This document shows positions 1 to 64,000 of a DNA stretch of 64,000 bases, piece by piece. Under the pieces are notes generated by a model, which was given only the letters and a program-made list of their open reading frames with translations, did not search any database and was not told where the DNA came from. The stretch is from Empedobacter sedimenti. Its GTDB lineage: Bacteria; Bacteroidota; Bacteroidia; Flavobacteriales; Weeksellaceae. The stretch is taken from NCBI RefSeq assembly GCF_030005555.1, contig NZ_JASCQG010000010.1:62001-126000 (forward strand), written 5' to 3'. How positions within the stretch are numbered: position 1 is the first letter of the stretch; every line of letters begins with the position of its first letter. Made by a program: the position numbers and the translations under genes.

Positions 1-1
1 C

Positions 2-574
2 GAAATTATACAAGAAGGAAATACGCCAAAGGGTATTTATTGTGTAATGAAAGGAACTGCAAAACTTTTCAAGATTGGTTTCAATGGAAAAGAGCAAATT
101 CTACGTTTTATTAATGAAGGTGATATAATTGGTTATCGTTCTATTTTGAGCCAAGAAGTTTTTGGAGCTTCTGCAACTGCAATGACGTCGATAGAAATCT
201 ATTATATTCCTGAAAAATTCTTCTTAAAATTATTAGAAGTTAATCCTAAATTAGCATTCAATATTTTGCAAAGAATTGCGAAAGATTTAGGTGAATATGC
301 ACGTACAATTACTTATTTAGCCCAAAAAACAGTTCGCGAGCGTTTAGCAGAAGTTTTAATTTTATTAGAAGGAAAGTTAGGAACGGACAAGGATGGTTTT
401 ATCAACATTTCGTTAACGCGAGAAGAAATGGCGAATTTGATTGGTACTGCAACAGAATCTGCAATTCGTTTGATTTCTGAATTTAAAACAGATGAGTTGA
501 TTGAAGTTGAAGGAAGAAAAATCAAAGTTTTAGATCACCAAAAATTAACTAAATTAGGTCACGTTATTTTATAA
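2..574 (+). CDS. Crp/Fnr family transcriptional regulator (5' end outside window)
   Basis: The reading frame is open from base 2, so the gene starts upstream of the window and only its C-terminal 190 residues are here. The visible part holds the end of a cyclic-nucleotide-binding-like beta barrel (IIQEGNTPKGIYCVMKGTAKLF, then GDIIGYRSIL), the long dimerisation helix, and a C-terminal winged helix-turn-helix (SLTREEMANLIGTATESAIRLISEF), which is the usual Crp/Fnr order. It is a DNA-binding activator or repressor. No FNR-type cysteine cluster is visible, but the N-terminus is missing, so the effector cannot be judged. It converges on the alkylation repair gene, with one hairpin terminator between them. 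Confidence 0.9.
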   Translation, partial: EIIQEGNTPKGIYCVMKGTAKLFKIGFNGKEQILRFINEGDIIGYRSILSQEVFGASATAMTSIEIYYIPEKFFLKLLEVNPKLAFNILQRIAKDLGEYARTITYLAQKTVRERLAEVLILLEGKLGTDKDGFINISLTREEMANLIGTATESAIRLISEFKTDELIEVEGRKIKVLDHQKLTKLGHVIL

Positions 575-593
575 AAAATATACTATATACAAT

Positions 594-623
594 AAAAAAA
601 GTCGCTTATATAGCGACTTTTTT
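594..623. terminator. Bidirectional terminator between crp-like gene and DNA alkylation repair gene
   Basis: The stem AGTCGC/GCGACT (600-605 with 613-618) is flanked by an A run on the left and a T run on the right. It can therefore act as an intrinsic terminator on both strands for the two convergent genes. Confidence 0.8.
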
Positions 624-632
624 ATTATCATT

Positions 633-1343
633 TTATTTCAACTTCATGTAATAATCTTTCAGTGTAGGATCCATTTTTTCTACTGCGTAACGTAAAGTTG
701 TTCGCGGCAATTTTAACGTATATTCATCTAAGAAATGAATTAACTTTTCATCATCTTTTTTACCCATTTCGCGTAACATCCATCCGTTTGCTTTGTGCAT
801 TAAATCATGTGGATGATTAAGATTTATCACTACAATTTCTGGCACAACATCCAATACTTTTTTCCGGATATAATAATTGGTTGAAACAATTGCGATTCGT
901 TTTTCCCACATATCATCGGATTGTGCTAAATCAAATAATAAATTTTCTTGATTATGATGAAAGCAATAATGCCCCAAAATATTATAACAACTTGTGTCTA
1001 CCAAATCCCAGTTATTAATGTAAGTAGTATTAGATAAATAAAAATCTACAATACGCTTTTGCTCATCAATATCTTTTGATTTTTGATATTTTGAAACTAA
1101 CATCAACAATGCTGTCAAACGGTATTCGTGAATGGTTGATTGTAACAACTCTTTGAGTTCATCTAAAGAAATAGCCAAATAAAACTCTTTTGCTACCAAT
1201 CGCTGATTAGGAACTGTAATTCCCAAAAACTGATCACCTTCACCATACTCGCCTTTACCTGTCTTGAAAAAGCGCTTCATAATTTCTGCTTTACCTTCTT
1301 CAACTAAATCTTGCAATGAGTTTCTTACTTGATTTACAACCAT
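633..1343 (-). CDS. DNA alkylation repair protein (AlkC/AlkD-like HEAT-repeat glycosylase)
   Basis: The 236-residue all-helical protein matches the AlkD superfamily, DNA glycosylases that remove N3/N7-alkylated purines using stacked HEAT-like repeats. Recognisable family segments are GITVPNQRLVAKEF near residue 42, NNWDLVDTSCYNILG near residue 110, DDMWEKRIAIVSTNYYIRK near residue 142, HKANGWMLREMGKKD near residue 182 and LPRTTLRYAVEKM near residue 212. The Trp/Asp pair in NWDLVD and the Arg of EKRIA are the positions expected to line the DNA cleft. It is a single-gene unit between two terminators. The annotation is by family recognition; substrate range cannot be read from sequence. Confidence 0.9.
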   Translation of the reverse strand: MVVNQVRNSLQDLVEEGKAEIMKRFFKTGKGEYGEGDQFLGITVPNQRLVAKEFYLAISLDELKELLQSTIHEYRLTALLMLVSKYQKSKDIDEQKRIVDFYLSNTTYINNWDLVDTSCYNILGHYCFHHNQENLLFDLAQSDDMWEKRIAIVSTNYYIRKKVLDVVPEIVVINLNHPHDLMHKANGWMLREMGKKDDEKLIHFLDEYTLKLPRTTLRYAVEKMDPTLKDYYMKLK

Positions 1344-1370
1344 AATTATTAAATTAATACTGAAGTTAAC

Positions 1371-1409
1371 AAAAAAAAAGAGTTCAATAGCTCGAACTCT
1401 TTTTTTTTT
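1371..1409 (-). terminator. Intrinsic terminator of hflX
   Basis: The seven-base stem AGAGTTC/GAACTCT (1379-1385 with 1394-1400) has an A run on its left side, which reads as a U tract on the minus strand 24 bp after the hflX stop codon. The T run on the right would also make it work on the plus strand. Confidence 0.75.
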
Positions 1410-1423
1410 ATTTATTGAATATC

Positions 1424-2644
1424 TTATTCTTCTGTTTCTTCCTCCTCATCATAATACTGAAAAAGGAAATTATTGTAAGGAAAACGTTTTGTGTGAATAT
1501 TTTTCACTTCTTCATAAATTGTTTTGCGTAGCTCCTCTAAATTATCTTTTTCTGTTGCAGAAATAAATAATGTTGGATAATCTGTCTTAGCAAACCAAGT
1601 ACGTTTCCAATCTTCAAGCGAATAATTTTCGAATTTCTTTTCAGTCAAATCATCATCATCTTGTTTAACATACGAAAAATTATCTATTTTATTAAAAACC
1701 ATCACAGTAGGCTTTTCTTTAGATTCTATTTCGGCTAAAATTTGATTCACAGAATTGACATGATCCTCAAAACTTGGATGCGAAATATCTACAACATGCA
1801 CCAACAAATCTGCTTCACGAACCTCATCTAACGTAGATTTAAAAGACTCTACTAATTGAGTTGGCAACTTGCGAATAAATCCTACTGTATCCGTTAATAA
1901 AAAAGGCAAATTACCAATTACAACCTTACGAACTGTTGTATCTAATGTCGCAAATAATTTATTTTCAGCAAAAACCTCTGACTTAGATAAAACATTCATT
2001 AACGTAGATTTACCCACATTTGTATAACCAACTAAAGAAACACGAACCAATTGTCCACGATTCTTACGTTGAGTAGCCATTTGTTTATCAATACCTTTCA
2101 GTTTCTCTTTCAGTAATGTGATACGATCACGAATAATACGTCTATCCGTTTCAATTTCCGTTTCTCCAGGCCCACGCATACCAATACCTCCACGCTGACG
2201 CTCTAAATGGGTCCACATACGTGTTAATCGTGGTAATAAATATTGATATTGTGCCAACTCTACTTGCGTACGCGCATATGAAGTTTGCGCACGTTGAGCA
2301 AAAATATCTAAAATCAACTGTGTTCTATCAATAATTTTTCGATTCACCACTTTCTCAATATTTTTCAATTGAGAAGGAGTTAATTCGTCATCAAAAATAA
2401 CCGTATCTATATCATACTCTTCTACAAAAGCTGTGATTTCATCTAACTTTCCGCTTCCTACAAAAAATTTAGAATCTGGTCGATCCATTTTTTGAGTAAA
2501 ACGTTCTCCAACTGTAGCTCCTGCTGTATAAGCTAAGAACTCCAATTCGTCCATGTATTCAGTCAGTTTTTCCTCAGATTGTTCACGAGTGATCAATCCT
2601 ACTAAAACAACTTTTTCGTATTGTGTTTCTTGTTTTTCTAACAT
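1424..2644 (-). CDS. hflX: GTPase HflX
   Basis: HflX is a ribosome-associated translational GTPase that splits stalled or hibernating ribosomes, known mainly from heat-stress work in other bacteria. The 406-residue protein has the N-terminal HflX domain (VGSGKLDEI near residue 62, the glycine-rich linker RQRGGIGMRGPGETEIETDRR near 149-169) and then a G domain: P-loop GYTNVGKS (206-213), TLDTT (233-237), DTVG (252-255) and NKID (about 318). The acidic C-terminal tail (DEEEETEE) is unremarkable. A TATTTTTG -7 box sits only 9 bp before the ATG, so the mRNA leader would be very short. It is divergent from the his operon. Confidence 0.96.
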   Translation of the reverse strand: MLEKQETQYEKVVLVGLITREQSEEKLTEYMDELEFLAYTAGATVGERFTQKMDRPDSKFFVGSGKLDEITAFVEEYDIDTVIFDDELTPSQLKNIEKVVNRKIIDRTQLILDIFAQRAQTSYARTQVELAQYQYLLPRLTRMWTHLERQRGGIGMRGPGETEIETDRRIIRDRITLLKEKLKGIDKQMATQRKNRGQLVRVSLVGYTNVGKSTLMNVLSKSEVFAENKLFATLDTTVRKVVIGNLPFLLTDTVGFIRKLPTQLVESFKSTLDEVREADLLVHVVDISHPSFEDHVNSVNQILAEIESKEKPTVMVFNKIDNFSYVKQDDDDLTEKKFENYSLEDWKRTWFAKTDYPTLFISATEKDNLEELRKTIYEEVKNIHTKRFPYNNFLFQYYDEEEETEE

Positions 2645-2653
2645 ATATTACTG

Positions 2654-2661
2654 CAAAAATA
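2654..2661 (-). promoter_or_regulatory. Putative -7 promoter box for hflX
   Basis: On the minus strand the sequence is TATTTTTG, an exact match to the Bacteroidota -7 consensus TAnnTTTG. It lies 9 bp before the hflX start codon. No clear TTG is seen at the expected upstream distance. Confidence 0.45.
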
Positions 2662-2820
2662 AAGTAAAGTTTTTGATGTAACAGAACTTTAGTAAAAATC
2701 TTGCCATTTTATAGATTTAATCAAAATCAATTACAAATTAACCTTTTTTAAAATTATTTAGAACAAAAAAGCTATTACATTTCAATAAAACTAAACTTTT
2801 TCTTTTTTTTAAATTATTCA

Positions 2821-2850
2821 TTGTCAATTGAAATATACTTTATAAATTTG
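2821..2850 (+). promoter_or_regulatory. Promoter of the his operon
   Basis: TTG at 2821-2823, a 19-bp spacer, then TAAATTTG at 2843-2850 fit the Bacteroidota sigma-factor consensus TTG-N19-TAnnTTTG. Transcription would start a few bases after 2850, putting the leader-peptide ATG (2870) about 12-15 nt into the mRNA. Confidence 0.75.
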
Positions 2851-2869
2851 TTTCAACAAAAAAGTAAAA

Positions 2870-2926
2870 ATGTACACAATTCAGTTCCATCATCATCATT
2901 ATCATACTTGCACTCAAGCGAGCTGA
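2870..2926 (+). CDS. hisL: his operon leader peptide (histidine attenuator)
   Basis: This short frame encodes MYTIQFHHHHYHTCTQAS and a TGA stop. Five of its 18 residues are His, four in a row followed by Tyr-His, which is the hallmark of a his attenuation leader. It begins just after the promoter and ends 31 nt before the attenuator stem. Family knowledge: when charged tRNA-His is scarce the ribosome stalls on the His codons and an antiterminator forms. Here the antiterminator's 5' strand (2912-2920) is the last part of the leader frame, so a ribosome finishing at the stop codon would mask it, while one stalled on the His run (2888-2905) would leave it free. The name hisL is by function; no sequence homology to the enterobacterial leader is implied. 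Confidence 0.88.
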   Translation: MYTIQFHHHHYHTCTQAS

Positions 2927-2972
2927 TTGTGATATGGACATGTGTCAATGATATATCAAATCCCGTTTGAGT
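2912..2972 (+). promoter_or_regulatory. Antiterminator pairing of the his leader
   Basis: ACTCAAGCG at 2912-2920 can pair with CGTTTGAGT at 2964-2972 (nine pairs, one of them G-U). The second segment is also the 5' strand and loop of the terminator, so the two structures exclude each other, as attenuation requires. Confidence 0.7.
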
Positions 2973-2993
2973 AAATCGAACGGGATTTTTTTA
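2958..2993 (+). terminator. his attenuator (intrinsic terminator upstream of hisG)
   Basis: AAATCCCGTT (2958-2967) pairs with AACGGGATTT (2979-2988) around a short loop and is followed by a T run. It lies between the leader peptide and hisG (start 3052), where it can stop transcription before the structural genes. Confidence 0.88.
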
Positions 2994-3029
2994 TTCTTTC
3001 AAATTAAAAACTTTTCGATTTACTCAAAC
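2965..3029 (+). promoter_or_regulatory. Second long inverted repeat in the his leader
   Basis: GTTTGAGTAAATCGAA (2965-2980) is perfectly complementary to TTCGATTTACTCAAAC (3014-3029). This 16-bp pairing uses the attenuator's 5' strand and loop and ends 22 nt before the hisG start codon. It can only form in transcripts that have already passed the attenuator. The pairing is direct observation; its role is unknown. Confidence 0.7.
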
Positions 3030-3051
3030 TTAAAAATATAAAATACTATAA

Positions 3052-3909
3052 ATGAGTAAATTAAAAATAGCCATTCAGAAAAGTGGTCGATTAAGTGAAA
3101 AATCACTCGAATTATTAAAAGATTGCGGGATTAAAATCTCAACAAGTAATCGAAAACTAAGAACAGAATCTCCAAATTTCCCTATCGAAGTTTTATTTTT
3201 ACGCGACGATGATATTCCTCAATATGTAGAGCAAGGCGTTGCTGACATCGGAATTTTAGGTGAAAATGAAGTATGGGAAAAAGATAAAGATGTTGCACAA
3301 ATTCGTCAATTAGGATTTGCAGCATGCAAATTATGTTTAGCTATTCCTAAAGATGAAATTTATACTGATTTAAGTTATTTTCAGGATAAAAAAATCGCGA
3401 CTTCTTATCCGAAAATTCTTCAAAAATTCTTCGACGAGAAAGAAATCAATGTCAAAATTGAAGAAATTGGCGGAAGCGTAGAAATTGCGCCAAGTATTGG
3501 TCTTGCAAATGCTATTTTTGATATTGTGTCTACAGGTTCTACTCTACTTACAAACGGTTTGAAACAAGTTGAAACTGTTGTTGAATCTCAAGCTGTTTTA
3601 ATTGCAAATAAAAATCTTGACGCTGAAAAACAAGCTATTGTAGATCGTCTTTTATTCAGAATTGAAGCAGTAAAACAATCTTCTGAGAATAAATACATTT
3701 TATTAAATGCACCAAACGAAAAACTAGAAGAAATCATTGCTTTATTACCTGGAATGAAATCTCCAACCGTTTTACCATTGGCCGAAGAAGGGTGGTCATC
3801 TATCCACACCGTCATTAAAGAAGATACTTTTTGGGACATCATCGAACAATTGAAAGCTTTAGGTGCCGAAGGAATTTTAGTGTTAGAAATTGAGAAAATG
3901 ATTTTATAA
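3052..3909 (+). CDS. hisG: ATP phosphoribosyltransferase, long form
   Basis: HisG catalyses the first committed step of histidine synthesis: PRPP plus ATP gives phosphoribosyl-ATP. The 285-residue length is that of the long, hexameric form with a C-terminal ACT-like regulatory domain; the short form, which needs HisZ, is about 200 residues. Visible landmarks are LKIAIQKSGRLSEKSLELLKDCGI at the N-terminus, DIGILGENE near residue 71, the PRPP-binding stretch DIVSTGSTLLTNGL near residue 158, and the C-terminal domain with PGMKSPTVLPL and a closing beta strand. It is the first structural gene after the attenuator. The long form is normally inhibited by histidine, giving a second level of control. 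Confidence 0.97.
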   Translation: MSKLKIAIQKSGRLSEKSLELLKDCGIKISTSNRKLRTESPNFPIEVLFLRDDDIPQYVEQGVADIGILGENEVWEKDKDVAQIRQLGFAACKLCLAIPKDEIYTDLSYFQDKKIATSYPKILQKFFDEKEINVKIEEIGGSVEIAPSIGLANAIFDIVSTGSTLLTNGLKQVETVVESQAVLIANKNLDAEKQAIVDRLLFRIEAVKQSSENKYILLNAPNEKLEEIIALLPGMKSPTVLPLAEEGWSSIHTVIKEDTFWDIIEQLKALGAEGILVLEIEKMIL

Positions 3910-3914
3910 TTTTT

Positions 3915-3975
3915 GATTGACGATTTACAATTTACGATTGAATCGTAATTCGTAATTCTAAAATCGTAATTCGTA
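3915..3975 (+). repeat. Heptad repeat island 1 (hisG-hisD spacer)
   Basis: The spacer is almost entirely in-phase 7-nt units. The forward arm is GATTGAC, GATTTAC, AATTTAC, GATTGAA (3915-3942). The reverse arm is AATCGTA, ATTCGTA, ATTCTAA, AATCGTA, ATTCGTA (3941-3975). The arms are complementary (AATCGTA is the reverse complement of TACGATT), with TTACGATT/AATCGTAA at the junction, so the spacer RNA should fold into a hairpin. Confidence 0.9.
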
Positions 3976-3980
3976 ACAAA

Positions 3981-5267
3981 ATGCAAACATACATTAACCC
4001 TCAACTTTCGGATTGGTCAGACTTAACGGCTCGACCAACGAAAGAAGCACAAGATTTACAAAAGATCGTTTTAGATGTTTTTGGAAAGATTCAAACCAAA
4101 AAAGATCAAGCTTTAATTGATTTTACCGAACAATTTGACAAAGTTAAATTAACTTCTTTGGAAGTTGCTACAGAAGAAATTGAAGAAGCAAAAAGCTTAA
4201 TTTCTGAAGAATTGAAACAAGCGATCCAATTAGCCGCTTCGAATATTGAGAAATTTCACGCTGCTCAACGAGAAGAAATTCAAACCATTGAAACAACGAA
4301 AGGTGTGAATTGTTGGAGAGAATCTCGCGGAATTGAAAATGTTGGAATTTACATTCCTGGTGGAACAGCTCCTTTATTTTCTACAACGTTAATGTTAGGA
4401 ATTCCTGCAAAATTGGCGGGTTGTCAAAATATTATTTTATGTACGCCTCCTAACAAAGAAGGAAAAATTCACCCAGCAATATTATATACTGCGAACTTAA
4501 TCGGAATTGAGAAAATCTACAAAATCGGTGGAATTCAAGCGATTGGCGCATTAACTTTTGGAACAGAAACCATTCAGAAAGTCGATAAAATATTCGGTCC
4601 TGGAAATCAATATGTAACTGCTGCAAAACAAGTTGCTCAAAATTTTGGCGTTGCGATTGATATGCCCGCTGGTCCAAGCGAAGTTTTAGTGATTGCAGAT
4701 GAAACCTCTGTTCCTAAATATGTTGCTGCTGATTTATTATCACAAGCTGAACACGGAATTGATTCTCAAGTGATTTTATTAACAACAAGTGAAAAAATTC
4801 TAACTGAAACCATTGTAGAAATTAATGCTCAACTAAAAGTTCTTCCAAGAAAAGAATTAGCTGCTCAAGCTTTAGAAAATTCAAGAGGAATTGTATTGAA
4901 TTCTATCAATGAATGCGTAAGTTTTTCTAATATTTATGCACCAGAGCACTTAATCTTTGCTTGCGAAACAGCTGAAGAATATATTGATAAAATCATCAAT
5001 GCAGGTTCTGTTTTCTTAGGAAATTATTCGTGCGAATCGGCAGGAGATTATGCGTCAGGAACTAATCATACCTTACCAACAAATGGTTATGCGAAAAACT
5101 ATTCGGGCGTCTCTTTGGACAGTTTCATCAAGAAAATCACGTTTCAGAAATTAACAGCAGAGGGAATTCAAAACATTGGTCCAGCAATCGAATTAATGGC
5201 GGAAGCCGAAGAATTATTTGCGCACAAAAATGCAGTGACTTTAAGACTAAATGATCTAAAATCGTAA
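3981..5267 (+). CDS. hisD: Histidinol dehydrogenase
   Basis: HisD oxidises L-histidinol to L-histidine in two NAD-dependent steps, the last reactions of the pathway, with a bound zinc ion. The 428-residue protein is of normal length and shows family signatures: YIPGGTAPLFSTTLML near residue 120, the stretch from KVDKIFGPGNQYVTAAK to MPAGPSEVLVIADE, LLSQAEHGIDSQ (conserved His and Gln), YAPEHLIF, and SAGDYASGTNHTLPTNGYA. The last codons (CTA AAA TCG TAA) are part of heptad island 2, so the C-terminal residues come from repeat sequence. Second gene of the his operon. Confidence 0.97.
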   Translation: MQTYINPQLSDWSDLTARPTKEAQDLQKIVLDVFGKIQTKKDQALIDFTEQFDKVKLTSLEVATEEIEEAKSLISEELKQAIQLAASNIEKFHAAQREEIQTIETTKGVNCWRESRGIENVGIYIPGGTAPLFSTTLMLGIPAKLAGCQNIILCTPPNKEGKIHPAILYTANLIGIEKIYKIGGIQAIGALTFGTETIQKVDKIFGPGNQYVTAAKQVAQNFGVAIDMPAGPSEVLVIADETSVPKYVAADLLSQAEHGIDSQVILLTTSEKILTETIVEINAQLKVLPRKELAAQALENSRGIVLNSINECVSFSNIYAPEHLIFACETAEEYIDKIINAGSVFLGNYSCESAGDYASGTNHTLPTNGYAKNYSGVSLDSFIKKITFQKLTAEGIQNIGPAIELMAEAEELFAHKNAVTLRLNDLKS

Positions 5268-5287
5268 ATCGTAATTCAAAAATTGTA
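5253..5287 (+). repeat. Heptad repeat island 2 (hisD-hisC spacer, reverse arm only)
   Basis: Five in-phase heptads GATCTAA, AATCGTA, AATCGTA, ATTCAAA, AATTGTA run from inside the end of hisD to 2 nt before the hisC ATG. Unlike the other islands there is no forward (GATT) arm, so it cannot form its own hairpin. Confidence 0.85.
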
Positions 5288-5288
5288 A

Positions 5289-6335
5289 ATGAATACATTC
5301 AACATAAACAATATCATTCGTCCCAACGTAAAAGCAATGAAAGCGTATTCATCGGCTCGTGACGAATTTCAAGAAATAAATTACGATTTCGTTTTCTTAG
5401 ATGCAAACGAAAATCCGTTCAATAATGGATTAAATCGTTATCCAGATCCTTTGCAGCGCAATGTAAAATCGATTTTAAGTGAGTTGAAAAACTTTCCTGC
5501 GAATCAGATTTTATTAGGAAATGGCAGCGATGAAGTGTTGGATTTAATTTTTCGTGCCTTCTGCGAACCGAATCAAGATAATGTTATTGCGATTTCTCCT
5601 TCTTATGGAATGTACGGAGTTTTAGCTAATCTAAATGCAATTGAATACCGCAAATCATTATTAAACGAAGCCGATTTCCAACCTAACATCGAAGATATTT
5701 TCTCAAAAATTGATGACAACACAAAAATGATTTTCTTGTGTTCTCCGAACAATCCTACGGGAGAAATTATCAAAAGAGATTCGATTTTAGAAATTGTAAA
5801 ACGTTTCAATGGTTTAGTCATTATCGACGAAGCGTATATTGATTTTGCAAGTGAACCGTCTTTGATTGAAGAAATCAACAATTATCCTAACATAATCGTA
5901 ACGCAAACTCTATCGAAAGCCGTTGGTTTAGCCGGAATCCGTTTAGGAATTTTATATGCATCTAAAGAAATTGTTGATGTTTTAAATAAAATCAAACCTC
6001 CTTATAATATTAACCAATTAACGCAATTAAAAGCGATTGAAATTTTAAGCGATTACGATAAAGTGGTAGCTGCAACAAATACTATTATTCAACAAAAAGA
6101 AGTTTTAGAAAATGCTTTAACTGAGATTTCATTTGTAGAGAAAATATATCCAAGCGATGCCAATTTCATTTTAATTAAAGTAGATAATGCGAACGAACGT
6201 TACAATCAATTGGTTGAAAAAGGAATTGTTATTCGTAACCGAAACAACGATGATTTATGCAAGAATTGCTTACGTATAACTGTTGGAACGGAACTTGAAA
6301 ATCAGAAATTAACACAAACACTTAAAACAATATAA
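5289..6335 (+). CDS. hisC: Histidinol-phosphate aminotransferase
   Basis: HisC is a PLP enzyme of aminotransferase class I/II that converts imidazole-acetol phosphate and glutamate to histidinol phosphate. The 348-residue protein has FLDANENPF near residue 36, LLGNGSDEVLDLIFRAF near residue 75, SPNNPTGE near residue 151, IIDEAYIDF near residue 177 and the PLP-lysine motif TQTLSKAVGLAGIRLG near residue 205. A short C-terminus ends in LRITVGT followed by about 15 residues, as usual. The start codon follows heptad island 2 with 1 nt between. Confidence 0.97.
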   Translation: MNTFNINNIIRPNVKAMKAYSSARDEFQEINYDFVFLDANENPFNNGLNRYPDPLQRNVKSILSELKNFPANQILLGNGSDEVLDLIFRAFCEPNQDNVIAISPSYGMYGVLANLNAIEYRKSLLNEADFQPNIEDIFSKIDDNTKMIFLCSPNNPTGEIIKRDSILEIVKRFNGLVIIDEAYIDFASEPSLIEEINNYPNIIVTQTLSKAVGLAGIRLGILYASKEIVDVLNKIKPPYNINQLTQLKAIEILSDYDKVVAATNTIIQQKEVLENALTEISFVEKIYPSDANFILIKVDNANERYNQLVEKGIVIRNRNNDDLCKNCLRITVGTELENQKLTQTLKTI

Positions 6336-6340
6336 TTTAT

Positions 6341-6464
6341 GATTGGTGAATTACGAAGAATTATTTACGATTGTTGATAGACGATTTACGATTCTCTATA
6401 ATGGTAAATCTAAAATACTAACTCGTAAATTCTTTTAATCGTAAATCAAAAATCGTAAATCGTA
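6341..6464 (+). repeat. Heptad repeat island 3 (hisC-hisB spacer)
   Basis: Forward arm 6341-6396 has eight in-phase heptads, including GATTGGT, GAATTAC, TATTTAC, GATTGTT, GATAGAC and GATTTAC. Reverse arm 6400-6464 includes AATGGTA, AATCTAA, AATACTA, ACTCGTA, AATCAAA and AATCGTA (twice at the end), with a 2-nt phase slip at 6435. It fills most of the 142-nt spacer. Confidence 0.9.
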
Positions 6465-6477
6465 CATTAATTAAATT

Positions 6478-7611
6478 ATGAAAAAAATACTATTCATAGA
6501 CCGCGATGGAACAATGATTTTAGAGCCAGAAGATTATCAAGTTGATAACTTTTCGAAATTAGAATTCTATCCAGAAGCATTTACTTATTTAGGTAAAATT
6601 GCGAAAGAATTGGATTACGAATTGGCGATGGTAACCAACCAAGACGGTTTGGGAACACCTGCAAATCCGGAAGAATTGTTTTGGCCAATACAGAATTTCG
6701 TGGTAAAAGCTTTTGAAAATGAAGGCGTGAAGTTCACAGATATTTACATTGACAAAACTTTTGCGCACGAAAATGCACCAACACGTAAACCAGGAACAGC
6801 TTTATTGACGAAATACATCAATAATCCTGAATATGATTTAACTAATTCGTTTGTGATTGGTGATCGTATCACGGATGTTAAATTGGCTCAAAATCTTGGC
6901 GGAAAAGGAATTTTTATTGCAAATGATGAAGCTTTAGGCGCAGAAGAAATTAACGATAACGAAGGTTTGAATGATGCCATAGCTTTAAAAACAACTTCTT
7001 GGAAAGAGATTTATGAGTTCTTAAAACTTCAAAATCGTACCGCTTCTATCGTTCGAAACACCAATGAAACGAAAATCAAAATCGATTTAAATCTTGACGG
7101 AACTGGAAAATCGGATATTTCCACGGGTTTACACTTTTTCGATCACATGTTGGATCAAATTGCGCGTCACGGACAAATGGATTTAGTGATAAAAGTTGAT
7201 GGCGATTTAGAAGTTGACGAACACCACACGATTGAAGATACGGCGATTGCTTTGGGCGAAGTTTTTGGACAAGCTTTAGGCAATAAATTAGGTATCGAGC
7301 GTTACGGTTTTACATTGCCAATGGACGATTGTTTGGCGCAAGCAGCGATTGATTTTGGTGGAAGAAATTGGTTGGTCTGGGAAGCGGATTTTAAACGAGA
7401 AATGATTGGTCAAATGCCAACTGAAATGTTTTATCACTTCTTCAAATCATTTACGGACGGAGCAAAAGCCAACTTAAATATCAAAGCAGAAGGTACAAAT
7501 GAGCACCATAAAATCGAAGCGATTTTCAAAGCATTTGCCAAAGCGATTAAAGTGGCGGTGAAACGCGATCCAGAAAAAATGATTTTACCATCGACGAAAG
7601 GAATGTTATAA
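6478..7611 (+). CDS. hisB: Bifunctional histidinol-phosphatase / imidazoleglycerol-phosphate dehydratase
   Basis: The 377-residue protein fuses two activities. Residues 1-165 are a HAD phosphatase (FIDRDGT with Asp8 and Asp10; [31 protein letters not shown]) that converts histidinol phosphate to histidinol. From about residue 188 to the end is the manganese-dependent dehydratase ([57 protein letters not shown]). The zinc-binding Cys/His loop of the enterobacterial phosphatase domain is absent; the corresponding loop is [12 protein letters not shown]. Fusion of these two domains is common in Bacteroidota. It lies between heptad islands 3 and 4. Confidence 0.97.
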
Positions 7612-7617
7612 ATTTTA

Positions 7618-7690
7618 GATTGTAGAATTACGATTGACGATTATTTTGATTTTAAAATCGTAAATCTAAAATCTGAATTCGTAAATCAAA
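7618..7690 (+). repeat. Heptad repeat island 4 (hisB-hisH spacer)
   Basis: Forward arm: GATTGTA, GAATTAC, GATTGAC, GATTATT (7618-7645). Reverse arm: AATCGTA, AATCTAA, AATCTGA, ATTCGTA, AATCAAA (7656-7690), all in phase. It ends 4 nt before the hisH ATG. Confidence 0.9.
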
Positions 7691-7694
7691 ATAT

Positions 7695-8294
7695 ATGATA
7701 GCAATAGTAAAATACAACGCAGGAAATGTAAAATCGGTATACAATGCCGTAACTCGTTTGGGTTATGAAGCAGTAATCACAGACGATTTTGAAACCTTGC
7801 GAAACGCAGATAAAGTAATTTTCCCTGGTGTCGGAGAAGCGAGTTCGGCAATGGCTTATCTGAAAGAAAAAGGATTAGACAAAGTCATCAAAAATTTAAA
7901 ACAACCAACTTTAGGAATATGTTTAGGACAGCAATTGATGTGCGAATATTCGGAGGAAGGAAATACAAATTGTTTAGGAATTTTCCCAATTCAAGTAAAA
8001 TTATTTCCGTCAAAAGAAATCGTTCCTCACATGGGTTGGAATACCATTTATGATTTTCAAAATATCATCTATAATCTTCCAGCAAAATTATTTGAAAATG
8101 TTAAAGAAAACTCCGACATCTATTATGTACACAGCTATTATTGTGAATTATCTAATTTCACGATTGCTAAGACGAATTACATTTTAGAATATTCGGCTGC
8201 TTTACATAAAGATAATTTTTACGCAACTCAATTTCACCCAGAGAAATCAGCTGGAATTGGAGAACAGATATTGAAAAACTTTTTAAGTATTTAA
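7695..8294 (+). CDS. hisH: Imidazole glycerol phosphate synthase, glutaminase subunit
   Basis: HisH hydrolyses glutamine and passes ammonia to HisF in the IGP synthase complex. The 199-residue class I amidotransferase has the oxyanion segment PGVGE near residue 45, nucleophile Cys76 in LGICLGQQLM, and the rest of the catalytic triad in FHPEKS (His181, Glu183). PHMGWNTI near residue 111 is also characteristic. Its partner hisF is two genes downstream, beyond hisA and the inserted four-helix-bundle gene. Confidence 0.96.
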   Translation: MIAIVKYNAGNVKSVYNAVTRLGYEAVITDDFETLRNADKVIFPGVGEASSAMAYLKEKGLDKVIKNLKQPTLGICLGQQLMCEYSEEGNTNCLGIFPIQVKLFPSKEIVPHMGWNTIYDFQNIIYNLPAKLFENVKENSDIYYVHSYYCELSNFTIAKTNYILEYSAALHKDNFYATQFHPEKSAGIGEQILKNFLSI

Positions 8295-8295
8295 T

Positions 8296-8366
8296 TATTT
8301 ACGATTGTTGATTGACGAATTACGATTAAAAAATCTAAAATCGTAAATCTAAAATTATAAATCCTA
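8296..8366 (+). repeat. Heptad repeat island 5 (hisH-hisA spacer)
   Basis: Forward arm: TATTTAC, GATTGTT, GATTGAC, GAATTAC, GATTAAA (8296-8330). Reverse arm: AATCTAA, AATCGTA, AATCTAA, AATTATA, AATCCTA (8332-8366). The phase is strict in each arm, and the island begins 1 nt after the hisH stop codon. Confidence 0.9.
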
Positions 8367-8377
8367 AAATCAAACAT

Positions 8378-9091
8378 ATGAGAATCATCCCAGCAATAGA
8401 TATTATCGACGGAAAATGTGTTCGTTTATCACAAGGCGATTACGATACAAAAAAAATATACAACGAAAATCCATTGGAAGTTGCGAAAGAATTTGAGGAT
8501 TACGGCATTGAATATCTACACTTGGTGGATTTAGATGGAGCGAAATCAAAGCAAATCATAAATTATAAAACCTTAGAATTAATTACGTCTAAAACCAATT
8601 TAAGAGTTGATTTTGGAGGTGGAATTAAGGCAAATGATGATATCCGAATTGCTTTTGAATGTGGTGCTAATCAAATTACTGGAGGAAGTATTGCGGTTCA
8701 AAATCCGACGTTATTTCAGGAATGGATTAATCAATACGGAAGCGATAAAATCATTTTAGGCGCAGATGCTAAAGACCGAAAAATTGCTACTCACGGCTGG
8801 TTAGAAACTTCTGAATTGGATGTGATTGATTTTATCAAAGAATACAAAGCCAAAGGAATTGAGTATGTAATTTGTACAGACATCGCTAAAGATGGTATGT
8901 TACAAGGAACTTCAAACGAATTGTATGCAGAAATTTTAGCCGCTGCTGACATCAAATTAATTGCTTCGGGTGGTGTTTCTTCAATCGACGATTTAATTAA
9001 AGTGAAAGAATTAGGTTGCGAAGGAGCAATTTTAGGAAAAGCGATTTATGAAGGAAGAATAGATTTGAAGGATTTACGATTGTTGATTTAG
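8378..9091 (+). CDS. hisA: ProFAR isomerase (phosphoribosylformimino-AICAR-P isomerase)
   Basis: HisA performs the Amadori rearrangement of ProFAR to PRFAR. The 237-residue TIM barrel has two half-barrel phosphate-binding sites typical of HisA/HisF (VDFGGGIK near residue 76 and IASGGVSS near residue 195), with catalytic Asp in [13 protein letters not shown] at the N-terminus and in [10 protein letters not shown] near residue 167. The last residues, DLRLLI and the stop, are encoded by the heptads GATTTAC-GATTGTT-GATTTAG. The end of the gene has therefore been formed or replaced by the repeat that follows. Confidence 0.96.
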
Positions 9092-9210
9092 CGATTGACG
9101 ATTGATGATTGATGATTGATGATTATTAATAAATTTAAAAATCAAACATCGTAAATCTAGAACCGTAGATCCAAAATAAAGATTTCGTAAATTGTATCTC
9201 GTAAATCTAA
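9071..9210 (+). repeat. Heptad repeat island 6 (hisA to four-helix-bundle gene)
   Basis: The forward arm starts inside hisA: GATTTAC, GATTGTT, an 8-nt unit carrying the hisA stop, then GATTGAC, GATTGAT three times, GATTATT (to 9127). The reverse arm 9140-9210 has AATCAAA, CATCGTA, AATCTAG, AACCGTA, GATCCAA and so on to AATCTAA. This is the longest island and the only one with identical adjacent units in the forward arm. Confidence 0.9.
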
Positions 9211-9220
9211 AATTAATCTT

Positions 9221-9580
9221 ATGCAAGAGATCATTAAGAAAAGAACGAAGCAAGTTGGAATAGATATTATTCTTTTGATTCATCAATTCCCAAATTCAAT
9301 TGCAACTAGAGCTATTTCTAATCAAATCATCCGAAGTGCAACTTCAATTGGAGCAAACTATAGAGCTGCTTGCAGAGCTAAATCAACGGCAGATTTTATT
9401 AACAAACTGAAAATAGTTGAAGAAGAAACAGATGAAACCATTTATTGGTTAGAGATTTTAGAAGAATCCAAATTATTTCAATCACCAAAAATTAAAGAAC
9501 TTAAAATTGAACTCAATGAAATTTTATCAATCGTTGTAAGTTCAATAAAAACTTTGAGAAACAAACAGAATAAAACTTAA
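9221..9580 (+). CDS. Four-helix-bundle protein (23S rRNA intervening-sequence / Avd-like family) inside the his operon
   Basis: The 119-residue all-helical protein matches the four-helix-bundle family first known from ORFs in 23S rRNA intervening sequences and related to Avd of diversity-generating retroelements. Diagnostic parts are LIHQFPNSIATRAISNQIIRSATSIGANYREA-like helices (residues 21-54; here ANYRAACRAKS) and DFINKLKIVEEETDETIYWLEILEES (residues 59-85). Basic N-terminus, acidic middle and basic tail are visible. The family is basic-patch, pentamer-forming and binds nucleic acid in Avd; no enzymatic activity is known. It has no role in histidine synthesis, yet it is transcribed with the operon between hisA and hisF, with a complete heptad island on each side. 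No reverse transcriptase or variable repeat is nearby, so it is not a DGR. Confidence 0.88.
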   Translation: MQEIIKKRTKQVGIDIILLIHQFPNSIATRAISNQIIRSATSIGANYRAACRAKSTADFINKLKIVEEETDETIYWLEILEESKLFQSPKIKELKIELNEILSIVVSSIKTLRNKQNKT

Positions 9581-9646
9581 TATTTACGATTGATGATTTA
9601 AGATTAACAGTTGAAATACATCGTAAATCTGAATTCGTAAATCAAA
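9581..9646 (+). repeat. Heptad repeat island 7 (four-helix-bundle gene to hisF)
   Basis: Forward arm: TATTTAC, GATTGAT, GATTTAA, GATTAAC, AGTTGAA (9581-9615). Reverse arm: CATCGTA, AATCTGA, ATTCGTA, AATCAAA (9619-9646). It begins at the first base after the stop codon and ends 10 nt before hisF. Confidence 0.9.
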
Positions 9647-9656
9647 AATACAAACT

Positions 9657-10409
9657 GTGTTAAAAAAAAGAATCATTCCGTGTCTTGATATCAAAGATGG
9701 AAGAACGGTAAAAGGTGTTAATTTCGAAGGATTACGCGATGCGGGAGATCCAGTTGAATTGGCAAAAAAATATGTAGAAGAAGGCGCTGATGAATTGGTG
9801 TTTTTGGATATCACAGCAACCATTGAAAAACGTAAAACTTTGGCTGAAATGGTCGAAAAAATTGCTTCGGCGATTAATATTCCGTTTACAGTTGGTGGCG
9901 GAATCAATTCGGTGGAAGACGCTTCTGCGGTCATAAAAGCAGGTGCAGACAAAGTTTCAGTGAATTCCTCTGCTGTTAAAAACCCACAGTTAGTAGCTGA
10001 TTTAGCGGCTCGTTTTGGATCGCAATGTGTCGTAGTTGCAGTAGATACACGCAATGTGAACGGAACACAAAAAGTGTTTGTTAGCGGTGGAAAAATCGAA
10101 ACCGATTGGGAAACTTTGGATTGGGTAAAGAAAGTAGAAGAATTGGGCGCTGGCGAAATTCTATTAACTTCAATGGATGGTGATGGAACAAAAGCTGGTT
10201 TCAAAATTGATATTACTAAATCGGTTGCGGATATTGTAAATCTTCCAGTGATTGCCTCTGGTGGAGCAGGAAAAATGGAACATTTTACAGAAGTTTTTAC
10301 CCAAACTAAAGCGAGTGGTGGATTGGCGGCAAGTATTTTCCACTTTGGAGAAATTCCGATTCCGACGCTTAAAAATTATTTAAAAGAACAAAATATTCCG
10401 ATACGATGA
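9657..10409 (+). CDS. hisF: Imidazole glycerol phosphate synthase, cyclase subunit
   Basis: HisF is a TIM barrel that uses ammonia from HisH to turn PRFAR into imidazole glycerol phosphate and AICAR. The 250-residue protein starts with GTG and has [22 protein letters not shown] with catalytic Asp11, VGGGINS near residue 81, [10 protein letters not shown] near residue 100, and [12 protein letters not shown] near residue 171 with the second catalytic Asp. [14 protein letters not shown] is the C-terminal phosphate site. The GTG start directly precedes the conserved [10 protein letters not shown] motif. It overlaps hisIE by 4 nt, the only operon junction after hisG without a repeat island. Confidence 0.96.
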
Positions 10410-11017
10410 ACATCGATTTCAATAAAAGTAATGACGGATTAGTTCCTGTTATTATTCAAAATTATCTTAACAACAAGGTCTTGATGTTAGGTTATATGAA
10501 CGAAGAAGCATTCGAGAAAACCCAAGAAATTGGAAAAGTGACTTTCTATTCTCGTTCAAAAAATAGATTATGGACAAAAGGCGAAGAATCAGGTAATTTT
10601 TTAGAAGTGAAATCTATTGCAGTTGATTGCGACAACGATACGATTCTGATCAAAGCAAAACCATTTGGACCAACTTGCCACACAGGTTCTACGACTTGTT
10701 TTAATGAAGTTTCGAATCATGGATTTGTGTATGAATTAGAGCAAACTATTAATGATAGAATTGTTTTAGCCGAAGACAAAGATTCTTACACCTATAAACT
10801 ATATAATAAAGGTATTAACAAAATTGCCCAAAAAGTAGGTGAAGAAGCTGTAGAAATTGTAATTGAAGCGAAAGACAACAATGATGATCTTTTTTTGGGT
10901 GAAGCAGCCGATTTAATGTACCACTATTTAATTTTGTTAAAAGCGAAAGGTTTCAAATTAGAAGATGTAGAAAATGTCTTAAAATCGAGAGAAAATGGTC
11001 CGAGAAGATCAGAATAA
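10406..11017 (+). CDS. hisIE: Bifunctional phosphoribosyl-AMP cyclohydrolase / phosphoribosyl-ATP pyrophosphatase
   Basis: The 203-residue fusion carries steps 2 and 3 of the pathway. The N-terminal cyclohydrolase has [32 protein letters not shown], the metal-binding DCDNDT and paired cysteines in [12 protein letters not shown]. The C-terminal pyrophosphatase has the helical [14 protein letters not shown] and [15 protein letters not shown] acidic metal-binding segments. The ATGA overlap with hisF implies translational coupling. Last gene of the operon; a terminator follows. Confidence 0.97.
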
Positions 11018-11035
11018 ATACTTATAAACAAATTT

Positions 11036-11061
11036 AAGGTTGCTAAATAGCAACTTTTTTT
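11036..11061 (+). terminator. Terminator of the his operon
   Basis: GTTGCT (11039-11044) pairs with AGCAAC (11049-11054) around a four-base loop, followed by six T. It lies about 20 nt after the hisIE stop. Confidence 0.8.
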
Positions 11062-11137
11062 ATGCACAAAAAACTGATGTTTAGCAGAATTAACGAAAAT
11101 TAACCATTTTAATTAGAATTATTATAAATAAAAATAA

Positions 11138-11145
11138 TACTTTTG
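11138..11145 (+). promoter_or_regulatory. Putative -7 box for the ankyrin-PepSY-ApbE operon
   Basis: TACTTTTG matches TAnnTTTG and lies 50 nt before the ankyrin gene. No TTG was found at the expected upstream position, so support is limited to the -7 element. Confidence 0.45.
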
Positions 11146-11195
11146 AAATCAAATTAAAATTAGTCTAAATAATCATTACAATATATTCTATTCAT

Positions 11196-12659
11196 ATGAA
11201 AAAATTATTCATTTCTGTTGCTATTCTACTCGCTTCATTTATTCAGGCTCAAACTAATACCTTAATGGATGCTGGTTTCTGGAAAAACAATCCAACTATT
11301 GAAACTGTAAAAGCTGAAATTTCTAAAGGAAATAGCCCATCATTTCAAAATGGAGGTTTCTTCGATCCTGTTGTTATCGCGATTAACAATAAAGCAGATT
11401 TTAATGTGACTAAATTTTTAATAGAACAAGAAGGAAACTCTGTTGACAAGAAAACGCATCACTCAAGAATTTATCTTCAATGGGCTGCTGCAGCTGGAAA
11501 CTTAGAATTAGTAAATTATTTATTAGCCAAAGGTTCTGATGTTAATTATAAAGACAGCCACGGCGATGATGTAATTACTTATGCAGCTAGTGCAGGCAAT
11601 CAAAATATTGCGGTTTATGATGCTTTAATTAAAGCTGGTGCAAATCCAAAAGTAAAAGGAGAAAATGGCGCAAACTTAATTATGCAAGCGATTGCTGGTG
11701 ATAACGATTTGAAAGTTACTGAATATTTTATCTCGAAAGGGTTATCATTAAGCGAAAAAGATGCTAATGGACGTACTGTTGCAGACTACGCTGCCAAATT
11801 AGGAAACTTAACAATCATAGATAAATTAATTGTGAAAGGTGTAAAACCTACAGATCAAGCTTTATTTTTTGCCACTCAAGGTTCGAGAACAAAAGAAAAT
11901 GGTGTAGAAGTTTTCCAAGAATTAATTACAAAATATAAATTAAATCCGAAAGCGTTAAATCCGAATGGACAAACGTTATTACATGCTTTATCTCGCAGAG
12001 GAAACTCAGAAACAATCAATTTCATACTATCAAATGGTGTTGACGCTAAAGTTGCAGATAAAGAAGGAAACACTGCATTAATGATTGCTTCTGGTGGAAA
12101 AAATATAGAATTAATCAATACATTTTTATCAAAAGCAAATAATATCAATTCTGTAAATACAAACAGTGAATCTACTTTAACTAAAGCAGTTGCTTCAGGT
12201 ACTTCTCAAATCGTAGCTTTATTATTAGAGAAAGGTGCAAAAGCTGATATTGTAGATAAAGACGGAAATAATTTGGCTTTTTATTGGTTCAATTCTTTTA
12301 AACCAAATGACGAATCATTCGCAGAAAAACAAACTTTATTAACAAACGCGAAAGTTAATTTTAAAGCAACTCAAAGCAAAGGTGCAACTTTGTTACATAT
12401 TGCGGTTGATAAAGGAAACGTAAATTTGGTAAAAAAAGCAGTTGAGTTAGGTGTAAATATTAATGCACAAGACGAAGACGGAAATACAGCTTTACACAAA
12501 GCAGCTTTGATTGCAAAAGATGATACTATCTTGAAAACATTGGTTGCTGCTGGAGCGAAAAAAGATATTAAAACAGAATTTGAAGAAACAGCTTATGATT
12601 TAGCTGGAGAAAACGAATTTTTAAAGAAAAATAATGTGTCTATTGACTTTTTAAAATAA
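11196..12659 (+). CDS. Secreted ankyrin-repeat protein
   Basis: The 487-residue protein has a signal peptide (MKKLFISVAILLASFIQAQ) and then ankyrin repeats over nearly its full length. Examples are WAAAAGNLELVNYLLAKGSDVNYKDSHGDD near residue 92, VADYAAKLGNLTIIDKLIVKG near residue 195, TLLHALSRRGNSETINFILSNGVDAKVADKEG, and a C-terminal repeat TLLHIAVDKGNVNLVKKAVELGVNINAQDEDGNTALHKAA. Ankyrin repeats bind other proteins; no catalytic domain is visible. It lies 8 bp upstream of the DUF2271 gene in the same direction, so it is probably a periplasmic partner or scaffold of the flavin electron-transfer proteins that follow. That role is inferred from position only. Confidence 0.88.
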   Translation: MKKLFISVAILLASFIQAQTNTLMDAGFWKNNPTIETVKAEISKGNSPSFQNGGFFDPVVIAINNKADFNVTKFLIEQEGNSVDKKTHHSRIYLQWAAAAGNLELVNYLLAKGSDVNYKDSHGDDVITYAASAGNQNIAVYDALIKAGANPKVKGENGANLIMQAIAGDNDLKVTEYFISKGLSLSEKDANGRTVADYAAKLGNLTIIDKLIVKGVKPTDQALFFATQGSRTKENGVEVFQELITKYKLNPKALNPNGQTLLHALSRRGNSETINFILSNGVDAKVADKEGNTALMIASGGKNIELINTFLSKANNINSVNTNSESTLTKAVASGTSQIVALLLEKGAKADIVDKDGNNLAFYWFNSFKPNDESFAEKQTLLTNAKVNFKATQSKGATLLHIAVDKGNVNLVKKAVELGVNINAQDEDGNTALHKAALIAKDDTILKTLVAAGAKKDIKTEFEETAYDLAGENEFLKKNNVSIDFLK

Positions 12660-12667
12660 TAAAGGAG

Positions 12668-13159
12668 ATGAAATTTAATATAATCAAAAAAATAGTTGGA
12701 TTAGTTGTAATCTTAATGGCAACAGCCACTTTTGCACAAACAACGAAATACAAAACAATGATACAGATGAATAATTACACAGGAAAAGAAGCCTATGTAG
12801 TGATTTCATTAATCAATCCAAAAGGACAATACGAAAAAACATTAGCTGTTTTAGGACCAGACAACGAGTGGTACAACACACTAAAAGAGTGGCATAAATT
12901 CAACAGTAAAAAGAAAGAAAAATTAAACGGAATTACAGGAGCTTCTGTAGCAGGTGGTGCGAGAGCAACACGTGTAATCGAGTTTGATACAGCAAAATTA
13001 AACAAAGGATATAAGTTACGTTTCGAATCAGCAGTTGAAACACAAAAATATGTAGCAAAAGACGCAGAAGTCGCGTTAACTTCAGCCGCATTAGACAACA
13101 AAGCTGGTATCAAAGGATCTGTATACATTAAAGCCGTACGTTTTATAAAAGTTCAGTAA
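12668..13159 (+). CDS. DUF2271 family exported protein, possible FMN-carrying subunit
   Basis: The 163-residue exported protein (signal peptide MKFNIIKKIVGLVVILMATATFAQ) resembles DUF2271 proteins, which are usually encoded beside PepSY membrane proteins and ApbE. Residues 86-93 read LNGITGAS. This is close to the covalent-flavin acceptor motif of NqrC/RnfG-type FMN domains (D-x-x-S-G-A-T), with Asn for Asp and Ser93 as the possible acceptor. Because an ApbE flavin transferase is encoded two genes downstream, I infer that FMN is attached here. A packing of beta strands with one basic segment (KKKEK before the motif) is all else that can be seen. It lies 3 bp before the PepSY gene. Confidence 0.75.
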   Translation: MKFNIIKKIVGLVVILMATATFAQTTKYKTMIQMNNYTGKEAYVVISLINPKGQYEKTLAVLGPDNEWYNTLKEWHKFNSKKKEKLNGITGASVAGGARATRVIEFDTAKLNKGYKLRFESAVETQKYVAKDAEVALTSAALDNKAGIKGSVYIKAVRFIKVQ

Positions 13160-13162
13160 AAA

Positions 13163-15352
13163 ATGACATTATCTATTTGGAGATATGCGCATTTGAGTCT
13201 CGCAATTTTATCTTCAGCTTTTTTAGTAATACTATCTATAACAGGAGTAATTTTAGCTGTAGATGCGATTAATGAGAAATCTCCCGCATACAAAGTAGAA
13301 AATTTCGATAATATTACACTCGCGCAAGTTTTACCAACTTTGCGCGAGAATTATTTTGAAATATTAGAAGTTAAAGTTGATCACAACGATTTTGTAACGA
13401 TTGATGCGATGGACGAAGATGGAAATCCTATCAAAGCTTATATTGATCCTACAACAGGAAAAAAAATTGGAAAAATTGTTCCAAAAAGTGATTTCATCAA
13501 TTGGACAACAGCCTTACATCGTTCTTTATTCTTAAAAGAAACTGGTCGTGCAATTGTTGGTGTTGTCTCTTTTTTGTTGATGTTAATTTCAATAAGCGGA
13601 TTAATCCTAATCGTAAAACGTCAACAAGGCATTCTAAATTTCTTTACAAAAGTTAACAAAGATTCTTTTTCTCAATATTTCCACGTTGTAACTGGGCGTT
13701 GGTTATTGATTCCTGTCTTAATCGTTGCATTAACAGGAACGTTGATTTTCTTAGCTAGATTAGAACCATTAATTGGTCAGCCAAAAGAAATCGAACATCA
13801 AGCTAAAGAAAATTTGCCTCCAAAAGATTTAAAAGACATCGAATTCTTCAAAAACACGAAATTAAGTAGTGTTGAAAAGATTGAGTTTCCTTTTATTCCA
13901 GATGATGAAGCTGAGCCATTTATCATTCATTTAAGAAAGAAATCGGTTTCGGTTAATCAAGTAAATGGAGCTATTATTTCGGAATCTATGAATCCTTATT
14001 CTGCAATTGTAGAAAAATTCAATGTTGATTTACACACTGGTCGTACCAATGTAGTTTGGGCAGCTATTTTAGGAATTGCTTCGCTTAATATTTTGTTCTT
14101 TATTTGGTCAGGATTTGTCATTACTTTCAAACGTACACGAACAAAAATTGGTAAAAATAAATATAACGCTAACGAAGCTGAAATTGTACTTTTAGTAGGT
14201 TCAGAAAATGGAGCAACTTTAGGTTTTGCCTCTAAAATTCAGGAGCAATTTTTAGCAAATGGAAAAAAATCGTACATCACTCAGATGAATCAATACGAAA
14301 TTTATCCAAATGCAAAACAACTCATTATTCTTACCTCAACTTACGGAATTGGTGATGCACCAGCGAATGCAAATAAATTCGAAAATTTATTAGAAAAATT
14401 TCCTCAACAACAAGAGATTAAGTTTTCGGTTGTAGGATTTGGCTCTCGTGCGTATTCAGATTATTGTGGTTACGCAGTTAAAGTTGATAAATGGTTGAAT
14501 AACCAAAAATGGGCAACTCGATTAATTGAATTAAGAACCATAAACGATAAATCGCCAGAAGAGTTTACAAATTGGGTAATTGCTTACAAAGAAACGACAG
14601 ATATTCCGTTGGCAACAACGCCTGCAATGTATGTTGGAAAAGCACCAAAACTAAAAAATGTTAAGGTAATTTCTACCACAAAAGTGACAGAAGAAGATGC
14701 AACATTTAAAGTTATTCTTGATGTAAAAGAGAAGTACAAATCTGGAGATTTATTGGCAATTTATCCAGAAAGTGGTCACAAAGAACGCTTATATTCGGTT
14801 GGAAAAGTTAATAATAAATTGCAACTAATTGTAAAATTACATGAGTTTGGATTAGGTTCTCAATATTTATATAATTTAATTGAAAATTCTACGATTAAAG
14901 CGCGAATTGTAAAGAATAAAGCCTTTAGATTTCCAAAAGCTTCGAAAATTGTGATGATTGCAAATGGAACTGGAATTGCGCCTTTTCTTGGTATGATTGA
15001 TGAGAATTCAAAAAAGGTTGAAACACATTTATATTGCGGTTTCAGACACGATAATGAAACAACAAAATCTTATCAAGAATTTGCTGCTAAACAAATTTCT
15101 ACGAATCATTTGAGCCAATTTCACATTGCATTTTCTCGTGAAGAAAATAAACAATATGTGATGGATTTAGTCAATCGCGATGCTAAATTCTTTGCTGAAA
15201 CGTTACAAAATGGTGGAATTCTTATGATTTGTGGCGCTCTAATAATGCAACATGATGTAGAGAAAGTTTTGGAACAAATTTGTCAACAACATTTGAAGAA
15301 ATCATTCGAAGAGTTCAAAACAAACGGACAATTTTTGACGGATTGTTATTAG
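13163..15352 (+). CDS. PepSY-type membrane protein fused to a flavodoxin/FAD/NAD(P)H reductase
   Basis: The 729-residue protein joins a PepSY_TM membrane part to a cytochrome-P450-reductase-like cytosolic part. Membrane segments are near residues 12-34, 131-152, 180-198 and 297-320, with an extracytoplasmic PepSY region between the first two. His10, His119, His174 and His291 lie next to membrane segments and could ligate haem. A flavodoxin domain spans about 340-480 (VGSENGATLGFA, LTSTYGIGDAPANA). The FAD/NAD(P) reductase part follows, with RLYSVG (542-547) and GTGIAP (602-607). Such proteins move electrons from cytosolic NAD(P)H across the inner membrane. The likely acceptor is the flavinylated DUF2271 partner, possibly for iron reduction. 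It sits between the DUF2271 and apbE genes. Confidence 0.88.
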   Translation: MTLSIWRYAHLSLAILSSAFLVILSITGVILAVDAINEKSPAYKVENFDNITLAQVLPTLRENYFEILEVKVDHNDFVTIDAMDEDGNPIKAYIDPTTGKKIGKIVPKSDFINWTTALHRSLFLKETGRAIVGVVSFLLMLISISGLILIVKRQQGILNFFTKVNKDSFSQYFHVVTGRWLLIPVLIVALTGTLIFLARLEPLIGQPKEIEHQAKENLPPKDLKDIEFFKNTKLSSVEKIEFPFIPDDEAEPFIIHLRKKSVSVNQVNGAIISESMNPYSAIVEKFNVDLHTGRTNVVWAAILGIASLNILFFIWSGFVITFKRTRTKIGKNKYNANEAEIVLLVGSENGATLGFASKIQEQFLANGKKSYITQMNQYEIYPNAKQLIILTSTYGIGDAPANANKFENLLEKFPQQQEIKFSVVGFGSRAYSDYCGYAVKVDKWLNNQKWATRLIELRTINDKSPEEFTNWVIAYKETTDIPLATTPAMYVGKAPKLKNVKVISTTKVTEEDATFKVILDVKEKYKSGDLLAIYPESGHKERLYSVGKVNNKLQLIVKLHEFGLGSQYLYNLIENSTIKARIVKNKAFRFPKASKIVMIANGTGIAPFLGMIDENSKKVETHLYCGFRHDNETTKSYQEFAAKQISTNHLSQFHIAFSREENKQYVMDLVNRDAKFFAETLQNGGILMICGALIMQHDVEKVLEQICQQHLKKSFEEFKTNGQFLTDCY

Positions 15353-15385
15353 AATTTACTCACAATAACAAATGAATAAACCAAC

Positions 15386-16390
15386 ATGCAATTCATTCTA
15401 AAAAATATATTCACTTTTATACTATTGTATGTTCTAACTCCGATGAATGCTCAAACGGTTGGAGTTAGAGATACAATTTTGATGGGAAGTAAATTCAAAA
15501 TTACTTTGGTTGATACCGATTCTATTTCTGTTGAAAAAAATATCAATAAAGCTATTGATGAAATGATCAGAATCGAGAATTTGATTTCTGATTGGAAACT
15601 AACTTCGCAAGTTTCTCTTGTCAATCAAAATGCTGGAATTAAACCTATAAAAGTAGATCGAGAAGTTTTTGACTTAACAAAACGTGCGATTTATTTTTCG
15701 GAACTAACAGATGGTGCTTTTGACATTAGCTTTGCGGCAATGGACAAAATCTGGAAATTTGATGGTTCAATGGAAAAAATTCCAACTCAAGAAGAAATTT
15801 CAAAAGCCATCGAAAAAATTGGTTATCAAAACATTATTTTGGATGAAGAAAATTCGACCATTTTCTTGAAAAAAGTTGGAATGAAGATCGGTTTTGGTTC
15901 TATTGGTAAAGGTTATGCAGCACAAAAAGCACGAACTTTTATGCAAGGTTTAGGGATTAATGCTGGTATTATTGATGCCTCTGGTGATATGACAACTTGG
16001 GGAAATCAACCAAATGGAGAAGCGTGGAAAATTGGAATTACAAACCCTTTTAATCGTCATAAAATGTTGGATATTCTCTCAATGAAAAACGCAGCGGTAA
16101 CGACTTCTGGCGATTACGAAAAATTTATTTTGATTGATGGAGTTCGTTATTCACATATTATTAATCCTAAAACTGGGATTCCTGCAACTGGTCTTACAGG
16201 CGTTACGGTGATTGGTCCTAACGCAGAAACCTGCAATGGTTTTAGCACATCTATAATGGTTTTAGGAAAAGAAAAAGGATTAAATTTGATAAATCAACAA
16301 AAAGATTACGCAGCTCTTTTGATTACAGATAAAGGAAAAATTATTCGTTCAAAAAACTACAAAAAGATTAAACAAAATCTTGCGAAATAA
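15386..16390 (+). CDS. apbE: FAD:protein FMN transferase (ApbE family)
   Basis: ApbE attaches FMN from FAD to Ser/Thr of exported redox proteins. The 334-residue protein has a signal peptide (cleavage after MNAQ near residue 23), TDGAFDISF near 108, KIGFGSIGKGYAAQKA near 167-182, DASGDMTTWG near 197-206 and HIINPKTG near 257-264. Two positions differ from the textbook enzyme. The usual HI(I/L)DP motif has Asn260 instead of Asp, and the usual ADALAT metal-site motif reads CNGFST, with Asn284 for Asp and Thr288 kept. Activity is still likely from overall conservation and operon context, but it is not certain. Last gene of the DUF2271-PepSY-ApbE set. Confidence 0.92.
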   Translation: MQFILKNIFTFILLYVLTPMNAQTVGVRDTILMGSKFKITLVDTDSISVEKNINKAIDEMIRIENLISDWKLTSQVSLVNQNAGIKPIKVDREVFDLTKRAIYFSELTDGAFDISFAAMDKIWKFDGSMEKIPTQEEISKAIEKIGYQNIILDEENSTIFLKKVGMKIGFGSIGKGYAAQKARTFMQGLGINAGIIDASGDMTTWGNQPNGEAWKIGITNPFNRHKMLDILSMKNAAVTTSGDYEKFILIDGVRYSHIINPKTGIPATGLTGVTVIGPNAETCNGFSTSIMVLGKEKGLNLINQQKDYAALLITDKGKIIRSKNYKKIKQNLAK

Positions 16391-16422
16391 GCTTATTTTT
16401 ATTCATCATAATTGTTGATGAA

Positions 16423-17220
16423 ATGAATAAAGTTATCCTTCGTACCATATTATTTTTTGTTGCTACATATCTAATTGTGGTTATTTCAGTTTACTTTTTT
16501 CAAGAAAAACTCATATTTCATCAAAGTAAGTTAGATCAAAATTATGTTTTCGAGTTTGAAACAAAATTTGATGAAATAAACTTAAAAACTACTGATAATG
16601 AAACGCTGAACGGTTTACTTTTCTATGCTGAAAAACCAAAAGGTGTTATTTATTTTCTTCACGGAAATTCTGGAGATTTAAGTGGTTGGGGTGATGTTGC
16701 GTCATATTTCTTAGATAACAATTATGATGTTTTTATGATAGATTATCCGGGTTTTGGAAAAAGTACGGGAGATCTAAAAAATGAAAAACAACTTTTAGAT
16801 GATGTACAAACTGGATATAATTATTTAAAGAAAAAATATTCAGAAAATCAAATTGTTATTCTTGGATACTCGATTGGAACTGGACCTTCTGCATATTTAG
16901 CTTCAAAAAATCATCCTAAAACATTGATTTTAGTTTCTCCATATTATAGTTTCAAATCATTATCTAAAACAAAAGTTCCATTTGTTCCGTCACTTATCTT
17001 AAAATATCCACTCGAAACAAATAAATATCTACAAAGCGTCAACTTACCTATTTATATTTTTCACGGAAATGAGGATAGTGTTATTCCGATTGAAAACTCT
17101 CGAAAATTGATTAAGGAACTAAATAAACCGACTATTTCTTTTACCGAAATTCAAGATATTGGGCACAATGGAATTTTAAAAAATTACTATTTACAACAGA
17201 AAATAGATTCCATATTGTAA
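16423..17220 (+). CDS. Membrane-anchored alpha/beta hydrolase (Bem46/ABHD13-like)
   Basis: The 265-residue protein begins with one hydrophobic helix (residues 5-27) followed by an alpha/beta hydrolase fold. Features are the oxyanion loop YFLHGNSGDLSGW near residue 77, YPGFGKSTGD near 109, nucleophile elbow GYSIGTG near 148-154 (Ser as nucleophile), an acid in HGNEDSVIP near 215 and His in IGHNG near the end. The N-terminal EKLIFHQSKL segment is typical of the Bem46/ABHD13 type, which are serine hydrolases of unknown substrate. It stands alone, 32 bp after apbE, with no visible promoter. Confidence 0.85.
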   Translation: MNKVILRTILFFVATYLIVVISVYFFQEKLIFHQSKLDQNYVFEFETKFDEINLKTTDNETLNGLLFYAEKPKGVIYFLHGNSGDLSGWGDVASYFLDNNYDVFMIDYPGFGKSTGDLKNEKQLLDDVQTGYNYLKKKYSENQIVILGYSIGTGPSAYLASKNHPKTLILVSPYYSFKSLSKTKVPFVPSLILKYPLETNKYLQSVNLPIYIFHGNEDSVIPIENSRKLIKELNKPTISFTEIQDIGHNGILKNYYLQQKIDSIL

Positions 17221-17275
17221 GTTTTGTTACACTTCATTTTAAATAAAAGTTCGAAATTGCGTTAAAATAAAAGCC

Positions 17276-17887
17276 ATGAACGACAATAAAAAATCTCATT
17301 GGGAGCACATATACGATGTAAAAACACCAGAACAAGTAAGTTGGACACAAAATAAACCAGAAACTTCTTTGAATTTTATTCATTCATTTGGAGAAGATAA
17401 AACAGCTAAAATTATCGATATTGGAGGTGGAGATAGTAAATTGGTTGACTTTTTATTAGAAGAAGGTTACGAAAATATTTCGGTTTTGGATATTTCTGCA
17501 AATGCGTTGGAAAGAACCAAAAAGCGCTTGGGTGAAAAGGCTGAAAATGTGACTTGGATAGTAGCTGATATTACCGAATTTCAACCTACAGAACAATACG
17601 ATGTTTGGCATGACAGAGCTGTTTTTCATTTTTTGACGGATGAAAATGACATCAAAAAATACCAAGATTTGGTTGCAAAAGCTGTAAAAGGAAATATGGT
17701 AATTGGAACTTTTTCGACAAATGGACCATTAAAATGCAGCGGTTTAGAAATTAAACAAAATGATGAAATTTCGTTAACCTCAACTTTCGATGCTAATTTT
17801 GAGAAAATAGAATGTTTTACAATTGATCATAAAACGCCGTTTGATACGATACAGAATTTTATTTTTTGTAGTTTCAACAAAAAATAA
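17276..17887 (+). CDS. Class I SAM-dependent methyltransferase
   Basis: The 203-residue protein opens with SHWEHIYDVKTPEQVSWTQNKPETSL, a recognisable start of small SAM methyltransferases, followed by motif I IIDIGGGDSKLVDFLL near residue 46, SVLDISANALERTKKRL near residue 68 (SAM ribose-binding Asp) and VWHDRAVFHFL near residue 105. It has some likeness to thiopurine or tellurite-type methyltransferases, but the substrate cannot be named. A short palindromic REP-like element lies directly downstream. Confidence 0.85.
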   Translation: MNDNKKSHWEHIYDVKTPEQVSWTQNKPETSLNFIHSFGEDKTAKIIDIGGGDSKLVDFLLEEGYENISVLDISANALERTKKRLGEKAENVTWIVADITEFQPTEQYDVWHDRAVFHFLTDENDIKKYQDLVAKAVKGNMVIGTFSTNGPLKCSGLEIKQNDEISLTSTFDANFEKIECFTIDHKTPFDTIQNFIFCSFNKK

Positions 17888-17890
17888 AAT

Positions 17891-17972
17891 GCGTTAGGGA
17901 TAGAAGTGAAAATCCTTTTTTGTAGACGCAGCGTCTACAAAAAAGATTGAAACGAATAGCCCTCCCGAACGC
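17891..17972. repeat. REP-like nested palindrome
   Basis: A perfect 15-bp inverted repeat (17915-17929 with 17931-17945, core TGTAGACGC/GCGTCTACA) is enclosed by GCGTT at 17891-17895 and its complement AACGC at 17968-17972, with GGGATAG and AATAGCCC inside each edge. The GCGTTAGGGATAG...ATAGCCCTCCCGAACGC frame resembles interspersed REP-like palindromes I know from flavobacterial genomes; that family link is from memory, not a search. It lies between convergent genes and would also act as a strong hairpin in both transcripts. Confidence 0.75.
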
Positions 17973-17981
17973 CCAAAATAT

Positions 17982-18015
17982 AAAAATCATCTCCAAAATT
18001 TGAGCGATGATTTTT
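17982..18015 (-). terminator. Terminator of the S41 peptidase operon
   Basis: AAAAATCATC (17982-17991) pairs with GATGATTTTT (18006-18015), directly abutting the stop codon of the minus-strand peptidase gene. The A-rich left side reads as U-rich on the minus strand. Confidence 0.7.
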
Positions 18016-19590
18016 TTAGTCTAATACCATTTTATAAGCTGAATTATTTTGTTTGATATCGTTCAGAATCCAAATTAACTCAACATCTTGGTTTTTAATT
18101 TTAGATTTTAGCGTTTGTTTTATTTCTTTGTTCGGAAAAATTCCACGACCGATTTCTTGTCGTTTTTTTAATGGAGAAAGATAAACCGTACCAACAGACA
18201 TTGTTAATTTAGAGTTTGGTAACTTAAATTTCGGCATCAAACCAGCAACGGTTCCGTTATAATCTCCACCAGTCTCCTCACCTACAAAAAAAGCTCTTTT
18301 GTTGGCTTGCAAATTAGTAGAAATAAGACTTGAAGCCGAATAAGAACCTCCATTTATGATGACATATAAATTTCCGTTGTATACTAAATCATCTTCAATC
18401 TTCACTCTCGAAAAAGGAACATGCAACTCGTATTCATTTTGATTATTTTGAGTTGTTACAAGCGAAGTGTAAAGCGAAACTAACCAAAGAACTGGATAGG
18501 ATATTTTTGGAGAAAGCTTTAAAATAGATCGACCGAAGGATGTTTTAGACGCTACAATTTTATCCCCTATAAATTCCTTAGAATCTTTTACGAGATAAGA
18601 ATACAAATAATGCGCATCGTTAACATAACCACCACCATTATCACGAAGATCGATAACTAAGTTTTTTACTTTATGTTTTTTGATATCCGAAAAAACATTT
18701 TTATATAGCTCTTTCGTCTTTCCTCTTCTAAAATCATTTACTCTAAGCAACGCAATGGTACTATCATTCGTCGGAAAAATAAGTTCTTTAGAGTATTTAC
18801 GTGTTGTTTTATTGTATCCGTAGCGTTTTTGCTTAATCTTAACTTGACGTTCTATTACTTTAGAAACTTTGGTCACAGTATCCTTTTTTGCTTCAACTAC
18901 TTTAGGTTTTGGTGTAGGATAAATTCTAAAAGATTTCTTAGTAACCAACTTTCCGTTCTCTTGGAACGTTAATAAAACCGAGTCTTTTACATTTTCTTCT
19001 AAGGTTACAAAATTGAGAAATGAACGATTGAATAAGTTATTCTCAAACGTTTTATTGTAACCATCTCCGTAAATTGTTTTTTTGTATTTGCTTAATATTT
19101 GGCTTGTTGATAGACTATCTATATAAAGCAATTTAGCTCCAGATTTAATTTGGTTCTCTTTTGAATAATCTTTGACCAAAAAAATAGAATCTTTCTCTAC
19201 AAAAAAACCATAATTATAAAAAGCAGATTTTGACTCTTTGTATCTTTTTTTCTGCTTATTGTCTAACTTTTTGAACAATGGATAAAGATCGGTATGACCA
19301 TGTCCTAAACTTCGGAAAATAGAACTAAACTGAACATAAAAATCATTCGGTTTTTGAGCTTTATTAATCGACTTCTTGAAACTATCAAATTTAAAATCAA
19401 TCTCTTGTTTTGAGATATACCAATCTAACTTTGGATGATATCTTTTCAGTTTTTTTTGAACAAAATTGACATCTTTCTTTAACTTATCTACCGAAATTTC
19501 TTCATCAATTTGTGCGTTATACTTTTGGACAGAGGTACAACTACAAATCAATAAAAGGAAGAGATAACATAAGAAAGATTTCAACTTCAT
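18016..19590 (-). CDS. S41 family peptidase, lipoprotein (paralogue 2)
   Basis: The 524-residue protein starts with a lipoprotein signal (lipobox LICSC, modified Cys near residue 18). It has a charged, low-complexity linker (residues about 225-260, rich in K, V, T) and a C-terminal S41 (C-terminal-processing / tricorn-like) peptidase domain. The domain shows LVIDLRDNGGGYVNDAHYLYSYL, the nucleophile region INGGSYSASSLIS and VGEETGGDYNGTVAG. No PDZ domain is obvious by eye. It is a tandem paralogue of the next gene, sharing the CTSVQKYNAQID beginning and the whole peptidase core; the two are 4 bp apart. Probable substrate: envelope proteins or peptides. Specificity is unknown. Confidence 0.88.
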   Translation of the reverse strand: MKLKSFLCYLFLLLICSCTSVQKYNAQIDEEISVDKLKKDVNFVQKKLKRYHPKLDWYISKQEIDFKFDSFKKSINKAQKPNDFYVQFSSIFRSLGHGHTDLYPLFKKLDNKQKKRYKESKSAFYNYGFFVEKDSIFLVKDYSKENQIKSGAKLLYIDSLSTSQILSKYKKTIYGDGYNKTFENNLFNRSFLNFVTLEENVKDSVLLTFQENGKLVTKKSFRIYPTPKPKVVEAKKDTVTKVSKVIERQVKIKQKRYGYNKTTRKYSKELIFPTNDSTIALLRVNDFRRGKTKELYKNVFSDIKKHKVKNLVIDLRDNGGGYVNDAHYLYSYLVKDSKEFIGDKIVASKTSFGRSILKLSPKISYPVLWLVSLYTSLVTTQNNQNEYELHVPFSRVKIEDDLVYNGNLYVIINGGSYSASSLISTNLQANKRAFFVGEETGGDYNGTVAGLMPKFKLPNSKLTMSVGTVYLSPLKKRQEIGRGIFPNKEIKQTLKSKIKNQDVELIWILNDIKQNNSAYKMVLD

Positions 19591-19594
19591 TTCA

Positions 19595-21214
19595 CTATTT
19601 TTTTGTTTTAATATCGTTCAAAATCCAATCTAACTGCGGATCTTTTTTATTGACTAAATCCTCAAAAGATCGATTAATAGGAACCGCAGGAATTACACCT
19701 CTTCCCTTTAATGTTCTACCATTATTAGGTTTATAAGTCATGATTCCCATGTTTAATCTTACTTTAGAATTTGGTAATTTAAAATCTATAAATTGTCCTG
19801 CCACTGTTCCATTGTAATCGCCTCCTGTCTCTTCGCCTACAAAAATTGCTTTTCCTTCGTTTTGCAATGATGCCGAAATAATACTTGAGGCTGAATATGT
19901 CAAACCATTTGTTAAAACATATAGATTTCCATCATATTTGTTTTGCTGATTTAACATCGCTTTCTTTTTCTTTACATCTAAATAATAATTATCATCTTTC
20001 TTATGAATATTAAACAACGATTTAACCGAACCATACAACACAAAAGGTAAACCTACAGTATATCCAATTACATTTGGCTTTCTGAAATATTTATTGACCA
20101 TCGTATATTTAGAACTCACTTTTACGTCGTCAGAAGTAACCATTTGTTTCTCATTTCGAGAAGTAAGAAACGAGTACAAATAATTAATATCAGATACATA
20201 ACCACCTGTATTATCGCGTAAGTCTAAAACTAAGTTGTGAATATTACGTTTTTTAATCGAATCAAAAATAAAAGGATAGGCTTTTTTTCCGTGCGAAACA
20301 GAAAACGTTTTTATTTGAAGAACTGCTGTAGTTGAATCTTCTGAATTCGGGAACTTCAACTCTCTAAGATAGTTTTTCTTTGATTTATTATAAGCAAAGT
20401 ATTTTTTGACTAAAACATCATGTTCTCTCCTTTCCTTCGCTATTTTTTTCTCTTCTTTTGTTAATTTTTTCTTTGGCTCTACATGTTTCTTTACAATTTT
20501 TGTAGAATCTTTTTTCACTTCAGACTGTTTTTTATCTACTTTCTTTGTGTATTCTCGCTTAATCGTTTGGGTAAAAATCGAATCGTTTTTGACCATTGTC
20601 AATTCAATCGAGTCTGTTAAACCAATCGTATTGCGAACAAAAGCTGTATAATAACTTCCCAATGCGTAACTATCAAAAGTTTTGATAAAACCATCGCCTT
20701 TTCTAATTCTTGCATTTTCTTTGTAATAATCTTTGAAAGAAATTCCGTCAATTGCTAAAACTTCTCCATTCTGAACTAATGTCGTGTCTTTTGATCTATT
20801 TTTATCTAAATAAAGTCGTCCATCATATGATTTTAAATCAACCAAGCTAAAAGGTGATTTTGACTTTTTGAACTTTTTCTTTTCTTCCTTAGTCGATTTT
20901 TTTTGTAAATAAGACAAAACGGTATGCCCATGTCCCAAACTTGCAATTACTTTTGACAATTCTCTCGAAAAATCATTGGGTAACATTGGTTGTTGAACCG
21001 TATTTCTAAAACTATCAAATCGGTTTGCTATAACTTCTTTCGAATAATACATATCGATATCAACATGTCTCGTCAATAATTTATCTTTTGTATAGTCGAT
21101 ATCTTGATGCAACTCTTTAACATCAATTTTCTTATCTATGTGTGCATTATATTTCTGAACAGAAACGCAAGAACTCAAAAAAATAAGTGATAAAAATGTA
21201 AAAAATTTATTCAT
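19595..21214 (-). CDS. S41 family peptidase, lipoprotein (paralogue 1)
   Basis: The 539-residue lipoprotein (lipobox LSSC, Cys near residue 16) has the same architecture as its neighbour. After the CVSVQKYNAHIDKKID start come a helical region (SLGHGHTVLSYL near residue 93, matching SLGHGHTDL in the paralogue), a strongly basic/acidic linker with repeated KK, EVKKDSTK and KKLTKEEKK (about residues 225-265), and the peptidase core. The core has LVLDLRDNTGGYVSDINYLYSFL, TNGLTYSASSIISAS and VGEETGGDYNGTVAG. The pair arose by tandem duplication and has diverged most in the linker. Confidence 0.88.
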   Translation of the reverse strand: MNKFFTFLSLIFLSSCVSVQKYNAHIDKKIDVKELHQDIDYTKDKLLTRHVDIDMYYSKEVIANRFDSFRNTVQQPMLPNDFSRELSKVIASLGHGHTVLSYLQKKSTKEEKKKFKKSKSPFSLVDLKSYDGRLYLDKNRSKDTTLVQNGEVLAIDGISFKDYYKENARIRKGDGFIKTFDSYALGSYYTAFVRNTIGLTDSIELTMVKNDSIFTQTIKREYTKKVDKKQSEVKKDSTKIVKKHVEPKKKLTKEEKKIAKERREHDVLVKKYFAYNKSKKNYLRELKFPNSEDSTTAVLQIKTFSVSHGKKAYPFIFDSIKKRNIHNLVLDLRDNTGGYVSDINYLYSFLTSRNEKQMVTSDDVKVSSKYTMVNKYFRKPNVIGYTVGLPFVLYGSVKSLFNIHKKDDNYYLDVKKKKAMLNQQNKYDGNLYVLTNGLTYSASSIISASLQNEGKAIFVGEETGGDYNGTVAGQFIDFKLPNSKVRLNMGIMTYKPNNGRTLKGRGVIPAVPINRSFEDLVNKKDPQLDWILNDIKTKK

Positions 21215-21263
21215 AAATAAGGTTTATATGTAGACGATTGAATAGGTAAAAAGTTACAGCTTT

Positions 21264-22100
21264 CTATAATTTTATTGATTTAGTTTTATAATTATTTTCT
21301 GACATCATTTTGATTTTTGCAGTATCCATATCCATCATCATATTCATTGGTCCAGAGAATTCTGAATCATTAATATTCTGATCTTTTCGGTTAATTGTTA
21401 ACTTTCCTGATAGCTGATATTGATCAATATGAATTTTAAGTTGATCCGAAGGATTAATATTGCCTTCAGAAGTCATTTTAACATCAAAATAAGCCTTCTC
21501 CGAGTCTAATTTCGTCAAAGTATAAGTCGCTTTTACATTCATTTCCATTTTCATTCCTTGTTGAAGTGGCATATTAAATGGAACTAAAACCTCTTTTGAA
21601 TCTCCTACTTTAAATACCTCTTTTGGATAAAAAGTTAACAAAGACATTGTATTCATCATGCTTTCATAGCTTTCTTTCATCTTCTCAGACTCCCCTTGAT
21701 ATGAATATTCTCTGCCTCTATCAGTTTCAATTCCTTTTAGTTTCAAACCTAAAATCTCACTTTTTATGCTTTCTGTAATATTAGGAATTTCATTTCCATT
21801 CACAGACATTTTCGTATCAAGATCTGTATAAGAAATCTCAAAAGGTAGTTTTCCTTCTTTACTTACTTCTTGTGTTTTTGTCAAGGTTTCGAAACTCATC
21901 AACATATTCGTTTCGACATTGTTTTTACCTAAACTCTTTTCTGTTTCGCTATCAACTTGCATTTTCATCCCAAGCTTCATTTCAAAATTAGTCTTATATG
22001 AAGATCCTGGTTGAAGTTTCACATTAAACTGGAAAGTCTCCTGACCACAAGCAATATTTAGCGCAAAAAAGATAACTAAAGCGTTTAAAATATGTTTCAT
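21264..22100 (-). CDS. Exported protein, DUF6263-like
   Basis: The 278-residue protein has a signal peptide (cleavage near NIACGQ) and a beta-rich mature part. The strand-turn pattern FQFNVKLQPGSSYKTNFEMKLGMKMQV and the late segment FKVGDSKEVLVPFNMPLQQGMKMEMNVKATYTL resemble the DUF6263 family of secreted Bacteroidota proteins; I give that assignment with limited confidence. It is very rich in Met (more than a dozen residues). It lies 3 bp after the HD hydrolase gene and 49 bp before the S41 pair, all on the minus strand. No function is known. Confidence 0.7.
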   Translation of the reverse strand: MKHILNALVIFFALNIACGQETFQFNVKLQPGSSYKTNFEMKLGMKMQVDSETEKSLGKNNVETNMLMSFETLTKTQEVSKEGKLPFEISYTDLDTKMSVNGNEIPNITESIKSEILGLKLKGIETDRGREYSYQGESEKMKESYESMMNTMSLLTFYPKEVFKVGDSKEVLVPFNMPLQQGMKMEMNVKATYTLTKLDSEKAYFDVKMTSEGNINPSDQLKIHIDQYQLSGKLTINRKDQNINDSEFSGPMNMMMDMDTAKIKMMSENNYKTKSIKL

Positions 22101-22102
22101 TT

Positions 22103-22702
22103 CTATTTTACTTCGTTATAAAATTCTTCTATAAACTGCTCCATATATTCATGTCGACGTAAAGCTATTTCCTTAGCCGTTTTAGTATTCATCAAATCTT
22201 TCAATTTAAATAATTTATCGTAAAAATGTTGCACGCTTGATGCATCTTTCGAATTATCATAAGGATTATATAAAATACTTCCGACACTTCCTCCGTAAGC
22301 AAAACAACGCGCTATACCAACAGCTCCAATCGCATCCAAACGATCAGCATCTTGTACAATTTCAGCCTCAATTGTTGTTGGTTGGTTTCCTTTACTAAAC
22401 GATACTTGCGAAACAATTTCTAATACTTTTTTTATCGTTTCTTCTTCGACAAGAACTGATTCTAAAAATGCTCTAATTAACTCTTCTGATTTATCAACTC
22501 CTCCATGCAATTTATAATCACCAATATCATGTGTCCAAGCGGCTAATTCGACCAAAAATGGATCTGCATTTTCTGTTTCAAGAATTTTTTTTGCATTCGT
22601 TACAACACGTTCAATATGAAAATAATCGTGCCCAGTTCCTTCGTCTAAAAAGGTTTTTTTTATATGATTTTTGGTTAATTCTAAGATTTCAGATTTGTTC
22701 AT
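22103..22702 (-). CDS. HD-domain hydrolase
   Basis: The 199-residue protein has the HD metal-binding pattern: His in GHDYFHIERV near residue 23, HD in AAWTHDIGDYK near residue 73, and the distal Asp in VQDADRLDAIGAVGIARCFAYGG near residue 126. It is close to the YedJ/YpgQ type of small HD phosphohydrolases, which act on nucleotides or related phosphomonoesters. Substrate is not readable. First gene of a probable four-gene minus-strand run (HD, DUF6263-like, S41, S41). Confidence 0.88.
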   Translation of the reverse strand: MNKSEILELTKNHIKKTFLDEGTGHDYFHIERVVTNAKKILETENADPFLVELAAWTHDIGDYKLHGGVDKSEELIRAFLESVLVEEETIKKVLEIVSQVSFSKGNQPTTIEAEIVQDADRLDAIGAVGIARCFAYGGSVGSILYNPYDNSKDASSVQHFYDKLFKLKDLMNTKTAKEIALRRHEYMEQFIEEFYNEVK

Positions 22703-22802
22703 TTTCTATATAATTTGGATTTAAAAATACATCAAGTAATTCAAATCAACTGAATATTTTATTGATTAATCATATTAAAATAATTTTTTGATAAAAATTT
22801 CT

Positions 22803-22810
22803 TATCTTTG
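22803..22810 (+). promoter_or_regulatory. Putative -7 box for rpsP-rimM
   Basis: TATCTTTG fits TAnnTTTG and lies 50 nt before rpsP. The following leader contains a short GGGA/TCCC hairpin (about 22830-22842). The TTG at 22788-22790 is too close (12 bp) to be its partner. Confidence 0.5.
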
Positions 22811-22860
22811 CACCTCAAATTTGTAAAACGGGACGAGTTCCCAAAATAATTAGTTATACT

Positions 22861-23388
22861 ATGGCTACAAAAATTAGATTACAAAGACATGGTCGTAAAG
22901 GAAAACCATTCTTTCACATCGTAGTTGCTGACTCAAGAGCAAAACGTGATGGTCGTTTCATCGAAAAATTAGGTACTTACAACCCAATTACTAACCCTGC
23001 AACTGTAGAATTAAACGTTGATTCTGCTGTAAAATGGTTACAAACTGGTGCTGAACCTACAAACACAGCTAAAGCTTTATTATCTTACAAAGGTGCTTTT
23101 ATGAAAAAACACTTATTAGGAGGTGTTGCTAAAGGTGCGTTTTCTCAAGAAGAAGCTGACAAACGTTTCGCAGCTTGGTTAGAAGCTAAAGATGCAAAAG
23201 TACAAGCTAAAAAAGACGGTTTAACTTCAGGTGCTGCTGCGGCTAAAGCTGCTGCATTAGAAGCTGAAAAAGCTGTTAACGAAGCTCGTGTAAAAGCTGC
23301 TCAGGAAGCTGAAGCTGCTGCACAAGTTGAAGAAACTCCTGCTGAAGAAGCAGAAGGTACAACTGAAGAAGTTGCTACAGAAGAATAA
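22861..23388 (+). CDS. rpsP: 30S ribosomal protein S16 with long C-terminal extension
   Basis: The first 85 residues are classical S16 ([41 protein letters not shown]), a small-subunit protein needed for 30S assembly. The remaining 90 residues are an Ala/Glu/Lys-rich extension ([31 protein letters not shown] and an acidic tail), probably a long helix. The core family is about 80-90 residues; long extensions like this are common in Bacteroidota. Followed at 24 bp by rimM, the usual pair for ribosome maturation. Codon use is strongly biased, as expected for a highly expressed gene. Confidence 0.98.
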
Positions 23389-23412
23389 TTTTTAAGTTCA
23401 GAGACGTTCCAA

Positions 23413-23937
23413 ATGACAAAAAATGATTGCTACTATTTAGGTAAAGTTACTAAGAGACATGGTTTCAAAGGTAATTTAATCATTCACTTGGATACAGACG
23501 AACCAGAATTATACGATACTTTGGAAGCAGTGTACATCGAGCAAGATGGTACACTGATTCCATTTTTTTTCGAAACTTCTCAGTCTTATCAAGGCACAAA
23601 ATTATTAGTAAAGTTTGAAGATGTTGAAGACGAAGACGTCGATAAATTAATCAATCGAGAACTTTATTTACCCCTAAAATCATTACCAGAACTTACTGGA
23701 ACAGATTTTTATTACCACGAAATTGTTGGTTTCACTATTTATGACCAATCAAATACAGAAGTTGGAACAATAAAATCTGTTAATGATTCTGCAGCACAAG
23801 CTTATTTCGAAGTTGATGCCAATGGAAAAGAAATCTTAATTCCGATGATCGACGAATGGATTCTTGAAGTTAATCGCGAAGAAAAAGCAATGCTTATCCA
23901 AATTCCTGACGGACTGTTAGAAATTTATTTGGGGTAA
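23413..23937 (+). CDS. rimM: Ribosome maturation factor RimM
   Basis: RimM binds S19 and assists 16S processing and assembly of the 30S head. The 174-residue protein shows the N-terminal barrel (CYYLGKVTKRHGFKGNLIIHLDTDEPE) and the PRC-barrel C-terminus beginning at YYHEIVGFTIYD, with EILIPMIDEWILEVNREEKAMLIQIPDGLLEIYLG at the end, all typical of the family. It is co-transcribed with rpsP. Confidence 0.95.
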   Translation: MTKNDCYYLGKVTKRHGFKGNLIIHLDTDEPELYDTLEAVYIEQDGTLIPFFFETSQSYQGTKLLVKFEDVEDEDVDKLINRELYLPLKSLPELTGTDFYYHEIVGFTIYDQSNTEVGTIKSVNDSAAQAYFEVDANGKEILIPMIDEWILEVNREEKAMLIQIPDGLLEIYLG

Positions 23938-24036
23938 TTTAACCCTTACAAATCATTTATTTACTTCTATTTTTTGATTGAATCTTTCTAATAGTAAAAT
24001 CCGAAATTTTCGACATTATATTTATTGTCAATTTCG

Positions 24037-24044
24037 TACCTTTG
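24037..24044 (+). promoter_or_regulatory. Putative -7 box for glnS
   Basis: TACCTTTG matches TAnnTTTG and lies 21 nt before the glnS ATG. No TTG is present at the expected distance upstream. Confidence 0.5.
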
Positions 24045-24065
24045 CAAACTCAATCGTAATAAAAA

Positions 24066-25748
24066 ATGGAAGAAGAAAAAAAATCATTGAATTTTATTGA
24101 GCAAATCATTGAAGATGATTTAGCCAACGGGATGTCAAAAGAAAATTTACGTTTTCGTTTCCCACCAGAACCAAATGGTTATTTGCATATCGGGCATGCA
24201 AAAGCGATCTGCTTAAACTTCGGTTTAGGACAGCGTTACAATGCACCTGTAAACTTACGTTTTGATGACACTAATCCTGACAAAGAAGAGCAAGAATTCG
24301 TAGATTCTATCCGCGAAGATGTGAAATGGTTAGGTTTCGAGTGGGCTGAAGAACGCTATGCTTCTGATTATTTCCAGCAGCTTTACGATTGGGCTGTTCA
24401 ATTAATTAAAGAAGGAAAAGCGTACATCGACGACCAATCTTCGGAAGTAATTAATGAACAACGTAAAACTCCTTTTGAACCTGGAATCGAATCTCCTTTC
24501 AGAACACGCTCTGTTGAAGAAAATTTAGAAATCTTCGAGCGTATGAAAGCAGGAGAATTTGAAGAAGGAACTCACGTTTTACGTGCAAAAATTGACATGA
24601 CTTCTCCTAATATGAACATGCGCGACCCTGTTATGTATCGTATTTTGAAACGTCCTCATCACCGCACTGGGGATACATGGAAAATGTACCCAATGTACGA
24701 TTGGACGCATGGAGAATCTGATTATATCGAAGGAATTTCTCACTCATTGTGTTCGTTAGAATTCAAAAATCACCGCGATTTATACGAATGGTATGCGAAC
24801 AATGTTGAATTACCAAATCAACCTCAAAAGCCAAAACAACGCGAATTTGCCCGTGGTAATGTTTCGTACATGATTACAAGTAAACGTAAGTTGATGAAAT
24901 TGGTTCAGGAAGGAGTTGTAACAGGTTGGGATGATCCACGTATGCCTACAATTTCTGGTTTGCGTCGCCGTGGTTATACGCCAGAATCTATCAAGAATTT
25001 TTGGAATACAGCTGGTGTTGCAAAACGTGATAATGTATTAGATATTTCGTTGTTAGAGTTTTCTGTTCGTGATCATTTAAATAAAATTGCACCCCGCGTT
25101 TTTGCTGTGATTGATCCTGTAAAAGTGATCATCGAAAATTATCCAGAAGGACAAGTGGAGGAATTAGAAATTGAGAATAATCCGGAAGATGAAACTGCTG
25201 GAACACGTATCGTTCCTTTTACACGTGAAATCTATATTGAACGTGAAGATTTTATGGAAGAAGCGCCTAAAAAATTCTTCCGTTTATCATTAGGAAACGA
25301 AGTTCGTCTGAAAGGTGCGTATTTTATCAAAGCGGAAAGAGTAGAAAAAGATGCTGAAGGAAATATCACAACTATTTATGCGACTTACGATCCTGAAACG
25401 AAGTCTGGAAGCGGAACTGAAGCTTCTAAACGTAAAGTAAAAGGTACATTACATTGGGTTTCTGCAACAGAAAATATTGCTATCGAAGTGCGCGAATACG
25501 ATCGTTTATTTACAGTGGAATCTCCAGATGCAGAGAAAGATGTTGACTTTTTACAATTTGTCAATCCAAACTCTTTAACCATAAAAGAAGGTTTTGCAGA
25601 ACCTGCTTTGAAAGAAGCTAAAGTTGAGGATAAATTTCAATTTCAACGTATTGGATATTTTGCTTTAGATCGTGATTCTTCTACAGAAAAATTAATTTTC
25701 AACAGAACAGTTACACTTAAAGATACTTGGGCAAAAGTCAATAAATAA
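24066..25748 (+). CDS. glnS: Glutaminyl-tRNA synthetase
   Basis: The 560-residue class I synthetase charges tRNA-Gln with glutamine. The start EEKKSLNFIEQIIEDDLANG leads to RFPPEPNGYLHIGHAKAICLNFG with the HIGH motif, then LRFDDTNPDKEEQEF, MYDWTHGESDYIEGISHSLCSLEF and the KMSKS-equivalent MITSKRKLM near residue 276. The C-terminal part is the usual two beta barrels that read the anticodon, and its length is that of stand-alone bacterial GlnS. Presence of GlnRS means direct charging rather than the Glu-tRNA(Gln) amidation route. A strong palindromic terminator follows. Confidence 0.98.
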   Translation: MEEEKKSLNFIEQIIEDDLANGMSKENLRFRFPPEPNGYLHIGHAKAICLNFGLGQRYNAPVNLRFDDTNPDKEEQEFVDSIREDVKWLGFEWAEERYASDYFQQLYDWAVQLIKEGKAYIDDQSSEVINEQRKTPFEPGIESPFRTRSVEENLEIFERMKAGEFEEGTHVLRAKIDMTSPNMNMRDPVMYRILKRPHHRTGDTWKMYPMYDWTHGESDYIEGISHSLCSLEFKNHRDLYEWYANNVELPNQPQKPKQREFARGNVSYMITSKRKLMKLVQEGVVTGWDDPRMPTISGLRRRGYTPESIKNFWNTAGVAKRDNVLDISLLEFSVRDHLNKIAPRVFAVIDPVKVIIENYPEGQVEELEIENNPEDETAGTRIVPFTREIYIEREDFMEEAPKKFFRLSLGNEVRLKGAYFIKAERVEKDAEGNITTIYATYDPETKSGSGTEASKRKVKGTLHWVSATENIAIEVREYDRLFTVESPDAEKDVDFLQFVNPNSLTIKEGFAEPALKEAKVEDKFQFQRIGYFALDRDSSTEKLIFNRTVTLKDTWAKVNK

Positions 25749-25770
25749 AAATTCTATTTCATTATATATC

Positions 25771-25801
25771 AAGCTCGAACAAATTTGTTCGAGCTTTTTT
25801 A
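25771..25801 (+). terminator. Terminator of glnS
   Basis: A perfect 26-bp palindrome (AAGCTCGAACAAA and its complement, 25771-25783 with 25784-25796) is followed by a T run. Confidence 0.88.
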
Positions 25802-25826
25802 TTATATTTAATCTAAATTTTCGAAC

Positions 25827-26291
25827 ATGAAAAATAAAATCTCTTACATCATATTTACTGCTTTTATTACTTTATCAAGTTGCCAATCCACAAAAATTAC
25901 GACACAGGAAAAAACGAATGATTCTACTGAAAAACCACAAGAATCTACACTCATTGGAAGATGGAAATTGATTAAACTTTCTGGCGGATTTGTAGGTCGT
26001 GAGCAAGATCCACCAATTGGACAAATTATTGTAATTGAATTTACTCCGACAGAATTAATTACAATCATCAATGGTAAAATAACGACTAAAACATCTTACA
26101 CTTTAGGAAAAGGAAAAAGTATTCATAAAACCGAACTTGTGCCAATGATTTTTACAAATGGTCATACAGAAATGGGTAAAAGTTATCATTTAGATAAAGA
26201 CAAACTGGGAATAAGTGAGGAAATGTATGATGGATTTTATTACAATTATATAAAAATTGGCAAAAATGATGACGGATTACTTAGAGAATAA
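25827..26291 (+). CDS. Small lipoprotein, lipocalin-like
   Basis: The 154-residue protein has a lipoprotein signal with lipobox LSSC (Cys near residue 19), a Thr/Glu-rich linker, and a beta-rich segment beginning LIGRWKLIKLSGGF. A G-x-W near the start of a barrel is the lipocalin-like signature often seen in Bacteroidota lipoproteins. Function is unknown. Its end overlaps the radC start by 26 nt (ATG at 26266), so the two are probably co-expressed. Confidence 0.75.
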   Translation: MKNKISYIIFTAFITLSSCQSTKITTQEKTNDSTEKPQESTLIGRWKLIKLSGGFVGREQDPPIGQIIVIEFTPTELITIINGKITTKTSYTLGKGKSIHKTELVPMIFTNGHTEMGKSYHLDKDKLGISEEMYDGFYYNYIKIGKNDDGLLRE

Positions 26292-26970
26292 AAATTCAAT
26301 AAAAAACTGGAATGAAGATGATCGCCCACGTGAAAAACTTGCGTTAAAAGGACGTTCATCTCTTTCTGATGCTGAGTTGTTAGCCATTATTATGGGAAGC
26401 GGAAATCGTGATGAGTCGGCTGTTGAATTAGCTAAACGAATCTTAAATTCTGCAAATAATAATTGGAATGAGTTAGCAAAATATTCAATTGTAGATTTAA
26501 GCAAATTCAAAGGAGTTGGAGAAGCAAAAGCCATTTCAATTATTACAGCAATGGAAATTGGAAGAAGAAGAAATTCGCAAGAAGTTTTGGAACGTGAAAA
26601 AATCGCATCAAGCAAAGATGCAGCGATCATTTTACAACAACAAATTGGTGATTTACCAAATGAAGAATTTTGGGTAATGTTTCTTAATCAAGGAAATCGA
26701 ATTATCAAAACTGAACAAATTTCTCGTGGAGGAATCACACAAACAGCTGTTGATGTTCGGGTAATTTTTAAACGTGCGCTAGAGTTAATGGCTACCGCAA
26801 TGATTCTTTCCCATAATCATCCTTCAGGAAATCTAACTCCAAGCCAGGCTGACACACATATCACACGAAAGATAAAAGAAGGAGCTACACTCTTAGATAT
26901 ACAGGTGTTAGATCATATTATCGTTTCTCAAAAAGATTTTTATTCGTTTGCGGATGATGGTCTAATTTGA
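26266..26970 (+). CDS. radC: RadC family JAB/MPN-domain protein
   Basis: The 234-residue protein has the standard RadC layout: a helix-hairpin-helix-bearing N-terminus (KNWNEDDRPREKLALKGRSSLSDAELLAIIMGSG, then KFKGVGEAKAISIITAMEIG) and a C-terminal MPN domain with the JAMM metal motif SHNHPSGNLTPSQADTHITRKI. RadC was once named as a DNA repair protein; that role is not firmly established. I chose the ATG at 26266; a TTG at 26257 is also in frame but less likely. The start lies inside the preceding lipoprotein gene. Confidence 0.93.
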   Translation: MMTDYLENKNSIKNWNEDDRPREKLALKGRSSLSDAELLAIIMGSGNRDESAVELAKRILNSANNNWNELAKYSIVDLSKFKGVGEAKAISIITAMEIGRRRNSQEVLEREKIASSKDAAIILQQQIGDLPNEEFWVMFLNQGNRIIKTEQISRGGITQTAVDVRVIFKRALELMATAMILSHNHPSGNLTPSQADTHITRKIKEGATLLDIQVLDHIIVSQKDFYSFADDGLI

Positions 26971-26985
26971 TATCTTTAAGCTTTA

Positions 26986-28227
26986 TTGAAAACTGTTTTG
27001 AGTCAAAAAATTATCCTATTTACAGAAAAAATAACGAATCGGATTGAATATATTTTCGATTTTATTTTTCATGATTTTTCTGGAATTGACTACAAAACGA
27101 CTACAGATTTTGATGAATTTTCACAATCAATTTTACCAAAAATCAACTTTTCAAATCAATTTTTAGAAAATGAAATCAATTATAAAATTGATGATATTTT
27201 ATTAGAAACAAGTATTCAAAAAGATGTTGATTATTCAATTTTAAATGAATTTGGTAAATGTTTTTATTGGCTTACTCGTTATGAAGAATACATTGCAAAA
27301 CCAGAACAATTTGATCAACATAATCGTTTTTTAGGTTCGAATTTAGATTATTCAAAACCAATTGTAGATGAAATTTGTATTGAAATTGAAAAAAAGATAA
27401 AGTCTAAATTTCCTGAAATTTATTTCAAACAGAGAGTTTACAAACAAATTAATACTCACGATGTAGATTATGCATGGAAATATCTTCATCATTCACCTAA
27501 AGTGAAATTTGGTTCACTTTTTAAGAAAATTATTAAAGGAAATTTTTCGGAAGCAAAACAGCAAATCAAAGTTTTAAATAAGCTAGAAAAAGACCCTTAT
27601 GATACATTTGATTATTTGAAAGATTTAGCTGAAAAACATCAAATAAAAACAATTTTCTTTTGGTTATTGGGTGATTATTCTACTTTCGATAAAAATCATC
27701 ATTGGAAAAATAATGCTCAAAAAGATTTAATAAACAATGTTTCTACTTGGGCAAAAATTGGAATTCACCCTTCTTATCAATCTAATATTGAAGGAAATAA
27801 ATTAACAACTGAAATTAATCGATTAGAAAAAATCATCAATCAATCAACAAAAAAATCGCGTCAACATTTCATAAAATTAAGCTTTCCTCATACTTATCAA
27901 CAATTGTTAATAAACAAAATTTCGGAAGACTATACAATGGGATTTCCACATCAGTTAGGCTTTAGAGCAGGAACGTCTACTCCATACAAATGGTTTGACT
28001 TATCAACAAATCAACAAACATTGTTAACAATATATCCTTTTGTTGTGATGGATGTTACATTGAAAAATTATTTAAAATTAACACCACAACAAGCTTTAGA
28101 AGAAATAAAACGATTGAAACAAACAATTAAAGCTGTAAACGGAACGTTTATAACATTGTTCCATCAATCAAATTTGAACGAAGATTGGGCTGAATGGCGA
28201 AAAGTTTACGAAAGCATTTTTGAATGA
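26986..28227 (+). CDS. Polysaccharide deacetylase-like protein with DUF7033-like N-terminus
   Basis: The 413-residue protein starts with an IILFTEKITNRIEYIFDFIFHDFSGID region, as in Bacteroidota proteins annotated as polysaccharide deacetylases with a DUF7033-type N-terminal domain. NTHDVDYAWKY near residue 162 provides the HD metal pair of the deacetylase core, and GIHPSYQSN near 261 and the SFPHTYQQLL segment are the following motifs. Initiation is at a TTG (26986) or, more like homologues, at the TTG at 26998. Expected role: removal of acyl groups from envelope polysaccharide. The stop codon overlaps the next gene (ATGA). Confidence 0.75.
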   Translation: MKTVLSQKIILFTEKITNRIEYIFDFIFHDFSGIDYKTTTDFDEFSQSILPKINFSNQFLENEINYKIDDILLETSIQKDVDYSILNEFGKCFYWLTRYEEYIAKPEQFDQHNRFLGSNLDYSKPIVDEICIEIEKKIKSKFPEIYFKQRVYKQINTHDVDYAWKYLHHSPKVKFGSLFKKIIKGNFSEAKQQIKVLNKLEKDPYDTFDYLKDLAEKHQIKTIFFWLLGDYSTFDKNHHWKNNAQKDLINNVSTWAKIGIHPSYQSNIEGNKLTTEINRLEKIINQSTKKSRQHFIKLSFPHTYQQLLINKISEDYTMGFPHQLGFRAGTSTPYKWFDLSTNQQTLLTIYPFVVMDVTLKNYLKLTPQQALEEIKRLKQTIKAVNGTFITLFHQSNLNEDWAEWRKVYESIFE

Positions 28228-29105
28228 TAAAAAGAGTTTCTCGAAAAAATTTAGATGTTAATAAATACACCGAATGCCTCAACAAGTCGGTGAATTACCG
28301 CATTTATGCAGAAGTTTTTTACTTGGATTCTTTAGTTGAAAATAATTGGGATTGTTATATTTTGAATGACTATGAAGCAATAATGCCCTTGCCATACACA
28401 AAGAAATTAGGTATAAAATTTATCACACAACCTATATATTGCCAACAATTGGGTATTTTTCATCAAGAAAATTTTTCAAAAGAAACTTTTCAACTTTTTG
28501 AGAAAAAACTACATCGAAATTTAGTGAGAGCTTATACTTTTAATGAAGAAAATACAGAGATGTTTGAGCCGAAGGGAGAGAAACGAGTTAATCAGATTCT
28601 AGATATTTCGCAACCTTTTGATGTAATATTTGAAAATACTTTTAAAGATAGAAAAAAAGATTTTAAAAGAAATAACATAGAAAAATATAAAATTACGCAA
28701 GAAACTAACATTAATAAATTCATCGAAATACAGCAATCAAATCATCATTTTACACAAAGTCTAGATTTAAATTATTTTAAAAATTTCTTAACTAATGAAA
28801 CTATTTTTAGTCATCTTACACAATTTTATTTGAAGACAAAAGATGATAAAATTTTATGTTCTGCACTACTTTTAAAAACTAATAAAAGAGTCATTTTATT
28901 AAGTTCTGCACGAAATAAAAACATCGAAACGAAAGGTGGTTTTGCTTTTCTGATTTATAAAATAATTGAATATTATTCTGACAATCAGTATATTTTTGAC
29001 TTTGAAGGTTCTAGTTTAAAAGGTGTTCAAGAGTTTAATAGAAGTTTTGCAGCCGAAATAAAGCATTATTGTTTATATAAAAGTAAACTATTTCAATTCT
29101 TTTAA
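28224..29105 (+). CDS. GNAT / FemAB-like acyltransferase
   Basis: The 293-residue protein begins VNKYTECLNKSVNYRIYAEVFYLDSLVENNWDCYILNDYEAIMPLPYTKK, a pattern of Bacteroidota GNAT or FemAB-type proteins. It ends with KGGFAFLIYKIIEYYSDNQYIFDFEGSSLKGVQEFNRSFAAE, where the FEGS segment and the F-x-R/S-F-A-A-E motif resemble the acyl-CoA or aminoacyl acceptor end of this superfamily. Substrate unknown. It is translationally coupled to the deacetylase-like gene, and its 3' end overlaps the convergent flippase gene by 18 nt. Confidence 0.7.
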   Translation: MIKRVSRKNLDVNKYTECLNKSVNYRIYAEVFYLDSLVENNWDCYILNDYEAIMPLPYTKKLGIKFITQPIYCQQLGIFHQENFSKETFQLFEKKLHRNLVRAYTFNEENTEMFEPKGEKRVNQILDISQPFDVIFENTFKDRKKDFKRNNIEKYKITQETNINKFIEIQQSNHHFTQSLDLNYFKNFLTNETIFSHLTQFYLKTKDDKILCSALLLKTNKRVILLSSARNKNIETKGGFAFLIYKIIEYYSDNQYIFDFEGSSLKGVQEFNRSFAAEIKHYCLYKSKLFQFF

Positions 29106-30338
29106 GTAGCTCTTAAACAAATAAGTAGCATAAAATCCCGAAACAATAAACATAATAAGAAAACCAAGTGCCGCTCCTTCTACTCCATAAAAAGGGATCA
29201 AAACTAAATCTGCAATAATTAGCGTTATAATTGAAATAATCGAAACTCTTACATTATAATTAAACAAACCAATAGCACTAAACAAGTTAAGATAAAGCAC
29301 TCTAAACAACATTGCTAAAACAACAGCAATCGTTGCGATGAAAAACACAGTATCACCTGCTAAATAGGTTTTATTAAAAAATAGTTCGATCAACCGATCA
29401 CTTAAAAAATAACTACCGAACAGAATTACAATTCCGAGTGGAATAAACAGTTTATAATAATTTTTGATGTAAAATTTTAGAAAATCCTTGTTCTGACTAT
29501 TTTGTATGATTCGAGGAAAATCTGTTTGGAATAATATCGTTGGCAAAAACAATAAATTCATTGGTAGAATAATCGCAACTTTATACATTGCAATGTCCTT
29601 ATCAGCCATAAAAATTGCAATCATCGCAATATCAATCGAAAACAATAATTCGGAAGCAAAATAAGCTAAAGACTCCATTCTACCATACTTCCACATCGTT
29701 TTCCAATTCATTTCACTCAAATCACTTATAGATTGTTGTAAAATAGACTTAGAAAAGAAAAATAAACTAATAAATGGTGCTATTGCTAATGAAATCATGT
29801 AACCAATTGCACCAAAATTGATGGTTAAGAAAAAAGTGAAGACCAATCCTAAACAATTGATGAACATATTTAATGTTGCAAATTTCTTATTGAAACCATT
29901 TATACGATAATCAATTGTAAGATGAGATTGCAAAAACATACCAAAAAGTCGTATTGAGAATAAGAGAATAATCCACAATAAATGATCAAATTTTAAGGCA
30001 TAAAAATTCGCAATTACAATAAAAATAACGCATAAAATCAGTTGATTAATTACTCCATTACGAAATAATTTTCGACTTAAATCTCTACGTTTTAATTCAT
30101 TTTCTTCACTTGCACCAAACTTCATCAAAACTTGTAAAGAACCTAATCCGTTCCAAGGCGCAATAAATGCAATAACTGAAGCTATTAATGTTATACGACC
30201 AAACTCATCTTGCGGAATCATCTTCACAATAAAAATGGTATTGATTAACATCACCAACTTTTCGATAATGAAAGATAAAAAAACGTAGAAGCCGTTATTT
30301 TGTAAGAACGATTGTATAAATTTGATTAAATCTTTCAT
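29088..30338 (-). CDS. Lipopolysaccharide/oligosaccharide flippase (Wzx-like) 1
   Basis: The 416-residue protein is almost entirely hydrophobic helices (about 12 predicted by eye) with short charged loops, as in the MATE/Wzx polysaccharide flippase superfamily. The N-terminus FIIEKLVMLINTIFIVKMIPQDEFGRITLIASVIAFIAPWNGLGSLQVLMKFG is typical (GLGSLQ-like loop after TM2). It would move a lipid-linked glycan across the inner membrane. Overlaps the glycosyltransferase gene by 4 nt upstream and converges with the GNAT gene. Confidence 0.85.
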   Translation of the reverse strand: MKDLIKFIQSFLQNNGFYVFLSFIIEKLVMLINTIFIVKMIPQDEFGRITLIASVIAFIAPWNGLGSLQVLMKFGASEENELKRRDLSRKLFRNGVINQLILCVIFIVIANFYALKFDHLLWIILLFSIRLFGMFLQSHLTIDYRINGFNKKFATLNMFINCLGLVFTFFLTINFGAIGYMISLAIAPFISLFFFSKSILQQSISDLSEMNWKTMWKYGRMESLAYFASELLFSIDIAMIAIFMADKDIAMYKVAIILPMNLLFLPTILFQTDFPRIIQNSQNKDFLKFYIKNYYKLFIPLGIVILFGSYFLSDRLIELFFNKTYLAGDTVFFIATIAVVLAMLFRVLYLNLFSAIGLFNYNVRVSIISIITLIIADLVLIPFYGVEGAALGFLIMFIVSGFYATYLFKSYLKELK

Positions 30339-31462
30339 TCTAAAACCTTCGAATAAACTTCATTAAATTGTTGAGCAATTTTTTGCATTGAAAAGTTATC
30401 TTGAGCGAATTGATTGATCTCAGATCTCGATTTTAGAATTAGCTTGTTTTCAATAAAATTTTTCATCGAAACAAGTAATTCTTCCTCATTATTTGGAGAA
30501 ATAATTTGACCAAAACCTTCTGGAAAAACTTCTGTTATCCCTCCTACTTCTGTTGCTATAACAGGCAAACCAGATGCAAAAGATTCGATTTGTACACAAG
30601 GTTGATTCTCAAATAAACTAAATAAAATAAAACAATCAGATTGATTCATTTTTTCTGAAACTTGTTGTTGAGATAATTCTCCAAAAACAATTAATTTATC
30701 TGAAAAACTTGATTCATTTTTAAAATGAAGAAGATTTTTCAAATCACCATTCCCTCCTATATGCAATTCAAAATCAAAACCTTGTTTCCAAAGTTTATCA
30801 GCTACAGAAAGTATTCCTTTTACATTTTTTTGCTCAGATAAATTAGAGATGTGTAAAAACTTAACGACATTATTTTTTCTTAAATTCTGAAATCTAAAAA
30901 CATCAAAATCAATTACATTTCTAATTATTACGGTTTTACAATTTAAACCTAAACTATTCATAGCTTTTCCTAAATTCTCTGAAACAGGTAATAAAAATGA
31001 AGCATTTTTGACAATATTTTTTGTCAAAAATTTTCTGAAAAAAGAAATCTGAGTCGGATCAATTGGTAAATATCCAGTCCAATGTTCTGTAATAACATAC
31101 GAAATTTTATATCTCAATTTAAAATATAACGCTATCAAACCCACTGGATAAGTAACATTAACGTGAATCAAATCGATTTTACTTAGTTTTTTAATCTCTT
31201 TGAGATACAAACGAAACTTAGTAAGTTGATTATAAATTCTAGTTTTTTTCGGGAAATAAATACGAATGATAGTAAGATTTTCTAATTCTTCTAGCTCTTC
31301 TTCAATTTGCAGAATTCCATCCAAACTTTCAACATAAACAACTGTAACAAAGTGTTGCAATGCAACAGCTTTAACATGACGCTCGATAAAATCGCCATCA
31401 AAAGCATTTTTTTTCGAAGGAAACCAACTTGCTAAAAATAATATATTCAGTTTATTTGTCAT
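30335..31462 (-). CDS. Glycosyltransferase family 4
   Basis: The 375-residue GT-B enzyme has an N-terminal Rossmann domain (FLASWFPSKKNAFDGDFIERHVKAV, SKIDLIHVNVTYPVGL) and a C-terminal donor-binding domain with FLHISNLSEQKNVKGIL, LHIGGNGDLKNLL and the GT4 signature ENQPCVQIESFASGLPVIATEVGGITEVF, in which the Glu contacts the nucleotide sugar. Sugar specificity cannot be told. It overlaps asnB by 11 nt and the flippase by 4 nt, so it belongs to a tight minus-strand operon. Confidence 0.92.
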   Translation of the reverse strand: MTNKLNILFLASWFPSKKNAFDGDFIERHVKAVALQHFVTVVYVESLDGILQIEEELEELENLTIIRIYFPKKTRIYNQLTKFRLYLKEIKKLSKIDLIHVNVTYPVGLIALYFKLRYKISYVITEHWTGYLPIDPTQISFFRKFLTKNIVKNASFLLPVSENLGKAMNSLGLNCKTVIIRNVIDFDVFRFQNLRKNNVVKFLHISNLSEQKNVKGILSVADKLWKQGFDFELHIGGNGDLKNLLHFKNESSFSDKLIVFGELSQQQVSEKMNQSDCFILFSLFENQPCVQIESFASGLPVIATEVGGITEVFPEGFGQIISPNNEEELLVSMKNFIENKLILKSRSEINQFAQDNFSMQKIAQQFNEVYSKVLE

Positions 31463-33320
31463 TATTAATGATAGAAACAGTTGAAATTAACAACCACTTT
31501 TTTTCAGGATTATCAGCCCATTTCATCACATTTTGATCGAAAATAGACGATAATTCTGGAAAATTTTGCTCTAAATTAACATTTTCTAACCATTTTGAAG
31601 TTGGCATCGAAAAACCTTTTTTAGGCATTGATAAAACATCTTTTGGTAGAATATTTTGGACTGACTTTCTCAAAAATGGTTTATTATGATCTAAAGTTAA
31701 TCTGTCATCTAAATTGGATTGATTAAAATATTTTTGAACAAAAAGATGATCCAAGTATGGGAAACGCATCTCAATTTCATTCTTCATCGAAGGTACATCT
31801 GATCGCAAAGAATGATGAGAACTGATATAATAATAAAAATCCAAGTAAGAAATCTTTTTTAACAGAGGCATTTGATCAAAACTTTGATTAAGCGTTTTAA
31901 CTTGTTTCAACAGAACTGAAATAGGATGCTCCCAATTTTCGCTTCCATATTGTTTGAATAGTTTCTGAATTTCATCCCAAGAAGCAATACTTCGCATCAC
32001 AAATGGTGTTGATTCTAATCCTAATTTTGAAATCTCATCATGCTTTCTCTTTTTTGAACCTTTCAAAAAATAACCACCAAACTTCCAGATGAAACTTGGC
32101 AATTTCTGTATTTTCTTTGCTTTAACATAATATGAATACCCGTAAAATAATTCGTCCAAACCAAGCGCATTATGTAAAACTGTATAATTATTTTCTTTCG
32201 CTTTTTTCGAAATAAAATAAGCTGGTTCAGGAGAAGTATTTGGTTCAACTTCTGCTAAACAATATTCTCTTATCGTTTGTAAATTAACATTGTTATCTAT
32301 CTCAAACCCTTTAATAGAAAGGTTTGAATTACGAGTATTACTTTCTGCATATTTCAATTCATTTTGCTCATTTACAGAGTTGTTATAAATTGTAAGAGCA
32401 TCTAAATCAATTTTATTTTGAGTAAATTGATAAGCCAATAATCCCGAGTCTAAACCTCCACTCAACATTACCGCTTGTTTTACATCTGCAATAGAAGATA
32501 ATTTGGCTAATTGTTTTACATCTTCAAGAAATTCTTCTGAAGAAATTTGTTGATTAGTTGGTTGATAATCTAATTGCCAGTAAATTTTCTTTTCAACTTT
32601 GAAAGAATTTAAATCAACTTTCAGTTTTGTAGCAGCTTCTAAAGAAAATATGTTGCGGTATATTGTATTCGGCGCAAAACTTGAATTTAGATAATAAGTA
32701 TAAGCCAAATGTTTAAAATCAATTTCTTTTTGGACTAAATCTGTAGCAAAAATCCCTTCAATTTCAGACGAAAAGACAAAATTATCCTCATCAACAAAAT
32801 AATAAAATGGCTTAATACCAAAACGATCTCGCCAAATATTTACCTCATTTTTTTGATAATCAACAATTACAATCGTAAACATACCACGTAGATGATGCAC
32901 AAAATCTTCGCCTAATTTGATATAAAGTTGAAAAATAACCTCCGAATCAGAGTTAGAAAAAAGCGTTACATCTTGTAGAAATTCTTCTTTTAATTCGCGA
33001 AAATTATAGATTTCTCCGTTCATCAAAAAAGATACTTTCAATTCGTCATCATACAATGGTTGCATTCCATTATTTGATAAATCAATAACAGAAAGACGAT
33101 TAAATCCAACCCAATTATTAGATTGAATTCCGCCTGAATTTCTTAAATCAAATTGTGTTCGTTTGTCGGATAACTGACTAGAATAGAAATGAATTTGTTT
33201 ATCAAAAAAATTTGTATGAATTGTATTATTTGGACCACGATGTTTTATCGAAGTCAAAGAATTTAATATCGAAGAGTCGCTTAATTTATTTTTTGAAAAA
33301 ATACCTGAAATCCCACACAT
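31452..33320 (-). CDS. asnB: Asparagine synthase (glutamine-hydrolysing) in polysaccharide cluster
   Basis: The 622-residue protein has an N-terminal glutaminase domain with nucleophile Cys2 (MCGISGIF), the RLSVIDLSNNGMQPL and FNGEIYNF-like MNGEIYNFRELK motifs, and a C-terminal synthetase domain with the PP-loop VMLSGGLDSGLLAYQF near residue 279. It transfers amide nitrogen from glutamine to an aspartate or other carboxylate. In surface-polysaccharide clusters such proteins often amidate uronic acids or amino acids on the glycan. Position between a flippase and a glycosyltransferase supports that role over general asparagine supply. Confidence 0.9.
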   Translation of the reverse strand: MCGISGIFSKNKLSDSSILNSLTSIKHRGPNNTIHTNFFDKQIHFYSSQLSDKRTQFDLRNSGGIQSNNWVGFNRLSVIDLSNNGMQPLYDDELKVSFLMNGEIYNFRELKEEFLQDVTLFSNSDSEVIFQLYIKLGEDFVHHLRGMFTIVIVDYQKNEVNIWRDRFGIKPFYYFVDEDNFVFSSEIEGIFATDLVQKEIDFKHLAYTYYLNSSFAPNTIYRNIFSLEAATKLKVDLNSFKVEKKIYWQLDYQPTNQQISSEEFLEDVKQLAKLSSIADVKQAVMLSGGLDSGLLAYQFTQNKIDLDALTIYNNSVNEQNELKYAESNTRNSNLSIKGFEIDNNVNLQTIREYCLAEVEPNTSPEPAYFISKKAKENNYTVLHNALGLDELFYGYSYYVKAKKIQKLPSFIWKFGGYFLKGSKKRKHDEISKLGLESTPFVMRSIASWDEIQKLFKQYGSENWEHPISVLLKQVKTLNQSFDQMPLLKKISYLDFYYYISSHHSLRSDVPSMKNEIEMRFPYLDHLFVQKYFNQSNLDDRLTLDHNKPFLRKSVQNILPKDVLSMPKKGFSMPTSKWLENVNLEQNFPELSSIFDQNVMKWADNPEKKWLLISTVSIINNDK

Positions 33321-33323
33321 TTG

Positions 33324-34574
33324 CTACTTTTTATAACGTTTCAGCTCTTTCATGACGAAATATAGCTGAACGAGATAGCCAATTCCTGCAAAGAAAGAAT
33401 ACAGGGATAACGTTAAAAGTATGTTTTTATTTAATCCACCAATCACACAAGTTACAATTGTAATAAGAACCAAGTAAATATTAAAATTTAGAGCGTAATG
33501 ATTTTTCTTAATTACAACTACAATTTGCTGAATAGGATTCATTGCAGAACGACACAAAATCCAGAAAGAAAGTATCCATGTCATAATGTGTAAACCTTTC
33601 CATTCAGGACCAAGAATCCATTCCAGAATAAAAATTCCGACAAAATTCATTAGCAATAAAAAAAATGCGATAGCTCCTACATTATATAGAATAACTTTTT
33701 TGGATAAATCATACAATTGATGTGCACGATGTTCCATCATTCCGGCAGATTTCTGAAAGAAAACTTTCGACATTGAATTAGAAAGCAAAATCAACGGTAC
33801 AACCAAAACTTTTGAGGCATTACCAAAAAATCCAGCATCTTCTTTTGTAAAATAAAATAACATTAATATTGTCATCAGATTGTTTGCAATAGCATTCAAT
33901 GATTCTGATGGTAATGTATATTTAATAATTTCTTTATTATTTGTAATCGTTTTCTTTGCTAAATCAAAATCGATTGATGTAAATCGTCCTTTGGTAATCG
34001 AAAAATAATACGCACAAGACAAAACTGTTCCGAAGATTGTTCCGTAAATCAAGCCCGTTTCTTTGTAGCCCATCCAATAAAAAATGAATTGAAACATGAC
34101 TGAAAATATTGCATTAATCACAAATCCTGTCGAAATACTTTTGAAAAATTTATATTTGGTAAATAACGAGTTCTGCACATTATTCCAAGCTGTAAATAAC
34201 CCTGCAATACAACTTAATGAAACAATAAACAAGGATGTTTTGAATGTAAAAATTTCTTCTAAAACAGCATATCCTAAAAAGAAAATTGTTGTAACAACTG
34301 TACTTATCAACAATAATGTTGTAAACAAATTTCGAATCGCTTTGGATGATTTCGAAATCACAAAAATATTTTCTAATCGAAAAGTTGTTAAGATTGAAAG
34401 AATCGCTACAAAACCTAAAAAAGCATTGTATATCCCAGAAGCTTCAGGTCCATAAATCCTTGCCAGTTCCAAACCACCTACAAGCATAATAACTTGAGCA
34501 ATCGTGTTACCCGCCAACAAAGACAAAACACCTTTGGCATTCTTCGTTTTAAATTTCTCTAACTTCGCTTTCAA
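33324..34574 (-). CDS. Oligosaccharide flippase (Wzx-like) 2
   Basis: The 416-residue polytopic protein has about 12 hydrophobic helices and a Wzx-type start (KGVLSLLAGNTIAQVIMLVGGLELARIYGPEASGIYNAFLGF). The start codon is TTG at 34572-34574; the next ATG would cut into the first membrane helix. It heads the minus-strand run flippase-asnB-glycosyltransferase-flippase. Two flippases in one small cluster are unusual; they may serve two different lipid-linked products. It is divergent from yjjG. Confidence 0.85.
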   Translation of the reverse strand: MKAKLEKFKTKNAKGVLSLLAGNTIAQVIMLVGGLELARIYGPEASGIYNAFLGFVAILSILTTFRLENIFVISKSSKAIRNLFTTLLLISTVVTTIFFLGYAVLEEIFTFKTSLFIVSLSCIAGLFTAWNNVQNSLFTKYKFFKSISTGFVINAIFSVMFQFIFYWMGYKETGLIYGTIFGTVLSCAYYFSITKGRFTSIDFDLAKKTITNNKEIIKYTLPSESLNAIANNLMTILMLFYFTKEDAGFFGNASKVLVVPLILLSNSMSKVFFQKSAGMMEHRAHQLYDLSKKVILYNVGAIAFFLLLMNFVGIFILEWILGPEWKGLHIMTWILSFWILCRSAMNPIQQIVVVIKKNHYALNFNIYLVLITIVTCVIGGLNKNILLTLSLYSFFAGIGYLVQLYFVMKELKRYKK

Positions 34575-34612
34575 TTGATATTTTCTTCATCAGCAAATCT
34601 ACATAAAATCCT

Positions 34613-34620
34613 TAGCTTTG
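34613..34620 (+). promoter_or_regulatory. Putative -7 box for yjjG, leaderless mRNA likely
   Basis: TAGCTTTG (TAnnTTTG) ends only 5 nt before the ATG at 34626. With this box centred near -7, transcription would start at or within a base or two of the start codon. Confidence 0.55.
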
Positions 34621-34625
34621 CATTT

Positions 34626-35321
34626 ATGAACACAATAAAACACGTTTTTTTCGATCTTGATAACACACTTTGGGATTTCAGAAAAAATGCAAAATTCGCG
34701 CTGGATGAGCTTTACAAAAAGTATGATGTAGAAAATAGATATGGTTTTACATTCGAGGAGTTTCACCCTTTTTATCACGATAGCAACGAAGGTCTTTGGG
34801 CTTTGATTCGTGACAAAAAAATTACGAAAGAAGAATTACGTGAACGCCGTTTCAAAGAAGCTTTTGATAATCTTGGAATTGATAATGATGCTTTGGCTAA
34901 GATTTTTGAAGAGGAATATATGGAAACGATTACCAATTATAATGAAGTAGTAGATGGTGCGATGGAATTATTGGATTATTTGAAACCAAACTATCAACTG
35001 CATATTATTACAAATGGTTTTATCGAAGTTTCGAAACGTAAAATTGAAACATCAGAATTGAATGGCTATTTTGATACAGTAACTTATGCAGATGAAATCC
35101 AAATCTTGAAACCTGATCCGCGTATTTTTTCTTTGGCAATGGAAAAATCGGGTGCAAAAAAGGATGAATCTATTTATATTGGAGATGATTGGATTGCGGA
35201 TGCTGTTGGTGCAAAAGCTTTCGGAATGTCGGCTATTTTCTTTGATCGATTAGATGATAATTTTTCGATGGATGATGTTCCGACAATTACACATTTGGAT
35301 GAAGTAAGGAATTATTTGTAA
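34626..35321 (+). CDS. HAD hydrolase, YjjG-type pyrimidine 5'-nucleotidase
   Basis: The 231-residue HAD protein has motif I FFDLDNTLWDF (Asp nucleophile pair), the cap region with FEEFHPFYHDSN and KKITKEELRERRF, motif II LHIITNGF, and the K/DD motif LKPDPRIF...YIGDDWIADAVGAKAFGM. The order and lengths fit the YjjG family, which hydrolyses noncanonical pyrimidine nucleotides such as 5-FdUMP. I chose the ATG at 34626 because the motif-I strand starts 6 residues later; the in-frame extension upstream lies across the promoter box. Confidence 0.85.
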   Translation: MNTIKHVFFDLDNTLWDFRKNAKFALDELYKKYDVENRYGFTFEEFHPFYHDSNEGLWALIRDKKITKEELRERRFKEAFDNLGIDNDALAKIFEEEYMETITNYNEVVDGAMELLDYLKPNYQLHIITNGFIEVSKRKIETSELNGYFDTVTYADEIQILKPDPRIFSLAMEKSGAKKDESIYIGDDWIADAVGAKAFGMSAIFFDRLDDNFSMDDVPTITHLDEVRNYL

Positions 35322-35392
35322 TAGTCATTTAATAACCGAATATCTAATATTGATTATTTACTTTCGCGCAACAATCTAAAATTTCAATATTT

Positions 35393-35845
35393 ATGAAAAA
35401 GTTTATTTTACCAAGTATTTTTGCTTTTGGTCTATTATTTAGCTGCAACAATGATGATGATTCTTCTATCGACAATGCTAATATTGTCGGAACTTGGAGC
35501 TTTGTAAAGTACCAAACCCAATACTCAAAGGACAATAAAATAGAAGATCAATATCTAGCAGATGCATGTAATTCTAAAGACTCATATACATTTGCTAAAG
35601 ACAATAAATATTCTGCGACAGGATATGATACAGATGCAAATAATGTATGTAAAATTGATTGGACAGAAGAAGGTACCTACACAATAACAGGTAACAAGAT
35701 TCGTATAGATTATAAACAAGGAGATTTTGGTGAAGGTGAAATTTCTAAACTAACAAAAAACGAATTAATTCTAAAATCTGATTACGGAGAAGATCTTGAT
35801 AAAGATGGAAAAAATGAAATCGATATTTTAGTTTTAAAACGATAA
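35393..35845 (+). CDS. Lipoprotein, lipocalin-like
   Basis: The 150-residue protein has a lipoprotein signal (lipobox FSC at Cys18, followed by NNDDDSS) and a beta-barrel-like body starting NIVGTWSFVKYQTQY with the lipocalin G-x-W, then YTFAKDNKYSATGYD and TEEGTYTITGNKIRIDYKQ. Such small lipoproteins are abundant in Flavobacteriia; function unknown. The acidic tail DYGEDLDKDGKNEID resembles a calcium-binding loop but is isolated. Terminator follows. Confidence 0.75.
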   Translation: MKKFILPSIFAFGLLFSCNNDDDSSIDNANIVGTWSFVKYQTQYSKDNKIEDQYLADACNSKDSYTFAKDNKYSATGYDTDANNVCKIDWTEEGTYTITGNKIRIDYKQGDFGEGEISKLTKNELILKSDYGEDLDKDGKNEIDILVLKR

Positions 35846-35852
35846 GATAAAT

Positions 35853-35877
35853 AGCTCAGAAATTCTGAGCTTTTTTT
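35853..35877 (+). terminator. Terminator after lipoprotein gene
   Basis: AGCTCAGAA (35853-35861) pairs with TTCTGAGCT (35863-35871) across one unpaired base, followed by a T run. Confidence 0.85.
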
Positions 35878-35918
35878 ATGTCCGAAAAAAATCTATTTTT
35901 GATGAATAATTAATCAAT

Positions 35919-36515
35919 ATGAATTTAAACAACCTAAAATTTCCACTTGATATAAAGTTTCATATCGCAACTTTTTCAAATGATTTTTCTGTAACAGACG
36001 CTAATAATCAATCTGTATTTTATGTTCGCGAAAAAATACTTTCGTGGCGAGATGTAATTAAAATCTACCGTGATTCGTCTAAAAAAGAAGAACTTTTTCA
36101 ACTACGTTCAAATAGAGTTATTGATTTCCAACAAACTTTTACTATTACAGACGCTAACGGAAATATTGTAGGAAAAGCAAAACGAAAAACGCTTAAATCT
36201 TTCTGGACAGCGACTTTCCATATTTACGATTCTAATGATAATCACATTTTTACGATAAAAGAAAGAAGTGGTTTTACGCGCATGATGGATGGAATGGTTG
36301 GAGAAATTCCTGTTGTTGGATTTTTCTCTGGTTATGTTTTCAACCCGAAATATGTTCTAACTGATTTACAAGGAAAAGAAATGATGGAAGTCTCAAAAGA
36401 ACCTTCATTTTTTGGACGAAAATTTAAATTAAATCAATATCAATCATCCGAAAATGATACTCTTTTTGTATTGAGTTTTATCTTGATGTTAATTACAGAC
36501 AGAAGTCGAGGATAA
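35919..36515 (+). CDS. LURP-one-related / scramblase-like protein
   Basis: The 198-residue beta-rich protein has the repeated pattern FSVTDANNQSVFYVREKILSWRD, QTFTITDANGNIVGKAKRKTLKSFWTATFHIYDSNDNHIFTIKE and KYVLTDLQGKEMMEVSKEPS. The recurring 'TDANGN' turns between strands match the LURP-one/tubby-like fold shared with phospholipid scramblases. No transmembrane helix is clear except a hydrophobic C-terminal segment (FVLSFILMLITD). Function in bacteria is not known. Confidence 0.72.
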   Translation: MNLNNLKFPLDIKFHIATFSNDFSVTDANNQSVFYVREKILSWRDVIKIYRDSSKKEELFQLRSNRVIDFQQTFTITDANGNIVGKAKRKTLKSFWTATFHIYDSNDNHIFTIKERSGFTRMMDGMVGEIPVVGFFSGYVFNPKYVLTDLQGKEMMEVSKEPSFFGRKFKLNQYQSSENDTLFVLSFILMLITDRSRG

Positions 36516-36533
36516 TTTTATTTTAAAAAATAG

Positions 36534-36563
36534 TTGCAGATTAAAAAATAGTCTTTATATTTG
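36534..36563 (+). promoter_or_regulatory. Promoter of tRNA-Arg
   Basis: TTG at 36534-36536, a 19-bp spacer and TATATTTG at 36556-36563 match the Bacteroidota promoter consensus exactly in sequence and spacing. It lies 37 bp before the tRNA. Confidence 0.8.
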
Positions 36564-36600
36564 CAGTCCAAAATAAGAACAACAGTTTCTTATCAGGAAT

Positions 36601-36674
36601 GGCCGAGTGGCGCAACTGAATAGCGCACTTGATTACGGCTCAAGAGGTTACAGGTTTGAATCCTGTCTCGGTCA
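36601..36674 (+). tRNA. tRNA-Arg (anticodon ACG)
   Basis: The 74-nt cloverleaf folds completely. Acceptor GGCCGAG (36601-36607) pairs with CTCGGTC (36667-36673) with one G-U pair. The D stem is GCGC/GCGC. The anticodon stem CTTGA/TCAAG holds loop TTACGGC with anticodon ACG at 36635-36637. The T stem ACAGG/CCTGT has loop TTTGAAT. Discriminator A at 36674; CCA is not encoded. The A34 of ACG is normally modified to inosine by TadA, reading the CGU/CGC/CGA codons. The T loop has TTT instead of the usual TTC at its start. A terminator follows 7 nt later. Confidence 0.95.
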
Positions 36675-36681
36675 CAAAAGC

Positions 36682-36712
36682 AAAAGCTCATCAAATTTTG
36701 ATGAGCTTTTTT
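36682..36712. terminator. Terminator of tRNA-Arg, shared with convergent membrane-protein gene
   Basis: A long near-perfect palindrome AAAAGCTCATCAAA (36682-36695) with TTTGATGAGCTTTT (36697-36710), then more T. It lies between the tRNA and the end of the minus-strand gene. Confidence 0.85.
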
Positions 36713-36715
36713 ATT

Positions 36716-37159
36716 TTAATACACTTCTGTTTCTTGTGGAATTTCTTCTACTTTTTGAGATTTTTTTGTCATAAAGAAAATACAATTCCCAAACCACGTA
36801 AACCAAAAAATATAAAATCCGAAATGGAACGTCTTTTTCAATAAACGATGTGAGGTTTCAGTAAAATCGTAATAGCAATAAATTAATCCAATAATTCCCA
36901 TAAAAAGGAAAATGAGAGGCAATAACAAACGTTTAAAACGTTTCGTTGTTTTCTCATTCCAAATGGATAATACGATGAAAATAACAGCTTGTATAACGAA
37001 TAATAACAAGGCAGTTTTCCACCATGATTTTAGGATGGTATATTCGTTGTAAATAATAGTAATTCCAATTTTCCCGATGAATGACATTTTCGAAATCATT
37101 ATTCCAGAAAGTAAAGAGGAAAATGCCAATATGAGAAGATGTATAATTTTGTTTTTCAT
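36716..37159 (-). CDS. Hypothetical inner-membrane protein
   Basis: The 147-residue protein (start MKNKIIHLLIL) has four hydrophobic segments separated by short loops, the last followed by a basic/acidic tail KKSQKVEEIPQETEVY. I recognise no family. The start at 37159 places it 1 nt after the end of the upstream small gene, supporting a two-gene operon; an in-frame ATG at 37186 would overlap that gene. No enzyme motif is visible. Confidence 0.6.
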   Translation of the reverse strand: MKNKIIHLLILAFSSLLSGIMISKMSFIGKIGITIIYNEYTILKSWWKTALLLFVIQAVIFIVLSIWNEKTTKRFKRLLLPLIFLFMGIIGLIYCYYDFTETSHRLLKKTFHFGFYIFWFTWFGNCIFFMTKKSQKVEEIPQETEVY

Positions 37160-37160
37160 A

Positions 37161-37382
37161 TCAATTAAATAAATAAAATATTCCAAATATCAAACCGCAA
37201 AATGTTGGTATTCCTACTATTAAATTATAAAAATCATTTGATCCAGATTCTGAATCTAAAAATTCATTATATTTTAATGATGGTTTGAACATCTTAAATA
37301 CAGCAAACCTTACTGATGCACCTAAAATTACACCAAAAAACTCAAATACAAGCCAAGCTAATATTTCTAGAATAATCTGCAT
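37161..37382 (-). CDS. Small hypothetical membrane protein
   Basis: The 73-residue protein has a hydrophobic N-terminal helix (IILEILAWLVFEFFGVILGASV) and a C-terminal hydrophobic helix (NLIVGIPTFCGLIFGIFYLF), with a polar loop between. I recognise no family. Tight spacing to the next minus-strand gene is the main support. Confidence 0.55.
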   Translation of the reverse strand: MQIILEILAWLVFEFFGVILGASVRFAVFKMFKPSLKYNEFLDSESGSNDFYNLIVGIPTFCGLIFGIFYLFN

Positions 37383-37410
37383 ATAGATAATTTACAATCT
37401 AATATAAAAC

Positions 37411-37437
37411 AAAAAAGCCTTGCAAATGCAAGGCTTT
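37411..37437 (-). terminator. Terminator of PfkB-type kinase
   Basis: AAAGCCTTGC (37414-37423) pairs with GCAAGGCTTT (37428-37437), with an A run on the left that reads as U on the minus strand. Confidence 0.82.
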
Positions 37438-37460
37438 AAATATTTTGATGAATAATTCTC

Positions 37461-38381
37461 TTATAAATTAATTGAGAAATCCATTAATTTTTTGAAAGCT
37501 TTCAAACGTTCAGCTAAACCATCACGTGTTAAATCTCCTAATGATTCAGTACCAAATTTTTCACATGTTACAGACGCTAATGCAGATCCGTAAACAATTG
37601 CACGTTTCATGTTATCGAAAGAATAGTCATTCGTTTTTGCTAAGTATCCAGAGAAACCTCCTGCAAATGTATCTCCTGCTCCTGTTGGATCAAAAACATC
37701 TTCTAATGGTAAAGCTGGCGCAAAAAACACATCTTCTCCTTGAAATAATAACGCTCCGTGTTCACCTTTTTTGATAATCACAGTTTTTGGTCCGAATGTC
37801 ATGATTTTTTTAGCCGCTTTCACTAAACTATATTCACCCGACATTTGACGTGCTTCTTCGTCATTAATAGAAATTACATCAACATCTTTGATCACATCCA
37901 TCAACTCGTTCCAAGCACAATCCATCCAAAAGTTCATTGTATCTAAAACAACCAAACCTGGACGCTTTTCTAATTGTGTCAACACTCCTTTTTGTACCAA
38001 TGGATGTAAGTTTCCTAACATCAAAACGTCTGGAGATTTGCGATCTTGAGGAACAACTGGATTGAAAGTTTCTAAAACATTCAATTCTGTTGCTAACGTA
38101 TCACGTGTGTTCAAATCGTTGTGGTATTTACCTTCCCAAAAGAATGTTTTTCCTTCTTTTACGATTTCTAAACCATCTAAATTAATTCCTTTTGAAATTA
38201 ATAAATCGATGTATTCTTGTGGAAAATCTCCACCAACAACTGAAACGATTGCAGTATCCACGCCCAATAAAGAAGACGCCATACCGATATATGTAGCGGC
38301 ACCACCTAAGATTTTATCTGTTTTCCCGAAAGGAGATTCTAATTTATCAAAGGCAACTGTACCAACTGTTAATAAACTCAT
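37461..38381 (-). CDS. PfkB family carbohydrate/nucleoside kinase
   Basis: The 306-residue ribokinase-type kinase has the N-terminal beta lid start SLLTVGTVAFDKLESPFGKTDKILGGAATYIGMASSLLG, MLGNLHP and VLDTMNFWMDCAWNEL in the middle, and the catalytic signature DVFDPTGAGDTFAGGFSGYLA near residue 225 with the general-base Asp in GAGD. The sequence FWEGKYHNDLNTRDTLATELNVLE near residue 80 is characteristic of a Bacteroidota subgroup whose substrate is not fixed (some are annotated as adenosine-like kinases). It stands alone with its own -7 box upstream. Confidence 0.9.
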   Translation of the reverse strand: MSLLTVGTVAFDKLESPFGKTDKILGGAATYIGMASSLLGVDTAIVSVVGGDFPQEYIDLLISKGINLDGLEIVKEGKTFFWEGKYHNDLNTRDTLATELNVLETFNPVVPQDRKSPDVLMLGNLHPLVQKGVLTQLEKRPGLVVLDTMNFWMDCAWNELMDVIKDVDVISINDEEARQMSGEYSLVKAAKKIMTFGPKTVIIKKGEHGALLFQGEDVFFAPALPLEDVFDPTGAGDTFAGGFSGYLAKTNDYSFDNMKRAIVYGSALASVTCEKFGTESLGDLTRDGLAERLKAFKKLMDFSINL

Positions 38382-38406
38382 TTTATATTCTTGATTAAAT
38401 AGTTTG

Positions 38407-38414
38407 CAAATATA
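38407..38414 (-). promoter_or_regulatory. Putative -7 box for PfkB-type kinase
   Basis: On the minus strand the bases read TATATTTG, matching TAnnTTTG, 25 nt before the start codon. Confidence 0.5.
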
Positions 38415-38439
38415 TTGAATAGATTTGAATTAAGTCATA

Positions 38440-39813
38440 TTAAGACAATGCATTAGCCAAATCAGCAAAAGCAACTTCGGTTTGTTCACCAGAAATCATA
38501 TCTTTTACCGTCGCTTTTTGCTCTGCAATTTCTTTCTCACCCAAAAGAATTACTTTCTTAATTCCTTTTTTATCAGCATATCCCATTTGCTTTTTCATTT
38601 TTGCATCATCTGGATATACCTCTGTATTGATTCCACTTTGACGTAATTGTTTCACCAATTTCATTGCCTCAGCAGCTTCTTTCGTTCCGAAATTAATGAA
38701 CAACGCTTGGATATTTGTCGAATCTTCTAAAGCAGGAAATAAATTATTTTCTTCTAAAACTAAATACGTACGATCTAATCCAAAAGAAATTCCAACTCCA
38801 GAAATATCTTTCAAACCGAAAATTCCTGTCAAATCATCGTAGCGACCTCCACCACCAATAGATGAAGAGAATTCTCCGATTTTCGCTTTCACTTCGAAAA
38901 TAGCTCCCGTATAATAATCTAAACCACGTGCTAAAGTTAAATTCAAGACTAATTCAGCAGATTGTAAACCAATAGTTGTTGTATTTTCAAAAACAAATTC
39001 TAATTCTTCAATTCCTTTTAATCCAGTTTCCGAAGATTTTAAAATTTCTTTTAATTGAGCAAATTGTGTTTTATAATCTCCATTCATCGAGAATAAAGGT
39101 GATAAAATTTCAATCGCAGAATCAGAAATTCCTTTTCCACGCATTTCTTCTTTTACCGCTTCTTCACCAATTTTATCCAACTTATCTAAAGCCACAGTAA
39201 AATCAATCAATTGAGCCGAAATATCTGCAACTTCTGCTAAACCAGACAAAATTTTGCGGTTGTTGATATGAATTTCAACTGGCGTTTTTAATTCAGTAAA
39301 AACTGAATCATATAATTGTACAAAATCAACTTCTTGTAACAACGAATCCGAACCTACAACATCCGCATCACATTGAAAAAACTCACGGAAACGACCTTTT
39401 TGAGGACGATCGGCACGCCAAACTGGTTGAATTTGGTAACGTTTGAAAGGAAATGTAATTTCATTCTGATGTTGTACCACGTAACGTGCGAAAGGCACCG
39501 TTAAATCATAACGCAATGCTTTTTCAGAAATTTGCGAAATTACTTTTTGACTATTTCTATCTGTTAACAATTGCTCATCAACTTTTGCTAAATAATCTCC
39601 AGAATTCAAAATCTTGAAAATTAATCGATCTCCTTCTTCTCCATATTTACCTGTTAAAGTTGATAAATTCTCGAATGATGGAGTTTCGATTGGAGAAAAT
39701 CCGAATAACACGAATTGTTTTTTAATCGTGTTGATAATATATTGACGACGATTCACTTCTAAAGGTGAGAAATCTCTTGTCCCTTTTGGAATCGATGGTT
39801 TTTGAATTGCCAT
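38440..39813 (-). CDS. hisS: Histidyl-tRNA synthetase
   Basis: The 457-residue class II synthetase charges tRNA-His, the molecule whose charging level controls the his leader upstream. Motif 1 lies in [39 protein letters not shown], motif 2 in [30 protein letters not shown], and the His-specific motifs are [12 protein letters not shown] near residue 289 and [17 protein letters not shown] near 310, followed by motif 3 [15 protein letters not shown]. The anticodon-binding domain is C-terminal. It is far from the his operon, as usual. Confidence 0.98.
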
Positions 39814-39839
39814 TTTTCTAAATCTTACTTTTAAAGATG

Positions 39840-39847
39840 CAAAAATA
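39840..39847 (-). promoter_or_regulatory. Putative -7 box for hisS
   Basis: TATTTTTG on the minus strand matches TAnnTTTG, 26 nt before the start codon. No T-box or other leader structure was seen in the short 5' region. Confidence 0.45.
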
Positions 39848-39999
39848 CATCATTTTGATTTTTAACTTGACATTTTAGCAATAAATCATTGATTTGATGA
39901 TAAAACGAGTAAAAATTCAACAAATAATTTTCAAGGTTAATCATTAATTAACATAAAAACATTTCGAAACCAACTAATTTTATAGTTAAACTACCTCAA

Positions 40000-40473
40000 A
40001 TGAATAAAATACCAAGAAGAATTGTCACAGGAATTAAAGACAATAAATCTGTCATCATAGAAGATCAAATCGTTACAAACGTAAAAGAACATTTCAATGA
40101 GTTGTTTATTTCTGACATTTGGAGTACACAACAAACTCCAGCAAATTTGGGCGATGAAGTACAAATTCCGAATACTATTTTTCCTAATACGCCGAAAAAT
40201 GGAACTTATTTTAGATATGTTTCTATTCCACCAGATAAAGATTTGGGAATTGAAGAAGTAAAAGGTCAACCACATCCATTGATGCATCAAACTGATACAT
40301 TAGATTATATTATTATTCTTTCGGGTGAATTAGTTTTGATTATGGATGAAGGAGAAACGGTTTTGAAGCCTGGTGATATTGTGATACAAAGAGGAACCAA
40401 TCATGCTTGGAGCAACAGAAGTAACGAACCTTGTATACAATTAGCTATTTTGATTGATGCTTCAGTAGATTAA
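40000..40473 (+). CDS. Cupin-domain protein
   Basis: The 157-residue protein has one cupin core: HPLMHQTDTLDYIIILSGELVLIMDEGETVLKPGDIVIQRGTNHAWSNRS (residues 88-137). The conserved histidines and the PGD turn typical of metal-binding cupins are present. The N-terminal 85 residues are not otherwise recognisable. Cupin domains bind small molecules or form oxygenases; substrate unknown. Short gap to recF, which has its own -7 box. Confidence 0.85.
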   Translation: MNKIPRRIVTGIKDNKSVIIEDQIVTNVKEHFNELFISDIWSTQQTPANLGDEVQIPNTIFPNTPKNGTYFRYVSIPPDKDLGIEEVKGQPHPLMHQTDTLDYIIILSGELVLIMDEGETVLKPGDIVIQRGTNHAWSNRSNEPCIQLAILIDASVD

Positions 40474-40499
40474 AGCGTATAAAACTTTAGAAATTGTCG

Positions 40500-40507
40500 T
40501 AATTTTG
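40500..40507 (+). promoter_or_regulatory. Putative -7 box for recF, possible leaderless start
   Basis: TAATTTTG (TAnnTTTG) ends 5 nt before the recF ATG (40513), so the mRNA could start at or almost at the start codon. Confidence 0.42.
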
Positions 40508-40512
40508 CTTTT

Positions 40513-41592
40513 ATGTATTTGAAAGAACTTAAAGCGCGACAATTCAAGAATTTTGATGAAAATAATTTCGAATTTTCACCAAAAATTAATGCATTTGTAG
40601 GACAAAATGGGAAAGGCAAAACCAATGTTTTGGATGCTATTCACTATTTGGCTTTAAGTAAATCATATCTGAATCATTCGGATGCGATGAATATTCAGTT
40701 TGAGTGTGATTTTTTTACATTAGAAGGAACTTTTGATCGAAATGAATCTGATGATGTGATTTTCTGCTTAGTTCGTTCTGGTCAGCCCAAACAATTAAAA
40801 CGAAATTCGAAATCGTATGATCGTATTTCTGATCACATTGGTCAATATCCTTTGGTGATGATTTCGCCTTACGACAGCGATTTAATCAAAGAAGGAAGTG
40901 AAGTAAGACGCAAATTTTTGGATAATATTATTTCGCAATCAAACAAGCAATATTTAGCTGATCTAATGCGATACAACAAGGTTTTAGTTCAACGCAATGC
41001 TTTGCTAAAATACTTTACTGCCAATAATACATTTGATTCAACTTCTTTAGAAATTTATGATGAAGAATTGATTCATTTAGGAAAAAAAATACATGAAGTT
41101 AGAAAAGAATTTATTCAAACTTTTTTGGATGCTTTCTTGAAATATTATAATGAAATTTCGGAAGGTCGAGAAAAAGTGAACATCGAATATGTTTCTCAGC
41201 TTAATGATGCACCTTTTGAAACGGTTCTGAAAGAAGCTTTATACAAAGATCGTTCTGCACAATATTCAACAGTCGGAATTCATAAAGATGATTTGTTGTT
41301 TACGATTACCAATTATCCAATCAAAAAATTTGGTTCGCAGGGTCAACAAAAATCATATTTAATCGCTTTGAAATTAGCACAATTAGAAGTCATCAAATCT
41401 TCATTAAACATCACTCCTTTATTATTATTGGATGATATTTTTGATAAATTGGACGAACATCGTGTAACACAATTGATAAAATTAGTGAACGAGGAACGTT
41501 TTGGTCAAATTTTCATCACCGATACACATCCCGAAAGAACGGAGCAAATCATCAAACAAATTAATTCTGAAAGTAAAGTTTTCCGTTTATGA
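40513..41592 (+). CDS. recF: DNA replication/repair protein RecF
   Basis: RecF is a DNA-binding SMC-like ATPase that loads RecA at single-strand gaps with RecO and RecR. The 359-residue protein has the Walker A motif GQNGKGKTNVLDAIHYLALSKSYL near residue 29, QGQQKSYLIALKLAQLEVI near residue 275 (ABC signature region) and the Walker B LLLLDDIFDKLDEHRVTQL near residue 303. Overlaps dciA by 4 nt; the RecF-DciA pair is common in this phylum. Confidence 0.96.
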   Translation: MYLKELKARQFKNFDENNFEFSPKINAFVGQNGKGKTNVLDAIHYLALSKSYLNHSDAMNIQFECDFFTLEGTFDRNESDDVIFCLVRSGQPKQLKRNSKSYDRISDHIGQYPLVMISPYDSDLIKEGSEVRRKFLDNIISQSNKQYLADLMRYNKVLVQRNALLKYFTANNTFDSTSLEIYDEELIHLGKKIHEVRKEFIQTFLDAFLKYYNEISEGREKVNIEYVSQLNDAPFETVLKEALYKDRSAQYSTVGIHKDDLLFTITNYPIKKFGSQGQQKSYLIALKLAQLEVIKSSLNITPLLLLDDIFDKLDEHRVTQLIKLVNEERFGQIFITDTHPERTEQIIKQINSESKVFRL

Positions 41593-41891
41593 AAAAGTAT
41601 GAAAAAAGAAGTAATCAGCAAACGCTTGGTCAAGCTTTGGAGCATTTCATTAAACAAAGTGGAAAGGAAGAATTGATTTGGGAAGTGAAAGCGGAAGAAG
41701 CTTGGAGAACGGTAATGGGAAAATTTTTCGAGAAATATACTGATCGAGTTGAAGTAAGACAAAGAATTTTATATGTAAAAATCAACTCTCCTGCGATGCG
41801 ACAAGAATTGATGATGGGAAAATCAAAAATCATTGCGAATATCAACGAGGAGCTAAAAAAAGAGTTTTTAATTGATGTCAAAATCTACTAA
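41589..41891 (+). CDS. DUF721/DciA-like protein
   Basis: The 100-residue protein has the DUF721 pattern: TLGQALEHFIKQSG, EEAWRTVMGKFFEKYTDRVEVRQRILYVKINSPAMRQELMMGKSKIIANINEELKKEFLIDVKIY. DciA-type proteins help load the replicative helicase in bacteria without DnaC/DnaI; their Bacteroidota relatives are usually annotated only as DUF721. It overlaps recF by 4 nt and lies 2 bp before the hydrolase gene. Confidence 0.88.
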   Translation: MKKYEKRSNQQTLGQALEHFIKQSGKEELIWEVKAEEAWRTVMGKFFEKYTDRVEVRQRILYVKINSPAMRQELMMGKSKIIANINEELKKEFLIDVKIY

Positions 41892-41893
41892 CA

Positions 41894-42853
41894 ATGCCTT
41901 ACATCGAACATTCTAGTTATCCAAAACCTAGTTTTCTCAACCGAAATTCGCACTACTCTACCATTTATCCAGCAAAATTCAAGAAATACCCTATTCCAAA
42001 TTACACAAGAGAAAAAATCACAACTGATGATGGTGATTTTCTGAATTTGGATTGGCGATTTCAAAATAATAAAGACAAATTAATCATCCTTTTTCATGGA
42101 TTAGAAGGCGATTCTAAAAGAACGTATCTTAACTCGTGTTCTGATTATTTTTACAACAAAGGATTTAATATCCTAGCTTGGAATCATAGAACGTGTGGAG
42201 GTGAAATGAATAACACTTGTCGTTTGTATCATCATGGATCAATTGATGATGTACACAGAGTTGTAGAAAAGGTATTGAAAGAAAATTATCAAGAAGTTTA
42301 CTTAATTGGTTATTCGATGGGTGGTGCTTTGGTTTTGAATTATCTTGGAAATTACGACATAAATAATCGTGTAAAATGTGGTGTTGTTTTTTCTGCACCT
42401 ATTTCTCTAAAATCTTGTGCTGATACATTGAAAGTATTTCCGAATACTATTTATTTCAATAATTTCAAACGTACTTTAGTTCCAAAATTTAAAGCAAAAG
42501 CAGAGCAATTTCCCGGTGTATTGAACGAAAAAATGATTGATAAAATCAAAACTTTTGATGAAGTGGATGAGTATTTTACAGCTTCTTTACATGGTTATTC
42601 ATCCAAAGAAGATTATTACCATAAAGCTTCGCCTGCAACTGTTTTAGATAACATTAAAACACCTTGTTTGGTTATAAATGCAACAAATGATCCATTTCTG
42701 GGTAAAGATTGTTATTCTATCGAACGTTTCAAAAGCCATAAATTCTGCACATTTGAAATGCCTAAATATGGTGGACATTGCGGTTTTCCTTTAGAAAATA
42801 ATTTGCATTCTTGGGCAGAGATAAGAGCTTGGGAATATATCCGTAATATCTAA
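41894..42853 (+). CDS. YheT-family alpha/beta hydrolase
   Basis: The 319-residue protein has the oxyanion loop LFHGLEGDSKRTYL near residue 66, nucleophile elbow IGYSMGGALVLNYLG near 138, acid in NATNDPFLG near 258 and the catalytic His in GGHCGFP near 298. The start PSFLNRNSHYSTIYPAKF and the YWNHRTCGGE-like segment (LAWNHRTCGGEMNN) are YheT/ABHD1-3 type. These are esterases or lipases of unclear physiological substrate. Third gene of recF-dciA-yheT unit. Confidence 0.88.
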   Translation: MPYIEHSSYPKPSFLNRNSHYSTIYPAKFKKYPIPNYTREKITTDDGDFLNLDWRFQNNKDKLIILFHGLEGDSKRTYLNSCSDYFYNKGFNILAWNHRTCGGEMNNTCRLYHHGSIDDVHRVVEKVLKENYQEVYLIGYSMGGALVLNYLGNYDINNRVKCGVVFSAPISLKSCADTLKVFPNTIYFNNFKRTLVPKFKAKAEQFPGVLNEKMIDKIKTFDEVDEYFTASLHGYSSKEDYYHKASPATVLDNIKTPCLVINATNDPFLGKDCYSIERFKSHKFCTFEMPKYGGHCGFPLENNLHSWAEIRAWEYIRNI

Positions 42854-42870
42854 GTGAATTTAAAAACATA

Positions 42871-42897
42871 AAAAAATCCCCTCAGTGAGGGGATTTT
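42871..42897. terminator. Bidirectional terminator between yheT-like gene and susD
   Basis: AATCCCCTCA (42875-42884) pairs with TGAGGGGATT (42886-42895), with A's on the left and T's on the right. The convergent genes on both sides share it. Confidence 0.85.
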
Positions 42898-42919
42898 ATT
42901 TTTATATAAATCTAAAATA

Positions 42920-44356
42920 TTATTTTTCGTAACCTGGGTTTTGAACAATTTTAGTATCTACAATATTGATTTCTGCTCTTGGAATTGGGAAAGCAATAAG
43001 GTTTTTATCTACAGATGCAGGTACAAATGATTTGTCTCCCCAACGTAATAAATCCCATTGTCTTTGTCCTTCTCCAATTAACTCTCTTGAACGCTCTTTC
43101 TTAAGATCGTCCATTGTTACTGAATTAATTGTAAGTAACTGATCTTCTACAGATTTCTCAGAACCATCAGCATTTTTAATTGGTAATAAACGTAATCTTA
43201 ATAAAGTTTTGTAATAATCTAAAGCTTTAATAGGACTTCCTCCATTTAATTCTGCTTCAACACCATTTAAAAGAACTTCTTCGTTACGCACCATTTTGAT
43301 GTTATCATTACCCGAACCATTTGTATATTTTCCTGAAATAAACCAGTTTCCATTACCTTTAGTTGGGAACTCTGTAAACAAAGTTTTTCTTACATCATTA
43401 TTAGCATACAAACTTTCTACAACATCTTTTTTAGGTTGAATATTAGCATAACCACCATATTGTAATCTATAACCATATGAAGTAGTTCCTAATGAAGCAA
43501 CTTGACCTACTGCTAATTCGAAAATTGAGTTAGAAGCTGCACCATTTAAAGTATAATTAAATGATTCTTTTACTAATCCAGCTGAAATTGGCGCTGCATA
43601 ACCTGCAGCAGCTAATTCATTTGTTAATTGTCTTACTTTAGCGTAATCTCCTTTGTATAAATAGAATCTAGACATTAAAGCTTTTAAAGCAGGAATGCTT
43701 AAATCTGTTTTTCCTGAAATTGCTAAAGGAGTATTTGTAGACATTAATGCAAGTGCTTTATCGAAATCTGCAACAATTTGAGCTTCAGTTTCAGCGATAG
43801 TAGCACGAGCCATTTTAGCTTTAGGATCATATTTTGTTGGTAAAACAACACCTAAATTACCTCCTGTATACTTTTGTCCGTACAATCTTAATAAGTCAAA
43901 GAAACCAATTGCTCTTAAACCATATGCTTGTCCTTGAGAATAATAAGATCTTGATTTATCTGTATCTGTCCCAGTGAATGCAGCAACATCAGAATTAATC
44001 ACAATGTTTGTCTTAGCAATCATCTCGTAAATTTTATTCCAAGTGTTAGTTGCATAAGCATCAGTAGATAGCATTGTATAATTTTGGATGTTTTGGTAAT
44101 AACCTCCTGCCAAATTACTATACATTTTATCAGATCTAACCTCTCCGAAAGCTAAATAATCAGCTCCATAATAGTTTGTTGATCTCATTGAAGCATAAGC
44201 ACCTTTAACAAATGCTTGAATTTCTTGTAAATTTTTCAAAGGAGCTTGCTCAACTGATTGATGAAACTCTCTATCAACAAAATCATCACTACAAGAAACG
44301 CTTAATGATAATACTGACGCTGTTAATATTGCTATTGTAAATAATCTTTTTTTCAT
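42920..44356 (-). CDS. SusD/RagB family outer-membrane lipoprotein (pair 1)
   Basis: The 478-residue lipoprotein (lipobox SVSC, Cys near residue 22) has the SusD pattern. An acidic DDFVD follows the Cys, FVKGAYASMRSTNYYGADYLAFGEVRSD is the N-terminal TPR start, the helical repeat AIGFFDLLRLYGQKYTG is in the middle, and the C-terminal RSRELIGEGQRQWDLLRWGDKSF and AFPIPRAEINI elements are family markers. SusD proteins form the lid of a SusC channel and bind the incoming nutrient. Partner: the SusC gene 12 bp upstream in transcription order. No glycosidase or protease gene accompanies this pair, so the substrate is unknown. Confidence 0.95.
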   Translation of the reverse strand: MKKRLFTIAILTASVLSLSVSCSDDFVDREFHQSVEQAPLKNLQEIQAFVKGAYASMRSTNYYGADYLAFGEVRSDKMYSNLAGGYYQNIQNYTMLSTDAYATNTWNKIYEMIAKTNIVINSDVAAFTGTDTDKSRSYYSQGQAYGLRAIGFFDLLRLYGQKYTGGNLGVVLPTKYDPKAKMARATIAETEAQIVADFDKALALMSTNTPLAISGKTDLSIPALKALMSRFYLYKGDYAKVRQLTNELAAAGYAAPISAGLVKESFNYTLNGAASNSIFELAVGQVASLGTTSYGYRLQYGGYANIQPKKDVVESLYANNDVRKTLFTEFPTKGNGNWFISGKYTNGSGNDNIKMVRNEEVLLNGVEAELNGGSPIKALDYYKTLLRLRLLPIKNADGSEKSVEDQLLTINSVTMDDLKKERSRELIGEGQRQWDLLRWGDKSFVPASVDKNLIAFPIPRAEINIVDTKIVQNPGYEK

Positions 44357-44368
44357 TTTTAATTTTTT

Positions 44369-47365
44369 TTAGAAACTAACGTTAACACCTACTAAGAATG
44401 TTTTCAATACTGGTAAACTTAAGTTTGTGTAACCAGCAATGTTTGTCTCAGGATCAAATTTCAAATCTTTATCAAATCTGTGTGTCCAAGCATTATTTGC
44501 CATAACATACATTTGGATAGAATTTAATCCAGTCCCTTGTAACATTTTAGAATCAAAAGAATAAGATAATCTAGCATTACTTAAACGAATGTAATCTGCA
44601 TCATACATAAATCTAGTCGAAGCTTGATTAGATCTTTTATTTCCTCCATAAACTGGTTTAGGATTAGAAGCATTAGGGTTATCTTTTGTCCAATAATCTC
44701 CCATTACATCACCATATCCAGGATAGTTGATTGTATATTGTCCGTCACTGAATGAGTAAGAAGCCCAATCATCATAAATTTTTCCTCCGAATCCGAAAGT
44801 AAACTGTAAATCAAGTGCGAAACCTGCGTATGCTAAAGTTGTGTTTACACCTCCATATACATCACTAATAAATGAACCTTGAATAGCTTGTTCAGCTAAA
44901 TTATAGTTATTCGTCGTTTCACCATCTTTACCATTTTTGTACCATAATGGATCTCCATTAGCAGCATCTACACCAGCCCATTTTCTTAAGTAGAACGTAC
45001 GAACTCCTTGACCTTCTGTTAAAATAGTAGTTGATGTTTTTACATCTCCTCCATATAACTCAGTAATCTCATTCTTTAACGTAGATAGATTAACTCCTAA
45101 ATTCCAGTTAAATTGATTACGATCACCTCTAAAGATATCTGCATTTAAAGAGAATTCAAACCCTTTATTTACTAAAGTTCCGATATTATCAACATAAGAC
45201 GTCATACCTTGAGATCCTGATAAAGGTAAACTATAGATTAAGTCTTTTGTTTTCTTGTTGAAATATTCTGCAGAGAATTTAATACGATCATTTAAGAATC
45301 CGAAGTCAACACCAACATTTAATGGATTAACTGTTTCCCATGATAAATTTGGATTAAAGAATCCTCCATAAGAAGCTGCAGCTGCATCATTGTAGTTTGT
45401 TGTAAAACTATATGTTGCATAAGGATTAGCAGAAACTTGGTTACCTACTTTACCATAAGAAGCTCTTAATTTCATCATAGAAATTGTTTTACTATCTCTT
45501 AAGTTACCTAAACGTGCAAGATCTACTCCAAGACCTGCAGACCAGAAGTCTCCAGCTTTTTGTCCTGGCATGAATTGAGATAAAATATCACGACGGTAAG
45601 ATGCATCAACTAAGATTAATTTATCATAATCATAGTGAGCTGTAGCAGCATACCCCCAACGAGAGTTAACTCCTCTATCACCTCCATAACCTAATGGAAC
45701 AACAAAGTTTGTTAAAGTTTCAAGTGATGGAGAACCAACGTTTTGAGCTGAAGCATTTAAGAATTTTTGATCTGCTTTGTAAGCCTCTTGAATTAAAGAC
45801 ACACCTACATTATGTAAATCAAATTTTTGGTTCCAGCTAACAATATTTTGTACGTTGAAGTTGAAATATCTACTTACATAAGCATTATTCATACCTCCTC
45901 TTGCTCCTGCACCATCTCCGTGTAATGGGCTATAGTATCTATCTTCTTCTATATTAATATATTCTGGAGCAAATACTAATGTATATTTAATATTTTTCCA
46001 AATATCATATTCAGCTTTAAAATTAGCAAAAATTCTTGCTGTTGCAGCTTTACTATAGTTTAAATCTAATAATGCAGCAGGGTTAAATTGGCTATTTGAC
46101 AATCTTCCTGTTGTTGGATTCCAGTAGTAAGATCCATCAGGATTTCTTACAGGATCCGTAGGTCTATTAAAATATGATGATAAAATTGGGTTTGCAAATC
46201 CACCTCCATCTGGTAATGTTCTCATATTAGAGTAAGACATCTGGATATCAGTAGATAATTTTAATTTATCTGTTGCTTGATAAGAAACTTTGTTAGTAAA
46301 AGCTAAACGTTTATAGTTTGAGTTTTTAATAACAGATTCTTGTTTGAAGTAGTTTGCAGATGCATAGTATGATAATTTATCATTCGCTCCTGATACATTG
46401 AAATCTACGTTTTGTTGGAAACCTTTCTTTTGTGTTTCTTCTTTCCAATTCGTTGAATACGGAGATTTGAAAATACTTGCAAAAGTAGCATTCACTTTAC
46501 CAGCTGCTATATCAGCATCTGTATAGCTTGTTCCTAAATAATTATTAACTTGATCTTTTAAGTATGTTTTATACTCGTTAGCCGAAAAACCTCTATAAGT
46601 ATCTACTGCACGATCATTCCAACCAATACTTGAAGCGAAGTTAAATTTAGCAGCTCCTTTTTTACCAGATTTAGTTGTAATAATAATAACCCCTGCACCA
46701 GCATCAGCACCATAAACTGCCGTAGAAACAGCATCTTTAAGAACTGTTACACTTTCGATATCATCAGGATTCATAGAAGCCAAGATGTTACCAGTTGTAC
46801 TGTTTCTTGTTAAATCACCACTTGAAACACGTACACCATCAACAATCCAAATTGGCGATGTTACACCATTGATAGAAGAAATACCACGTACACGTACACT
46901 TGCCATACCACCTGGTTGCCCTGAAGCATTACCTGTTTGTACACCTGTTACACGTCCTTGTAACATTTTATCTACAGAAGCAACAGGAACATCTTCGATT
47001 GCTTTTGAAGTCATTGTACTTGTAGATCCTGTAATCTCTTTAACAGATTTTGTTAAACCAAAACCTACTACTACTACTTCTCCTAAATCTACGTTTTCTT
47101 TAACAGATTTTAATACACCTAAGTTTGTAGATGTAACTTTAAATTCTTTTCCATTAACAACTAAAATATCTCCTACTTTAGCGTCAATGTTAAAATTCCC
47201 GTTTTCGTCTGTGTAAGCAACTTTGTCTGTACCTTTTACAATAACTTCTACATCAGCCTCTGGGAAATTATCTGCATCGTTAACTACACCTGTTACCTGG
47301 GCAAAAGCAAAAGTTCCTAACCCTAGGAATGCTAGTAAGCCCAAAGATGTTAATCTTCTCCTCAT
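44369..47365 (-). CDS. SusC/RagA family TonB-linked outer-membrane protein (pair 1)
   Basis: The 998-residue protein has a signal peptide (MRRRLTSLGLLAFLGLGTFAFAQ), a carboxypeptidase-like regulatory domain (VTGVVNDADNFPEADVEVIVKGTDKVAYTDENGNF, residues 24-60), a TonB-box-like GEVVVVGFG near residue 98, the plug domain (GVQTGNASGQPGGMASVRVRGISSI, then SVTVLKDAVSTAVYGADAGAGVIIITTKSGKKG near 205) and a 22-strand barrel ending LVGVNVSF. It imports large oligomers with SusD and TonB-ExbBD energy. The N-terminal 100 residues are closely similar to the second SusC in this window (56946-60074). About 380 bp of AT-rich sequence lies upstream; no consensus promoter could be pinned down. Confidence 0.96.
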   Translation of the reverse strand: MRRRLTSLGLLAFLGLGTFAFAQVTGVVNDADNFPEADVEVIVKGTDKVAYTDENGNFNIDAKVGDILVVNGKEFKVTSTNLGVLKSVKENVDLGEVVVVGFGLTKSVKEITGSTSTMTSKAIEDVPVASVDKMLQGRVTGVQTGNASGQPGGMASVRVRGISSINGVTSPIWIVDGVRVSSGDLTRNSTTGNILASMNPDDIESVTVLKDAVSTAVYGADAGAGVIIITTKSGKKGAAKFNFASSIGWNDRAVDTYRGFSANEYKTYLKDQVNNYLGTSYTDADIAAGKVNATFASIFKSPYSTNWKEETQKKGFQQNVDFNVSGANDKLSYYASANYFKQESVIKNSNYKRLAFTNKVSYQATDKLKLSTDIQMSYSNMRTLPDGGGFANPILSSYFNRPTDPVRNPDGSYYWNPTTGRLSNSQFNPAALLDLNYSKAATARIFANFKAEYDIWKNIKYTLVFAPEYINIEEDRYYSPLHGDGAGARGGMNNAYVSRYFNFNVQNIVSWNQKFDLHNVGVSLIQEAYKADQKFLNASAQNVGSPSLETLTNFVVPLGYGGDRGVNSRWGYAATAHYDYDKLILVDASYRRDILSQFMPGQKAGDFWSAGLGVDLARLGNLRDSKTISMMKLRASYGKVGNQVSANPYATYSFTTNYNDAAAASYGGFFNPNLSWETVNPLNVGVDFGFLNDRIKFSAEYFNKKTKDLIYSLPLSGSQGMTSYVDNIGTLVNKGFEFSLNADIFRGDRNQFNWNLGVNLSTLKNEITELYGGDVKTSTTILTEGQGVRTFYLRKWAGVDAANGDPLWYKNGKDGETTNNYNLAEQAIQGSFISDVYGGVNTTLAYAGFALDLQFTFGFGGKIYDDWASYSFSDGQYTINYPGYGDVMGDYWTKDNPNASNPKPVYGGNKRSNQASTRFMYDADYIRLSNARLSYSFDSKMLQGTGLNSIQMYVMANNAWTHRFDKDLKFDPETNIAGYTNLSLPVLKTFLVGVNVSF

Positions 47366-47697
47366 AGTTTTAATTTTTATAACATTTAGGACAAAACTCT
47401 AACTTTTTTTTAAGATTTCCAAAAAACATATTACTATTTTTTTTGATTTTCAAATATTTTTAAAAAAAATGTCTAATATTTTTACAATTACACAACTTTA
47501 TTCTATTTCATACTTAATATGATAATTAAAATAGCTAATTAATGAAAAAAGACAAATTTAACACAATCCTGTATTAGTTTATTGATAATTTAATAGCTAT
47601 AAATATTGAAGTCTTAAAATTATTTAACCAAAATATCAACGTTAAATAATTCTGAATTTTTAATTAATAAAATTCATGCCTAGATCAGTATAAAATT
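47366..47697. other. Intergenic region upstream of susC pair 1
   Basis: Very AT-rich sequence between the susC start and the terminator of the DUF5689 gene. I see no gene, clear repeat, or exact TAnnTTTG promoter; a poly-A/T stretch near 47405-47470 is the only notable feature. It must contain the susC promoter. Confidence 0.6.
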
Positions 47698-47727
47698 AAA
47701 AAAGACAGCCAAATGGCTGTCTTTTTT
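47698..47727 (-). terminator. Terminator of the TonB receptor-DUF5689 operon
   Basis: AAAAAAGACAGCC (47698-47710) pairs with GGCTGTCTTTTTT (47715-47727) around AAAT, about 20 bp after the DUF5689 stop on the minus strand. Confidence 0.87.
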
Positions 47728-47746
47728 AATAAGAGTATAATTTAAA

Positions 47747-49096
47747 TTACTTAACAAACTCTATGTCATCAATATTTACACGTAAACGATTATTGTTTGA
47801 TCTTAAAAAAGACTTATTAACTAATTTAACCGAAACCCTGTCAGTAGAAGCCGCATTAATTGAAAACTCTAATGAGTTTAATTTGCCTCTTTCACTAGTT
47901 TTCTCTCCAACAGATTTCCATGTAACACCAAAATCAGTAGAGATTAACACCTCTAATTTGATTTCTTTATCCGCATCTGTACTTTCGCTAAAAGTAGCTC
48001 CTCCAAATTTTACTTTTAATGTTTTAAGACCAGTTGCAAAAAATTTCGATTGTATAAAACCATCTACTGTTGATGTACCTCTTAAACGAACCGAACTAGT
48101 TCCTGATGTTTTTAAGTCACTATCAGATGGATCGAAAACTCCTCCATCAGAAAAAATCCAAGTTCCAGTTGACAATGCTAAATCCGCGACATTATAATTA
48201 TTTTTCTTAGCCAACTCAAAATCTTCTTTTGTTCCTTTTATTTCTTCTACACCTTCTGGTAAAATTGTAAAACGAGCTTGATCAAATTTTACATCTTTTG
48301 TATCACGAATAAACAATTGGTAAGTAGAATTGTACTTAGAAACCACAACTGTTATAGCACCACTACCGTTTGGTAAAGCATCTCCGGCCCAACTTGCAAA
48401 ATTAGAATTACGTAAATCTGTTTCTCTTCCTTTTTTATCAACCAAAACTCTGTTTACAGTTTCTGTTGCTGTTCCGTATGTTTTGTCAATTTCTGGTTGT
48501 TTAAACTGAATACCTTCTATTGTAACTAATGTATTTAAATTAGCAGGTTTCAAAGCATCAGCTAAAGACGTAACAACTTTTGGTTTAATCGCCTGTATTG
48601 GTTCGCACGTTTTTACCATATAAGTTGAAATAACAGTACTTGGAATACGACCAACAGGATATTTAGGATCTACAGAACCAATTTTCATTACCCCTCTGTC
48701 AGTTGCAACAATTAAACCTTTTAGATTAATTTGTACTTGTGCTCCAATTGGATAATTATTAAATAACTTATCTCCTGCAATTTCAATCTGAATTCCTGTT
48801 GTAGGATTTTCAACCTTATCTTGTAAAGAAATTGTACTATAAAAGTTTCCTGTTTCGTCACTAGAGATAACATAAGCTTTAACGATTAACTCTTCTGCAA
48901 CCGCTCCGTTAGCATCCAACTTAATTCCTCCAGCTGTAGCTTTTGCAACTAAATCTGCTAAAGATATATTTGCTTGCGGCAAATTACATTCGATAGGTGG
49001 TGTTGCATAATCATCGTCTTGCACACACGATTGTGTAAAAAATAAACCAGCGCTTAATGTTAAAGCGATTGATAATTTTGTGATTGTATTATTCAT
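47747..49096 (-). CDS. DUF5689 lipoprotein (OB-fold-like, nuclease-associated)
   Basis: The 449-residue lipoprotein (lipobox TQSC, Cys near residue 24) matches the Bacteroidota DUF5689 type. After a short linker, ISLADLVAKATAGGIKLDANGAVAEELIVKAYVISSDETGNFYSTISLQDK is the DUF5689 start, PTTGIQIEIAGDKLFNNYPIGAQVQINLKGLIV looks like an OB-fold strand set, and YNSTYQLFIRDTKDVKFDQ closes it. The C-terminal 180 residues are a beta-rich jelly-roll-like domain (TSGTSSVRLRGTSTVDGFIQSKFFATG...VNIDDIEFVK). Similar OB-fold regions precede the catalytic domain of secreted ExeM/YhcR-type nucleases. Co-transcribed after the TonB receptor. Confidence 0.85.
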   Translation of the reverse strand: MNNTITKLSIALTLSAGLFFTQSCVQDDDYATPPIECNLPQANISLADLVAKATAGGIKLDANGAVAEELIVKAYVISSDETGNFYSTISLQDKVENPTTGIQIEIAGDKLFNNYPIGAQVQINLKGLIVATDRGVMKIGSVDPKYPVGRIPSTVISTYMVKTCEPIQAIKPKVVTSLADALKPANLNTLVTIEGIQFKQPEIDKTYGTATETVNRVLVDKKGRETDLRNSNFASWAGDALPNGSGAITVVVSKYNSTYQLFIRDTKDVKFDQARFTILPEGVEEIKGTKEDFELAKKNNYNVADLALSTGTWIFSDGGVFDPSDSDLKTSGTSSVRLRGTSTVDGFIQSKFFATGLKTLKVKFGGATFSESTDADKEIKLEVLISTDFGVTWKSVGEKTSERGKLNSLEFSINAASTDRVSVKLVNKSFLRSNNNRLRVNIDDIEFVK

Positions 49097-49122
49097 CTTA
49101 AATCTTGTTCGTAGTTAATAAA

Positions 49123-51879
49123 TTAAAATCTGAAATAAATGTTCGCAAAATATGTTGTACCCATTCCGTAAAACATTTTCGATCCAAACATGCGTTGGTA
49201 GTTTTTGTCAATAGCATTGTTATATTTCCCAATACGCATTTGCTCAAAACCTCCTGTTACGTAGTTTTTGTTATTCAATACATTATTAATAGTACCTGAA
49301 ATTCCGGCTGAATATTTACCTATACGGAAAGTTTTCCCAAGATTAAGATTCAACATAAATTCGTTACTAAATTTTTCTTGTTTCAATAAACTTTTTAATC
49401 CTTCTTCTGTTATTCCATTAATTGGAACTCCATTTTGTGTAGTAAAGCTTATTGTTCTTCTGTAAGGAGAAGGATCCGTATAATTATTCATTAAATAATT
49501 TCCAGAAATACCAACCCACCAAAATTTAGGATCACGATATTCCGCTCCTAAAGAAAATCCTGATTGCGGACCTGAAGCCACTTTGTAATTTTCTAAGTAA
49601 GCTGTTCCGTAATTTTTGTAAGGAACTCCATTAATTCCGAACTCATCAGAATATAAATTATAACTCGGATTGTCTTTGTATACATATTGACCGATAGATG
49701 CAACTGCAGATAATGTAAGAACTGGTAGAACTTGTGCTTCAACAGCCAATTCTGTTCCCAAATATTCTTTTCCAACACCTGTCATTACCTCAGACACAAA
49801 AAGTTGTTCCGAAGCTCCGTCAATGTATCCAAAAGCTTTTTCTATTTCATCTTTCGTTCTTGTATAAAAAGCTGTTGCGCGCGCCTTAATACGTGGCGCT
49901 CTTAGGATATACGAAATATCACTTGAAAAAACTTTCGCACTTTCTATACCATCTACTGAAACATCGTTAAGACGAGCATTTGGGAAAATTTCGTCCGAAG
50001 TTGGCGCTTCTGTTTGATACATTACATTTGCTTGAACAAAATTTCGCCCATCAAGTTTTAACAAGAAGTTAGATTTCACTCCGAAATTTGTAAAATCATA
50101 GGTTTTACTTTTTCCGTAAGAGTTATCTTTATACATCTCATTTTGGTATTTACCATCACGATAAAACTTAGTTAACGAAGCTTTCATTCCGATTGTTACA
50201 TCCAATAACTTTCCTTTGATCTTAGATTGCGCGTACAAATCGGCATAATCACGATTGATTTCGTAATAATACTCTTGTTTATCACCTTTCTTGGCAACAT
50301 AATCAGGATCCAATAAATTATAATTATAGAAATGATTTACTGGTAAACCCGTTGTCACATTAAAATCATCAACATTTAATACATATTGAGCTCCTAACAA
50401 ATCTTGAATTTCACGATATAGTTTAGATTTCGTATTTTGATAAGATGCTGCAATTGTTAAATCGATATCATTTGATAATTGCGTCTGAAAGTTAGTATAC
50501 GCCGTTGCTATTTTATCTTCGTTAACATCTGCTGTTAACCAATAAGCAGCTCTACCATTCGCACTATTTTCATTCGCACGATACATACTTCCCCAATCTA
50601 ATTGAGAAATTTGTCCGCTTTTCCATAATTGTTCTCTATCCGAAATAGCTGCTGCATTTGCTCCATTAAAAGCTAAATAACTTGGCATATTTCTATAATA
50701 AGTTGGCGACGGATTATTTGCCTTAAACCAATCTAAACGTGATCCACTATCTTTCCCGAATTGATACGATATTGTAGTTGTTAATTTAGATTTATTGCTA
50801 ATATTCCAGAAGTGCGTCAACATATTTACAGGTTCAAACGTTTTCTTTACACGTTCGTTACGCTTGTCTCCATCTTGCCATCCCCAATAAGAATTGTAAT
50901 AAATTCCCATCATATCCACAACTTCTTGTGTATTTGGTGATCCTGTAGAACGACGAGTAGGCGCTCCAAAACTTGTAAAATTAAGGGTATGTTTATCGTT
51001 GATTTTTTTCTCAATTCCTACAAAATAAGCGTAAGCATCATAAAAAGTTCCTTCTATAATTCCTTCTTTCGCCCAACGTCTACTTCCCGAAACCATAAAA
51101 GCCCAACCGTTGTCCATCATCCCTGTATTATAGGTTGCCATAACACGATTTCTATATGAACGATTTGTGCTCGAATAAGCTAAACTTGTTCCTTTACGCA
51201 TTGTAGAAGGACGAGTATCAAAATTTGTAACTCCTCCTAAATCACCAAAAGCGTAAGAAGAAGGTTCAATTCCATACGTTAATTCATCTGGACGACGAGT
51301 CACATCATTAAGACCTCCCCAGTTACCAAATGTAGCGCGTCCATTATCCATTTTGTTCATACGAACGCCATTAAAATGTACATCGCTATATTTATTATCT
51401 AAACCTCTTGGTTTAAACCAATACGAACCAAGTTCGTAAGCAGATACGCGTGCAAAAACATCGCGAGAAGATTGTAAAAGTCCTGAATTAGAAGCTGTAG
51501 AACTTTCGTCATCAGACAATTCATCGTCTGTCAAGGTAATAATTCCAACTTCTGCTGTATTTGGATTAAAAGTTAATTTTATATCACCTAAGTCTAACTC
51601 TTTTTGACCTGCTACAGTGATTACTTTTTCAAAAGGATCATATCCTACGCCATAAACTTGCAATTTGTATGTTCCATCAGGAATATCAACAAACTGAAAA
51701 TAACCTATACGATCTGTTATGGCAGCATCCGAAACCGCTCCTCCGTCTAATCGTACAGTGAGGTTATACACCTCTTCACCTGTAGCAGCATTTTTAGCTA
51801 CACCAGTAACCTTTGTCTGCGCCTGCGCCATAGCTACAGTAGCAGCAAAGAGTGAAATACTTAACAATAATTTGTTCAT
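49123..51879 (-). CDS. TonB-dependent receptor (non-SusC)
   Basis: The 918-residue protein has a signal peptide (MNKLLLSISLFAATVAMAQAQ), a carboxypeptidase regulatory-like domain (TKVTGVAKNAATGEEVYNLTVRLDGG...GYFQFVDIPDGTYKLQVYG) and a plug region with RDVFARVSAYELGSYWFKPRGLDNKYSDVHFNGVRMNKMDNG, then a beta barrel ending in YFANIYFRF with terminal Phe. It differs from SusC proteins in both plug and partner. It is the first gene of an operon with the DUF5689 lipoprotein and divergent from the secreted endonuclease gene, suggesting uptake of products released by that enzyme. Confidence 0.92.
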   Translation of the reverse strand: MNKLLLSISLFAATVAMAQAQTKVTGVAKNAATGEEVYNLTVRLDGGAVSDAAITDRIGYFQFVDIPDGTYKLQVYGVGYDPFEKVITVAGQKELDLGDIKLTFNPNTAEVGIITLTDDELSDDESSTASNSGLLQSSRDVFARVSAYELGSYWFKPRGLDNKYSDVHFNGVRMNKMDNGRATFGNWGGLNDVTRRPDELTYGIEPSSYAFGDLGGVTNFDTRPSTMRKGTSLAYSSTNRSYRNRVMATYNTGMMDNGWAFMVSGSRRWAKEGIIEGTFYDAYAYFVGIEKKINDKHTLNFTSFGAPTRRSTGSPNTQEVVDMMGIYYNSYWGWQDGDKRNERVKKTFEPVNMLTHFWNISNKSKLTTTISYQFGKDSGSRLDWFKANNPSPTYYRNMPSYLAFNGANAAAISDREQLWKSGQISQLDWGSMYRANENSANGRAAYWLTADVNEDKIATAYTNFQTQLSNDIDLTIAASYQNTKSKLYREIQDLLGAQYVLNVDDFNVTTGLPVNHFYNYNLLDPDYVAKKGDKQEYYYEINRDYADLYAQSKIKGKLLDVTIGMKASLTKFYRDGKYQNEMYKDNSYGKSKTYDFTNFGVKSNFLLKLDGRNFVQANVMYQTEAPTSDEIFPNARLNDVSVDGIESAKVFSSDISYILRAPRIKARATAFYTRTKDEIEKAFGYIDGASEQLFVSEVMTGVGKEYLGTELAVEAQVLPVLTLSAVASIGQYVYKDNPSYNLYSDEFGINGVPYKNYGTAYLENYKVASGPQSGFSLGAEYRDPKFWWVGISGNYLMNNYTDPSPYRRTISFTTQNGVPINGITEEGLKSLLKQEKFSNEFMLNLNLGKTFRIGKYSAGISGTINNVLNNKNYVTGGFEQMRIGKYNNAIDKNYQRMFGSKMFYGMGTTYFANIYFRF

Positions 51880-51927
51880 TCAAACGAATTTTTATTTATA
51901 AATTAGCTATCTTAAAAGATAATCTTC

Positions 51928-51935
51928 CAAAATTA
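51928..51935 (-). promoter_or_regulatory. Putative -7 box for TonB receptor operon
   Basis: TAATTTTG on the minus strand matches TAnnTTTG, 48 nt before the receptor start. The 78-bp divergent region shared with the endonuclease gene shows no matched TTG. Confidence 0.4.
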
Positions 51936-51957
51936 ATAATTTTACAATAGACATCAT

Positions 51958-53169
51958 ATGATTAAAATTAATAAATCTTTAACATTTTTAGTAATTTTAA
52001 GCGTTTATTTAACTTCGAGTATAAAAGTAGAAGCACAAACTAAATTTGCAAGTGCAACTGTTGCTTTTTACAATGTTGAAAATACTTTTGACACAATAAA
52101 ATCTGTTGGTTATATAGACGGAACTTTAAACTATAATGACCCAAACTATCATATTCAGATTGCTGAAGCTGATATTCCCAAATATCAAACAGAAGAGTTT
52201 AAACAAGCTTACACGTATGAAAATATTAGTGGAAAGAAAATCATCAGACCATTAATCTTACAAGAAGAATTTTTGCCTAATGGTAAAAAAAGTTGGAATA
52301 CAGAGAAATATTTCCAGAAAGTGAATAATATTTCAAAAGTTATTAGCGAATTAGGCGCTGATGTAACAGGCTCTGCTCCTGTAATAGTTGGTCTTTGTGA
52401 AATTGAATCTAAAGAAGTTATTGAAGATTTTGCCAACTCATCTTTCCTTAAAAAATACAATTATGGTGTAGTACATTTTAATTCATTTGATGCACGTGGA
52501 GTAGATACTGGCTTGATGTATCAAAAATCTCGCTTCAAAGTTTTAGACGCAAAACCTCATCCAATTTATATATATGATGCAGATGGTAGCAGAAAATATA
52601 CACGTGATATTTTGCAAGTAACAGGATTATTGGACGGAGAAGAAATCACTTTTTTGGTCAATCACTGGCCATCTCGTAGTGGAGGCGAAAAAGTTTCGAT
52701 GCCATCTCGCATGGAAGCTGCTAAAGTTATGAAAGGAATTTTTGACGAATTGAAATCAAAAAATCCAAATGCTAAAGTAATTGCGATGGGAGATTTTAAT
52801 GATGATCCAACGTCTCCAAGTATCAAAAACACTTTTGATCCAGCTGGTGAATCTTCAACTGTAAAAGAAAACGGATATTACGATCCGATGTTACCATTAT
52901 TCAAAAAAGGTGTCGGAACATTATCTTATCGTGACGCTTGGAATTTGTTTGACCAATTTATTGCAACAAGCTCACTAACAACTGCAAAAAAAGATTACTC
53001 AAGTTATAAAATTTATAAAACAGAAGTGTACAATAAAGATTACCTAAAAGCTACAGAAGGCGCGTACAAAGGCTCACCTAATCGTATGTGGAGCGGTGAC
53101 ACGTATCGTGCAAATGGATATTCTGACCACTTTCCTGTTTATACAATCCTATTAAAAGAAATAAAATGA
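51958..53169 (+). CDS. Secreted endonuclease/exonuclease/phosphatase-family protein
   Basis: The 403-residue protein has a signal peptide (cleavage near SIKVEAQ) and a complete EEP fold. Motifs: VAFYNVENTFD (Asn/Glu metal site) near residue 35, LCEIESKEVIEDF near 150, HFNSFDARGVDTGLMY, FLVNHWPSRSGGEKVSM near 239 (catalytic His), IAMGDFNDDPTSPSI near 280 (Asp/Asn) and GYSDHFPVY at the end (Asp-His pair). It therefore should be a periplasmic or outer-surface metal-dependent nuclease or phosphodiesterase. The divergent TonB receptor-DUF5689 operon next door supports nucleic-acid or phosphate use. It overlaps trpA by 4 nt. Confidence 0.92.
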   Translation: MIKINKSLTFLVILSVYLTSSIKVEAQTKFASATVAFYNVENTFDTIKSVGYIDGTLNYNDPNYHIQIAEADIPKYQTEEFKQAYTYENISGKKIIRPLILQEEFLPNGKKSWNTEKYFQKVNNISKVISELGADVTGSAPVIVGLCEIESKEVIEDFANSSFLKKYNYGVVHFNSFDARGVDTGLMYQKSRFKVLDAKPHPIYIYDADGSRKYTRDILQVTGLLDGEEITFLVNHWPSRSGGEKVSMPSRMEAAKVMKGIFDELKSKNPNAKVIAMGDFNDDPTSPSIKNTFDPAGESSTVKENGYYDPMLPLFKKGVGTLSYRDAWNLFDQFIATSSLTTAKKDYSSYKIYKTEVYNKDYLKATEGAYKGSPNRMWSGDTYRANGYSDHFPVYTILLKEIK

Positions 53170-53933
53170 ACAAATTAGATCAATTATTCGATCAAAAAAG
53201 CAACAATCTTATCACAATATATACCACTGCTGGATACCCAAATTTAAATGACACACCAACAGTTATAAAAGAATTGGACATTAACAAAGTTGACATCATC
53301 GAAGTTGGAATTCCTTATTCTGATCCTTTAGCTGATGGACCAACGATACAAGCTACAAGCGAAAAAGCTTTGGCAAACGGCATGACGATAGCTATTTTAT
53401 TTGATCAACTAAAATCTGTTCAAAGCGAAATTTCAGCTCCAATTGTTTTGATGGGATATTACAACCAAGTGATGACTTTTGGATTAGAGAAATTCTTACA
53501 AAATTGTCAAGAAAGTGGTGTTTCTGGTTTAATTTTACCTGATATGCCTTACGAAATTTACTTGGCGCAACACAAAGATTTATTTGAGAAATATGATCAA
53601 AAAGTGACTTTTTTGATAACTCCTTTAACAACTGAAAAACGCATCAAAGAAATAAATGATGCAACATCTGGTTTTGTTTACATTGTATCGAGTTCTGCAA
53701 CAACCGGATCAACAAAATCTAACTACAACGAAGATTTTTTATCTAAAGTAAAAAATTTAGGCCTAACAAAACCTCATCAAATAGGTTTTGGAATATCAAC
53801 CAAAGAAGATGTTGAAAAAGCATGGAGTTTTGCGAATGGAGCAATTATAGGAAGTGCTTTTTTAAGAGTTTTAGATAAAGTTGAAAATAACCTATCTGAA
53901 TCAATCAAAGATTATATCAATTCTTTAAAATAA
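53166..53933 (+). CDS. trpA: Tryptophan synthase alpha chain
   Basis: TrpA cleaves indole-3-glycerol phosphate to indole and glyceraldehyde 3-phosphate for TrpB. The 255-residue TIM barrel has DIIEVGIPYSDPLADGPTIQ near residue 40 (catalytic Glu and Asp), PIVLMGYYNQVMTFG near residue 97, SGLILPDMPYE near 121, FVYIVSSSATTGST near 171 and IGFGISTKEDVEKAWSFANGAIIGSAFLRV near 208. No trpB or other trp gene lies nearby; instead it is translationally coupled (ATGA) to the secreted endonuclease gene, which is unusual. It ends at a bidirectional terminator. Confidence 0.95.
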   Translation: MNKLDQLFDQKSNNLITIYTTAGYPNLNDTPTVIKELDINKVDIIEVGIPYSDPLADGPTIQATSEKALANGMTIAILFDQLKSVQSEISAPIVLMGYYNQVMTFGLEKFLQNCQESGVSGLILPDMPYEIYLAQHKDLFEKYDQKVTFLITPLTTEKRIKEINDATSGFVYIVSSSATTGSTKSNYNEDFLSKVKNLGLTKPHQIGFGISTKEDVEKAWSFANGAIIGSAFLRVLDKVENNLSESIKDYINSLK

Positions 53934-53940
53934 GAACATA

Positions 53941-53972
53941 AAAAAATGCCTTCATTTACGAAGGCATTTTTT
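53941..53972. terminator. Bidirectional terminator between trpA and tyrS
   Basis: AAAAAATGCCTTC (53941-53953) pairs with GAAGGCATTTTTT (53960-53972) around a six-base loop; A and T runs on either side serve both convergent genes. Confidence 0.9.
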
Positions 53973-53987
53973 ATGCTATATTTTGGA

Positions 53988-55283
53988 TTATTCTACAATT
54001 AAGATAAAATAATTCTTTTTCCCTTTTTGTAATAAAACATATTTATCAGCAATTAAATTTTCTGCTGTTAAAACAAAATCTTCACCAATTTTTTCTTTGT
54101 TTACAGAAATAGAATTCGCTTTCAATTCGCGACGTGCTTCCGAATTTGATTTTAAGAATCCTGTTTTATCTGCTAAAGATGAAACAATATCTAAACCAGC
54201 TTCAATATCTGCTTTTGCAACTGTAGCTTGTGGCACACCTTCAAAAACTGATAAGAAGGTATCTCCGTCTAATTCTTTTAAATCTTCTGAGGTTGATTTT
54301 CCGAATAATACTTGAGATGCTTTTTCTGCTTTACGTAATTCATCAACACCATGAACTAAAATTGTAATCTCAGTTGCTAATTTGCGTTGTAATTCTCGTA
54401 AATGTGGCTCTTGACGGTGACGCTCGATTAAATCATCAATCGCTTCTTTTTCTAAGAATGTATAAATTTTGATGTAACGTTCTGCATCCGCATCCGCTTG
54501 ATTTAACCAAAATTGATAAAATTTATAAGAAGAAGTACGGTTTTTATCTAACCAAATATTTTCGCCACCTTCTGATTTTCCAAATTTAGTTCCGTCAGCC
54601 TTAGTCGTTAATGGGCAAGTAAAAGCAAAAGCTTCTCCTTGTACTGTACGACGAATTAATTCTGTTCCTGTTGTGATATTTCCCCATTGATCAGAACCTC
54701 CCATTTGCAATTTTGCACCTAATTCTTTGTACAAATGCAAGTAATCGTATCCTTGAATCAATTGATATGTAAATTCTGTGAAAGACATTCCGACATTTGA
54801 TTCAGAAGAAAGTCTTGATTTTACAGAATCTTTCGCCATCATATAATTTACTGTAATGTGTTTTCCGACATTACGCGCAAAATCGATGAATGAAAAATCT
54901 TTCATCCAATCATAGTTATTCACCAATAAAGCTGAATTACCATTGTTTGTATCAAAATCTAAGAAACGAGCTAATTGCGCTTTAATACCAGCAACATATT
55001 TGTTTAATGTTTCTTCGTCTAACAAACTTCTCTCAGCTGCTTTACCGGTTGGATCTCCGATAAAACCTGTTGCTCCACCAACTAAAGCGATTGGACGATG
55101 TCCGTGACGTTGTAAATGAACCAATAAGAATATAGGAACTAAACTTCCTACGTGAAGAGAATCTGCTGTAGGATCGAAACCTACATAACCAGAAGTCATT
55201 TCTTTATTTAGTTGTTCTTCTGTTCCTGGCATAATATTGTGAACCAGTCCTCTCCAAGTCAATTCTTCAATTAATGGATTCAT
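53988..55283 (-). CDS. tyrS: Tyrosyl-tRNA synthetase
   Basis: The 431-residue class I synthetase begins [25 protein letters not shown] at 55283. It has the HIGH-equivalent [16 protein letters not shown] near residue 39, [18 protein letters not shown] near residue 170, [18 protein letters not shown] near residue 193 and the KMSKS-equivalent [15 protein letters not shown] near 230. The C-terminal S4 RNA-binding domain is [21 protein letters not shown] and beyond. An upstream in-frame ATG would add 31 residues across the -7 box and is rejected. Standard stand-alone gene. Confidence 0.97.
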
Positions 55284-55324
55284 AGTATTTAAAATATATT
55301 TTTTTATCAAATTTTTACGAGTTG

Positions 55325-55332
55325 CAAAGTTA
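55325..55332 (-). promoter_or_regulatory. Putative -7 box for tyrS
   Basis: TAACTTTG on the minus strand matches TAnnTTTG, 41 nt before the start codon chosen for tyrS. Confidence 0.5.
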
Positions 55333-55364
55333 TGATTTTTAGATTGATAATAATAGTGTTTAAA

Positions 55365-55403
55365 ATAAAAAGTCAAGGTTTTCCTTAAGGAAAACCTTGA
55401 CTT
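55365..55403 (-). terminator. Terminator of susCD pair 2 (34-bp perfect palindrome)
   Basis: 55370-55386 is exactly complementary to 55387-55403 (AAGTCAAGGTTTTCCTT and its complement). The bases at 55361-55370 read as U-rich on the minus strand, so it terminates the susCD transcript. Confidence 0.87.
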
Positions 55404-55442
55404 GGCTATATAATTATATGAGGATAAAATTATATTAAAATG

Positions 55443-56927
55443 TTATGAAGGGTTTTGTTTAATCAATGGATTAGAGTTAATCTCTGCCTGTGGAATAACC
55501 CATTGCCATCTTAAATCAGAAGCTTCAATAGTGTAAACATTGTTAATCACAGTTGTATTGTGATTAGCTCCTGTACGATCTAATTTCTGACCTAAACGTT
55601 TTAAATCAAAAAATCTAAATCCTTCACCCCATAATTCTAAACGTCTGTTTAACAAAATCTGTTGATAATATGCATCTCCAGTTGTTGTAAAGTTAGTGAA
55701 TGATGTATCTCTCGCTTTAACTAAAGTTGTTAATACTGTTTTAGAATTTGCTTCTTGTCCTAGTTTATACAAAGCTTCTGCCTCAATTAAATACATCTCA
55801 GCAACTCTCATAAATGGTACATCCCCTAAAGAAGAAGACGTGCTTTCAGATAAAAACTTCTGAGAAGTATATGGAAATAATGAGTAACTAGAAGGAAGTC
55901 CTAAAGCAGTGTGTTTTCCAGTTGGATCAACAACTTGTACACGTACATCTGTTGATGGAAAAGCATTATACAATTTAGTATTCATTACTTTCGGAGCAGT
56001 TCTAATCTGTGTAGAGTTATAGTTTCTTGACATATAAGCATGGAAGTTTCCAAAATAATCTGTCTGATCAGAAATAATCTTAACACCCCACATCCATTCA
56101 GGATTAGAGTAATCATTAAATCCAGCTTTATATTGTGCTTGAGACATTAAAGTTAAAGTTCCTCTTGCTTCTTTCGCAAATTGTGCTGCTTTAGCATAGT
56201 CTTGTTGAACTAAAGCTACACGCGCTTTAATTCCTTTTACATTTGCTAAAGAGAAATGCGATTTATTTGCTGCTGTTTTACCTGTTAATAAAGCTTCAGC
56301 TTTATTAAGGTTAGCCCAAATCTCTTCATATGTTTTTGCTACTGTTGCTCTCTCTTTTGGAGTTACTTCAGTTGGGTCATCTCTTAAAACAATACCATCA
56401 TTTGCGTTAGCATCACCTGCAACATATCTTTTTCCGTAAGTTTGAACTATTTGGAAATATGCAAATGCTTTATACGCATACGCTTCACCAATCGCTTTAT
56501 CTCTAAGTACAGGATCTCCTGTTGCTGCTGGTCCGTATGTAATGATATTGTTTGCATTTTTTACCATAGCATACCAAAATGTCCAAGGATAAGATGCAGT
56601 ACCTGCGTTAGTATTTACTTGAGTAATCCATCTAATTTCATCTCTAAACCACCCATTACCAACAGAAGGAAAAACAACATCTTCTCCCATTACATCAGAA
56701 ATAATTAATTGAGCTGTGTAACCATTGTTACCCTGAGATGAATTTTGTCTAACATACATATTTCTATGCATCCCGTTAACTGCAGCCATTAAATTGTCGG
56801 CAGTTGAATAAATTGTTTTATCTCCTACTGAAGATGTAGGTGTTGTATCTAAGAAATCATCATTACATGAAGTAAAGAACAAAGATGATACAACTAAAGC
56901 TGATATTAATATTTTAAATTTTTTCAT
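55443..56927 (-). CDS. SusD/RagB family outer-membrane lipoprotein (pair 2)
   Basis: The 494-residue lipoprotein (lipobox FTSC, Cys near residue 21) carries NDDFLDTTPTSSVGD, the SusD/RagB N-terminus. The middle TPR-like region includes KAIGEAYAYKAFAYFQIVQTYGKRYV, the C-terminal part VPFMRVAEMYLIEAEALYKLG and LLNRRLELWGEGFRFFDLKRLGQKLDR, and the closing RWQWVIPQAEINSNP, all family markers. It pairs with the SusC gene 18 bp upstream in transcription order. Confidence 0.96.
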   Translation of the reverse strand: MKKFKILISALVVSSLFFTSCNDDFLDTTPTSSVGDKTIYSTADNLMAAVNGMHRNMYVRQNSSQGNNGYTAQLIISDVMGEDVVFPSVGNGWFRDEIRWITQVNTNAGTASYPWTFWYAMVKNANNIITYGPAATGDPVLRDKAIGEAYAYKAFAYFQIVQTYGKRYVAGDANANDGIVLRDDPTEVTPKERATVAKTYEEIWANLNKAEALLTGKTAANKSHFSLANVKGIKARVALVQQDYAKAAQFAKEARGTLTLMSQAQYKAGFNDYSNPEWMWGVKIISDQTDYFGNFHAYMSRNYNSTQIRTAPKVMNTKLYNAFPSTDVRVQVVDPTGKHTALGLPSSYSLFPYTSQKFLSESTSSSLGDVPFMRVAEMYLIEAEALYKLGQEANSKTVLTTLVKARDTSFTNFTTTGDAYYQQILLNRRLELWGEGFRFFDLKRLGQKLDRTGANHNTTVINNVYTIEASDLRWQWVIPQAEINSNPLIKQNPS

Positions 56928-56945
56928 TTTTTTTAAAAATTTCGA

Positions 56946-59900
56946 TTAGAATGATACATTAACCCCTAAACTAACAGTTCTTGATGGTGTATAACGGTAT
57001 GTTGTTGTACCAGAGAAAGATTGAGACGGCTCTAAACCTTTCTTAGCAGTCCAAGCATATAAATTCTCTCCTGCAACATAAACTCTAAAGTTTCTTAACC
57101 CTACTGTATCTAACAATTTTTTATCAAAATTATAGCCTATTTGAGCTGATTTAATACTTAAATAGTCTGATTTTACTAAAAATCTTGAAGATTGTGCACC
57201 AACACTAGTGTAATTACTTGTACTTAAAATCGGAACATTTGTAATATCTCCAGCTTTTTTCCAAGCTCCTAACATATCAACATGTTGTGATTGCCCCTGA
57301 GCATATCCATTCATTAAAGAAGCATAGTTTGAGTCATATGTTTTTCCACCTAACTGATAGTTTAACATTACATTCAAATCAAAATTTCCGTACTTGAATG
57401 TATTTGATATACTACCAAATACATCTGGAATAGATGACCCTGAATATGCATATAATGCATTATTATGGTTAGTTGTCATTAATACTCCATTAACTGTTCT
57501 TGAATTACCGTCACTTCCTTTTGTTGGATCTTGAATAAATAATCCAGCTCCATCAGCAGGATCTACACCGTACCATTGGCGTAACCAAAAATCATATAAA
57601 GATCTTCCTTCTGCAATTCTTTTAGTTCCACTAATAATTGCGTCATCTTTACCTTTTGGCATTTTGATCATTTCATTCTTATTAGATGCAGCAACAAGTC
57701 CTAAATCCCAAGAGAATTTATCATTACGAACTATACCAATATTTAACGAAAGTTCTAATCCATTGTTACGCATTTTACCAATATTCCTGTAAATAGAGTT
57801 ACCTGGTACACCTGCAGAGTTTGGCACTGGCTCAGCAAAAATCATATCAGAAATATCTTGAAGATAATATTCTATCGAACCAGAAATTCTTCTTTTCAAT
57901 AATGAGAAGTCAACTCCTATATCAAATGAATTTTTAGACTCCCAAGTTAAATTAGGGTTACCTACTTGACCTAAATATACTCCTGACTCACCTCCATTAT
58001 TGTATCCTAAAGAGTATAAATCTAAATCTACTTGATATCCAGGTTCAGCACCAATACCTCCATCATTACCAACTTGACCATAAGACCCTCTTAACTTCAA
58101 CTCATTAACAAATTGAGAATTAGCTAAGAAAGCTTCTTTATGAATATTCCATCCCGCACCAACTGACCAGAAAGTTCCTTGATAATTTTGATCAGAGAAT
58201 CTCGACGACTTATCAATACGTAAAGAGGCTGATAAAAGATATTTATTTGCAAAATCATAGTTTAAACGTGCAAAATATCCTTCTTTTCTAATAACATAAT
58301 TGTAACCTAAAGAAGATGTTGGTGTTAAGAAGTTCGACATTTCATAAATTCCTGAAACTGTCTCACCAATTTTTCTTAAATATCCGTAATCAACTGTTCT
58401 ATCAAATGATTGATGTCCTAAAATGGCATCAAAGTTATGGCTACCAATAGATTTTTTATAATTTAAGATTTTATCCCAAGTAATACCTGTGTACTTATAT
58501 GTAGTTAAAGTTAAAGCAGCAGTACCTGATGCATCTCCAATTACTTTATTACCATACTCTTTGAAAGAATAATTTCTTACATCATAACTAAGAGAAGTTG
58601 TAAATGTTAAACCTTGAATAATTTTAAACTCTGCAAAAAATCTTGAGTTAATTGCATTCGTATCTTGTTTATTATTATTTAATAAAGTTTCTTGTAATAC
58701 ATTTCGTCCAGCACTTGCAGAAGCCCCTCTACCTCTTGTAGAGTTACCATCGTATACTGGATTTCCTTCTGAATCATAAACACGTTGCCCTTTAGCATCG
58801 TATAAAAATGGCGAATAAATTGGCCCCATTGCGCGAGAAAACCAGAACGGATTGATATAAGAAGATCCTCCACTGTCATCTGCTAAAGTTGATTTAACTA
58901 AAGTTCCAGATAAATTTGTTCCTAACTTTAACCAATCAGTCACTTGAGTATCTATATTAGCTTTTGCTGTATAACGTTCAAAATCAGATTTTATCACATA
59001 CCCTGTTTCTTTAGAATATCCAAAACCAGCGTAGTAACTTGTGTTATCTGAAGCTCCTGAATAATCAACATCATATTTCTGGAAAGTACCAACTCTCTTA
59101 ATATAATCTTGCCAATTAAAGTCATTGTACAACATTGGAGAATTTGTTAATACTCCATCAACAACAACTTTATCATTTGCAACACCATAGATATTATTCT
59201 TTAAATTATCTTTAATCAAAGCTCCAGATGCATAAGCATTTGCTTGAGCTAAAGTTGCATTTGCTGTTGTAGCTAAATAACCATTGCGCATTGCTTCCCA
59301 AGCTGTAACGTAATAATCTCCAGCACCAATTCTTGAGTACTCAGGAATTGCTCTCGTAACTACCCCTGTATTAGAAGAAAATCTAAAAGCTGGTTTCCCT
59401 TTTTTTCCTTTCTTAGAAGTAATCATTACAACTCCATTCGATGCAGAAGAGCCATATAATGATGTAGAAGCAGCATCTTTTAATACTGTTAACGACTCAA
59501 TATCATTAGGATTCAAATCTTGTAAACTACCTGTAAAAACAGCACCATCAACAACATATAAAGGTGTTGAAGACAATGAATAAGAACTTACTCCACGAAT
59601 TTGAACGCTTAATCCAGATCCTGGTTGTCCAGATCCTGTAGAAACTTGAACTCCAGATACAGTTCCATCTAATACTTTAGCAACATTCGATATAGGTCTA
59701 TTTTCTATATCTTCTGCTTTAATTGTACCAACTGCACCTACTACTGTTTCTTTCTTTTGTACACCAAAAGCAGTTACAACTGTTTCTCCTAAGTCAACAA
59801 TTTCGGATTTATCTGGTTTTAAAACACCTAAATCATTTTTAGAAACGATATATTCCTTTCCATCAATAATTAATGTATCACCAATTTTAGCATCAATATC

Positions 59901-60074
59901 AAAGTTACCATTCTCATCTGTATAAGCAACCTTACTCGTTCCTTTTACAGTAACCTCAGCATCTGCACTAGCAAATCCGTTCACGTCATTTACTGTTCCT
60001 TTTACTTGACCAAAAGCAATTGCGCTAAGACCAAGAAAAGCTAACAAGCTTAAAGAAGTTAATTTTTTTCTCAT
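56946..60074 (-). CDS. SusC/RagA family TonB-linked outer-membrane protein (pair 2)
   Basis: The 1042-residue protein has a signal peptide (MRKKLTSLSLLAFLGLSAIAFGQ), a regulatory domain (VKGTVNDVNGFASADAEVTVKGTSKVAYTDENGNFDIDAKIGDTLIIDGKEY, residues 24-75), GETVVTAFGVQKK near residue 97 and the plug motif GVQVSTGSGQPGSGLSVQIRGVSSYSLSSTPLYVVDGA, then SLTVLKDAASTSLYGSSASNGVVMITSKKGKKG. The barrel ends SRTVSLGVNVSF. Its first 75 residues parallel those of SusC 1 (44369-47365), pointing to a shared ancestor within this lineage. Substrate unknown; no polysaccharide-degrading enzyme is nearby. Confidence 0.96.
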   Translation of the reverse strand: MRKKLTSLSLLAFLGLSAIAFGQVKGTVNDVNGFASADAEVTVKGTSKVAYTDENGNFDIDAKIGDTLIIDGKEYIVSKNDLGVLKPDKSEIVDLGETVVTAFGVQKKETVVGAVGTIKAEDIENRPISNVAKVLDGTVSGVQVSTGSGQPGSGLSVQIRGVSSYSLSSTPLYVVDGAVFTGSLQDLNPNDIESLTVLKDAASTSLYGSSASNGVVMITSKKGKKGKPAFRFSSNTGVVTRAIPEYSRIGAGDYYVTAWEAMRNGYLATTANATLAQANAYASGALIKDNLKNNIYGVANDKVVVDGVLTNSPMLYNDFNWQDYIKRVGTFQKYDVDYSGASDNTSYYAGFGYSKETGYVIKSDFERYTAKANIDTQVTDWLKLGTNLSGTLVKSTLADDSGGSSYINPFWFSRAMGPIYSPFLYDAKGQRVYDSEGNPVYDGNSTRGRGASASAGRNVLQETLLNNNKQDTNAINSRFFAEFKIIQGLTFTTSLSYDVRNYSFKEYGNKVIGDASGTAALTLTTYKYTGITWDKILNYKKSIGSHNFDAILGHQSFDRTVDYGYLRKIGETVSGIYEMSNFLTPTSSLGYNYVIRKEGYFARLNYDFANKYLLSASLRIDKSSRFSDQNYQGTFWSVGAGWNIHKEAFLANSQFVNELKLRGSYGQVGNDGGIGAEPGYQVDLDLYSLGYNNGGESGVYLGQVGNPNLTWESKNSFDIGVDFSLLKRRISGSIEYYLQDISDMIFAEPVPNSAGVPGNSIYRNIGKMRNNGLELSLNIGIVRNDKFSWDLGLVAASNKNEMIKMPKGKDDAIISGTKRIAEGRSLYDFWLRQWYGVDPADGAGLFIQDPTKGSDGNSRTVNGVLMTTNHNNALYAYSGSSIPDVFGSISNTFKYGNFDLNVMLNYQLGGKTYDSNYASLMNGYAQGQSQHVDMLGAWKKAGDITNVPILSTSNYTSVGAQSSRFLVKSDYLSIKSAQIGYNFDKKLLDTVGLRNFRVYVAGENLYAWTAKKGLEPSQSFSGTTTYRYTPSRTVSLGVNVSF

Positions 60075-60235
60075 TAGTATCTCATTATTTTATAGTGCAA
60101 TGATAATATTAAATTAACACTTTTTCATATTTTTTTTGATAAATTAACATAAAATAGAAAACTCTTCATTTTTTTGGGTTTTTTTTGAAAATTTTTTAAT
60201 ATTTACAAAAAATAATTGATTTTTTTCATCTACCC

Positions 60236-61138
60236 ATGCAAATATTATTCGACAATAAGAAGCTCAAATGGATTAACTTACAGAATCCTACAAAGATTGA
60301 ATTGAATGAAATTGCTTCCCAATATTGTTTTCAAAAACTAACAATAGAGGACAGTTTAGAGCCTGGACATTTGCCAAAATATGAATCAGATGATTCAAAT
60401 ATTTCTTTTTTGCTAATTCGATTCTTTGACAAAGAGCACAGAATGTTAAAAAATACTGTACGCGAATTTAGTCATAAAATCAGTATTTATTTTGGTCCAG
60501 ATTTTATAATAACTGTTCATCAAAAGGAAACAGATATTTTTGAAAAAATTCAACAAAAATATCTTTCAACTCTAGATCCATCAAAAGTAACATGTAAAGG
60601 AATTTTGTATCGTATTATTTCAGAAACCATCAAAACATACGAAGATCCTGCATATCAAATGGATGAAGAAGTTAACCAACTAGAACATTTGATTTTTACA
60701 GACGATTTCAGAAAAATTAAACTTCCTACTTTATATAAAATTAAAAGAGAAGCAACTGCTTGCAAAAAAATACTAGATTATATGTTAGAAGCACTGAAAG
60801 AATATCGTGCAGATAACAAAAAGACAAGTTCTTCCCAGGATTTGTACGAAGAAAACGTAAAAATGTTGCATTTGCATTCGCAAATTGTAGATGATGTACA
60901 AAGTTTATTAACCATTTACCTTTCATTAAATGGACAAAAATCAAACGAAATCATGCAAACACTTACTGTTTTCTCTGCGTTTTTCTTACCCTTAACTTTT
61001 ATCGCTGGAATTTATGGAATGAATTTCGATTTCATGCCCGAGTTAAATTACAAATTAGGCTATCCAATTTGTTTACTTGTCATGTTATTAGTGGTAATTT
61101 TTATTTACTTTTGGTTCAAGAAAAAAAGATATTTATAA
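60236..61138 (+). CDS. corA: CorA family divalent-cation transporter
   Basis: The 300-residue protein has the long helical cytoplasmic funnel (DEEVNQLEHLIFTDDFRKIKLPTLYKIKREATACKKILDYMLEALKEY) and two C-terminal membrane helices, the first ending in the GMNFDFMPEL signature (GMN) that closes the pore entrance: FFLPLTFIAGIYGMNFDF near residue 252. KKKRYL is the basic C-terminus. CorA channels pass magnesium, sometimes cobalt or nickel. Alone in its transcription unit. Confidence 0.95.
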   Translation: MQILFDNKKLKWINLQNPTKIELNEIASQYCFQKLTIEDSLEPGHLPKYESDDSNISFLLIRFFDKEHRMLKNTVREFSHKISIYFGPDFIITVHQKETDIFEKIQQKYLSTLDPSKVTCKGILYRIISETIKTYEDPAYQMDEEVNQLEHLIFTDDFRKIKLPTLYKIKREATACKKILDYMLEALKEYRADNKKTSSSQDLYEENVKMLHLHSQIVDDVQSLLTIYLSLNGQKSNEIMQTLTVFSAFFLPLTFIAGIYGMNFDFMPELNYKLGYPICLLVMLLVVIFIYFWFKKKRYL

Positions 61139-61144
61139 TTCAGT

Positions 61145-62146
61145 ATGATTTTCGTAACGGGAGGAACAGGTTTGGTTGGCGCGCATTTGTTGGTAGAATT
61201 AGCAAAAAAGCAACAACCTATTCGTGCTTTAAAACGAAAAACATCGAATACAAAAACCATTCAAAATTTCTTTGCAGAACAAAATGCTGCGCAATTTTAT
61301 CAATTTATTCATTGGATTGATGGAGATTTGTTGGATGTAACAGAACTTCCGAATTTATTAAGCGGAATCGATACAATTTATCACGCTGCGGCTTTTGTCT
61401 CGTTTGATGAGCGTCAAGAAGAAGAAATTTTCAACACAAATATTTTAGGAACAGAAGCTTTGGTAAATGAAGCGATTGATTCTGGCGTTAAAGAACTTTT
61501 CTTCATCAGTTCTATTGCTTCGATGGACGATTTAAATCCTGCTACAAAAATGATTGACGAACGTTCTGGTTGGAACAATAGTTTGACACATTCTTCATAT
61601 TCAATCTCAAAATTTAGAGCGGAAATGGAAGTTTGGCGCGCTTCACAAGAAGGAATTAATGTCATTATTATTAATCCTGGTGTAATCATTGGAACTTTAG
61701 ATACAAAACGTGCGAGCGAAAGTTTGTTTCAACAAAATTCGTCAAAAAGCGACTATGCTCCTTCGGGCGGAACAGGATTTATTGATGTTCGTGATGTGGT
61801 GAAGATTTTTTTAGAATTAATTAATCAACAAGTTTACAATCAAAAATTTGTGGTGATTTCTGAAAATAAAACTTACCGAGAAGTTTTTGATTTTGTTTCG
61901 ATTAACAGCAAACGTTCAGTAAAAAATGTTTCGAATACAACCTTGAAAATCATTAAAAATCTATCTATTTTTAGTCGAATTTTTGGTGGAAAATACATGA
62001 CGAAAGCAAATTATTATTCGTTGACAACTTATACCAAATACGACAATTCTAAAGTTAAAAATTTGCTTCAATACGAATTTATTCCAATCAAAGAAGCAAT
62101 TGATTATCATTATAAACGCTTTCAAAAGCTGAATTCTACAAAATAG
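61145..62146 (+). CDS. NAD(P)-dependent epimerase/dehydratase (extended SDR)
   Basis: The 333-residue SDR has the N-terminal cofactor motif VTGGTGLVGAHLLVEL (residues 4-19), the fold marker YHAAAFVSFDERQEEEIFNTN near residue 79, and the active-site stretch SSYSISKFRAEMEVW near 152 (Tyr-x-x-x-Lys implied by YSISK). No substrate signature stands out; it is nearest to NAD-dependent epimerase/dehydratases of the extended SDR group. Ends 14 bp before mvaD, 6 bp after corA. Confidence 0.85.
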   Translation: MIFVTGGTGLVGAHLLVELAKKQQPIRALKRKTSNTKTIQNFFAEQNAAQFYQFIHWIDGDLLDVTELPNLLSGIDTIYHAAAFVSFDERQEEEIFNTNILGTEALVNEAIDSGVKELFFISSIASMDDLNPATKMIDERSGWNNSLTHSSYSISKFRAEMEVWRASQEGINVIIINPGVIIGTLDTKRASESLFQQNSSKSDYAPSGGTGFIDVRDVVKIFLELINQQVYNQKFVVISENKTYREVFDFVSINSKRSVKNVSNTTLKIIKNLSIFSRIFGGKYMTKANYYSLTTYTKYDNSKVKNLLQYEFIPIKEAIDYHYKRFQKLNSTK

Positions 62147-62148
62147 TT

Positions 62149-62156
62149 TACTTTTG
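62149..62156 (+). promoter_or_regulatory. Putative -7 box for mvaD, possible leaderless start
   Basis: TACTTTTG (TAnnTTTG) occupies most of the 14-nt gap before mvaD and ends 4 nt before its ATG. A transcript starting from it would be leaderless or nearly so. Confidence 0.4.
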
Positions 62157-62160
62157 TTTT

Positions 62161-63228
62161 ATGGAACAACAATTCATTTCAACACTTTCAATAACTGCTT
62201 CGGAATTAAAATCAGGAAGCGTTTCTGCTAAAAGTCCATCAAATATTGCGTTGGTAAAATATTGGGGAAAAAAGAAAAATCAAATTCCAACCAATAGCTC
62301 TATCAGCTACACATTAACGAATAGCTACACAGAAACTGAATTAAAATTTTCGCCAAAAACGTCGGATACTTTCGAAGTTGAAGTTTATTTGGAAGGTGAA
62401 TTGAAAGAAAGTTTTGCTCCAAAAATCATTACTTTTTTCGAAAGAATTACAGCTTATATTCCATTTCTGAATCAATTCAAATTTGAAGTTCATACACACA
62501 ATTCTTTTCCTCACAGCTCTGGAATTGCATCTTCAGCTTCTGGAATGTCAGCAATGGCGCTATGTTTAGTTCAAATTGAGAATATTTTAGGATCTAATTT
62601 ATCAGAAGAAGATGCCTTGAAAAAAGCTTCTTTCTTGGCTCGTTTAGGTTCAGGAAGTGCTTGCCGTTCGGTTTACAAAGGTTTGGTAGAATGGGGAGAA
62701 AATGATTTTATTGAAGGAAGTTCAGATTTATTTGGAACAAAATATCCTGATACTGAAATTCATGATGTTTTCAAAACTTTTCACGATACCATTTTATTGA
62801 TTCACGAAGGTCAAAAATCGGTTTCTTCTACTGTTGGTCACAATTTGATGAACGGACATCCGTATGCTGAACGTCGTTTTGTGGAAGCAAACAAAAATTT
62901 AAAAGCCTTATTACCTATTTTAAAATCTGGCGATATCAAAGCTTTTGGAGAATTGGTAGAACACGAAGCGTTGACATTACACGCGATGATGATGATGTCG
63001 AATCCTGCATTTATTTTGATGAAACCAAATACAGTTGCTGCTTTAGAAAAATTGTGGGAATTCCGTCATGAAACAGGAAATCATTTGTATTTCACATTAG
63101 ATGCTGGTGCAAATGTACATTTATTGTATCCTGCACAAGATATGGAAGCTATTGAAATCTTCATCGAAAATGAATTGAAACAATTCTGTCAAAACGGAAA
63201 TTACATAAAAGATAAAGTGAGTTTTTAA
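62161..63228 (+). CDS. mvaD: Diphosphomevalonate decarboxylase
   Basis: This enzyme converts mevalonate diphosphate to isopentenyl diphosphate with ATP, the last step of the classical mevalonate pathway. The 355-residue GHMP-superfamily protein has SPSNIALVKYWGKKKNQIPTNSSISYTL (residues 26-53), the ATP-binding loop NSFPHSSGIASSASGMSAMALCL near 116 and GSGSACRSVYKGLVEWGE near 164, plus the C-terminal Asp in LDAGANVHLLYP. It is the only mevalonate gene in the window. Flavobacteriia use this pathway, in contrast to most bacteria using DXP. Confidence 0.95.
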   Translation: MEQQFISTLSITASELKSGSVSAKSPSNIALVKYWGKKKNQIPTNSSISYTLTNSYTETELKFSPKTSDTFEVEVYLEGELKESFAPKIITFFERITAYIPFLNQFKFEVHTHNSFPHSSGIASSASGMSAMALCLVQIENILGSNLSEEDALKKASFLARLGSGSACRSVYKGLVEWGENDFIEGSSDLFGTKYPDTEIHDVFKTFHDTILLIHEGQKSVSSTVGHNLMNGHPYAERRFVEANKNLKALLPILKSGDIKAFGELVEHEALTLHAMMMMSNPAFILMKPNTVAALEKLWEFRHETGNHLYFTLDAGANVHLLYPAQDMEAIEIFIENELKQFCQNGNYIKDKVSF

Positions 63229-63242
63229 TCACTTCTAAAATA

Positions 63243-63274
63243 AAAGGTTGTCAATAATTTGATGACCTTTTTTT
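63243..63274 (+). terminator. Terminator of mvaD
   Basis: AAAGGTTGTCA (63243-63253) pairs with TGATGACCTTT (63260-63270), with two G-U pairs, followed by a T run. Confidence 0.75.
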
Positions 63275-63322
63275 CTTTATAAAAAATAATTAATATCTTA
63301 GAAAGAGTTAATTAACAATACT

Positions 63323-63940
63323 ATGTACTCGAAAATTTTAATCCTTTTTACTTTTCTACTTGGTTTCTATACAAATGCGCAAATGCAATATTTTGATGTC
63401 AAAGGAAACAAAATAACAGAAAAAGAATATAAAAAAATAGGACGAAAAGATGATCAATTAAAAGTCTATAACGATTCTTTACAAATTTCGAAAGTTATTC
63501 CAACTCGTTCTGCTTCTGGAGAAATAAACACGATTGAGTTTATTACAGAACTTGAAAAACAACTAGGAATCGAAATCAATACTAAACATCCAACAATAAT
63601 AGAATTTTATCCAGGAAAAGACGCGTGTAATTCGACGTCTAGTTCTGCAAAAGATTTAGCAAGCGTACAATTATACAACGAAACTGAAGCAAATAAAGTT
63701 ACGACAACTAACTTTATTAACATTTATAAAGATAAAAAAGGAATTAAAACATTAGATTATTTAATTTGGTACAAAGATCCTAATCGAATAGTTGAGAAAA
63801 CTTTTTTTGTAGACCACTATCCATGTTCAAGTTTTGTGATTTTGTACAATAATAAATACAGAAGTTACTTTGGAGAATTTTCAACCAAAGAATTAACTAA
63901 ACAACTTAAAGAAATTGTTTCTTCATCAAACCCAAAATAA
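63323..63940 (+). CDS. Secreted protein of unknown function
   Basis: The 205-residue protein has a signal peptide (MYSKILILFTFLLGFYTNAQ, cleavage near residue 20). The mature part is rich in Lys and short beta strands (GNKITEKEYKKIGRKDDQLKVY, EFYPGKDACNSTSSS, FVDHYPCSSFVILYNNKYRSYFGEF). Two Cys residues (about 109 and 173) could form a disulfide. I recognise no family. Its 3' end overlaps a probable convergent gene by 35 nt. Confidence 0.75.
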   Translation: MYSKILILFTFLLGFYTNAQMQYFDVKGNKITEKEYKKIGRKDDQLKVYNDSLQISKVIPTRSASGEINTIEFITELEKQLGIEINTKHPTIIEFYPGKDACNSTSSSAKDLASVQLYNETEANKVTTTNFINIYKDKKGIKTLDYLIWYKDPNRIVEKTFFVDHYPCSSFVILYNNKYRSYFGEFSTKELTKQLKEIVSSSNPK

Positions 63941-64000
63941 CTAAACTAATAAATCCACTCATTCCGATAACAACAATTAGGTTCCCTAATGCAATTTCAA
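63906..64000 (-). CDS. 3' end of a minus-strand gene, hydrophobic C-terminus (partial)
   Basis: On the minus strand the frame from the window edge to 63906 is open and ends ALGNLIVVIGMSGFISLVILGLMKKQFL and a TAA stop. A hydrophobic helix followed by KK is a plausible C-terminal membrane segment. Too little is visible to name it. It is adjacent to mvaD; prenyltransferases and other membrane proteins are possible neighbours, but that is a guess. Confidence 0.5.
   Translation of the reverse strand, partial: EIALGNLIVVIGMSGFISLVILGLMKKQFL

What the first reader, a model, noticed from the sequence alone, without database searches (positions are those of the whole stretch)
3915..9646. Phased 7-nt repeat arrays fill seven consecutive spacers of the his operon
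From the hisG-hisD spacer to the spacer before hisF, every junction consists of strictly 7-nt units. The forward arm has GATTnnn units (GATTTAC, GATTGAC, GATTGTT, GATTGAT, GAATTAC). The reverse arm has AATCnnn units (AATCGTA, AATCTAA, ATTCGTA, AATCAAA) that are complementary to the forward units. I checked the phase by position in all seven islands; it holds with only a few 1-2 nt slips (6435, 9092, 9189). Six islands have both arms, always forward then reverse along the transcript, so each spacer RNA should fold into a hairpin between a stop codon and the next start. The units vary in their last three bases, so this is not simple recent slippage. I noticed no such arrays outside the his operon. 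The pattern could space, insulate or stabilise cistrons, or be the footprint of an element that spreads by heptad expansion.
Basis: seen in the sequence. Interest (0 to 1): 0.85.

Follow-up and report, generated by a model that had tools for sequence, protein, structure and literature searches.

The report
Heptad hairpins: stems of intervening-sequence elements
The gaps between the histidine genes are filled with seven-letter repeats that look like the stems of a hairpin element known from ribosomal RNA genes, and similar stems flank that element's own gene in very different bacteria.

Summary
The his spacers hold 7-nt arrays (GATTnnn, then AATCnnn); six of seven have both arms and four of seven fold better than nearly all shuffles. 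In 80 named relatives his spacers show the same 7-nt (less often 8-nt) period with other units: 145 of 298 his spacers against 16 of 247 other co-directional spacers.
The key is the ORF between hisA and hisF (9221-9580), a "23S rRNA intervening sequence protein" (IVP, PF05635). In 54 of 83 Bacteroidia IVP loci tested the two flanks are strongly complementary, against 3 of 106 control genes, and the usual period of the flanks is 7. Cyanobacterial IVPs have heptad flanks, and so has one IVP inside a 23S rRNA gene. In congeners the same his junction can be empty, array-filled or IVP-filled.
Best reading: the islands are stems, mostly without the gene, of intervening-sequence (IVS)-like elements living between cistrons of an mRNA. 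Position, gain/loss and IVP link are shown; RNase III cutting, movement and any benefit are inferred. IVSs are described from rRNA genes; ten searches of an open-access library showed no paper linking them to heptad repeats.

The parts
3910..3980 (+). island 1, hisG-hisD: forward then reverse arm; whole spacer between stop and start
   Evidence: fold z -0.94; identical in congener G004
5245..5288 (+). island 2, hisD-hisC: reverse-arm units only, running over the hisD stop
   Evidence: 5255-5288 does not fold
6336..6477 (+). island 3, hisC-hisB: longest solo hairpin; the same junction is TAA-CT-TTG in G001, G002, G005 and holds an IVP in 8 congeners
   Evidence: z -4.85
7612..7694 (+). island 4, hisB-hisH hairpin
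   Evidence: z -3.03; genes overlap here in G001, G007, G009
8295..8377 (+). island 5, hisH-hisA hairpin
   Evidence: z -4.28
9070..9220 (+). island 6, 3' end of hisA to IVP: forward then reverse arms; the last hisA codons and its stop are array sequence
   Evidence: z -2.96 for 9064-9213
9221..9580 (+). IVP gene: S23 / 23S rRNA intervening-sequence protein, four-helix bundle, 119 aa
   Evidence: PF05635 E 4.5e-19, TIGR02436 E 7.5e-27, PDB 2rld E 5e-17
9581..9656 (+). island 7, IVP-hisF: forward and reverse arm; in the fold of 9064-9656 its last reverse units pair with the forward arm upstream of IVP
   Evidence: z -1.55

Best explanation
The islands are the stems of intervening-sequence (IVS)-like elements that live between the cistrons of an operon mRNA. 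A full element is: forward arm of 7-nt units, IVP gene in the loop, complementary reverse arm; the window has one (around 9221-9580). The other islands are the same kind of hairpin without the gene. They lie exactly between a stop and the next start, sometimes supplying the stop, so no protein is broken. By analogy with rRNA, where RNase III cuts the IVS stem out without re-joining, the stem is probably cut by RNase III, splitting the polycistronic mRNA harmlessly. Shown: arrays, pairing potential, position, statistical association with IVP, presence/absence at the same junctions, several separate IVP lineages in his. Inferred: RNase III cutting, selfish or near-neutral status, mode of spread, growth of arms by 7-nt slippage kept complementary by pairing, and that solo hairpins and IVP elements are one family.
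For: Upstream x downstream duplex z < -3 in 36 of 57 Flavobacteriia and 18 of 26 class-wide IVP loci (those with both flanks 20 nt or longer, of 62 and 29), against 3 of 80 and 0 of 26 control genes; 1 of 33 in their 70-180 aa subset. Best period among lags 4-12 is 7 in 34 of 53 upstream and 31 of 46 downstream IVP arms (Flavobacteriia), 20 of 26 and 15 of 23 (class), 10 of 10 and 7 of 8 (cyanobacterial plasmids; arms of 33 nt or more only); his spacers 172 of 333, the same shuffled 33 of 333. An IVP inside a 23S rRNA gene (Azospirillum L336, LSU 2520.7 bits) has a heptad stem, fold z -7.87. His is an IVP hot spot: 13 IVPs in 600,740 his bases, 0 in 939,181 flanking bases of the same 80 loci; 11 of 14 congeneric his operons hold one; 'in his' needs 6 changes on a 100-row IVP tree, at least 5 forced by well-supported branches. 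Same junction empty / solo / IVP at hisC-hisB, and solo / IVP at hisA-hisF and purF-purM. The solo purF-purM hairpins of G001 and G008 share 18 nt exactly with an arm of the IVP element L001 of the window's genome.
Against: The window's own IVP element folds only slightly better than shuffles (z -1.50, 9 of 100 as good), and its flanks also fold as two local hairpins. 21 of 57 and 8 of 26 IVP loci miss z -3; of ten cyanobacterial loci only five reach it. The own downstream flank is the best partner in only 21 of 59. Loci include orthologues, and the eight Flavobacteriia genomes were chosen because their his spacers showed arrays, so counts are neither independent nor unbiased. Sharing of units between solo arrays and IVP arms within one genome is thin: the window genome's purF-purM hairpin (itself weak, z -1.51) shares only 11 nt with L001; in Flavobacterium G015 two of three IVPs share 12-mers with its solo arrays, but so do 6 of 27 IVPs of other genomes, one of them more. 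Which came first, hairpin or IVP, is not settled. No RNA data.
Confidence: 0.67

Rival explanations
1. Host-useful hairpins: selection keeps a stem between cistrons to stabilise, insulate or process each cistron's mRNA; heptads are just how such stems grow (slippage), and IVP is a passenger that enters existing hairpins.
For: Enrichment in his spacers over other co-directional spacers, and outermost pairs a median 3-8.5 nt after the stop, by junction; convergent spacers, where 3' hairpins are expected, also show lag 7; hairpins persist though units are replaced.
Against: G001, G002 and G009 lack stems at several or all his junctions; a stabiliser does not predict heptad flanks around IVP in a 23S rRNA gene and in cyanobacteria.
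Confidence: 0.19
2. Plain slippage satellites: 7-nt tandem repeats arise by replication slippage and survive only in tolerant spacers; complementary arms come from quasi-palindrome correction.
For: MacGregor 2015, citing Mrazek 2007, reports heptamers as the most abundant class in most genomes and a polymerase-footprint idea (section read); perfect 7-nt arrays exist in this genome.
Against: Does not explain forward-then-reverse order in six of seven islands, the IVP link, or the concentration in his.
Confidence: 0.09
3. Multivalent binding arrays: the pentameric IVP (or another RNA-binding protein) reads units at 7-8 nt steps, as TRAP reads its triplets (TRAP recalled).
For: Solved IVP relatives 2gsc and 2rld each have five chains; in several families a 4-5 nt core looks steadier than the other positions (by eye).
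Against: Cores differ completely between species and elements; no binding data.
Confidence: 0.05

Closest known systems
Intervening sequences (IVS) of 16S/23S rRNA with S23p/IVP ORF (e.g. Coxiella, Leptospira; PMC4990558)
   Same: IVP-family ORF in the loop of a long stem; sporadic presence at one site; carried in the host transcript; insertion where it breaks nothing.
   Different: Here in operon mRNA between cistrons, not rRNA; most copies lack the ORF; arms are tandem 7-nt units (seen here also in one 23S IVS, Azospirillum). RNase III cutting not tested.
Heptanucleotide STRRs of cyanobacteria
   Same: Tandem 7-nt units in intergenic DNA; in ten cyanobacterial plasmid loci such units flank IVP genes.
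   Different: Other unit sequences (GGGAGTA, GGGAACA, AAAAGCT there; GATTnnn here). That these are the published STRR units is recalled, not tested.
Nostoc tRNA-Leu intron P6b degenerate heptanucleotide repeats (PMC3488679, passages seen)
   Same: Degenerate heptads that pair into a hairpin.
   Different: Inside an intron, single locus.
GGGAATC heptamers of Xanthomonas (PMC4692102, passages seen)
   Same: Mostly intergenic, mostly between co-directional ORFs, often near stop codons; 70 and 75 inverted pairs in two genomes.
   Different: Read there as G-quadruplex repeats; no IVP link in the passages seen, though X. campestris has a solved IVP (2gsc).
TAACTGA heptamer repeats (PMC4679880, abstract and sections seen)
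   Same: Heptamers close upstream of starts, also in five Bacteroidetes.
   Different: Direct repeats of one unit (169 direct sets, one indirect, in the main genome); read as regulator sites.
REP/BIME palindromes (recalled)
   Same: Palindromes at 3' ends, between co-directional and convergent genes.
   Different: Here the GATTnnn unit is confined to one operon and periodic.

Membership tests
rRNA IVS | IVP/S23p ORF inside the element | tested here: met
   9221-9580, PF05635; met for one element only, the other islands have no ORF
rRNA IVS | terminal complementary stem enclosing the ORF | tested here: inconclusive
   window: the MFE pairs outer arms but overall z is -1.50; clearer in relatives
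rRNA IVS | lies within a 16S or 23S rRNA gene | tested here: not met
   lies between his genes; no rRNA family hit in 2600-11200
rRNA IVS | excised by RNase III without ligation | not testable with these tools
   needs RNA
rRNA IVS | sporadic presence at a fixed site among relatives | tested here: met
cyanobacterial STRR | tandem heptanucleotides in intergenic DNA | tested here: met
cyanobacterial STRR | many copies of one unit dispersed in the genome (definition recalled) | tested here: not met
   GATTnnn x3 confined to his plus one tandem repeat
REP/BIME | dispersed multi-copy palindrome (definition recalled) | tested here: not met
TAACTGA repeats | TAACTGA unit in direct orientation | tested here: not met
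   units listed

The most novel reading that the evidence does not exclude
One class of RNA-hairpin element, the IVS with a heptad stem and an IVP gene that is often lost, underlies many 'heptanucleotide repeat' families of bacteria (cyanobacterial STRRs, Nostoc P6b, Xanthomonas GGGAATC, Bacteroidota spacers). It inserts into rRNA and operon spacers alike, and the 7-nt step is set by the element's own replication or by the IVP ring.
Probability: 0.3. Interest if true: 0.92.

Novelty: new variant of a known kind. Interest (0 to 1): 0.8.

Why it matters
IVSs are described as parasites of rRNA genes and the S23/four-helix-bundle protein as one of unknown function; heptanucleotide repeats were a separate puzzle. 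If the link holds, IVS-like elements sit in operon mRNAs of many Bacteroidia (IVP in 95 of 119 genomes sampled), part of the excess of heptamer repeats in bacteria gets a source, and old questions (how an IVS moves, what IVP does) become testable in cultured Flavobacterium and Nostoc by RNA end mapping.

Tried and rejected
Stop codons in all three frames as the purpose of period 7: 96 of 307 his spacers against 85.7 in shuffles, rejected. A strict 'core plus exactly three variable bases' rule: seen by eye in several families, but others (e.g. GTATTGA in L309, CCTAAnn in L311) do not fit, so not claimed. Rfam on 2600-11200: three hits below gathering score, ignored. IVP in phages: no match in 50,697 records to one IVP query. 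IVP always co-oriented with its neighbours: 58 of 62 in Flavobacteriia by script (exceptions L235 and L258 look mis-called, L264 and L283 unresolved), 21 of 29 in the class, but antisense to both neighbours in cyanobacterial L326, L328, L331, so no general rule. A first IVP flank test had minus-strand loci unturned and is superseded. The first tree count (7 changes, 6 forced) left his IVP L234 unlabelled; one search corrects it to 6 and 5. A looser array scan of 300 kb of the own genome gave 44 hits, 15 inside ORFs and many AT-rich, so only strict scans are used. Prior-art searches: (open-access PMC only); the listings seen showed no paper linking IVP or IVS to heptad repeats; most listed papers were not opened.
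Full report
Where it is. The window is G000:C2:62001-126000 of a 3.24-Mb genome. Its closest named relatives in the his search are Faecalibacter and Empedobacter. The operon runs hisG 3052, hisD 3981, hisC 5289, hisB 6478, hisH 7695, hisA 8378, an ORF at 9221-9580, hisF 9657, hisIE 10406. hisF and hisIE overlap by 4 nt and carry no island.

The observation. Of lags 2-30, only lag 7 gives windows of 0.66 self-match or more in the 64 kb. In the islands 17 of 19 GATT steps and 13 of 15 AATC steps of 28 nt or less are multiples of 7. Fold z-scores are -0.94, +0.23, -4.85, -3.03, -4.28, -2.96 and -1.55 for the seven islands in order. GATTnnn x3 is found in the whole genome only in his and in one perfect tandem repeat at C3:152265; the tool's backward control pattern had 36 hits. 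A strict scan of 819 kb of the genome (window included) gives 13 islands at lag 7, three of them in his, and 0-5 at seven other lags.

Relatives. Eighty named his loci (the best 80 of 594, itself a capped list) give 341 spacers of 30-300 nt: self-match above shuffles +11.4% at lag 7, +5.0 at 8, +7.5 at 14, +4.2 at 21, at most +1.6 elsewhere; 277 other co-directional spacers of the same loci +0.9% at lag 7, 110 convergent +4.9%, 142 divergent -0.8%. Per spacer of 40-260 nt, lag 7 is beaten or equalled by at most 1 of 100 shuffles in 145 of 298 his, 16 of 247 other co-directional, 21 of 97 convergent and 1 of 134 divergent spacers. Folding alone separates less: z < -2 in 175 of 298, 111 of 247, 85 of 97 and 26 of 134. 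Units differ between species: TAAGTnnn (8 nt), TAAGnnn, AACCnnn, GTTTCAG, AAGCTTA and so on (by eye; part of the output was cut). Other palindromes fill some his spacers too.

Congeners. Fourteen genomes of the genus show the same junction in different states. hisC-hisB is TAA-CT-TTG in G001, G002 and G005, an array hairpin in the window species, another palindrome in G004, an overlap in G009, and an IVP between arrays in eight (G003, G006, G007, G008, G010, G011, G012, G013). hisB-hisH overlaps in G001, G007 and G009 and is 46-126 nt in the other eleven. hisA-hisF is one nucleotide in G004. G009, the most divergent, has no his gap above 1 nt. Arrays can run into the upstream gene: the window's hisA ends in GATTTACGATTGTTGATTTAG.

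The ORF. 9221-9580 is an IVP: PF05635 E 4.5e-19, TIGR02436 E 7.5e-27, PDB 2rld E 5e-17. A profile of 27 IVPs finds 2gsc (X. campestris XCC0516) and 2rld, each with five chains. Three other IVPs scanned, not the window's, match the retroelement accessory protein Avd below its cut-off. Eleven of 14 congeneric his operons hold an IVP, at hisC-hisB or hisA-hisF. In the 80 named loci an IVP profile finds 13 IVPs, all inside his (600,740 bases), none in 939,181 flanking bases. On a tree of 100 IVPs 'in his' needs 6 changes, at least 5 by well-supported branches (correcting); one clade (window, L096, L086, L080, L056, L077) is his-only but sits at three different junctions. The tree has few columns and many unresolved forks.

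IVP flanks elsewhere. PF05635 genes were searched in the genus, in eight other Flavobacteriia genomes chosen because their his spacers showed arrays, and in 119 Bacteroidia genomes (95 with a hit); loci came for the best matches only. In 62 Flavobacteriia loci (59 usable) the median duplex of the two flanking spacers is -23.3 against -9.2 kcal/mol when swapped between loci; the own partner is best in 21 of 59 and in the top three in 28 of 59. In 29 class-wide loci: -28.2 against -12.5, own best in 17 of 29. Against composition shuffles z < -3 in 36 of 57 and 18 of 26; control genes 3 of 80 and 0 of 26, and 1 of 33 in their 70-180 aa subset. Best lag of arms of 33 nt or more is 7 in 34 of 53, 31 of 46, 20 of 26 and 15 of 23. 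Many loci are orthologues, so these counts overstate independence.

Outside Bacteroidota. An IVP query against plasmids hit 36 records, mostly Nostoc, Calothrix and other cyanobacteria. I read 12 of the 36. In the ten cyanobacterial ones the best lag is 7 in 10 of 10 upstream and 7 of 8 measurable downstream arms, with units such as GGGAGTA, GGGAACA and AAAAGCT; complementarity reaches z < -3 in five of ten, and in L328, L329, L330, L331 and L333 it does not. The Azospirillum IVP lies in an LSU rRNA gene (274-3312 of L336, 2520.7 bits); its arms, whose limits I set by eye, are AGAGGAC-type heptads and the element folds with z -7.87, arms closing the stem. It is the only 23S IVS examined. The Gemmatirosa IVP has G-rich repeats on one side and C-rich repeats on the other (by eye).

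Purine operon. In 399 kb of the own genome three of five period-7 islands lie in purL-purC and purF-purM. At purF-purM, seven of 14 congeners (own included) have a solo 7-nt array, three an IVP, three a different short palindrome, one neither; none is empty. The window genome's own copy folds weakly (z -1.51) and shares 11 nt with its IVP element L001; those of G001 and G008 share 18 nt with that L001 arm.

Mechanism. Shown: period, position, order of arms, presence and absence at fixed his junctions, IVP in the loop position with complementary flanks in about two thirds of loci, several IVP lineages in his. Inferred: RNase III cuts the stem, as in rRNA IVSs (PMC4990558: abstract, introduction and passages read); the element is selfish or near neutral; arms grow by 7-nt slippage and stay complementary. 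Open: whether IVP elements lose their gene or IVP enters existing hairpins; how either moves; why his and pur attract them.

Papers. PMC4990558 as above; PMC4679880 abstract, sections 3, 11, 12 and passages; PMC3488679 passages; PMC4692102 passages; PMC2408588 passages; PMC6749651 passages; PMC5524665 passages. STRR naming, REP biology and TRAP are recalled.

Noticed in passing
window 2870-2993: A short ORF MYTIQFHHHHYHTCTQAS (read by eye) followed by an inverted repeat and T run just upstream of hisG looks like a his attenuation leader; no Rfam his leader was reported.
   Followed up: no
L029 11810-14929 and congeners G002, G003, G004, G005, G012, G013: A ~3.2 kb insert between hisH and hisA; in L029 it holds one 1039-aa ORF (protease-like by eye, not searched); the window species lacks it.
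   Followed up: partly
L033 (Soonwooa): HisB-H-A-F-IE are 86-88% identical to the window's but HisG-D-C only 42-63%, and its hisC-hisB and hisB-hisH spacers carry the window's GATTnnn unit: likely transfer of half an operon with its spacers.
   Followed up: no
L327 and L330 (Pseudanabaena, Anabaena plasmids): IVP genes with heptad flanks sit between cas6 and cas4.
   Followed up: no
L124 4012-4534; G004 hisC-hisB; L078, L099: A second palindrome family (GTCATTCCGAG...GAATGAC type) also fills his and pur spacers, so these spacers hold several palindromic elements.
   Followed up: no
G000:C3:152265-152366 and ends of C5, C10, C21: Perfect 7-nt tandem repeats (AAATCTA, ATCACTT) in the window's genome outside the hairpins.
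   Followed up: no
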